Shown here piece by piece: positions 1-33,758 of a DNA stretch of 33,758 nt. Origin of the DNA: Candidatus Schekmanbacteria bacterium RIFCSPLOWO2_02_FULL_38_14 (GTDB taxonomy: Bacteria; Schekmanbacteria; GWA2-38-11); NCBI GenBank assembly GCA_001790855.1, contig MGDH01000005.1, positions 1 to 33,758 of the forward strand. Direction: 5' to 3'. Both the position numbers and the translations under genes were made by a program. The notes beneath the pieces are model-generated. The model saw only the letters and a list, made by a program, of their open reading frames with translations. It ran no database searches and had not been told where the DNA came from. Numbering within the stretch: the first letter of the stretch is position 1; every line of letters begins with the position of its first letter.

Positions 1-729
1 AATGAAGAGGACAACATAAGAGATTGCCTTGAAAGCGTGAAATGGGCTGATGAGATTTTAATTGTAGATTCATACAGCAATGACAAAACACTTGAAATAG
101 CAAGAAGTTATACTGACAGAATAATACAGCATGAATATATAAACTCAGCTACACAGAAAAACTGGGCAATCCCACAGGCAAGACATGAATGGGTATTAAT
201 AGTTGATTCAGATGAAAGGGTTACAGAAGAGTTAAAAAATGAAATAGAAAAAGCACTCTCAAAGGACTCAGATGATATAAACGGATATTATATTCCAAGA
301 AAAAATTTCTTTTTAGGAAAGGAAATAAAACATGGCGGATGGGAATTTCAGCATGACCTCAATCTGAGACTTTTCAAGAGAGATTTCGGGAGGTATGAAA
401 ACAAAGAGGTTCACGCTGATATAATTATTAAAGGCAGAAAAGGAAAAATCGGGTCGCCATTCCTCCATTATTCCTATAAAACCATAGCTCCATATCTTAA
501 AAAGCTTGAAAGGTATACCAACTGGGCAGCTCTTGATGTTGCAAAAAAGGGGAAAAGGATTGGTTGGCAGCAGTTTGTGTTCAGACCCACAGGTACGTTT
601 ATAAAGATGTTTGTATTGAAGCTTGGATTTTTAGATGGAATCCACGGGCTGATACTGGCTCTTTTCTCATCTTACTATGTCTACATAAAGTATGTGAAAG
701 CATGGGAGATTCAGAACTCAAAAATTTGA
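1..729 (+). CDS. Family 2 glycosyltransferase, WaaE-like (5' partial)
   Basis: A GT2 enzyme that probably adds a sugar to the LPS core or a lipid-linked glycan on the cytoplasmic side of the inner membrane. The frame is open from base 1 (N-E-E-D-N-I-R-D-C-L), so the true start is upstream of the window; a GTG at 37 is internal. Visible motifs are the nucleotide-binding start (WADEILIVDSYSND), the DxD-like metal site (IVDSDERV, about residues 69-71 counted from base 1) and a hydrophobic C-terminal stretch (LGFLDGIHGLILALFSSYYV), as in WaaE/KdtX-type beta-glucosyltransferases. 242 residues are visible, close to the family's usual 250 or so, so only a few N-terminal residues are missing. Its end overlaps the next gene by 28 bp, suggesting translational coupling. 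Sugar and acceptor cannot be told from sequence. Confidence 0.85.
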   Translation, partial: NEEDNIRDCLESVKWADEILIVDSYSNDKTLEIARSYTDRIIQHEYINSATQKNWAIPQARHEWVLIVDSDERVTEELKNEIEKALSKDSDDINGYYIPRKNFFLGKEIKHGGWEFQHDLNLRLFKRDFGRYENKEVHADIIIKGRKGKIGSPFLHYSYKTIAPYLKKLERYTNWAALDVAKKGKRIGWQQFVFRPTGTFIKMFVLKLGFLDGIHGLILALFSSYYVYIKYVKAWEIQNSKI

Positions 730-1784
730 AATTAAATAATGAGAACCTCAGGATATTGCTTGTAAGAAATGATAAAATTGGTGACCTGGTGCTTGCAACT
801 CCTGCCATAAGGGCCCTGCGGGAAACCTACCCAAAAAGCTACATAGCGATGCTTGTAAATGATTATGCCCGTGATGTGGTTGTCGGGAATCCTGATATTG
901 ATGAGGTGATAGTTGAGCATAAGGGAGAACTTAATGAGTTTTTAAAATTACTGAAGGAAGTAAAAGGCAGGAGGTTTGATGTTGCTATAATTCTTTTTCC
1001 TTTTTTCAGGACTGCTCTTCTTGCACTCCTTGGAAGGATTCCCTTAAGAATTTCTACCGGATTTAAGTTCTATCAGTTTTTTTTTAACAGGTTAATATAC
1101 CTCAGGCGTTCAAAGGGTGTTAAGCATGAAATAGACTACAATCTGGACTTGGTAAGACTGATAGGGGCTGATACAATAAACAAAAAACCGTGTATTCCTG
1201 TAAGCGGAGAGGATGAGGAATATGTTGATAGATTTTTAAAAGGTATAGGGGTGAAAAATGGTGACATTCTTATAGGACTTAATCCCGGAAGCGGTTTTTC
1301 AGCAAGAAAATGGAGGGAGGAGTATTTTGGGGAGCTTGCTGTAATTTTTAAGCAGAGGCTTGGCGCAAAGGTGTTAATTTTGTGGGGACCGGATGAAAGA
1401 GAACTAGCTGAGAAAGTTTTAAAACTTTCAAATGGCACGGCAGAGCTTGCTTTTGAAACAAAAATAAAGCAGCTTGCATCGCTTATAAAAAGGTGTAATC
1501 TGATAGTAACAAACAATACAGGACCAATGCATATAGCTGCAGCAGTGGGAGCGCCAATGGTTGAACTTTTTGACCCTAAATGGGCATGTTCACCTGTGAG
1601 GTGGGGACATCCTGAGAATGGAAATATAATATTAAAACCTGATATTGATTGCACAAAAAAGTGTAATTCAGAAGAATGCGGCCATTTTGATTGCATGGAC
1701 AGGATAACAGTAGAGATGGTTTTTGCGGCTTCAAAAAATGTACTGGCTGGTAAAGGGAAATTACCCAAAAACCTTGGTTTCTAA
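702..1784 (+). CDS. ADP-heptose:LPS heptosyltransferase-like (GT9)
   Basis: A GT9 (WaaC/WaaF/WaaQ type) glycosyltransferase that transfers heptose or a similar sugar to LPS core or a surface glycan. The N-terminal RILLVRNDKIGDLVLATPAI is the classic acceptor-side Rossmann start. LNPGSGFSARKW and the NNTGPMHIAAAVGAP loop are the donor-binding signatures of the C-terminal domain. The C-terminus carries four cysteines (C-x3-C-x4-C-x4-C followed by MDRITVEMV), a pattern common in this family. The frame is open back to 564, but that part only reads through the end of the preceding gene. ATG 702 gives a 360-residue protein of normal length starting just before the Rossmann strand. Overlap with the GT2 gene implies one operon. 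Family assignment is firm; the sugar donor is inferred. Confidence 0.9.
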   Translation: MGDSELKNLKLNNENLRILLVRNDKIGDLVLATPAIRALRETYPKSYIAMLVNDYARDVVVGNPDIDEVIVEHKGELNEFLKLLKEVKGRRFDVAIILFPFFRTALLALLGRIPLRISTGFKFYQFFFNRLIYLRRSKGVKHEIDYNLDLVRLIGADTINKKPCIPVSGEDEEYVDRFLKGIGVKNGDILIGLNPGSGFSARKWREEYFGELAVIFKQRLGAKVLILWGPDERELAEKVLKLSNGTAELAFETKIKQLASLIKRCNLIVTNNTGPMHIAAAVGAPMVELFDPKWACSPVRWGHPENGNIILKPDIDCTKKCNSEECGHFDCMDRITVEMVFAASKNVLAGKGKLPKNLGF

Positions 1785-1809
1785 CCCTGTATTTTTGGTC
1801 AAAAAAATC

Positions 1810-2958
1810 ATGTCAAATAAACCTCATAATATCCTCTATATTCAGGGTGTAACTCGTATGGGTGGCTCAATTGAAAGCCTCCTCGGGTTGCTGAAAGGGC
1901 TGGATAAGAAAATTTTTTATCCTGTTGTTGTTACTTCAAAAAAGGGAAGATTTTTTGAGGAATCAAGAAGTTTAGGGGTTGAGACTGAAGTTATAAAAAT
2001 GGGTATGTGGAGAAAAGGGAAATCTTTGTTAAGAATTCCGGTTTCTGTTTATTCAATTCAGAGTGTTATTAAAAGAAAAAATATTTCACTTGTTCATGCT
2101 AATACCCTGTGGGATAACCCATACGGTGTTATTCCTGCAAGGCTTAGAAAAGTTCCTTCCATATGTCATATAAGGAATACTTTTACAGAGGATAAAATTA
2201 AAAAATATTATCTGTCCAAGGCAGATAGAATAATCTGTGTTTCAGATGAGATAAGAAGTGGCTTTAATGGCTGGAAATTGAAGGATGAAAAAACAGCTAC
2301 TATCTATAATGGAGTTGATACAAAGCGGTTCAATGATAAAGTGAAGGGTGGCATTATAAGAAGGAATTTTAATATAGAGGACAGAGAGATTCTTATAGGA
2401 GTTGTTGGAAGAGTGGACAGAACCAAAGGTCAGGATTTGCTAATAGAAGCCTTTGCTTCTTTGAACAAGAGACATGAGAACCTGAGGCTTATGATAGTTG
2501 GAGAGAGTTCTTTAAGGGACAGACAATATTTTTATAAACTTAAAGACTTCAGCAATTCCCTGAATCTGAGAAACAAAGTGATTTTCACAGGTTACAGGAA
2601 AGACATTCCGGAGATTACAGCTGCTTTTGATATTGCTGTATTCCCCTCTCTTCCAAGCTCTAATGAAGGATTTGGAAGAAGTATTATTGAAGCAATGGCA
2701 ATGAAAAAGCCTGTGGTAGCATCAGCCACAGGTGGGATTCCTGAGGTGGTTGTTGACAGCATAACAGGAGAAATTGTTCCGCCTAATGATTCAGAAAAGC
2801 TGGCAGATGCCATAGAAAAATTAGTTATTGATGAAAAAAGAAGAGTTTCAATGGGAGAGAAGGGATATGAGAGAGTGATTGAGAAATTTACAATGGAGAG
2901 AAATGTTAAAGAGATTGAAAAATTGTATTTGAGTTTGTTAGAAGACAAACATAATTAA
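1810..2958 (+). CDS. Family 4 glycosyltransferase
   Basis: A retaining GT4 glycosyltransferase with GT-B fold, first of three consecutive paralogues. The N-terminus NILYIQGVTRMGGSIESLL is the acceptor-side Rossmann start with its glycine-rich loop. The C-terminal domain has GVVGRVDRTKGQDLLIEAF, the [11 protein letters not shown] segment, and the E-x7-E motif in NEGFGRSIIEAMA followed by KPVVASATGGIPEVV, which bind the nucleotide sugar. I chose ATG 1810 because it places the Rossmann strand near the N-terminus (382 residues). A start at 1723 would overlap the preceding gene by 62 bp and add non-homologous residues. No strong Shine-Dalgarno sequence is visible. Sugar specificity is unknown. Confidence 0.9.
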   Translation: MSNKPHNILYIQGVTRMGGSIESLLGLLKGLDKKIFYPVVVTSKKGRFFEESRSLGVETEVIKMGMWRKGKSLLRIPVSVYSIQSVIKRKNISLVHANTLWDNPYGVIPARLRKVPSICHIRNTFTEDKIKKYYLSKADRIICVSDEIRSGFNGWKLKDEKTATIYNGVDTKRFNDKVKGGIIRRNFNIEDREILIGVVGRVDRTKGQDLLIEAFASLNKRHENLRLMIVGESSLRDRQYFYKLKDFSNSLNLRNKVIFTGYRKDIPEITAAFDIAVFPSLPSSNEGFGRSIIEAMAMKKPVVASATGGIPEVVVDSITGEIVPPNDSEKLADAIEKLVIDEKRRVSMGEKGYERVIEKFTMERNVKEIEKLYLSLLEDKHN

Positions 2959-2983
2959 TGATAAATAATAAAGAATTTGATTT

Positions 2984-4132
2984 ATGAGAAAACTTCGCAT
3001 ACTTCAGACAAATATGCACAGAGGAGGATGGGGTGGGCAGCCCCATATGGTTTTATTGATTGCAAAAAAAATTAGAGATAAGGGGCACTTTGTTCTTGTT
3101 GCAGCGCCCAAGGGGAGCACTCTTGTAAAAAGGGCAAGAGAAGAGGGTATTGATACTTATGATGATCTGACTTTTCAAAGAGGTTTTCACCCCTTTATAT
3201 TGTTCTCAGAGCTCTTTAAGTTAAAAAGAGTAATCGAGAGATATGATATTGATATACTTCATACCCACGGCTCCCAGGATACATGGGCAGGAGCCCTTTC
3301 TTCCATATTTATAAAAAAAAATCTCATTCTAATAAGAACAAGGCATAACACCTTCCAAGTAAAATACAACCTTTTTAATCGCCTTTTGTATAAGTACTTA
3401 ATTGATAAGCTCTTTATTGTGAGCAGTGGAGTAAAAAAGGAATTTGAAAAATTTATTCAGGGAGGAGAACTTTCTGAAAAAAGGATTTTAACAATCCATC
3501 CAGGAATAGATTTAAATACTTTTAACCTGTCCCTTAACGGCAAAAAAATAAGGGATGAGTTGAGCTTGGATGGAAATAAGATATTAATTGGAGTCATAGG
3601 AAGACTTGCAAAAGAAAAAGGTCATATATTTTTTTTAAAAGCAGCAGCAGAGGTAGCAAAAAAAATCAATGAGGCAAGATTTTTGATAGTTGGCGAGGGG
3701 CCTCTGAGAAAAGAACTTGAGGAAGAAAGCGTAAGGCTTGGGCTTGAGGGGAAGATTCTTTTCTTGGGTTTCAGGTCTGATATTCCTGAAATAAATGCTG
3801 CACTTGATATATCAGTGCTTCCATCAATTGCCTGTGAATCAGCATCATTAGTGATAAAAGAGTCAATGGCTTTAAAAAAAGCTGTTATATCCACTTCATT
3901 CCCCGGAGTAACAGAAACCATAGCGGATGGAGAGAATGGAGTTATAGTTCCTCCCGGTGACCATACTGCAATGGCAGATGCAATGATTAGAATCATTAGT
4001 AATCAGGAAATAAGAAAAAGGCTTGGAGAAAAAGGGAGGCAGACAATAGAGAAAAATTTTACGGAAGATGTGTTTATAAACAGGATAGAAGAGGCTTATT
4101 ATAATACAATGATAGAAAAAGGGTTTCTGTGA
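2984..4132 (+). CDS. Family 4 glycosyltransferase
   Basis: Second of the three tandem GT4 genes, 382 residues. The N-terminal LRILQTNMHRGGWGGQPHMV is a glycine-rich acceptor-domain start, and ILHTHGSQDTWAGALSS and RTRHNTFQVKY are typical of the acceptor-side fold. The donor domain has IGVIGRLAKEKGHIFFLKAA and FLGFRSDIPEINAALDI. Its E-x7-E motif reads CESASLVIKESMA, so the usual Gly after the first Glu is Ser. This is within the variation seen in the family. It shares the RTRH segment with the next gene, which suggests that pair arose by duplication. Probable role: one sugar-addition step in assembly of the surface glycan. The exact linkage cannot be read from sequence. Confidence 0.9.
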   Translation: MRKLRILQTNMHRGGWGGQPHMVLLIAKKIRDKGHFVLVAAPKGSTLVKRAREEGIDTYDDLTFQRGFHPFILFSELFKLKRVIERYDIDILHTHGSQDTWAGALSSIFIKKNLILIRTRHNTFQVKYNLFNRLLYKYLIDKLFIVSSGVKKEFEKFIQGGELSEKRILTIHPGIDLNTFNLSLNGKKIRDELSLDGNKILIGVIGRLAKEKGHIFFLKAAAEVAKKINEARFLIVGEGPLRKELEEESVRLGLEGKILFLGFRSDIPEINAALDISVLPSIACESASLVIKESMALKKAVISTSFPGVTETIADGENGVIVPPGDHTAMADAMIRIISNQEIRKRLGEKGRQTIEKNFTEDVFINRIEEAYYNTMIEKGFL

Positions 4133-5305
4133 ATGAAAAGAAAGTTAAATATTTTACAGATAATAGGAATGACTCACAGAGGCGGGTCTGGGGCTTCAGC
4201 TGCTATACTTGCAAAGAAGCTTGTTGAAAGGGGGCACAGGGTAATATATGTTTGTAACAAGAATAGCCTTGGATATGAACTCCTCTCAAAAACCGATGCG
4301 ATCCTTATCGCTTCAGTTGTCATGAGCAACAGGAAAAGGCTAACCATTAAATTTATAAAGCAGTTTTTAAAAGATATTTCGCAGATAAGGAAGATAATAG
4401 ATGAGGAAAAAGTGGATGTCCTTCATGTTCACTGCTCGCCAGAATACTGGATTGGAGCTTTGGCTCACAAGCTTTCACGACAAAAACCTGTGTTCGTAAG
4501 GACAAGACATATTCCTATTCCTGTAAAAAAGAAATTTATAAACTCATATCTCTTTAATAAGACTGATAGGGTTATAACCGCCTCAGAGTTGATAAGAAAA
4601 AACTATTTTAATAATAAAGGATATGATGAATCAAAACTTATAACCATATATGATGGAGTTGATTGCAGGAAGTTCAACCCAAATGTCTGCGGAGAAGAAA
4701 TAAGAAAGGAATTTAATATAAAAGATGGTGAATTTTTAATTGGGAATATAGGGAGGTTGGAAAAAGTAAAGGGACACAGTTTTTTCCTGCAGTCAATAGG
4801 AGAGGTGGCAAAGAAAATTCAAAATATAAAGGTTGTGATTGTTGGGTGGAGGGATAATAAATTTAAAGATGAGGATATGGAAGAAATGGAAAAGATAATA
4901 AAGGAAAAAGGAATTGAGGGCAGGGTAATATTTGCTGGTTTCAGAAATGATGTGGAAAAAATTATGGCAGCCATTGATTTATTTGTTCTTTCTTCAATAG
5001 GTTCTGAAGGTTCAAGTAGGGCAACCTTTGAGGCTATGGCTATGGCAAAGCCATGTGTTGTTACAGGAGTTGGAATTCTTCCTGAACTGATAGAGGATGG
5101 TGTAAATGGCTTTTTAATCCCTCCTGAAAACCCACATCTTATGGCTGAAGCAATTTTAAAACTTATTGAGGATAAAAATAAAGCAAAGGAATTTGGGCTT
5201 GCATCTTACAGGAAGGTTTTAAGTAATTTTACTGATGAAATAATGGTAGAAAAGACAATTAATCTTTATTATAAGATGCTGGAGGAGAGAGGAATTGAAA
5301 GTTAA
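4133..5305 (+). CDS. Family 4 glycosyltransferase
   Basis: Third tandem GT4 gene, 390 residues, beginning on the base after the stop of the previous gene, so it is almost certainly translated from the same message. The N-terminus LNILQIIGMTHRGGSGASAA and the RTRHIPIPVKKKF segment resemble the preceding paralogue. Donor-domain motifs are IGNIGRLEKVKGHSFFLQSI, FAGFRNDVEKIMAAIDL and the E-x7-E motif in SEGSSRATFEAMAMAKP. The stop codon lies 11 bp inside the following moaD gene, an unusual coupling of a glycan gene to a molybdenum-cofactor gene. Function beyond glycosyl transfer is not determinable. Confidence 0.9.
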   Translation: MKRKLNILQIIGMTHRGGSGASAAILAKKLVERGHRVIYVCNKNSLGYELLSKTDAILIASVVMSNRKRLTIKFIKQFLKDISQIRKIIDEEKVDVLHVHCSPEYWIGALAHKLSRQKPVFVRTRHIPIPVKKKFINSYLFNKTDRVITASELIRKNYFNNKGYDESKLITIYDGVDCRKFNPNVCGEEIRKEFNIKDGEFLIGNIGRLEKVKGHSFFLQSIGEVAKKIQNIKVVIVGWRDNKFKDEDMEEMEKIIKEKGIEGRVIFAGFRNDVEKIMAAIDLFVLSSIGSEGSSRATFEAMAMAKPCVVTGVGILPELIEDGVNGFLIPPENPHLMAEAILKLIEDKNKAKEFGLASYRKVLSNFTDEIMVEKTINLYYKMLEERGIES

Positions 5306-5558
5306 AATAAAATTTTTCGCAGCATTGCGTGAAGGAATTGGAAAGAGTGAAATTGAAATTAATATCCCATCAGGGTCAAGGCTTAATGGCCTTATTGAGA
5401 GGCTTGAAAAAGAATATAAAGCGATAGCAGAATTTAAAACCTCAATAGCCTATTCAATAAATATGGAATATGTCAGGGGAGATGAGGTATTAAAGGAAGG
5501 GGATGAAATTGCCTTGATTCCTCCTGTAAGCGGAGGCTGTCCAATGATGTCATTGTGA
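5295..5558 (+). CDS. moaD: MoaD/ThiS-family sulfur carrier with C-terminal tail
   Basis: Small subunit of molybdopterin synthase: its C-terminal Gly-Gly, as thiocarboxylate, donates sulfur to precursor Z in molybdenum-cofactor synthesis. The beta-grasp sequence VKIKFFAALREGIGKSEIEI and the ending EIALIPPVSGG fit MoaD. The start is TTG 5295, supported by GGAGG at 5281-5285 with 9 bp spacing and by the family N-terminus. The protein does not end at Gly-Gly: six more residues, CPMMSL, follow before the stop. The last three codons coincide with the start of an interspersed repeat, so the tail may be a by-product of repeat insertion. Unless the tail is removed, thiocarboxylation should be blocked. 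Some sulfur carriers with tails after GG (QbsE-like) are trimmed by JAMM proteases; none is seen here. moaE lies 116 bp downstream. Confidence 0.85.
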   Translation: MKVKIKFFAALREGIGKSEIEINIPSGSRLNGLIERLEKEYKAIAEFKTSIAYSINMEYVRGDEVLKEGDEIALIPPVSGGCPMMSL

Positions 5559-5649
5559 GCGCAGCGAAGCAATCTGGCCCTAAGGGTTATTCAGTTAAAT
5601 CGAGCCTATAAAGACTCTCCCACAATTATGGGAAACCCCTTCTGGGGTT
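5549..5649. repeat. Interspersed hairpin repeat between moaD and moaE
   Basis: The segment begins with GTCATTGTGAGCGCAGCGAA, followed by GCAATCT, the same core seen at 24471-24512. It then carries a string of short inverted repeats: CCCTAAGGG, TCCCA-6-TGGGA (5618-5633) and AACCCC-4-GGGGTT (5634-5649). It looks like a REP/MITE-type element that has landed on the end of moaD, because the moaD stop lies inside it. It could also fold in the message between moaD and moaE and affect their relative expression. Repeat status is supported by the second core copy in the window; the boundaries are approximate. Confidence 0.6.
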
Positions 5650-5674
5650 GATTCGATAGCTTTATGAGGTAGAT

Positions 5675-6082
5675 ATGTTTAAAATAGTAAAAGAAGAAAT
5701 TAATTTAAACGAGCTTATCAAATATGTTTCTGACCAAAGAGCAGGAGCTATTACAACTTTTTTAGGAGTAACCCGCGGAGAATCAGATGGGAAAAGGGTT
5801 CTCTATCTTGATTATGATGCATACCCTGAGATGGCTGTAAAAAAAATGAAAGAGATAGGAAGTGAAATAAAGGGGAAATGGGATGTTCTTAAAATTGCCA
5901 TAGTCCACAGGGTAGGAAGATTAAAGATTGGAGAAGCAAGTGTTGGTATTGCAATATCTACTCCTCACAGAAAAGAGGGTTTTGAAGCTTGCAAATATGC
6001 AATTGACAGGATAAAAGAAATAACTCCTATATGGAAGAAGGAGGTATGGGAGGGAGGAGAAGAGTGGAAAGGCAGAGAATAA
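5675..6082 (+). CDS. moaE: Molybdopterin synthase catalytic subunit MoaE
   Basis: Large subunit of molybdopterin synthase, which with MoaD converts precursor Z to molybdopterin in the cytoplasm. Family signatures in order are GAITTFLGVTRGESDGK, LDYDAYPEMAVKKM, VHRVGRLKIGEASVGIAIST, PHRKEGFEACKYAIDRIKE and TPIWKKEVWEGGE. The lysines in RLKIGE and PIWKKE match the conserved substrate-binding/catalytic ones. 135 residues is a normal length. GAGG at 5666-5669, 5 bp before the ATG, supports the start. It overlaps the following hydrolase gene by 19 bp. Confidence 0.95.
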   Translation: MFKIVKEEINLNELIKYVSDQRAGAITTFLGVTRGESDGKRVLYLDYDAYPEMAVKKMKEIGSEIKGKWDVLKIAIVHRVGRLKIGEASVGIAISTPHRKEGFEACKYAIDRIKEITPIWKKEVWEGGEEWKGRE

Positions 6083-6723
6083 CCGTACACTGTTTGGTAA
6101 TTGGTCCCTTTTCTGAAAACTGCTACATCCTGAGCACAGAGGGAAATAATGCTATCATTATTGATGCCGGCGATGAGGCACAGCAGATTACAGAATACAT
6201 TAAGGGAAAAGGATTGAAACCACTGGCAATTTTTAGCACTCATGCTCATATTGACCATGTGGATGCGGTGGGGGAGCTTAAAAATTATTTTAAAATTTCT
6301 TTTTACCTCAACAAAGAAGATGAAATACTCTTAAAAAGCGTTAAAGCTCAGGCTTCTTCTGTTGGGCTTGAGTGTAATTCTCCACCGGTTGTAGATAAAT
6401 TTTTAAAAGATTCTGAAACAATCTCTCTTGGGGACTTTAAGATTAAGGTTTTGCATACTCCGGGCCATACCCCGGGAGGCACCTGTCTCCTTATAGAAGA
6501 TATGCTCTTTTCCGGAGATACTCTTTTTGCAGGCGCTATTGGAAGGACTGATTTTCCCGGCAGTTCATATGATGCTATAATAGAATCAATTAAGAAAAAA
6601 ATATTGCCTCTCGGAGACAATATAAAAGTTTTTCCGGGTCATGGACCAAGCACGACAATAGGAGAAGAAAAGCAGAATAATCCTTTTGTTGTAGATGCTG
6701 AGAGATTCAGAGGGTTGGTTTAA
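6064..6723 (+). CDS. Metallo-beta-lactamase-fold hydrolase, glyoxalase II-like
   Basis: A cytoplasmic binuclear-metal hydrolase of the glyoxalase II/YcbL type, acting on a thioester or similar small substrate. Metal ligands are visible in THAHIDH (H60, H62, D64, H65), LHTPGHTPGGT, FSGDTLF and FPGHGPSTTIGEE. The length (219 residues) fits the short YcbL-like group that lacks the extra glyoxalase II C-terminal domain. I chose GTG 6064 because GGAGG at 6053-6057 sits 6 bp upstream. The in-frame ATG at 6031 would overlap moaE by 52 bp and add a Gly/Arg-rich leader. The overlap with moaE suggests co-expression, but no direct role in cofactor synthesis is implied. The true substrate is unknown. Confidence 0.85.
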   Translation: MERQRITVHCLVIGPFSENCYILSTEGNNAIIIDAGDEAQQITEYIKGKGLKPLAIFSTHAHIDHVDAVGELKNYFKISFYLNKEDEILLKSVKAQASSVGLECNSPPVVDKFLKDSETISLGDFKIKVLHTPGHTPGGTCLLIEDMLFSGDTLFAGAIGRTDFPGSSYDAIIESIKKKILPLGDNIKVFPGHGPSTTIGEEKQNNPFVVDAERFRGLV

Positions 6724-6780
6724 TTTGCATAAGTTTCAAGTTTCAGGTTGCGAGTAAAGAATTTCTACAGCACCTAAGTT

Positions 6781-6799
6781 TTTTAACAGCTTGTTAAAA
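6781..6799. promoter_or_regulatory. Perfect 8-3-8 palindrome upstream of folE
   Basis: TTTTAACA-GCT-TGTTAAAA lies about 38 bp before the folE start. With two extra T residues on the left arm the pairing extends outward to AAGT/ACTT. It lies in the 114 bp gap after the hydrolase gene. The arrangement fits a transcription-factor operator or a hairpin in the folE leader; there is no T-run directly after it, which argues against a terminator. The same gap also holds GTTTCAAGTTTCAGGTTGCG and AACCCGAAAC, which resemble interspersed-repeat fragments. Confidence 0.4.
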
Positions 6800-6837
6800 C
6801 TTAAAACCCGAAACATTTTTAGAATCAAGAGGAAGAA

Positions 6838-7374
6838 ATGGAAAAATTAATAAGAAAGATACTTGCTGGAATCGGTGAAAACCCTAACAGGCAGGGCCTT
6901 AAAAAGACTCCGGCCCGTGTTCATAAAACACTTAAATTCCTGACAAAAGGGTATAGAGAAGACCCAAAGAAAATATTTGAGGGAGCAATTTTTAAAGAAA
7001 ATTACGAAGAGATGATACTTCTGAAAGGAATAGATATCTACAGCCTTTGCGAACATCATCTTCTTCCTTTTTTCGGCAAATGCCATGTTGCCTATATTCC
7101 AAGAAAAAAACTTGTTGGGCTGAGCAAAATTGCAAAACTTGTTGAGGTGTATTCAAGGAGGCTTCAGGTTCAGGAACGGCTTACCAACCAGATTGCAAAG
7201 ACTCTTGAAGAGGAACTTGACCCATTGGGAGTCGCTGTTGTCATTGAAGCCCAGCACCTGTGCATGATAATGCGGGGGGTTGAAAAACAAAACTCTGTTG
7301 CTGTTACAAGTTCGATGCTTGGAGGATTCAGAAGGCCTGAAACGAGGGCTGAGTTTATGAACTTAATTAAATAA
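6838..7374 (+). CDS. folE: GTP cyclohydrolase I
   Basis: Converts GTP to 7,8-dihydroneopterin triphosphate, the first step of folate (and pterin/queuosine) synthesis. The sequence has the family start [19 protein letters not shown], the zinc and active-site segment [15 protein letters not shown] (C71, H73, H74), [20 protein letters not shown], and [17 protein letters not shown] containing the third zinc ligand C142. Retention of C71, H74 and C142 marks it as the zinc-dependent FolE type. 178 residues is slightly short, with an abbreviated N-terminal helix, which is usual for many bacteria. A purine-rich AAGAGGAAGAA precedes the ATG. It stands between two repeat-bearing gaps, so it may have its own promoter. 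Confidence 0.96.
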
Positions 7375-7383
7375 AAATAAGTC

Positions 7384-7457
7384 AGGCGAGACGCCTTACC
7401 TACTACTCTTTTTGTGAGTGTAAACAATTACTGGCAGGACAGGCGTCCCGCCTGTCC
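7384..7457. repeat. Pair of related GC-rich hairpins between folE and dcd
   Basis: Two short perfect inverted repeats sit in the 114 bp gap: AGGCG-AGA-CGCCT (7384-7396) and GGACAGGCG-TCC-CGCCTGTCC (7437-7457). They share the AGGCG/CGCCT core and are much richer in GC than the surrounding DNA, typical of an interspersed REP-like element (GGACAGGCGTCCCGCCTGTCC type). Either could act as an mRNA-stabilising hairpin; neither is followed by a T-run. Confidence 0.55.
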
Positions 7458-7488
7458 AAGAGGATAAATTCTTATTAGGATATAAATT

Positions 7489-8043
7489 ATGTCTATAAAA
7501 CCTGACCACTGGATAATTCGCATGGCTGAAGAGAAGGGAATGATCAGCCCTTTTGAGAAAAAACTAATCAGAAATGGGAATATTTCTTATGGCCTTTCTT
7601 CTTATGGATATGATATGAGGATTTCAGACGAATTCAAGATATTTACAAATATAAACATCGCAACTATTGATCCAAAGAATTTCAGTTCTGATTCATTTGT
7701 GGATTTCAAAGGGGAAGTCTGTATTATCCCTCCAAACTCCTTTGTGCTTGGCAGATCAGTTGAATATTTTAAAATACCAAGAGATGTTCTAGCAATCTGC
7801 TTTGGAAAATCCACTTATGCCAGATGCGGGATAATAGTAAATGTGACACCATTTGAGCCAGAGTGGGAAGGCTATGTTACAATAGAAATTTCAAACACAA
7901 CACAACTGCCTGCCAAAATATATGCCAATGAGGGGATTGCACAGGTAATTTTTCTTCAGAGTGATGAGGAGTGTCTTGTATCCTATGCAGACAGAAAAGG
8001 GAAATATCAGGCACAGAAGGAAATAATTCTGCCAAAAGTATAG
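7489..8043 (+). CDS. dcd: dCTP deaminase
   Basis: Deaminates dCTP to dUTP (some members also hydrolyse dUTP to dUMP), supplying the dTMP pathway. Motifs include [42 protein letters not shown], and [17 protein letters not shown], in which E133 matches the catalytic glutamate. The tail IAQVIFLQS and the aromatic-rich region near YQAQ complete the trimeric dUTPase-like fold. 184 residues is normal. An AGGA motif precedes the ATG by about 9 bp. Whether it is mono- or bifunctional cannot be decided by inspection. The next glycosyltransferase starts 7 bp after its stop, so the glycan operon seems to resume on the same transcript. Confidence 0.93.
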
Positions 8044-8050
8044 ATTTAAG

Positions 8051-9127
8051 ATGATTGAAGAACTTAAAACTGCAATAGGCAGAGGAGAGATAAAAAAGAT
8101 TCTTCTTATTCAGGTAAGCAGAGTGGGAGAACTTCTCTTTGTAACTCCAGCCATAAGACTAATAAGAAAAAAATTTCCCGAGAGCCATATAATTCTTATT
8201 ACGTCATCATACGCAAAAGATGTTGTAGTTGGCAATCTCAACATTGATGAGCTTCTGTTTTTTGATGAAAAAAGTTTTTTTTCAAAAGCTACAAAACTTA
8301 AAAGATTTAAAAATATGATTAAGGTACAGGGATATGATCTTGCTGTTATTTTCAACAAAGATGAGGGATGGAAAGAGTTTTGCCGGAGCGCTTCTGTGAA
8401 ACACATCTTTGACAGAAAAACCAGTAAATCTTTCTTGGGAAATGAAACAGGTAATATGAATCATTCAGTGGAGGGGAGTGTCAGGTTTTTAAAACTGCTT
8501 GGAATTGATGAAAAGCCAGGAAGAATGGAAATATCCTATTCCCGAGAGGATAAAGAGGTCGTTGAAAAATTTCTTGAGACGAGCGGAATAAGAAAGGAGA
8601 TTCCATTGGTGGTGTTTAATCCTGGTTGTGGTCAGCTTATGAGGTTTAAAGCAAGGAGGTCAACTTTAAACCGTTTGTGGGAAGAAAAAAAATTTGCTCA
8701 GCTTGGAGAAAGATTCATAAGGGAGTTTAATGCAGTAATTGCAATAAACGGAACTTCAAGGTACGAAGAAAAATTTACAAAAAGAATTTCCCGTATTATG
8801 AGCAAACCACCTCTTATGATAATAAAAAAGTTTTCAATAAACCAGCTTGCCTATTTTTTAACAAAAGCCGTGGTTTTTATTACAGTGGACACAGGTCCGA
8901 TGCATGTGGCCGCAAGCATGGGAGTTCCGATTGTGGCTCTTTATGGTCCAACTGATAAGAAGAAAACTTACCCATACTGTGATGAAAGATACTACAGAAT
9001 TGTGGCTAAGGATCTGTCATGCAGTCCCTGCAAAGGAAAAGGGCTTTCATGCAAAGATAATCAGTGTATGAAACAGATAACTGTTGATGATGTTTTCATG
9101 GCTGCAAAAGAGGTTATGAAAATTTAG
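8051..9127 (+). CDS. Heptosyltransferase-like glycosyltransferase (GT9)
   Basis: Second GT9 enzyme in the window, 358 residues. It starts with KILLIQVSRVGELLFVTPAI, has the donor-domain loops VVFNPGCGQLMRFKARR and TVDTGPMHVAASMGVPIVAL, and ends with a four-cysteine segment CSPCKGKGLSCKDNQC followed by MKQITVDDVF, as in many LPS core heptosyltransferases. It resembles the first GT9 (702-1784) in architecture, including the shared SYAKDVVVGN/NYARDVVVGN segment, so the two are paralogues. Probable role: addition of heptose or a related sugar to the LPS core or glycan. Start at ATG 8051 gives a normal-length product and lies 7 bp after dcd. Confidence 0.9.
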   Translation: MIEELKTAIGRGEIKKILLIQVSRVGELLFVTPAIRLIRKKFPESHIILITSSYAKDVVVGNLNIDELLFFDEKSFFSKATKLKRFKNMIKVQGYDLAVIFNKDEGWKEFCRSASVKHIFDRKTSKSFLGNETGNMNHSVEGSVRFLKLLGIDEKPGRMEISYSREDKEVVEKFLETSGIRKEIPLVVFNPGCGQLMRFKARRSTLNRLWEEKKFAQLGERFIREFNAVIAINGTSRYEEKFTKRISRIMSKPPLMIIKKFSINQLAYFLTKAVVFITVDTGPMHVAASMGVPIVALYGPTDKKKTYPYCDERYYRIVAKDLSCSPCKGKGLSCKDNQCMKQITVDDVFMAAKEVMKI

Positions 9128-9160
9128 AAAAATGTGTATTGGGAATTTGAGAAAATATTA

Positions 9161-10297
9161 ATGGCACAAAAGAAATTTAATCTGATGGCAGTCATCTCAA
9201 ACCTGAGAGCTGGCGGAGCAGAGCGGATGTTTATAGAGCTTCTTCTTCGCCTGAAAGAATCTTTTAATGTATCGGTTGCCTGCATAAGGGATAAGGGAGA
9301 ACTTGCCCCTCTTTTAGAAGATAAATCAATTAAAGTTCATATCTCATATTTTAAGGGAAGACTTGACCCAAAAAGCCTTTTTAACCTTGCTTCACTTTTA
9401 AAAAGAGAAAATATCCATATAGTCCATACCCATATGTACAGGCCAAATATCTCAGGGGCAATCGGGGCATTTATTGCAAGAGTCCCTGTAATAGTTTCCC
9501 ATGTGCATACTGTGCATCAGTGGGATACAAAGAGGCAGATATTTATGGACAAAATTACTACAGGAATGAAGGATAAAATCATAGCGGTTTCAGAAGAAGT
9601 TAAAAAAGCTTATACTGAAAAAGTTAATGCTAATCCTGAAAAAGTAAGAGTCATATATAATGGAGTTGACTCTCAAATTTACAGAGCAGATAAAAGCCAA
9701 TCTGAACTCAGGGAGAACTTTAATATCAAAAACAGAAGTCCTGTAATAGGTATAATAGGAAGGCTTGCACCTGAAAAAGACCATATTACTTTTCTTGAAG
9801 CAGCAGACATAGTTTCCAAAGCATGCCCTGAAGCCTGTTTTTTGATAGTCGGAAAAGGTCCTGAGGAGGAGAATATAAGGAGCTGCGTTGAGAGGTTGAA
9901 TTTAGCAGATAAGGTCATAGTGGCTGGTTATAGAAAAGATATTCCGGAGGTTTTAAATATTCTTGATATCTTTGTCATTTCATCAGTAAGGGAGGGGTTT
10001 TCTCTTGCTATTTTAGAGGCGATGGCAGCAGGCAAGCCCGTGATAGCAACAGATGTCGGTGGGAACAGGGAGGCAGTTATTGATGGTGAGACAGGTTTTA
10101 TTGTTCCCCAAAAAAAACCTTTATTGATGGCTTCAAAGATATTAAATCTTATTAGTAACCCTGAACTCAGGGCAATGATGGGAGAAAAGGGGTATCAAAG
10201 GGTTGTAAAGAAATTCAGCATAGGAAACATGCTAACAGAGACATCTGAATTATATTCTGAAATTTTAGATAAAAAAGGGATAAAAAAAGATAGTTGA
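9161..10297 (+). CDS. Family 4 glycosyltransferase
   Basis: Fourth GT4 enzyme, 378 residues from ATG 9161. The N-terminus [20 protein letters not shown] is the textbook GT4 start (GGAERM). [17 protein letters not shown] follows in the acceptor domain. The donor domain shows [37 protein letters not shown] and the E-x7-E motif [17 protein letters not shown] followed by [16 protein letters not shown] at 9134 in the same frame is possible but adds nine residues without homology. It is closer to general GT4 enzymes than to the tandem trio. Sugar and linkage unknown. Confidence 0.9.
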
Positions 10298-10304
10298 AAG
10301 TCTA

Positions 10305-11165
10305 ATGAATCCTGGTAAAACTATTATAATTGCAGGCTCAGGCCGTAGCGGAACAACATGGCTGGCAGAAGTTATTGCTTCCTGCAAAGGCTTTCGCCTT
10401 TTTTTTGAACCTTTTAATAATCAGCGCAGCGTCCGTTACCCGGAAAATGATTTGCTGTTGTACGCTTATATGAGGCCGGATAGCCATTACCCTAAGGTTG
10501 AAAGGTTTATATGTGATGTTTTAAAAGGAAAGATTAGAAACCGCTGGATAGATTCGCATAACATCAATTTATTTACATGGCGCTATGTGCTTAAAGAGAT
10601 AAGGATAGTTTTAATGCTCGGATGGATAAAGGAGAAATACGGCAACAAGATTGTTTATACCACCCGCCATCCCTGTGCCACTGTTTTATCAAGGCTTAAG
10701 GAAAAGTGGACTTCTCCACTGAATGTAATCTGGTCACAACAGGAACTGGTGGAAGATTATTTAAGCCCTTATGAGTCAATAATCAGAGGTGCAAAAACTG
10801 AAATTGAAAAGCATGCTGTTATGTGGTGTGTGGAAAATTTAATACCTTTAAAACAGATGGGAAAATATAATTACTTTTTTACAACTTATGAAGCAATGTG
10901 CATTGAGCCTGAAAAGGAGATTGACAGGATTTTTTCTTACCTCAGACTGCGACGAACCAAAAGGGTTACAAAGGCGATACAACTAACTCCTGAAGCACGT
11001 CCGCACAGCGCTGTCATTACAGGAGAGGATAAGATATCTTTCTGGAAAAACAGATTGTCAGGGGATGAGATAAAATCAATAATGGATATTGTTAATCTCT
11101 TTGAAATTGATATTTACAGTACAGAACCAATGCCACACAAATTTGTAAACAGGTCAATTAATTAG
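10305..11165 (+). CDS. PAPS-dependent sulfotransferase
   Basis: A 286-residue sulfotransferase-domain protein, expected to move sulfate from PAPS to a hydroxyl or amine on a carbohydrate or lipid. The 5'-phosphosulfate loop is AGSGRSGTTWLAEV (residues 11-20) and the 3'-phosphate site fits TTRHPCATVLSRL, with R121 and S129 spaced as in the family. Its place inside a glycan cluster suggests the acceptor is the surface glycan being built, which is inference. No signal peptide is seen, so it should act in the cytoplasm before export by the downstream ABC protein. The start lies 7 bp after the GT4 gene, with a short GAAAG ribosome-binding motif. Confidence 0.87.
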   Translation: MNPGKTIIIAGSGRSGTTWLAEVIASCKGFRLFFEPFNNQRSVRYPENDLLLYAYMRPDSHYPKVERFICDVLKGKIRNRWIDSHNINLFTWRYVLKEIRIVLMLGWIKEKYGNKIVYTTRHPCATVLSRLKEKWTSPLNVIWSQQELVEDYLSPYESIIRGAKTEIEKHAVMWCVENLIPLKQMGKYNYFFTTYEAMCIEPEKEIDRIFSYLRLRRTKRVTKAIQLTPEARPHSAVITGEDKISFWKNRLSGDEIKSIMDIVNLFEIDIYSTEPMPHKFVNRSIN

Positions 11166-11194
11166 TTTCTCACAATAGAATTAAAGTTGCTTAC

Positions 11195-12118
11195 ATGAGT
11201 TATCCAAAAATTACAGTTTTCATGCCTGTCTATAATGCTGAACGGCATCTTGGCGAGGCTATAGAGAGTATACTGTACCAGACATACAGGGATTTTGAAT
11301 TCTTGATTATCAATGATGGCTCTACTGACACTAGCAAAGAGATAATCCTTTCATATAATGATCCTCGTATCATCTTTGTTGATAACAAAGAAAACTTAGG
11401 TCTTCCCTTCTCTCTAAATAAAGGCCTTAAGCTTGCCAAGGGAGAATATATAGCACGGATGGATGCTGATGATGTCTCATTTCCTAAGAGGCTTGAAAAA
11501 CAAGTAACATTTTTGAAAGATAATTCTGATGTTGATATGGTTGCAAGCTGGATTGAAAAAGTGGATGAGGATGGAAAACATCTTGGTTTCTGGAGAGCGG
11601 ATAGAAAAAATAATATACCAGAAGAGATTTATTATACCCTACATTTCAAGAACTGTATTGCCCACTCCTCAGTATTATTCAATAAGGAGCTGATTCTGGG
11701 GCTTGGTGGCTATAAAAAGGATTTTTTAAATGAGGATTATGAGTTATGGCTAAGATTGAGCAAGGTGGCAAAAATAAATAAGATAAAAGAGGTTTTAGTA
11801 AAATATCGAGAATCTAACTCTCCTTCTAAAAGCCAGGCATATCGGTTGTATGTGGAAAGACTATACATGGCAAGTTTCCATGAATTTTTATCAGATGAAA
11901 GGCAGAAAGAGATTCTGTTTTTTATTAAAGATCCTGAGAGGAAGAAAATGCCTGCAAAATTCAGTGAAATACTAAAGGTTTACAATCAAATGAGCAATAA
12001 AATTATAAACAGTGCTGATTCAACCCTTCTTGATATTAAAAAGTTAAAAAGGTTTTGCAGAAGAAGAAAGTCTCATTTTATTTTCAATATGGTTAAAAGA
12101 AATTATCTTGGTTTTTAA
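11195..12118 (+). CDS. Family 2 glycosyltransferase
   Basis: A GT2 inverting glycosyltransferase, 307 residues. KITVFMPVYNAERHLGEAI and ILYQTYRDFEFLIINDGSTD are the nucleotide-binding half of the GT-A fold. GEYIARMDADDVSFPKRLEKQ holds the DxD metal site. A further segment, FNEDYELWLRLSK-like (LNEDYELWLRLSK), is the conserved ED motif near the catalytic base. No transmembrane segment is apparent, so it is a soluble or peripheral enzyme. A 72 bp gap follows it, containing a perfect 12 bp palindrome (see 12138-12149), so the next gene may be independently controlled. Confidence 0.9.
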   Translation: MSYPKITVFMPVYNAERHLGEAIESILYQTYRDFEFLIINDGSTDTSKEIILSYNDPRIIFVDNKENLGLPFSLNKGLKLAKGEYIARMDADDVSFPKRLEKQVTFLKDNSDVDMVASWIEKVDEDGKHLGFWRADRKNNIPEEIYYTLHFKNCIAHSSVLFNKELILGLGGYKKDFLNEDYELWLRLSKVAKINKIKEVLVKYRESNSPSKSQAYRLYVERLYMASFHEFLSDERQKEILFFIKDPERKKMPAKFSEILKVYNQMSNKIINSADSTLLDIKKLKRFCRRRKSHFIFNMVKRNYLGF

Positions 12119-12137
12119 GACAGAAGTTTTTCAGCTT

Positions 12138-12149
12138 GACCTTAAGGTC
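12138..12149. promoter_or_regulatory. 12 bp perfect palindrome before the phosphatase-superfamily gene
   Basis: GACCTTAAGGTC lies in the 72 bp gap, 42 bp upstream of the start at 12191. It is too short for a terminator and has no T-run. It may be an operator half-site pair or chance; no matching promoter hexamers are obvious around it. Confidence 0.25.
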
Positions 12150-12190
12150 TTAGAAATGATAAAGAGCCATTAATTTGGGAAAATGGATTT

Positions 12191-14239
12191 ATGAAAACTG
12201 AATATTCTTTAAAAAATAATATTGTAATATCAACCCTGGTTTGCGTGTATTTTGGGATATTAATCAGCATTTTTGATGCAGGAGTAATCCTTGGATATAA
12301 AAGAGGGCTATTTGCTCTTTCATGGACTCCGTTTCTTTATCCCTTTTTCTGGGTTGGATTTCACATAGTGGGTGGAATTCTATTTGGAAGCTTATTCGGA
12401 TTACTGATATTTCTAACATTCCGGATTCCATGGCTTTCCCGCAGCAATGTTTCTCCGGTTTTGCCTCTGATGCTGTGTTCTGTGTTTCTTTTGTTCCTAT
12501 ATTGGAAAGATTGGATTAAGCTGGCTATTAAAGAAAGACAGTTTGCTTCTTCTTGGTTAGTTTTTGAAGGGGTTTCCAAATATATCATTTACCTTTTAAT
12601 CCTTTTGACAATAATGGTGGTTCTTTTTCCCCTCTGGATGCTTTTGTGCTCTTTAAGGGATAAATGCCATGGTATGTGGAAGGTTTTGTTAAAGGCAGGA
12701 GGTGCTTTTGTTTTAATCTATGTTATTTCTTATTTTGGTTTTATCCGCAACAATACCTTTATAATGCCTGACTTCTGGTCATCAAAGGATTCTCCGTTCA
12801 GGAAGGTCAATTCTCAGGAAGTTCCAAACGGAAATTTCAAATATGGCAGTCAAAAGCAGGTAACCAATGTTTTACTGATTGTCATTGATACGCTCAGGGC
12901 AGACCATATGTCCCTTTACGGCTATAAGAGAAATACCACTCCTTTTTTAGAAAAATATGCTAACAAAGGGGTAGTTTTTACCAAGGCTTATACTCAAAAA
13001 ACTTCAACAAGCCCAAGCGTTGCTTCTATTTTAACAGGAACATATCCTCATACACACGGAATTGTCGGCATTCGGGAATATCTTCCTGATTCAGCAGTGA
13101 CAATTGGAGAGGTCCTCAAACGCTACGGTTTTCACACAGCGTCTTTTGTGTCTAATCCAAACCTTTCTGCTGAGTTTAATTTTAACCAGGGTTTTGATAT
13201 TACTGTTGACTGTGCTACAAAAGATGACCTTGCCGGAGCAAATCTTGTTAATAATAAAGTTTTTCCATGGCTTAAGGAACATAGGAGTGATAAGTTTTTT
13301 CTGTATGTTCATTACATAGACCCTCATGCCCCGTATACCTCTCCTGCTCCTTATAATAAAACTTTCATAGATGATAAATACTATGGAGAGTTTAAAAATT
13401 TTAGAGACAAAAATATTTTCATAAGGAAAAGCCCCACAGATATAAGCTATTATGACCCTGATTACTACATTGCCCAGTATGATGGAGAGATTCTTTATAC
13501 TGATACGGAAATAGACAGGTTAATTCAGTATCTTGATAGCCTTGGACTAACAGATAACACTCTTGTGGTGATAACTGCAGACCACGGAGAAAGCTTAGGA
13601 GATGAACAGAAATATTTTTTTGGACATGGCTACTATGGTTACGAGCCAACTGCCCATATACCACTGATTATGATAGCTCCAAAAATTATCCCTGGCGGGA
13701 AGGTGATTAAGCGGATAGTGGAAACCATTGACATTGCTCCTACTGTTCTTTCTTTTTTTGATATTCCTGTGTATAAAGATATGGAAGGAATGAATCTCAT
13801 CCCATATATTGCAGGGACAGAGAAGATAAGCCATCCCCGTGCTTATCTTGAAGCTGACAGTACACGCGATTATTTAACCAATATCTTGATTGACGGAGAT
13901 TATAAGTTAATATGCAATTTAGACTGGCTTCATGATTTTGATTTTTTCAATCCTGTACTCTGTGTGGATTTTAACCGTCGGCTACATCTGTGGAAGAAGT
14001 TGTGGAGGCTTGATCCAAAACTCCGTCCTCGCCAGCGATGGGAATTGTACAATTTAGCCAAAGATCCAGGAGAAAAAATTAATCTTGCAATGAGCCAACC
14101 TCAGATATTTCAGGAATACAAGACAAAACTCTCTGCATGGATGCGGCGCAGGCCTGCGTTTCAGAATTATAAAAAGGACATCAAAACTCTTTCTTCAAAA
14201 ACCTTGAAGAACTTAAAGACATTAGGGTATATTCAGTAA
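12191..14239 (+). CDS. Membrane-anchored sulfatase-like (alkaline phosphatase superfamily) enzyme, Thr-type
   Basis: A 682-residue protein with about five hydrophobic segments in residues 10-185, then an extracytoplasmic catalytic domain of the alkaline-phosphatase/sulfatase superfamily. The metal-site start NVLLIVIDTLRADHMSLYGY (D233, D238) and the C-terminal VVITADHGESLGDEQ with FGHGYYGYEP are clear. The nucleophile motif is T-S-P-S-V-A before SILTGTYPHTHG: at the position where sulfatases have Cys (modified to formylglycine) and CxPxR, it has Thr273, and the Arg is replaced. This favours a Thr-nucleophile phosphotransferase or phosphodiesterase, as in the LtaS or EptA branches, rather than a sulfatase. 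With a membrane anchor, a periplasmic headgroup transfer to lipid or glycan is plausible. Automatic annotation will probably call it 'sulfatase'. Confidence 0.82.
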   Translation: MKTEYSLKNNIVISTLVCVYFGILISIFDAGVILGYKRGLFALSWTPFLYPFFWVGFHIVGGILFGSLFGLLIFLTFRIPWLSRSNVSPVLPLMLCSVFLLFLYWKDWIKLAIKERQFASSWLVFEGVSKYIIYLLILLTIMVVLFPLWMLLCSLRDKCHGMWKVLLKAGGAFVLIYVISYFGFIRNNTFIMPDFWSSKDSPFRKVNSQEVPNGNFKYGSQKQVTNVLLIVIDTLRADHMSLYGYKRNTTPFLEKYANKGVVFTKAYTQKTSTSPSVASILTGTYPHTHGIVGIREYLPDSAVTIGEVLKRYGFHTASFVSNPNLSAEFNFNQGFDITVDCATKDDLAGANLVNNKVFPWLKEHRSDKFFLYVHYIDPHAPYTSPAPYNKTFIDDKYYGEFKNFRDKNIFIRKSPTDISYYDPDYYIAQYDGEILYTDTEIDRLIQYLDSLGLTDNTLVVITADHGESLGDEQKYFFGHGYYGYEPTAHIPLIMIAPKIIPGGKVIKRIVETIDIAPTVLSFFDIPVYKDMEGMNLIPYIAGTEKISHPRAYLEADSTRDYLTNILIDGDYKLICNLDWLHDFDFFNPVLCVDFNRRLHLWKKLWRLDPKLRPRQRWELYNLAKDPGEKINLAMSQPQIFQEYKTKLSAWMRRRPAFQNYKKDIKTLSSKTLKNLKTLGYIQ

Positions 14240-14285
14240 CTGCTTTGAGGGAAAACTTTGAAAATTCTTCAAAAGAGGAACTTCC

Positions 14286-16052
14286 ATTAAAAAGAAAATC
14301 AGAAAGAATGATATTTTAAACCTTTATAACAGGTTATTTAAATATATTGTTCCTTACTGGAGAAGACTCCTTGTTGGAGCCTTGCTTGCGCTTGTTATAT
14401 CAGCAACAAAAGGCGGAACAGCATGGGCAGTAAAACCTGCCCTTGATGAGATTTTTTTAAAAAAAGATGTGTCAAAACTCATTTTTTTGCCTATAGGAAT
14501 AATACTTCTTTATCTTGTTCAGGGAGTTGCAAGGTATATTCAGAATTACTTCATGAAATATGTTGCCCAGAAGGTGATGATGGAGATAAGAAATGACCTC
14601 TATTTTCATATCAATAGAATGTCTGTCGGGTTTTTCCATAAAACGCACTCTTCTATCCTGATGTCCCGGATAACAAATGATGTGCGCGGGCTGTCAAAGG
14701 TTGCTTCTGATGTCATTCCGGATTTTTTAATACAGACATTTACTTTCATAGCTCTCATAGGAGTTGTATTCTATCAGGAATGGCGTCTTGCAATCATTGC
14801 AGTTCTTATTCTGCCGTTTGTAGTGATGCTAATAGTAAAGATAGGGGGAAAACTTAAGAAAATAAGCCGTAAGACCCTTGAGAATGCGGCGGTCATTAAT
14901 ACCGTCTTGCAGGAGTCATTCATTGGAGTTAAGATTGTAAAGGCGTTTGGCATGGAGGAATATGAAAATAGGCGTTTTGAAAAGGTTAACAGAAGGTCTT
15001 TTGATTTGAGCATGAAGGCAGTCAAGACTGATGAACTTACCTCTCCCCTGATGGAATTTCTCGGGGCTATAGCCGGAGCAATAATTCTATGGTATGGCGG
15101 TTATCAGGTGATAAAAGGAATATCAACGCCGGGAACTTTTTTTTCCTTTCTGGCTGCCCTTGCAATGCTTTATGAGCCTTTAAAAAAGTTTGGAAACATG
15201 AGCAATGATATCCATCAGGCAATGGCAGCTGCTGAAAGGGTGTTTGAACTTTTGGACCAGAAGCCTGATATCAGTGATGCTGCAAATGCTGTAGAGTTGA
15301 AAGATTTTAAGGACAGGATTGAGTTTAAAGATGTATGGTTTGCCTATAATTCAGAAAAAGAGATGGTGTTAAAAAACATAAATTTGGAAATAAATAAAGG
15401 AGAGATGATAGCAATTGTCGGGATGAGCGGGGTTGGCAAGTCAACCTTAGTTGACCTTATTCCAAGATTTTACCAGGTTTCAAGAGGAGAGTTAAAAATC
15501 GACGAATATGACATTAATAAATTAACTTTAAAATCGCTCCGCTCAAAAATCGGTATAGTTACACAGGATATATTCCTTTTTAATGATACTGTTAAAGATA
15601 ACATAGCCTACGGGAGAATTAATGCAGATGAAGATAAAATAATAGATGCAGCTAATAAAGCTTATGCACATCAGTTTATAATGGAGATGCCGGACAAGTA
15701 TGAAACTATAATCGGTGAAAGAGGCGTCAGACTTTCAGGCGGGGAAAAACAGAGGATTGCCATTGCAAGGGCGCTTCTCAAGGACGCGCCAATACTTATT
15801 CTTGACGAGGCAACCTCTGCCCTTGATTCAGAATCAGAGATGATGGTTCAAAAGGCATTGGAGAATCTGATGAGAGACAGAACAACTTTTGTGATTGCCC
15901 ATAGGCTTTCCACTGTCAGGAAAGCGGATAAAATTATAATTCTTGATGATGGAAGAATCGCAGAATCAGGAAAACACGAGGAACTTGTTTCCAGAAACGG
16001 CATATACAGGAAATTGCATGATATGCAGTTCAAAGAAGAAAATGTATATTAA
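14286..16052 (+). CDS. msbA: MsbA-like ABC exporter with apparent ATT start
   Basis: A half-transporter with six membrane helices and an ATPase domain, of the MsbA family that flips lipid A or lipid-linked glycans across the inner membrane. Nucleotide-binding motifs are GMSGVGKST (Walker A, about 379-387), RLSGGEKQR, ILILDEATSALD and the H-loop IAHRLST. The conserved N-terminus LYNRLFKYIVPYWRRLLVG lies upstream of the first TTG (14382), so the real start must be earlier, yet the open frame (from 14262) contains no ATG, GTG or TTG before that TTG. The best candidate is ATT 14286, 6 bp after AGAGGA (14274-14279), giving 588 residues. Rare ATT initiation, or a sequence error in an ATG, are the two explanations. 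It follows the phosphatase-superfamily gene by 46 bp. Confidence 0.85.
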   Translation: MKKKIRKNDILNLYNRLFKYIVPYWRRLLVGALLALVISATKGGTAWAVKPALDEIFLKKDVSKLIFLPIGIILLYLVQGVARYIQNYFMKYVAQKVMMEIRNDLYFHINRMSVGFFHKTHSSILMSRITNDVRGLSKVASDVIPDFLIQTFTFIALIGVVFYQEWRLAIIAVLILPFVVMLIVKIGGKLKKISRKTLENAAVINTVLQESFIGVKIVKAFGMEEYENRRFEKVNRRSFDLSMKAVKTDELTSPLMEFLGAIAGAIILWYGGYQVIKGISTPGTFFSFLAALAMLYEPLKKFGNMSNDIHQAMAAAERVFELLDQKPDISDAANAVELKDFKDRIEFKDVWFAYNSEKEMVLKNINLEINKGEMIAIVGMSGVGKSTLVDLIPRFYQVSRGELKIDEYDINKLTLKSLRSKIGIVTQDIFLFNDTVKDNIAYGRINADEDKIIDAANKAYAHQFIMEMPDKYETIIGERGVRLSGGEKQRIAIARALLKDAPILILDEATSALDSESEMMVQKALENLMRDRTTFVIAHRLSTVRKADKIIILDDGRIAESGKHEELVSRNGIYRKLHDMQFKEENVY

Positions 16053-16064
16053 ATAAAAATTATC

Positions 16065-16092
16065 TTGACAAAAACTACTATATTACGATAAT
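16065..16092 (+). promoter_or_regulatory. Predicted sigma-70-type promoter, repeat copy 1
   Basis: TTGACA (16065-16070), 16 bp spacer, GATAAT (16087-16092). The -35 box is a perfect consensus; the -10 differs in one base. The same arrangement recurs 102 bp downstream. The arms AAATTATC and GATAATTT flank the spacer and include the -10, so a dimeric regulator could cover the promoter. Confidence 0.55.
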
Positions 16093-16166
16093 TTATAACT
16101 CCGTTAAGCTTTTGCTGGAGTCTAATTCTTGTTAGAGGGATTTTTTTAAATAAAATAAAAATTATC

Positions 16167-16194
16167 TTGACAAAAACTACTATATTACGATAAT
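16167..16194 (+). promoter_or_regulatory. Predicted sigma-70-type promoter, repeat copy 2
   Basis: TTGACA (16167-16172), 16 bp spacer, GATAAT (16189-16194), identical hexamers to copy 1. Here the flanking inverted repeat is one base longer, AAAATTATC (16158-16166) and GATAATTTT (16189-16197). Confidence 0.55.
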
Positions 16195-16262
16195 TTTAAC
16201 TCTGTTAAACTTTTGCTGGAGTCTAATTCTTGTTAGAGGGATTTTTTTAAATAAAATTACTA

Positions 16263-16290
16263 TTGACAAGAATGGGCTAAGTGCTATAGT
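16263..16290 (+). promoter_or_regulatory. Predicted promoter for the small exported-protein gene
   Basis: TTGACA (16263-16268), 16 bp spacer, TATAGT (16285-16290), 33 bp before the gene at 16324. It is the third and closest of three evenly spaced -35 boxes (102 bp and 96 bp apart) and has the best -10 of the three. The inverted repeat of copies 1 and 2 is absent here, so regulation may differ. Confidence 0.65.
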
Positions 16291-16323
16291 TTATATTAAA
16301 AATTTCAAGTGAAAGGAGGTGAT

Positions 16324-16764
16324 ATGAGAATGAAGAAAAAAACTGGTTTGATGTTTATAGGTCTTTGCTTAGTTATATCAGCAGGTTTGGTGCTTGTAAA
16401 TTTTAATCAGGCTTCTTTTAAGGTAATGGCAGCTAATGAAAAAGCATTAAAGAACGCCTCTTCCTTCTTATCAGAAGGTGTGACATATGACCTTTTAGCA
16501 GGTACCACTGCTTCAGTAAGTGGTAACGTGGCTGGCAGAAAGAGTCATGCACAATCAGGTGTTGATATCGAGGTTTTAGAAAAAGGGAAAAAGGGAACAT
16601 CAGTTGGAACAGTTACAACTGGTGCAGATGGTAGCTATACGATTACCGGCTTAGAGAAAAATAACTACACCATCAAAGTTAACGGAAAGAAAAAAGGTCG
16701 CATTAAGATTAAAAGTGCTGATTTAGGCGAGACAATCATTAAGAACTTCAAGAGCAAAAAATAA
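16324..16764 (+). CDS. Small exported protein with carboxypeptidase-regulatory-like beta-sandwich domain
   Basis: A 146-residue protein with a charged start (MRMKKK) and hydrophobic segment TGLMFIGLCLVISAGLVLVNF, hence exported or membrane-anchored. Residues 60 onward, ASVSGNVAGRKSHAQSG, DIEVLEKGKKG, TTGADGSYTITGLEKNNYTI, resemble the CarboxypepD_reg/prealbumin-like beta-sandwich (SGxV..G..V...TDxxGxYxxxxLxxGxYxI). The tail is Lys-rich. The ribosome-binding site AAGGAGGTGAT is the strongest in the window; ATG 16324 lies 4 bp and ATG 16330 10 bp after GGAGG, so either may be used. With tandem promoters and its own strong terminator it is a single-gene unit that should be highly expressed. Function unknown; a structural or surface-binding role is a guess. 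Confidence 0.75.
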   Translation: MRMKKKTGLMFIGLCLVISAGLVLVNFNQASFKVMAANEKALKNASSFLSEGVTYDLLAGTTASVSGNVAGRKSHAQSGVDIEVLEKGKKGTSVGTVTTGADGSYTITGLEKNNYTIKVNGKKKGRIKIKSADLGETIIKNFKSKK

Positions 16765-16794
16765 ACCCCTTGTGAAAAATCTAAGGGAGTTATG

Positions 16795-16832
16795 AAAAGG
16801 GCTGCTTTTCAAAGAAAAGGCAGCCCTTTTTT
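16795..16832 (+). terminator. Rho-independent terminator
   Basis: GGGCTGC-TTTTC pairs with GAAAAGGCAGCCC (one bulged base) around an AAA loop and is followed by TTTTTT. It lies 30 bp after the small exported-protein gene and closes that transcription unit. The A-run on the left side may make it work in both directions. Confidence 0.88.
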
Positions 16833-16889
16833 ATATGGTTCAATATTTTTCCTAAATATTATATTTTCTCTAAATATTATTTCCCAGTT

Positions 16890-18230
16890 ATGAAATATTT
16901 TTTCGCAGCTTTTTTAGTAATATTTTTTTTTAATTTTTTATCCTGCCAGAAAAAAGAAGAGCCGTTGAGTGTAATACTAATTACAATTGATACCCTGAGG
17001 GCAGACCATCTTTCCTGTTACGGTTACAGAAGGAATACATCTCCAAATATAGACAATATTGCTAAAGAAGGAGTGTTTTTTCAGAATGCAGTTGCTTCTT
17101 CGTCATTCACACCTCCTTCAATGGCAACAATTTTTACTTCAAAGTATCCGAGTTCCCATGGTGTAAAGCACGGTGTTTTCAAAAAAAATAAGGTTTTTAA
17201 TCAGGAAGTTCTTTCAGATTCAATTCAGACACTCGCTGAAATATTAAAGGAAAACGGTTATGCTACATATGGGTTTCATACCAATCCGCATCTTTCAAAG
17301 GAATTCGGTTTTGCACAGGGGTTTGATTTTTTCAACCAGTTCACATTCTATGATGCATTGGAATTAAACAGCGAGATACTTCGGAACAAAGACAAAATTA
17401 AATCAGGCGGGAAATATTTTTTGTGGGTTCATTATTTTGACCCCCACTGGCCCTATCTTAAAAGAACTCCATGGATAAAGAAGTATTCTTCATTTAAATC
17501 TGATAAAGAAGATGAGACTGAATATGCAGACCCTCCTGAAAAATTCTCTAATGCAAAAAATTTGAAAAACAACAGAGAACTTCTTTCTTATATTATTGCC
17601 CGCTATGACAGTGAGATAAACTTTGTTGACAGATATGTGGGGGAACTTTTGCAATTTTTTAAACCTGAAAAGAATACTCTTGTAATCATAACGTCTGACC
17701 ACGGGGAGGAATTCTTTGAGCACGATGAGTTTACGCACGGACACCAGCTTTATGAAGAAAGTATAAAAGTCCCGCTTATCATATATGCTCCTTCAAAATT
17801 TCCGGCAGGGGTGAAGATAAGAGAACAGGTTGGTATCATAGATATAATGCCAACCATACTTGATATTCTGAAAATCAAAAGCAGGCAAAAACTTTCAGGC
17901 GAAAGCCTGCTTCCTTTAATTTCCGGCAATAAAAAAGAAGAAAGAATTTTATACAGCGAACTTGCAAGGGGTGGAAAAGATTCTGTGTCTGCAAGATTTA
18001 AAAACTGGAAATATATTTATGATGTAAAAGAGAACAAAGACGAGCTTTATGATTTGAACTCTGACCACGGAGAAAGAGATAATATAGCTTCTGTTAATGA
18101 AATGATTGTAAAAGATTTTCAGTCGAAAGTGAAGGGGCTTCTTTCGTCTTCAGGAGAGATTAAAAGCGAGGAAAAACCTGTTGGCAAGAATGTTGTTGAA
18201 AGCCTCAAATCCCTCGGATATATCAATTGA
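16890..18230 (+). CDS. Sulfatase-like lipoprotein, Thr-type active site
   Basis: A 446-residue alkaline-phosphatase-superfamily enzyme with a signal peptide ending in a lipobox-like NFLSC (C19), so probably a periplasm-facing lipoprotein. The catalytic domain begins VILITIDTLRADHLSCYGY, and LVIITSDHGEEFFEHDEFTHG gives the C-terminal metal ligands. As in the membrane-anchored relative at 12191, the nucleophile motif lacks Cys: SSFTPPSMATIFTSKYPSSHG has Thr74 where sulfatases carry formylglycine-Cys, and Met where CxPxR has Arg. The C-terminal YDLNSDHGERDNIAS resembles the sulfatase tail. No convincing ribosome-binding site precedes the ATG. It likely transfers or hydrolyses a phosphoester or similar group on the glycan; 'sulfatase' should not be taken literally. 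Confidence 0.82.
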   Translation: MKYFFAAFLVIFFFNFLSCQKKEEPLSVILITIDTLRADHLSCYGYRRNTSPNIDNIAKEGVFFQNAVASSSFTPPSMATIFTSKYPSSHGVKHGVFKKNKVFNQEVLSDSIQTLAEILKENGYATYGFHTNPHLSKEFGFAQGFDFFNQFTFYDALELNSEILRNKDKIKSGGKYFLWVHYFDPHWPYLKRTPWIKKYSSFKSDKEDETEYADPPEKFSNAKNLKNNRELLSYIIARYDSEINFVDRYVGELLQFFKPEKNTLVIITSDHGEEFFEHDEFTHGHQLYEESIKVPLIIYAPSKFPAGVKIREQVGIIDIMPTILDILKIKSRQKLSGESLLPLISGNKKEERILYSELARGGKDSVSARFKNWKYIYDVKENKDELYDLNSDHGERDNIASVNEMIVKDFQSKVKGLLSSSGEIKSEEKPVGKNVVESLKSLGYIN

Positions 18231-18238
18231 AACAGAAT

Positions 18239-20023
18239 ATGCTTCATAGGGTAAAAAATTATTTCCCGGAAAAAATTGACAGTTTTCTGCTTGTCCCGGT
18301 TATAATACTCTTTGCCTTCATAGTCTATTCCAGCTCCCTGAACAGTTCATTTGTATGGGATGATATTATCCTGATAGTGGAGAACCCTTCCATAAAAACA
18401 TTCAAGGTCTTTGATAATGTCTTTTCAAGAGATTTTTTTGACATATACGGAGATGCAATAGAATTTAAATATGGCTACTGGCGCCCTGTAATCACCCTTT
18501 CATATATGGTTGACTATCTGATTTGGGGCTTAAACCCTTCAGGGTTCCATCTTACAAATATTCTTCTCCATATTTTCAACTGTCTGCTGGTATATTTTAT
18601 CCTGTTAAAAGATTTCAGGAATTGGGTTGTCCCGTTTATTGCAACCTTTCTTTTTGCAATACACCCGATTCATACAGAGTCTGTTTCGTGGGTGGCTGGA
18701 AGGACTGATGTGGTTGCTGCGACATTTTTTCTTCTCTCTTTTTTGTTGTTTCAGAAATCAATAAATGATGAAGGAAGATTAAAGGCGAAATTTTATATTT
18801 TCTCAATTCTTGTTTTCTCTCTGGCAATGGTTTCGAAGGAGATGGTGATAATTTTGCCGGCAGTGCTTATTGCGTACAGATATTTTATCCCTGAGAATGG
18901 TTACATGTATGAAAAACTGAAAAAAAGTATTCTGCTGGGAATGCCTTATTGTATTGTTGTTCTTGTTTATATTTTTATCAGGTTCGGAGTCCTTGAAATT
19001 AAGGCAACCAAAAATGTTGAAAACAATCCGTTATTTGAATTTTATCCTACCCTTCTTTCATTCATAAAGTCTGTAACGGTCTATACCGGAAAGCTCTTTT
19101 ATCCGGTAAACCTCAATGCATATATTCAGAATCCTCCCTCTGGTTCAATTTTTGAGCCAATGGTATTTTTATCAATCTGTCTTTTAACAGTTTTTTTAGT
19201 TGCACTGGTCAAAACAAAAAACAGAAAATTTTCTTTTTATTCCCTATTTTTTCTTCTTACATTTTTTCCACTTTCAAATTTTTTAAGGATAAGCGCTCCG
19301 ACTGATATGGGGTTTGTTATGGCTGAAAGATTTCTCTATATCCCTTCGATTCCCTTTGTTGTTCTTATTGCAATGCCTGTAGCTTATCTTGCAAAAAATA
19401 GAAAATCTTTGCAGTTTGTAATATTTGTTATAATGGCGGCAATAACGCTGTTTTTTTCGTTCAGGGTTATAGCAAGAAACAGGGACTACAAAGATGATGA
19501 AGTCTTTTTTACAAAAACAATTCAGCAATCCCCGACTGCCCCGCTTCTGTATCAGTGCCTCGGGAATTTTTACATAAGAAATGGTATGAATGATGAAGCT
19601 CTTTTTTCTTATAAGAGGGCGCTGATTTTTTTCCCCGGCTTTTTCTCTACTAAAAACAACATAGGAACTATCTATACAAAGATGGGATTAAAGGAAGAGG
19701 CTATTGCCGAGTTTAAAGGCGCAATTGAGATAAACCCCTCATACCTTCTTGCCTATTACAATCTTGGAACGCTTTACGGAGAAATGGGAGATTATGATAA
19801 GGCAGTCCGCGTATTTGAAACAGCACTTAAGATAAACTCCGAATATATCAGGGCGCATAACGGGCTTGGAATAATATATGCAAAAAAAGGAGAATTTGAA
19901 AAAGCAAAAAAAGAGTTTGAGAGGGCTCTGAAAATAGAAGATTCAAACAGATATGCGAGATACAATCTTGATTTAATAAAAAAAATGAAGGGAATCCCTT
20001 CTGAAGAAGTTATTCAGAAGTGA
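18239..20023 (+). CDS. TMTC-like GT-C membrane protein with C-terminal TPR repeats
   Basis: A 594-residue polytopic protein. The first periplasmic loop NSSFVWDDIILIVENPSI carries the Asp-Asp typical of GT-C glycosyltransferases, followed by YWRPVITLSYMVDYLIWGLN and GFHLTNILLHIFNCLLVYFI, then AIHPIHTESVSWVAGRTDVV, the signature of TMTC/DUF1736-like proteins. About ten hydrophobic segments run to residue ~420. The C-terminal 140 residues form four TPR units (LGNFYIRNGMNDEALFSYKR and similar). Family knowledge: TMTC proteins are linked to O-mannosylation in eukaryotes; bacterial ones are thought to be polyprenyl-sugar-dependent transferases. Initiation could instead be TTG 18227, which overlaps the previous stop; the two differ by four residues. 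It is coupled to the lipoprotein gene. Confidence 0.85.
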   Translation: MLHRVKNYFPEKIDSFLLVPVIILFAFIVYSSSLNSSFVWDDIILIVENPSIKTFKVFDNVFSRDFFDIYGDAIEFKYGYWRPVITLSYMVDYLIWGLNPSGFHLTNILLHIFNCLLVYFILLKDFRNWVVPFIATFLFAIHPIHTESVSWVAGRTDVVAATFFLLSFLLFQKSINDEGRLKAKFYIFSILVFSLAMVSKEMVIILPAVLIAYRYFIPENGYMYEKLKKSILLGMPYCIVVLVYIFIRFGVLEIKATKNVENNPLFEFYPTLLSFIKSVTVYTGKLFYPVNLNAYIQNPPSGSIFEPMVFLSICLLTVFLVALVKTKNRKFSFYSLFFLLTFFPLSNFLRISAPTDMGFVMAERFLYIPSIPFVVLIAMPVAYLAKNRKSLQFVIFVIMAAITLFFSFRVIARNRDYKDDEVFFTKTIQQSPTAPLLYQCLGNFYIRNGMNDEALFSYKRALIFFPGFFSTKNNIGTIYTKMGLKEEAIAEFKGAIEINPSYLLAYYNLGTLYGEMGDYDKAVRVFETALKINSEYIRAHNGLGIIYAKKGEFEKAKKEFERALKIEDSNRYARYNLDLIKKMKGIPSEEVIQK

Positions 20024-20136
20024 TTTCGGATTGAAGATATATGGCGAGTGTAATTTTCTCCGTTTGCTGCAGGAGTTTCCAACATGCTGTATAAAAAATC
20101 CACTCATATGACATATACCTCAGCAGATTTCAGTTC

Positions 20137-23100
20137 TTAACTCGCGCTTTTATTGAATGGAAAACTGAGAATAAATTCTGTCCCCGCGTTGACCTTGCTT
20201 TTGACCTCAATTTTCCCTCCGTGCTTTTCTATAATTTCATAGATTATTGCAAGACCTAAACCTGTTCCTTCACCTACCTCCTTTGTTGTGAAAAAGGGGT
20301 CAAAGATTTTGTCAATATTCTCTTCAGAGATTCCGCAACCCGTATCAGCTACCTTAGCAATAACGGAGTTGCTTTCCATCCATGTTTCTACTTTTATTAT
20401 TCCTCCCTTTTCTCCAATGGCATGGGAGGAGTTAATAAGGAGGTTTAAAAAGATTTGCTCCAGCTCCCTTCTATTCCCCCAGAGTTTCGGGATATCAGTC
20501 TTTAGCTCCTTATCAACCCTGATATTTTTAATCTCAAGCTGATGGCCTATTATGTCAATGCTGTCTGCAATACATTCATTAAGATCTACCTCTGCCTCTT
20601 CTTTTGGCGTTGACGGCCTTGAGAAGATAAGAAGCTCCTTGATCATTTTCTTGCAGCGCATCCCTCCTTTATAGGCTGTTTCAAGCCAGCGGTTTTTCTT
20701 TACTTCTATTTTCTGAAAATTATTATAGAACTCCTCCATCTTCCGGGTACACTCTGCATGGGGGTTTGTCATAATGCACTCGTCAATAATTTTTTTCATA
20801 TCTATAGACTCAAGCCCTTTTACAAGCTCTAAGTTTGTTACAACACCGCTCAAAGGGTTATTTATCTCATGAGCTATACCTCCTGCAAGCCTTCCAATGG
20901 AAGCCATTTTTTCAGCTTGAATGAGTTGATGCTGAAGCTGTCTTTGTTTTTCCTCTGCTTTCTTTTTTTCAGTTATATCCCTTAGTATAGCAACTACGCC
21001 TGAAAGGTTTCCTTTTTTGTCATTTAAGGCAGCAACCGTCTGCTCAACCGGAAGAGATGAACCGTCTTTTTTTTTCCAGCCCATTTCAACCGGAGGAACT
21101 TTTCCTTTTTCCATAAGCAGGGCAAACATCTCCATCTGGGCGGCACGATGCTCTGGAACCCCGGTTGAGAACTCCATGGTGTTCATTCCTATTAATTCCT
21201 CTCTTGAATATCCGAGCATTTTTAAAAAAGCATTATTTGCCATTGTAAGAAATCCTGTATTATTGGTGACAATTATCCCGTCCACTGATGCCTCAAAGAT
21301 GCTTTCAAGATAATCTCTGGTTTCCTTTATTTCCTGTTCCAATTTCTTTTTTTCAGTTATATCCCTTATTATACCAACTGAGCCTGAAGGGTTTTCCTTT
21401 TTATCTTTCACATAAGCAGCAGACTGCTCAACAAAAAGCTGAGAGCCATCTTTCTTTTTATAAACTATTTCAACCGGAGAGACTTTTCCTTTTTCCATAA
21501 GCAGGGCATACATCTCCCTATTGGTGGCAATATGCTCGGGAATCCCGGTTGAGAACTTCCTGGAGTGCATTCCTATTAATTCCTCTCTTGAATAGCCGAG
21601 CATTTTTAAAAAAGCATTATTTGCCCTTGTAAGGACTCCTTTATTATCGACTACAATTATCCCGTCCACTGATGCCTCAAAAATACTTTCAAGGTAATCC
21701 TTCGTTTCCTTTATTTCCTGTTCCAGAGCCCGTTTCTGTGTAATGTCCTCCCGTGTAATTATTGCACCAACAATCATATTTTTTAAGTCCCTGAGAGGTG
21801 ATATTTTTACTGAATAAATAAACTGTCCTTTCTTGCCTTCAAAGGTTATATTGGAGTGCTCATAGCTTATTCCCTCTGTTAAAGCCTGATCGTAGATTTT
21901 TGAAGAGGCTTCCTTTAGTCTTTCAGGCATCTGATAAAGAATATCCTTGCCTATCTGTTCCTCCCTTTTTAGTTCCACACCCACTTTCCTCATCTGGTTT
22001 ACTATCTCTTCATTCATGGAGGTAATTTTTCTTTCCTTATCTATTACAATAACGCCGATTGGGATATTCCTTACAATATTTTCATTATATTCTTTCAGAT
22101 ACAGGATTTCCTCAGATGCCTTTACTTTCTCTTCCAGCGCTTCTGCTCTTTTCTTGTTGATTCTGATTGCGTAGCCGCTTGAAACAGTTAATACCAGTAT
22201 TATTGAGAAGGTAAGGATAAGGATATAGAAATAGCTTTTTCGTGCAGAAATGGCTACCTTCCCAAAAGGGGAACTGGTAGCTATTACCCAACCAGAAAGT
22301 CCCTGTCTTAAATTAAAACCCGTTGCTGCAAGAAGCTTTGTTGAATGATTTATTTTATTTCTTCCTGTAAATTTATTGGCTGTTATCATTTGTTTTTCCG
22401 GATTAAAACTTTCGTGGCACGAAAAACAGCTCTTGTCCTTGTCAAAAATATTTTTGAAGACCATTTCAGGATGTTCCGGCAGATAAATAAGAGTTCCTTT
22501 CTGGTCCATTACCCATACGGTTCCCTTTTTGCCCTGAGACAGGGGAGTAATATAATTTGTAAAAATATAATCAGAATCTATAAACAGAAGAATACAGCCT
22601 GAAAGTTCTTCACCTGAAGAAAGAGAATTAATGCCGGAAAACAGTTTATAAATCGGGATACCAAAGATTATTTCATTTGCAGGTGTGGGCGATAAAATAT
22701 TTTTTTTGCTTAACTCAGATATATAAAACTGCGGTGGTTTTAAATCTTTGGAAATTTGAAAAGGTTCGGTTTTACTTAAATCCAAATTTAAGAAATTTTT
22801 TCCTGAAGCCTGCCACTTGCAAATTCCGTTCCGGTCAAGAATGAGAATATTTTTTACTCCCTGCTCTTTTAGTGTTTCAAGGGATGTGTAGATTATCTGT
22901 TCAAAGTGTTTTTCTTTGAATCTTTCCTCTCTCAGTTCAGGAACAGAAGCTATCAGACCTGTAATCTGCTCCAGGTGCTGGAAATACCCTTCAATTCCTG
23001 AGGCAGCCTGCCTGGTTAAGACCTGTTGCCTTTCTGTATATTCCTCTGCCAGTCCTTCCATGCTGAGGTTATATATCTGGTATAAAATTATCAGGAAAAA

Positions 23101-23148
23101 TATTATGATGCCTATGGTCATTGCTATCTGGAAAACCATCTTTTTCAT
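20137..23148 (-). CDS. Sensor histidine kinase with periplasmic CxxCH motif and three PAS domains
   Basis: A 1003-residue membrane kinase. TM1 is at 5-26, an extracytoplasmic sensor domain spans about 27-305, and TM2 is at about 307-328. The sensor domain contains SCFSCHES (C241, C244, H245), a c-type heme attachment motif, in the compartment where heme c is ligated. Then come PAS domains at about 355-470, 478-600 and 606-729. The last two are near-duplicates ([32 protein letters not shown]). HisKA has [13 protein letters not shown] (H760), and the ATPase part has N-box [22 protein letters not shown] and GTGLGL. HisKA carries an insertion of about 30 residues with C791 and C800. AGGAG 7 bp before the ATG supports the start. 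No response regulator is adjacent, so it is an orphan. It probably senses redox or a small ligand at the heme. Confidence 0.9.
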
Positions 23149-23237
23149 TTTTTGACTCCTAAAGAATTCTTGACTTTAAAAAATATTGTAGTTAACTCTA
23201 AAGCTCATAGCAAGGAATTTGTTTAGGAGGTTAAATT

Positions 23238-23825
23238 ATGAAAAGGTCTGCAAAAGTAGAAAGAAAGACTAGCGAAACAGATATATCAATTTCATTAAAA
23301 TTAGACGGAGCCGGGGCAAGCAGTATATCCACTACTATTCCTTTCATTGACCATATGCTGTCTCTGATGGCAAGGCACGGACTTTTTGACCTGAAAATTA
23401 AAGCAAAAGGAGACACGGATATAGATTGTCATCACACGGTTGAAGATATCGGAATATGCCTTGGTGAAGCATTTAAAAAGGCACTTGGAGACATGAAAGG
23501 GATAAGCAGGTATGGGAGCCAGAACCTCCCAATGGATGAAACCCTTGTTTCTGCCGCAGTAGATATCAGCGGAAGACCATATCTTGTTTATAATGTTAAA
23601 TTCCCGAGAAAGGGATTAAGAGATTTCGACATAAGCCTATTCAAGGAGTTTTTCCAGGCTTTTTCTTCAACAAGCAGAATCACTTTGCACATAAATTTAG
23701 TCTATGGAAATAATGCTCATCATATTTGCGAAGCAGTTTTTAAAGCCTTCGGAAGGTCTCTCAGGCAGGCTGTTTCAATTGACCCGAGAATCAGGGGAGT
23801 GCTGTCAACAAAAGGGAAAATTTGA
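23238..23825 (+). CDS. hisB: Imidazoleglycerol-phosphate dehydratase
   Basis: Sixth step of histidine synthesis: dehydrates imidazole glycerol phosphate to imidazole acetol phosphate. It is a monofunctional 195-residue enzyme without the phosphatase domain of enteric HisB. Metal-binding motifs are visible in [27 protein letters not shown] and the second half [22 protein letters not shown]. The ATG follows a good AGGAGG (7 bp spacing). It is the first gene of a histidine block transcribed away from the sensor kinase; the 89 bp between them must hold both promoters, but no convincing pair of hexamers is evident. hisH starts on the base after its stop. Confidence 0.96.
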
Positions 23826-24467
23826 ATGATTGCAATTGTTGATTATGGAATGGGCAATTTAAGGAGTGTTCAGAAAGCCTTTGAAAAATTAAAATTTGAT
23901 GCTCTGATAACAAGAGAGCAGAAAGAAATAGAAAACGCAAAAGCTATTGTTCTTCCCGGTGTTGGGGCATTCAAGGACTGCATGGATAATCTTGAAAATC
24001 TCAAGCTCGTTGCGCCAATTGTTGATGGCATAAAAAAGGGAAAGCCATTTCTTGGAATATGCCTTGGATTGCAGCTTCTATTTTCTGAGAGCGAGGAGTT
24101 TGGCTTGCACAGGGGGCTTGATATAATAAAAGGAAGGGTCAAGAGGTTCCCACCTGATTTATCTGACCTTGAAGGGGATAGAGGAAAGCTTAAAATTCCT
24201 CACATGGGCTGGAACAGGATAAAAATCATAAAGAAAGCACCAATTTATGAAGGGATAGATGATGAGTCTTACTTTTATTTTGTTCACTCATATTATGTAA
24301 TTCCTGAGGATAAAGGATTTGCAGCCACTGAAACGTCGTATGGGATAAACTTTGTCTCGAGCATATGGAAGGATAATATTTTTGCCACCCAGTTCCACCC
24401 TGAAAAAAGCCAGAAGGCGGGGCTAAAGGTTCTGGAGAATTTCGGGAGGCTGGTTGAAAAAAGTTAA
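23826..24467 (+). CDS. hisH: Imidazole glycerol phosphate synthase, glutaminase subunit
   Basis: Hydrolyses glutamine and channels ammonia to HisF for imidazole glycerol phosphate formation. The class I amidotransferase nucleophile elbow GICLGLQLLF gives C79; the histidine and glutamate partners are in ATQFHPEKSQ (H191, E193). Other conserved segments are IAIVDYGMGNLRSVQKA, VLPGVGAFKDCM and PHMGWNRIK. 213 residues is slightly longer than typical, with a short expansion (FPPDLSDLEGDRGKLK) before PHMGW. It starts directly after the hisB stop. Its partner HisF is encoded 1.1 kb downstream, after hisA and two repeat-bearing gaps. Confidence 0.95.
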   Translation: MIAIVDYGMGNLRSVQKAFEKLKFDALITREQKEIENAKAIVLPGVGAFKDCMDNLENLKLVAPIVDGIKKGKPFLGICLGLQLLFSESEEFGLHRGLDIIKGRVKRFPPDLSDLEGDRGKLKIPHMGWNRIKIIKKAPIYEGIDDESYFYFVHSYYVIPEDKGFAATETSYGINFVSSIWKDNIFATQFHPEKSQKAGLKVLENFGRLVEKS

Positions 24468-24470
24468 AGT

Positions 24471-24668
24471 GTCATTGCCTGCCTACCGCAGGCAGGAGCG
24501 ACGAAGCAATCTCATTTTTTAGCTTTCAGTATTCAGTTGTCAGCTATCAGCGTTTACTGAGATTGCGGAGTTTATCCCGAGCGAGATTGCTTCAGGGCTA
24601 AAGACTTCGGCGTGAGCTAAGTCGAACGCCCTTCGCAATGACAGCGAGGGACCTGCTCGCAATGACAG
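24471..24668. repeat. Composite interspersed repeat between hisH and hisA
   Basis: The 235 bp gap is filled with repeat DNA. It opens with GTCATTG then, nested inside, a hairpin CCTGCCT-ACCGC-AGGCAGG (24478-24496), then AGCGACGAAGCAATCTC (to 24513). A reverse arm follows: GAGATTGCTTCAGGGCTAAA (from 24584) and CGCAATGAC twice (from 24634 and 24659), so the whole is a large imperfect inverted repeat. The middle has TTTCAGTATTCAGTTGTCAG, another common interspersed motif. The GTCATTG/GAAGCAATCT core also occurs at the end of moaD (5549). This looks like a mobile, non-coding element that accumulates in this genome; no open frame is seen. Confidence 0.8.
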
Positions 24669-24702
24669 TACAATGAAACATATTAATCATTGGAATAGTG
24701 AA

Positions 24703-25428
24703 ATGTTAATAATTCCTGCAATAGATTTGAAGGGCGGGAGATGTGTAAGGCTCATTCAGGGAAATATGGATGAGGAGACTGTTTTTTCTGATTCACCAAT
24801 TAAGGTTGCGAAAAAGTGGGAAGGGCTCGGGGCAAAAATTATCCATGTGGTTGACCTTGACGGAGCAGTTTCAGGAGAGCCAAGAAACAGGGAGCTTGTT
24901 GCTGAAATAGCAAAATCGGTTTCCATCCCTGTGCAGATTGGAGGAGGAATCAGGGATTTTAAAACTGCACAAGCATATTTTCGTGACGGGATAGCGCGGG
25001 TTATTTTAGGTACAGTTGCTTATGATAACACAAATCTTGTTAGTGAACTTTGCAAAAGCTATCCGGGGAAAATAATAGTTGGCATAGATGCAAGGAATGG
25101 AATGGTGGCAATTAAGGGATGGGTTGAAGTGACTGAGAAAAGAGCAATAGAACTTGCAAAAAAATATGAAAGTCTTGGTGTTTCAGGGATAATCTATACA
25201 GATATTTCCAAAGATGGAATGATGACAGGACCAAATATTGAGGCAATAAAAGAATTTGCCTCCTCAGTCAACATCCCTGTTACCGCTTCCGGGGGGGTTT
25301 CAAACCTTGATGATTTAAGAAAGATAGCAAAGATTGCCCATTACGGAATCGAGGGAGTAATTGTTGGAAAAGCCCTTTATACTGGCGCAATAGATTTGAT
25401 GGAAGCGATTAGAGAAGTGAATAGTTGA
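24703..25428 (+). CDS. hisA: Phosphoribosylformimino-5-aminoimidazole carboxamide ribotide isomerase
   Basis: Amadori-type isomerase that opens ProFAR to PRFAR, the substrate of HisF-HisH. It is a (beta/alpha)8 barrel: MLIIPAIDLKGGRCVRLIQG with catalytic Asp8, IHVVDLDGA, VQIGGGIRDF, KIIVGIDARNGMVAIKGW with the second catalytic Asp, and VTASGGVSNLDDLRKI and GVIVGKALYTGAI for phosphate binding. ATG 24703 puts the first barrel strand at the N-terminus as in other HisA proteins (241 residues). An ATG at 24673 in the same frame adds ten residues and sits against repeat DNA. The preceding gap is repeat-derived, so its ribosome-binding site is weak (GGAATAGTGAA). Confidence 0.94.
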   Translation: MLIIPAIDLKGGRCVRLIQGNMDEETVFSDSPIKVAKKWEGLGAKIIHVVDLDGAVSGEPRNRELVAEIAKSVSIPVQIGGGIRDFKTAQAYFRDGIARVILGTVAYDNTNLVSELCKSYPGKIIVGIDARNGMVAIKGWVEVTEKRAIELAKKYESLGVSGIIYTDISKDGMMTGPNIEAIKEFASSVNIPVTASGGVSNLDDLRKIAKIAHYGIEGVIVGKALYTGAIDLMEAIREVNS

Positions 25429-25473
25429 TAATGCAAGAGGAAGGCAATGTCTTGCCTATTTAAGAGTCAAGAT

Positions 25474-25540
25474 AAATCCCTCCATCCCCCCTTTACCTGT
25501 CTGCCGTCAGGCAGGGAAAAGGGGGGCAAGGTGGGATTTG
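25474..25540. repeat. Interspersed inverted repeat between hisA and hisF with nested hairpin
   Basis: Outer arms AAATCCCTCC..CCCCCCTTT pair with AAAAGGGGGG..GGTGGGATTT. Inside lies CCTGTCTGCC-GTC-AGGCAGG, close to the hairpin nested in the repeat at 24478. A related outer element without the nested part occurs inside hisF at 26010-26054. The 134 bp gap also has AAGGCAATGTCTTGCCTATT upstream (25441), another small hairpin. Possible roles are RNA stabilisation or simple insertion; it carries no gene. Confidence 0.75.
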
Positions 25541-25562
25541 ACTAAAAGATAGAAGAGGTAAT

Positions 25563-26435
25563 ATGCTTGCAAAAAGAATCATACCCTGCCTTGATGTGAA
25601 GGAGGGAAGGGTTGTCAAGGGAGTAAAATTTAAAAACCTGAAAGATGCAGGAGACCCTGCTGAAGTTGCAAGGATATATGATGAGCAGGGCGCGGATGAG
25701 CTTACATTTCTTGATATTACTGCATCTTATGAAAAGAGAAAAATAATCATTGATGTGGTGAATAAAACTGCTGAGAAGGTTTTTATGCCTCTTACTGTTG
25801 GGGGCGGGATAAGAACTTTGGAAGATATAAGGGATCTTCTTAATGCTGGCGCTGACAAGGTGTCAATAAATACTGCAGCAGTTGAAAATCCTGAATTTGT
25901 AGAAAAAGCAGCAAGAAAGTTTGGATGCCAGTGCATTGTGGTTGCAATTGACGCGAAAAGAGTTTCGGGTAAGGAACATCAAACCCGAAACTCGAGACTT
26001 CAGAAAAATAATCCCCCCATCCCCCATTTAGAAAAGGGGGATAAGGGAGGATTTGATACCGAACTCAAAACTCCCAATGCTCAACTAACCTGGCAAGTCT
26101 ACACCCACGGAGGCCGCAGTCCAACAGGTATAGACGTGATTGAGTGGGCAAATAGGGTTGAGGAGATGGGCGCAGGAGAAATCCTTTTAACAAGCATGGA
26201 CTTTGACGGAACAAAGCTCGGGTTTGACCTTGAGCTGACAAGGGCTGTTGCTGAAGCAGTAAATATTCCAATTATAGCCTCAGGGGGAGTTGGTACTGTT
26301 GAGCATATATATGATGGACTTGTAAAGGGAAAGGCAGATGCAGCCCTGGCTGCTTCAATTTTCCATTACGGAGAATATACTGTACAGGAAGTAAAATCTT
26401 ATTTAATGAAACTTGGAGTGGAGGTGAGACTGTAA
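25563..26435 (+). CDS. hisF: Imidazole glycerol phosphate synthase, cyclase subunit, with repeat-derived insertion
   Basis: Cyclase half of IGP synthase; takes ammonia from HisH and closes the imidazole ring, releasing AICAR. Catalytic Asp11 ([13 protein letters not shown]) and Asp130 (VVAIDAKRV) are intact, as are [39 protein letters not shown] and [12 protein letters not shown]. Length is 290 residues against about 251-256 in the family. The excess is one in-frame block of about 39 residues at 137-176, between GK and WQVYTHGG, where the beta-alpha 5 loop lies. Translation there includes [16 protein letters not shown], which is repeat DNA. The reading frame is retained and both catalytic residues are kept, so the enzyme is probably functional. 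hisI begins in its stop codon. Confidence 0.93.
25962..26090. repeat. Repeat element inserted in frame inside hisF
   Basis: About 117-129 bp of composite repeat DNA within hisF. It contains GTTTCGGGT (25962-25970) and ACCCGAAAC (25983-25991) as a 9 bp inverted pair, then an element with AATCCCCCCAT, CCCCC, an A-rich loop, GGGGG and AAGGGAGGATTT (26010-26054). The latter is the same family as the intergenic repeat at 25474. The insertion keeps the hisF frame and has no stop in that frame. It encodes a Pro- and Gly-rich hydrophilic loop. Exact ends are uncertain because the target sequence is not known. Confidence 0.8.
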
Positions 26436-26815
26436 TGAAAGCAGAGGAATTAAGGTATGATGAAAATGGCTTAATACCTGCAATAATCCAGGATATTGAA
26501 AACAACGAAGTGCTGATGATGGCATATATGGATAAAACAGCCTTTGAGCTGACATTGAAAACAGGCAGGGCTCATTACTGGAGCAGATCAAGAAAAAAAT
26601 ACTGGATGAAGGGTGAATCATCAGGACATACGCAGGAGGTAAAGGAGATATATTTTGACTGTGACAAGGATACTCTACTTATAAAAATAAAACAGAATGT
26701 TGCAGCCTGCCACAATGGATACCGTTCCTGTTTTTACAGAAAAATGGATGCTAAAACAGGAGAGGTTGCAATAATCTGCAAAAAGATTTTTGATGAAAAA
26801 AAAGTCTACGAATAA
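26435..26815 (+). CDS. hisI: Phosphoribosyl-AMP cyclohydrolase
   Basis: Hydrolyses PR-AMP to ProFAR, the third step of histidine synthesis. It is a stand-alone 126-residue enzyme without a fused HisE (pyrophosphohydrolase) domain, so HisE must be elsewhere. Motifs are [40 protein letters not shown], and the metal site [12 protein letters not shown] (D75, C76, D77) with [12 protein letters not shown] (C92, C99). The start overlaps the hisF stop by one base, and GGAGG lies 10 bp upstream within hisF. Its 3' end overlaps coaE by 23 bp. Confidence 0.95.
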
Positions 26816-27443
26816 AAAATTGAAATTCATTGGCCTTACCGGGGGCATATGCTGTGGAAAGACTGAAGTTGCAGAAATGTTCATAACCCTTGATGCAAGG
26901 GTTATTGATGCAGATAGAATCAGCCGCGAATTGACCAAGCCTTATAAGCCTGCATGGAAAGAGATCGTTAAAAGCTTTGGCAGGGAGTTTCTTCTTCCTG
27001 ATGAAAATCTTGACAGAAAAAAGATTGCAGGCGAGGTGTTTAAAAATAAAAAAAAACTTCAGCTCCTTAATAAAATAATGCATCAGAGAATTCTTGCACA
27101 AATAGAAAGAGAAGTAAAAAAAGAGAGGAAGGAAAAACCAGATTCTTTAATCATTGTTGATGCGCCGCTTCTCATTGAGCTTGGATATAACAGGTTTGCT
27201 GAAAAGGTTATCGTCGTTTCTGCTGACAGGAAAACTCAGATAGAAAGGATGATTAAGCGGGATAAAATTTCAAAAGAAGAGGCTCTGCTAAGATTAAAAT
27301 CTCAGATGCCTGTTTCAGAAAAAATCAGATTTGCAGATTACCTTGTTGACAACTCAGGTTCAAAAGCCATGACTTTTAAAACAGTAAAAAAAATCTTTTC
27401 TGAACTTTCCTCCCTGTTTGAAGCTCCCTGCAGCAAGCTGTAG
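26793..27443 (+). CDS. coaE: Dephospho-CoA kinase
   Basis: Phosphorylates dephospho-CoA at the 3' ribose hydroxyl to give CoA, the last step of coenzyme A synthesis. The P-loop is [13 protein letters not shown], with two cysteines in place of the usual Gly-Ser before GKS; the lysine and Thr are kept. Further motifs are [14 protein letters not shown], the [10 protein letters not shown] segment and [17 protein letters not shown]. 216 residues from ATG 26793 is close to normal. A TTG at 26790 would add one residue. It overlaps hisI, so it is co-transcribed with the histidine genes. No clear terminator follows in the 25 bp before the convergent gene. Confidence 0.94.
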
Positions 27444-27468
27444 GGAATTTCCAAATGTAAGGAATTTT

Positions 27469-27729
27469 TTACGCCACCTTAAGCGTTACACTCTCAATCC
27501 TTGATGCTCTTAATTTTTTAACCCTGACATATACTATTATCTGGCCTGCTTCTTTGTTAGCTTTGGCAAGCTCCTTATTTTTTTCTGCGAGCTCTTTGTC
27601 ATAGTCAGGGAGTAATACAATCAAAGCGTTGTCTGGAATTTTACCCTCTATTTCAGGATGTTCAAGAAGATATAGTTCAAATTCTGTAGAAAGCTGTTGG
27701 TTTTTTCTGAACAATTCCTCTCTTATCAT
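27469..27729 (-). CDS. DUF5647-like small protein
   Basis: An 86-residue protein. The core KNQQLSTEFELYLLEHPEIE followed by IPDNALIVLLPDYDKELAEKN and GQIIVYVRVKKL matches what I recall of the DUF5647 family, short proteins of unknown function often found in accessory regions. I chose ATG 27729, two to three residues before the family core. A TTG at 27795 in the same frame would add 22 hydrophobic or basic residues. It is convergent with coaE, 25 bp away, and appears as a single gene. A link with toxin-antitoxin-like neighbours is not supported here because no partner is visible. Confidence 0.65.
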   Translation of the reverse strand: MIREELFRKNQQLSTEFELYLLEHPEIEGKIPDNALIVLLPDYDKELAEKNKELAKANKEAGQIIVYVRVKKLRASRIESVTLKVA

Positions 27730-27797
27730 CTTTTTATTTCTGCCCCTTTCTTCATTAATTTTTTCCAAATCTAAAATAAAAATTAAAAAAGTCAATT

Positions 27798-27911
27798 ATG
27801 GTGAAGCAGTTACAGGCAAAGATTTTGCAGAAAGAGATATTGGATAGAGAAAATAATACTTATTTCTTCACTGATGTATTTTTCAAAGAATGGATAAGGT
27901 GTAAGATTTGA
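27798..27911 (+). pseudogene. Possible C-terminal remnant of an AAA-type ATPase
   Basis: A 37-codon frame starting at ATG 27798 ends with NNTYFFTDVFFKEWIRCKI, which resembles the C-terminal winged-helix end (YxFxDxxFxxWL) of prokaryotic ATPases of the ATPase_2 type. Only this fragment is visible: a stop at 27777 precedes it in frame and nothing related lies upstream. A leftover of a larger gene removed by deletion is the likely explanation, but the match is short and could be chance. Confidence 0.3.
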
Positions 27912-28061
27912 ATTATACATTGGATGAACTAATGTATCACCCAACATCTTGTGTTATACACTCTACCCGTTAGGCTTAAGAAAGGGATAAACCCTATCCC
28001 ACATTATCCAAGCAAAAATATATTGATTTGCCTTGACAGCAGATTCTAAATTATAAACCCT
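27912..28061. other. Non-coding gap with short inverted repeats
   Basis: Together with the remnant before it this makes about 370 bp without a confident gene. It holds ATACAT-11-ATGTAT near 27929, GGGATA-5-TATCCC at 27984-28000, and a lone TTGACA at 28033 lacking a convincing -10. The divergent DUF5647-like gene and the kinase operon both need promoters here; only the kinase promoter at 28062 is convincing. No RNA gene was recognised. Confidence 0.4.
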
Positions 28062-28089
28062 TTGACAAGATAGATTTGATGTATAGTAT
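28062..28089 (+). promoter_or_regulatory. Predicted sigma-70-type promoter for the kinase-kinase-regulator operon
   Basis: TTGACA (28062-28067), 16 bp spacer, TAGTAT (28084-28089). Transcription would start near 28096, only about 8 nt before the ATG at 28104, with AAGG at 28096-28099 as the ribosome-binding motif, so the leader would be extremely short. Confidence 0.5.
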
Positions 28090-28103
28090 TATTTTAAGGT
28101 TCT

Positions 28104-29864
28104 ATGAAAAAAATAAACATATTTCATGAATTTGTCCTCATCAATTTCTTTACTATTTTAGTCATAGTAGTGGTTTTTTCTTATTCCATCTCCAATCTCC
28201 TCATCTCCAACATGTTAAAAAGGGAAGGAAGGATTACCACAGATATTGTAAGGGTTATAACAAGGGTTGATTTAAATGAAGAAAAATTCAAGAAGGCTTT
28301 AAGGCTCAAAAAGATAGAAGTATTTCAAGTCTTCTTTGAGAGGCTCAAGAGCATACCAGAATTTATAAGGCTGAAAGTCTATGATGAAGGGGGAACAATT
28401 GTCTGGTCGGATGAGGCAAGGGCCATAGGGAAGAATTTTAAAGATAATAAGGAGCTTAAAAGCTCCCTTGCGGGAAATATTGAAGTCAAAATGGGGCTTA
28501 TAAAAAAAGAGCATATATATGAAATAGAAAAGGTTCCTGAAAGAAGGCTCCTTGAAATCTATGTCCCGCTTCTATCAGAGGATAAAAAAAGAATCTATTC
28601 GGTAATGGAGGTTTATAAGTACCCTGTCTCTCTATTTAAAAGCATAGATAGTGCTAAGAGATTTATCTGGCTTCTTGCTGCCTCTGTTGGCCTGGTCCTC
28701 TTTTTATCTCTCTCCTGGTTATTCAGGAAAGCTATGAAAAAGGAGATCAAATTAAATGAGGAGCTTTTGGAATCCAAAAAATTCATTGAGGATATAATCG
28801 AGAATATGAATACAGGAATATTTGTGATAGACAGGGATCTAAAGATTTTATCCTGGAACAAGGCAATGGAGAATATTACCAAAAAAGAGTTGCCTAAGGA
28901 AACGGTTATTGGCAAAAAGTTCCTTGAGGTATTTCCCATATTGGAGACCATAGGATTTGAAAAAAAGTTAAAAGATATTTTTTCTACAAAGAAGCCTCTA
29001 ATCCTCTATGATCAGGAATATCCAGTATCAGGGGGAAGTGAGGTCTTGAGTTTAAATATCAGGGTAATTCCTTTGCTCGGAAGCAATGTGGAGGTATCTA
29101 ATCTAATTATTACCTTTACGGATTTATCAGAAATGAAGAAGCTAAGGGAACAGTTGATCCAGACTGAGAAACTAAGCACCATGGGCTCTATGTATGCTGG
29201 GCTTACCCATGAGATAAATAACCCTCTAGGAATCATAGTATCAAAGGTGAGGATGATATTATCTCATAATAAGGTAAAAAAATTATCAGAGGATGTGATT
29301 GATGATTTAGAGATAATAAAAAAACATTCTATGAGGATTACAGAAATTATCAGAAACCTTTTGGCCTTTGCAAGAAGGTCGTCCTTTAAATCTATCCCTC
29401 TTGATATAAATGAGGTCTTGCTTGATGCTATCCAGTTAGCGGAAAAGCCTTTTGCTAAGATGAATATAAAAATAGAGAAGGAATTAAAAAGGGATTTGCC
29501 CTCTATCTTTGCTGATTCAAACCAGCTTCAGCAGGTATTTTTAAATCTCTTTACCAATGCGAGAGATGCTATGTTAGAGGGAGGTATAATAAAGGTCAAA
29601 ACCTGTCTGAAAGAAAATGACGCCTCATTAGTAGTAGTTCTTATTTCAGACACCGGAGCAGGTATTTCTCAAGAAAATATTAAGAAAATCTGGGAGCCCT
29701 TTTTTACCACTAAAGATACTGGTAAAGGAACAGGCTTAGGCCTTTCTGTGAGCTATGGGATCATAAAGGGATTTGGTGGAGATATAGAAGTGGAAAGCAA
29801 GCTCGGGCAAGGGACTACATTTAAGATTGTTCTTCCCTCAAACCAAGACGGTTCAACGGCTTAA
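28104..29864 (+). CDS. Membrane sensor histidine kinase with extracytoplasmic sensor and PAS domain
   Basis: A 586-residue NtrB/ZraS-type kinase. TM1 is at about 12-34, the extracytoplasmic sensor at 35-185, and TM2 at 186-206. A PAS domain (IIENMNTGIFVIDRDLKILS) spans about 225-345. HisKA has GLTHEINNPLGII (H369); the ATPase part has VFLNLFTNARDA, SDTGAGIS, PFFTTKDTGKGTGLGL and GTTFKIVLP. All catalytic boxes are intact. It is the first gene of a three-gene unit with a second kinase and a sigma-54 activator, its likely partner. The sensor contains VYDEGGTIVWSDEARAIGKN, a Cache-like segment seen in ZraS/HydH-type kinases, so the stimulus is probably a periplasmic solute or stress; the ligand is not evident. 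Confidence 0.9.
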   Translation: MKKINIFHEFVLINFFTILVIVVVFSYSISNLLISNMLKREGRITTDIVRVITRVDLNEEKFKKALRLKKIEVFQVFFERLKSIPEFIRLKVYDEGGTIVWSDEARAIGKNFKDNKELKSSLAGNIEVKMGLIKKEHIYEIEKVPERRLLEIYVPLLSEDKKRIYSVMEVYKYPVSLFKSIDSAKRFIWLLAASVGLVLFLSLSWLFRKAMKKEIKLNEELLESKKFIEDIIENMNTGIFVIDRDLKILSWNKAMENITKKELPKETVIGKKFLEVFPILETIGFEKKLKDIFSTKKPLILYDQEYPVSGGSEVLSLNIRVIPLLGSNVEVSNLIITFTDLSEMKKLREQLIQTEKLSTMGSMYAGLTHEINNPLGIIVSKVRMILSHNKVKKLSEDVIDDLEIIKKHSMRITEIIRNLLAFARRSSFKSIPLDINEVLLDAIQLAEKPFAKMNIKIEKELKRDLPSIFADSNQLQQVFLNLFTNARDAMLEGGIIKVKTCLKENDASLVVVLISDTGAGISQENIKKIWEPFFTTKDTGKGTGLGLSVSYGIIKGFGGDIEVESKLGQGTTFKIVLPSNQDGSTA

Positions 29865-29887
29865 GCCTCAAGGATAATTTAAGATTT

Positions 29888-31138
29888 ATGCTAAAAAAAA
29901 TTAAATCATCTTTTAGTGAAGTTGACATATTTTTTCTTCACTTGAGGCTTATTACTATTCTGGGTGGGGCTATATGGATTGCGGTTGTTTCCCTTGATGC
30001 TGGAAAAAGCCAGCTCATAAAGCAGATATTTATAGCCTTTGTCCTCTACAGCGCAATCCTATATTCTTTTATCATAGAATTTCCCTCCCTTATCAGGAAA
30101 TTTTATATTATAGCCATTACGCTGGATATGTTCTTTATCTATGGTTTAGTGAGATATATTGGAGAACTAAAGGGGAATTACTTTCTTGCCTTCTATCTCT
30201 TAGTTGCTATTGCCTCTTTTTATTTTGGTTTAAAAACAGGATTGCTATTTACCTTTATCTCTTCATCTCTTTATATTTATTGCTATATTATCTTCCAAGG
30301 ACATTTATTTTTATCTTGGCAGGATTTAGGATTGAGACTCATTTTTCTTCTTTTAATTGCCGTATCAATGGGACTTTTATCAGAAAACGAGAAGAAGGAT
30401 AAGGAAAATATTAAAAGACTAAACAAGGAGCTATCAGACAAAAATTCTGTGCTTGAGCAGATCTACTCTTATTTATCCATAGGAAAATTGGCGTCAGGAG
30501 TGGCGCACAGCATTAACAATCCTTTAGGAATAATTGCTGGCAAATCAGAAAACCTCCTCAAGGAGGCAAAAAAGGATCAGCTATTAGAAAAATTTATAAA
30601 GGATCTTGATGCCATAAATAAAAATACCTATCAGATTTCAGAAGTTACAAAAAGCCTCCTCTCTCTTTCAGCACAAGATAACTTAGAGCTTAAACCCGTT
30701 AACCTAAACGATATTATCGAAAGCACCCTTATCCTTTTTGAAAATCAATTTGAGCAAAAAGGGATAAAGCTTAAAAAAAACTTATCAAAAAATCTAAAAG
30801 ATATAATGGGATATAGCCAAGGGATAAAAGAGCTCTTGATAAACCTCTTAAATAATGCGATAGACGCCACTATAGCAGGAGGGAATATAGAGGTATCAAC
30901 GGATATTAGAGATGGTTTCCATGTTATTTTAAAAGTAGCTGATGACGGAGCAGGCATACCAAAAGAAAATATAGAGAGAATTTATGATCCCTTTTTCACT
31001 ACAAAAAGAAATGAACGTGGAATAGGACTTGGGCTTACCACCTGTCTCAGGCTTATCAAAAGGCATAACGGCTTAATTGAGGTAAACAGCAAAGAAGGAG
31101 AGGGAACCACTTTTACGGTCTCTTTTCCAATTTATTAG
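29888..31138 (+). CDS. Polytopic-membrane histidine kinase with HSINNP H-box
   Basis: A 416-residue kinase with an N-terminal block of about five to six hydrophobic segments (residues 20-165) and almost no extracytoplasmic loops, then a short coiled segment and the kinase core. The H-box is GVAHSINNPLGII: H207 is present but the next residue is Ser instead of the Glu that normally aids phosphotransfer. The ATPase motifs ELLINLLNNAIDA, DDGAGIP, PFFTTK and GIGLGLTT look intact. It therefore may have altered kinase/phosphatase balance, or still work with a weaker base. It sits 23 bp after the first kinase and 17 bp before the activator, so both sensors probably feed one regulator. The signal is probably membrane-borne, such as lipid or quinone state, but this is inference. 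Confidence 0.87.
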   Translation: MLKKIKSSFSEVDIFFLHLRLITILGGAIWIAVVSLDAGKSQLIKQIFIAFVLYSAILYSFIIEFPSLIRKFYIIAITLDMFFIYGLVRYIGELKGNYFLAFYLLVAIASFYFGLKTGLLFTFISSSLYIYCYIIFQGHLFLSWQDLGLRLIFLLLIAVSMGLLSENEKKDKENIKRLNKELSDKNSVLEQIYSYLSIGKLASGVAHSINNPLGIIAGKSENLLKEAKKDQLLEKFIKDLDAINKNTYQISEVTKSLLSLSAQDNLELKPVNLNDIIESTLILFENQFEQKGIKLKKNLSKNLKDIMGYSQGIKELLINLLNNAIDATIAGGNIEVSTDIRDGFHVILKVADDGAGIPKENIERIYDPFFTTKRNERGIGLGLTTCLRLIKRHNGLIEVNSKEGEGTTFTVSFPIY

Positions 31139-31155
31139 GCTTTCTAAAAATTATT

Positions 31156-32514
31156 ATGCAGGATAACAAATTAAAAGTCTTAATTGTCGAGGATGAGCCT
31201 GATATGGCTCAAATATATGCCTCTGTTTTAAAAGAAGGAGGCTATGAGGCTATCATCTCAACAGATAGCAAATCCTCCTTGGAGATTTTTCATAAAGAAA
31301 GGCCTGCTGTGGTGCTTACTGACCTTAAAATGCCTGATATAGATGGGATGGAGATTTTAAAGAGGATAAGGGCAATTGATATAAACGTTCCTGTAATAAT
31401 GATAACAGGCTTTGCAACGATTGAATCTGCTGTAGAGGCAATGAAGATTGGAGCTAATGATTTTCTTGCCAAACCCTTCCCTCATGATGAGCTTATCTTA
31501 AAAATTAAGAAGGCCATAGATCTAACCAAAATTTTAGAGGAAAATATATATCTTCGCCAAAGAATAGCAAGTGAGCACAGGTTTGATAGGATAATTGGGC
31601 AAAGCAATGCAATAAAAGAGGTTTTAAATATCCTTACAAAGGTCTATGAATCCGACAGCAGGGTTTTAATAACAGGGGAAAGCGGCACAGGTAAAGAGGT
31701 GGTGGCAAGGTCCATTCATTACAACGGCCTGAGGAGAAATAATTATTTTTTCCCAGTAAACTGCGCGGCCCTTTCTGAAAATCTTTTAGAGAGCGAACTC
31801 TTTGGCCATGAGAAGGGAGCCTTCACAGGTGCAATTTCCACAAAGAAAGGGCTTTTTGAGATCACTGAAGGTGGAACTCTATTTTTAGATGAGATTGGAG
31901 ATACAACCTTTTCTTTTCAGGCAAAGCTTCTAAGGGTTATTCAGGAAAATGAATTTAAAAGGGTTGGTGGAGACAGGATTTTAAAGAGCGATGTCAGGGT
32001 CATTGCCTCTTCTAATAAGGATTTGAAAAAAACTATGCTTGATGGAAGATTTAGAGAAGACCTCTTCTACCGTTTAAATGTTATTCATATTCATCTTCTC
32101 CCGCTAAGGGAGAGGAAGGAGGATATCCCCCTTTTAGTTGAACATCTTTTAGAAAAACATTGTTTCAAAATGAACAAAAAGAAAAAAAATATTACTGATG
32201 AAGCAATGGAGTTTTTAAAGAAGTATGACTGGCCTGGAAATATAAGAGAGCTTGAAAATGTCTTAGAGAGGGCATTGATTATGACCTCTGAAGATTCTAT
32301 AACCATAAGGGAGCTTGCAGGTATTTCTGAAAGGGATGCAAAGGAAAAGATTAAAAAACCCGGCTCCCTGGAAGCCCTTGAAAAAGAATTAATAGAGAAA
32401 ACCCTCCTTGAATGCAATTTTAATAAAACCCTTACAGCAGAGCGCCTTGGCATTGGAAGAAGAACGCTCTATGAAAAGGCAGCTCGCTTTGGAATTTCCT
32501 TAGACAGTAAGTGA
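31156..32514 (+). CDS. Sigma-54-dependent response regulator, NtrC family
   Basis: A 452-residue enhancer-binding protein. Receiver domain about 5-120 with phospho-acceptor D56 ([13 protein letters not shown]) and K106; AAA+ domain about 143-375 with Walker A GESGTGKE (174-181), the sigma-54 contact GAFTGA (221-226), Walker [10 protein letters not shown] and the arginine-finger region [16 protein letters not shown] Fis-type helix-turn-helix follows at about 415-446 ([20 protein letters not shown]). All sigma-54-activation features are complete. It is co-transcribed with two histidine kinases. Directly downstream lie a palindrome and a strong -24/-12 promoter, its probable target. Confidence 0.95.
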
Positions 32515-32554
32515 TAAATATATAAAATTTTTCCTTCCATCAATTCAAATTCTC

Positions 32555-32569
32555 GTGCAGATTCTGCAC
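32555..32569. promoter_or_regulatory. Perfect 6-3-6 palindrome, candidate enhancer site for the sigma-54 activator
   Basis: GTGCAG-ATT-CTGCAC lies 72 bp upstream of the -24 element, within the usual range for NtrC-type binding sites, and 41 bp after the activator's stop. No second full copy is seen; GTGATCATTTTTAGCAC right after it may hold a weak half-site. Function is inferred from position and symmetry. Confidence 0.55.
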
Positions 32570-32640
32570 AGTGATCATTTTTAGCACATCCAAAAACGAC
32601 ACCATAAAAACAACCTGCTGTTTTATTTAATTTTTATTTC

Positions 32641-32657
32641 TGGCATAAAAATTGCAT
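32641..32657 (+). promoter_or_regulatory. Sigma-54 (-24/-12) promoter
   Basis: TGGCAT-5-TTGCAT matches the consensus TGGCAC-N5-TTGC(A/T) at every base but the last of the -24 block, with GG and GC in correct spacing. Transcription would start near 32666, about 150 nt before the gene at 32819. An activator of the right family is encoded just upstream and a palindrome is correctly placed. The long leader carries stems such as TTGCTGCCG/CGGCAC near 32750-32790, whose role is unknown. Confidence 0.85.
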
Positions 32658-32699
32658 TCAAAATGAGGTGACAAGATTTTATTTCTGCATAAGGAGGTG

Positions 32700-32723
32700 A
32701 TGAAAAAAGAGTTAGTAAAATAG
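32700..32723 (+). other. Possible 7-codon leader ORF in the sigma-54 transcript
   Basis: ATG 32700 encodes M-K-K-E-L-V-K and then TAG, 2 bp after a strong AAGGAGG (32691-32697), closer than usual. The same RBS-plus-ATGAAAAA(A)GAG pattern recurs at the real start of the next gene (32807-32828). It could be a short regulatory leader peptide or the relic of a duplicated gene start. Confidence 0.25.
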
Positions 32724-32818
32724 TTAAGTATAGCTTTTTAATTATCTTGCTGCCGTTCTAACTACTAGTAATAAAAAGGTTGAGCGGCACTAAATCCTAT
32801 AGAAAGGAGGTTCTTTTT

Positions 32819-33758
32819 ATGAAAAAGAGGAATGTCTTGATCTTTGTGTTCACAATGGGGTTCTTCATTGCCTCTGTTTATACTTATCTCCACGGTGCCC
32901 AACAAGGTGCTGCGCCGCAACCTATTATTAAGCAAGTTGTTCCTATTGAAGTTCCCCAGGGAGCTGAGATGGATATAATTATAAGAGGGAGCAAGTTTGC
33001 TGATGGAGCAACAGTCAGTTTTTCTGGTGGAATCATAGTTAATTCAACTACTTTCGACTCCGCTAAAAAATTAATTGTTAATATCTCTGTTCCCTCTGCA
33101 GAATCGCTTGGAAAGAAAAAGGTTACAGTTACTAATCCCACAGGAAAACCAGGCATCAAACCTAATGCCCTTGGAGTTGTAGAAGGAGTACCTACAACTC
33201 CGCCAGCATTTAAAGCTGGAGATACTATCCCTGGTTATACGTTAAAAGCGCCATGGGGGAGCAGGGCTGAAATAAAGGCTTCAGGAAGCTATTCCTCAGG
33301 TCAATGGACAGTTTTTATGACAAGGGCTTTGAAAACTTCTGCAACAAGTGAGGATGTGCAATTTGACGGAATAGGAAGCGGAAGCGAATATTATTTCTCA
33401 GTGGGAGTTTTAAATAACGCGAAAGGAACCGTTACTACGATGGCTGTTCTTGATGGCTCCCGCTACATCCTGGGAAACGAAAGCAGCACCACAGCAAACC
33501 TTAAGGCAAAGAATGAAACCCCAACAAGTGCATCAACATTTACGGGAACAGAATTTATAACAACTGGCAATAGTGCTGAAGGGGTTCCTCCTGTAACCTT
33601 AAAGGCTGCCTATGATAGTAAAAATCTATATATATTGACCACTTGGTCAGATAGCACAGAGAATCTCAAAAAAGACCAGTGGAGCTTTGATGGAACCACA
33701 TGGACAAGGCAGTCAATGGATACAGGATATGATGAGGATAGGATTGCTATCTGGTGGG
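32819..33758 (+). CDS. Exported TIG plus ethylbenzene-dehydrogenase-like heme domain protein (3' partial)
   Basis: The frame is open from ATG 32819 to the window end (313 codons), so the stop lies outside. AAAGGAGG (32803-32810) precedes the start by 8 bp. A signal peptide (KKRNVLIFVFTMGFFIASVY) is followed by an IPT/TIG-type immunoglobulin-like domain at about 35-105 (VEVP-like IEVPQGAEMDIIIRGSKFAD, KKVTVTNPTG). Next, KASGSYSSGQWTVFMTRAL with YYFSVGVLNNAKG matches the end part, and AAYDSKNLYILTTWSDSTEN with YDEDRIAIWWG matches the start part, of EB_dh-type heme-binding domains. I therefore expect one or more such domains, possibly with cytochrome motifs further on. No CxxCH is seen so far. 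The gene follows the sigma-54 promoter, so it is probably the regulated output of the two-component unit. Confidence 0.8.
   Translation, partial: MKKRNVLIFVFTMGFFIASVYTYLHGAQQGAAPQPIIKQVVPIEVPQGAEMDIIIRGSKFADGATVSFSGGIIVNSTTFDSAKKLIVNISVPSAESLGKKKVTVTNPTGKPGIKPNALGVVEGVPTTPPAFKAGDTIPGYTLKAPWGSRAEIKASGSYSSGQWTVFMTRALKTSATSEDVQFDGIGSGSEYYFSVGVLNNAKGTVTTMAVLDGSRYILGNESSTTANLKAKNETPTSASTFTGTEFITTGNSAEGVPPVTLKAAYDSKNLYILTTWSDSTENLKKDQWSFDGTTWTRQSMDTGYDEDRIAIWW

Follow-up and report, generated by a model that had tools for sequence, protein, structure and literature searches.

What does an orphan histidine kinase sense when its periplasmic domain carries the CxxCH signature of c-type heme, and has such a sensor been described before? 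The question is raised by a kinase gene of Candidatus Schekmanbacteria bacterium RIFCSPLOWO2_02_FULL_38_14, encoded in a stretch of 33,758 nucleotides (contig MGDH01000005.1, positions 1 to 33,758, assembly GCA_001790855.1) that was analysed whole and is hereafter called the window. Judging from the translation and its relatives, the kinase very probably carries a covalent heme in the membrane-proximal half of its outer sensing domain, and its likely role is to sense redox state or a gas (NO, for example), either of which could be the physiological signal.

The kinase and its predicted heme site

The first-pass annotation had picked out CFSCH at residues 241-245 as a c-type heme motif in the periplasmic domain of an orphan histidine kinase, and had suggested that the protein may sense redox state or gas. 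The motif and its setting are supported, and sensing of redox state or gas is the most likely function. The frame and the topology were borne out, the motif lying between TM1 and TM2 and within the interval 22400-22440 originally indicated, and the loop that carries it is predicted on the outer face of the membrane from the N-terminal MKK and the RINKKR that follows TM2. Pfam recovers the three PAS domains that had been proposed, together with HisKA and HATPase_c (Table 1), and the gene is an orphan as described, with a TPR protein and hisB as its flanks and neither a regulator nor a cytochrome gene adjacent. Beyond these earlier observations, the sensor proves to be a double Cache domain (dCache_1, PF02743, scoring 46.6 bits against a curated Pfam cut-off of 45), and the kinase is one of three such in its genome.

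The ectodomain contains four Cys and five His in all. A chance motif was ruled out by the composition of the protein (~0.001 CxxCH expected per protein) and by the occurrence of CFSCH as the sole CxxCH among the long open frames of the window; a broken gene was ruled out by the open frame of 1003 aa and by an orthologue at 86% identity. An Rfam scan of the whole window gave no match. Elsewhere in the window, two sulfatase-family genes (12191-14239 and 16890-18230) flank an ABC transporter gene, with a TPR protein next.

Table 1. Coordinates in the window of the kinase gene and of the parts of its product.
Feature	Position	Strand	Layout or basis
Orphan sensor histidine kinase, 1003 aa	20137..23148	(-)	TM1 - dCache with CxxCH - TM2 - three PAS - HisKA - HATPase_c
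TM1, about residues 7-27	23068..23130	(-)	Hydrophobicity of translation
Double Cache sensor domain in the periplasm, residues ~30-305	22234..23061	(-)	dCache_1 match 35-230
Met229, candidate sixth heme ligand, heme-type-specific	22462..22464	(-)	Alignment, 43/45 vs 0/36
CFSCH, residues 241-245	22414..22428	(-)	C241 and C244 predicted to attach heme c, H245 predicted as proximal ligand
F248 to E251; F248 and E251 heme-type-specific	22396..22407	(-)	Alignment
TM2, about residues 306-329	22162..22233	(-)	Hydrophobicity of translation
Three cytoplasmic PAS domains, about residues 356-470, 485-599 and 609-734	20947..22083	(-)	Pfam
Kinase core: HisKA with AHEINNP (His760) and HATPase_c 892-999	20152..20895	(-)	Pfam

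Conservation of CxxCH and a heme-type signature

The closest named relative of the locus, and the only match in a contig search with the window sequence, is Candidatus Schekmanbacteria GWA2_38_11, whose sensor is 86% identical. A search with the window sensor gave nine sensors, the window's included, across four genomes of the phylum. Conservation of CxxCH in orthologues, on which the heme reading had been made to depend beforehand, was found throughout, the motif standing at one common column in all nine. Two of these sensors belong to further kinases of the own genome that share the domain and the motif at 33% and 31% identity to the window sensor, and in the alignment the phylum homologues other than the 86% orthologue are only 21-30% identical to it. 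Further columns invariant in the nine are Q41, G218 and M229; most invariant columns fall in the proximal Cache module and the first helix, the distal module being more variable. The four orthologues (window, G001, G002 and G003) are all beside, and divergent from, hisB and hisH. All four genomes of the phylum retain this divergent layout (20137-24467 in the window), although two of the kinase sensors are only ~30% identical to the window's.

Two wider surveys used profiles that contain the motif columns and so favour motif-bearing matches: in the first (386 genomes, nearly all from other phyla), CxxCH was present in 12 of 12 distinct sensors better than 1e-45 and in the sensor of none scoring 6e-33 or weaker, and in the second, at the loci examined, it was present in 36 of 36 better than 1e-54 and in none of 16 weaker than 1e-43. 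The second survey covered a phylum (that of G263) which we would guess to be Nitrospirota, and found a match at 1e-15 or better in 119 of 396 genomes, a count that joins heme-type and non-heme homologues and includes some genomes with non-heme relatives only. Such a distribution does not support the earlier view that c-heme sensor domains are rare. One heme-dCache gene (L023, in G004) has stops inside and lacks much of the first Cache module, with CxxCH present, and is either an assembly error or a pseudogene.

A joint alignment of 45 heme-type and 36 non-heme sensors defines what distinguishes the heme type. C241, C244 and H245 are invariant in all 45 heme-type sensors, which follows by construction from a group defined by the motif; the conservation of Met229 does not. 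Position 229 is Met in 43 of the 45 (the two exceptions belong to one genus) vs none of the 36 non-heme sensors, which mostly have Phe or Leu there. The same specificity to the heme type is seen for F248 and E251, and Q41 is common to both groups. The alignment shows no other His, Cys or Met that combines conservation with restriction to the heme type, which makes Met229 the leading candidate for sixth heme ligand, a role it likely fills to judge from this pattern. An AlphaFold model of the sensor built from two sequences (window and L016) had a mean pLDDT of 31, too low to show a pocket or the geometry of Met229.

The signature M-x11-CxxCH-xx-F-xx-E occupies the variable segment that follows strand 2 of module 2, where the closest non-heme dCache_1 relatives are without CxxCH. 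Between G218 and W287 the heme type has no extra length (median 69, vs 76 in non-heme sensors), and the motif therefore replaces a variable segment and is not an insertion. In a tree built without the motif columns, the heme label needs 6 changes vs 26.7 when shuffled, and is thus clustered; a single origin of the heme type is neither shown nor rejected (p-AU 0.35), the deep branches being weak.

Could the motif hold something other than heme? CxxC pairs are capable of binding metal or of forming a redox-active disulfide, and the CxxCH of the window kinase might accordingly bind zinc or iron, or form such a disulfide. We regard this as most improbable: the His of the motif, which heme c requires, is invariant in the heme-type group, and a Met, which would be unusual for zinc, is the single further candidate ligand that is conserved and family-specific. 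The maturation genes also speak for heme. The genome, which measures 2.68 Mb at 99% completeness and encodes multiheme cytochromes, has the cytochrome c maturation genes that the first-pass annotation had proposed to look for, as ResB proteins at three places with a CcsA-type protein adjoining each; by these genes it is predicted to encode System II (ResB/CcsA) maturation, which normally acts on a periplasmic CxxCH.

Relation to known heme sensors

The published heme-bearing Cache sensors form the sCache_heme family (PF11845, DUF3365/Tll0287), which covers GSU0582, GSU0935 and Tll0287 and has been described as the first Cache domain with a covalent cofactor, for which a cytochrome fragment inserted into a single Cache has been proposed (PMC12889525, a 2026 preprint). 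With ~5,000-20,000 members (PMC12889525), this family too lends no support to the supposed rarity of c-heme sensor domains. Like the window sensor, its members combine a periplasmic Cache with a CxxCH heme c motif, and they often feed kinases, chemoreceptors and cyclases; a signalling member binds NO tightly and has the properties of an NO sensor, whereas stand-alone proteins behave as redox proteins (PMC12889525). In GSU0582 and GSU0935, Met60 ligates the reduced heme, departs on oxidation, when water takes its place, and is displaced by NO or CO, both of which are bound (PMC8396549). DcrA of Desulfovibrio vulgaris resembles the window sensor, as proposed here, in using a periplasmic c-type heme for redox or oxygen (PMC8396549), but it is a chemoreceptor and not a kinase.

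The fold of the window family places it elsewhere. The dCache_1 profile matches 11 of 12 family members (Pfam, E up to 1), and a PDB profile search matched chemoreceptor and kinase sensor domains, with no heme sensor among the matches; those of dCache_1 kinases and chemoreceptors (PF02743; e.g., 3LIB and 4WY9) share the double Cache family and layout of the window sensor by sequence profile. Membership of PF11845 was ruled out by the lack of a match in the 12 members (E up to 1) or anywhere in the own genome and by the weakness of the profile alignment with DUF3365 (22-37% probability, mainly around the motif).

That the window sensor could still be a divergent sCache_heme rather than a separate family is suggested by the Cache fold and CxxCH of both and by that same alignment, which at its best (37%) pairs the two motifs, yet we consider it very unlikely. 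Profile comparison with non-heme dCache relatives reaches 100% probability (E 1e-56) over both modules, and the position of the motif differs. In sCache_heme, a single Cache, CxxCH lies between beta3 and beta4 (PMC12889525), before the last core strand, and in 26 DUF3365 sequences it comes after a strand-like '..YMKPV' stretch and before one last strand-like stretch; in the window family it lies in module 2 of a double Cache, before the last three strand-like stretches (strands judged from sequence and homologues). We conclude from these comparisons that the window sensor family is of a dCache_heme type, separated from sCache_heme by motif position. A new architecture had been suggested for this kinase; its novelty lies in the placing of the motif within module 2 of a double Cache, and not in the PAS content or the orphan state.

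Gene neighbourhoods and proposed signalling

Possible targets are suggested by the surroundings of the kinase and its relatives. The window holds at 28104-32514 two more histidine kinases and then an NtrC-type sigma-54 regulator (31156-32514), which lies ~8 kb from the orphan kinase, past the two others, and is a possible partner of it. Of the paralogues, one (L008) adjoins a single-domain receiver, and the gene of the other (L009) overlaps with that of a sigma-54 response regulator, after which comes a gene for an 11-CxxCH cytochrome c/b561 protein. G003 shows the same set of kinase, sigma-54 regulator and cytochrome, plus two multiheme genes upstream, and in both loci a sigma-54-like site (TTGGCATAGATTATGC and CTGGCATAAAAACTGC) is found in the gap before the cytochrome, against a background of ~0.05 such sites per kb and strand in these loci. 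Outside the phylum, a sigma-54 activator gene adjoins the kinase in 14 of 15 neighbourhoods; 13 of these activators have a receiver domain (assigned by Pfam or by close similarity to a Pfam-checked one) and one has PAS instead.

Two side observations concern the same kind of locus. In L047 (2117-2779) and L052 (2203-2648), a small Cys-containing ORF (~60 aa) lies between the sigma-54 regulator and a multiheme cytochrome, with a sigma-54-like site ahead. In L134 (3005-4801, minus strand) and L139 (1003-2802, plus strand), HAMP histidine kinases near the heme-dCache kinase have a sensor that carries CxxCH and a second CxxxCH (ACxGCH ... CYxxxCHxH); Pfam gave no match to the sensor region of L139. 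From its motifs, this looks like a diheme sensor, perhaps akin to Gsu0591/Gsu0599 (named in PMC3831638).

The explanation that we judge probable as a whole is a double Cache kinase with heme c, Met229 as a ligand, and a redox or gas (e.g., NO) signal relayed via PAS, and its steps, from heme attachment and Met ligation to the signal, its path and its target, are those that we infer below. System II would attach one heme c to the membrane-proximal Cache module, at C241 and C244, with H245 as the proximal iron ligand and Met229, which opens the variable stretch beyond the second strand, as the likely sixth, distal one. A redox change of the heme, or a gas such as NO displacing Met229, would alter the ligation; this change would move the membrane-proximal module together with the segment that runs into TM2, and the movement would in turn alter the kinase via the three PAS domains. 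As an orphan, the window copy would have to work through a regulator whose gene lies elsewhere.

Small molecules are the usual ligands of dCache domains, and heme-dCache relatives adjoin multiheme cytochromes. It is conceivable that heme is present, but that the main cue is a small-molecule ligand in the distal Cache module, with the heme structural or passing electrons, so that the kinase would read respiratory electron flow and not gas; the redox behaviour of the stand-alone sCache_heme proteins (PMC12889525) would agree with such a role. Against it stands the greater variability of the distal module noted above, the invariant columns being concentrated on the membrane-proximal side, and we hold it to be rather unlikely. 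Detection of redox state or gas by the heme itself is the reading that we prefer.

By its sequence, the window sensor belongs to a family that recurs among bacteria and is distinct from the heme-Cache sensors known from the open-licence literature. We see an even chance that heme c was gained at least twice by Cache sensors, once in the single Cache of DUF3365 and separately in that module of a double Cache which lies nearest the membrane, and that a two-module sensor could join heme and small-molecule signals and drive sigma-54 control of respiratory cytochromes in many bacteria. A distinct double-Cache heme family, if true, would mean that the route of cytochrome into Cache has been used more than once. 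Many kinases now labelled simply 'dCache' could then receive an annotation as sensors of redox state or gas, and in bacteria that have been little studied there would be a testable link between heme sensing and the control of multiheme cytochromes by sigma-54.
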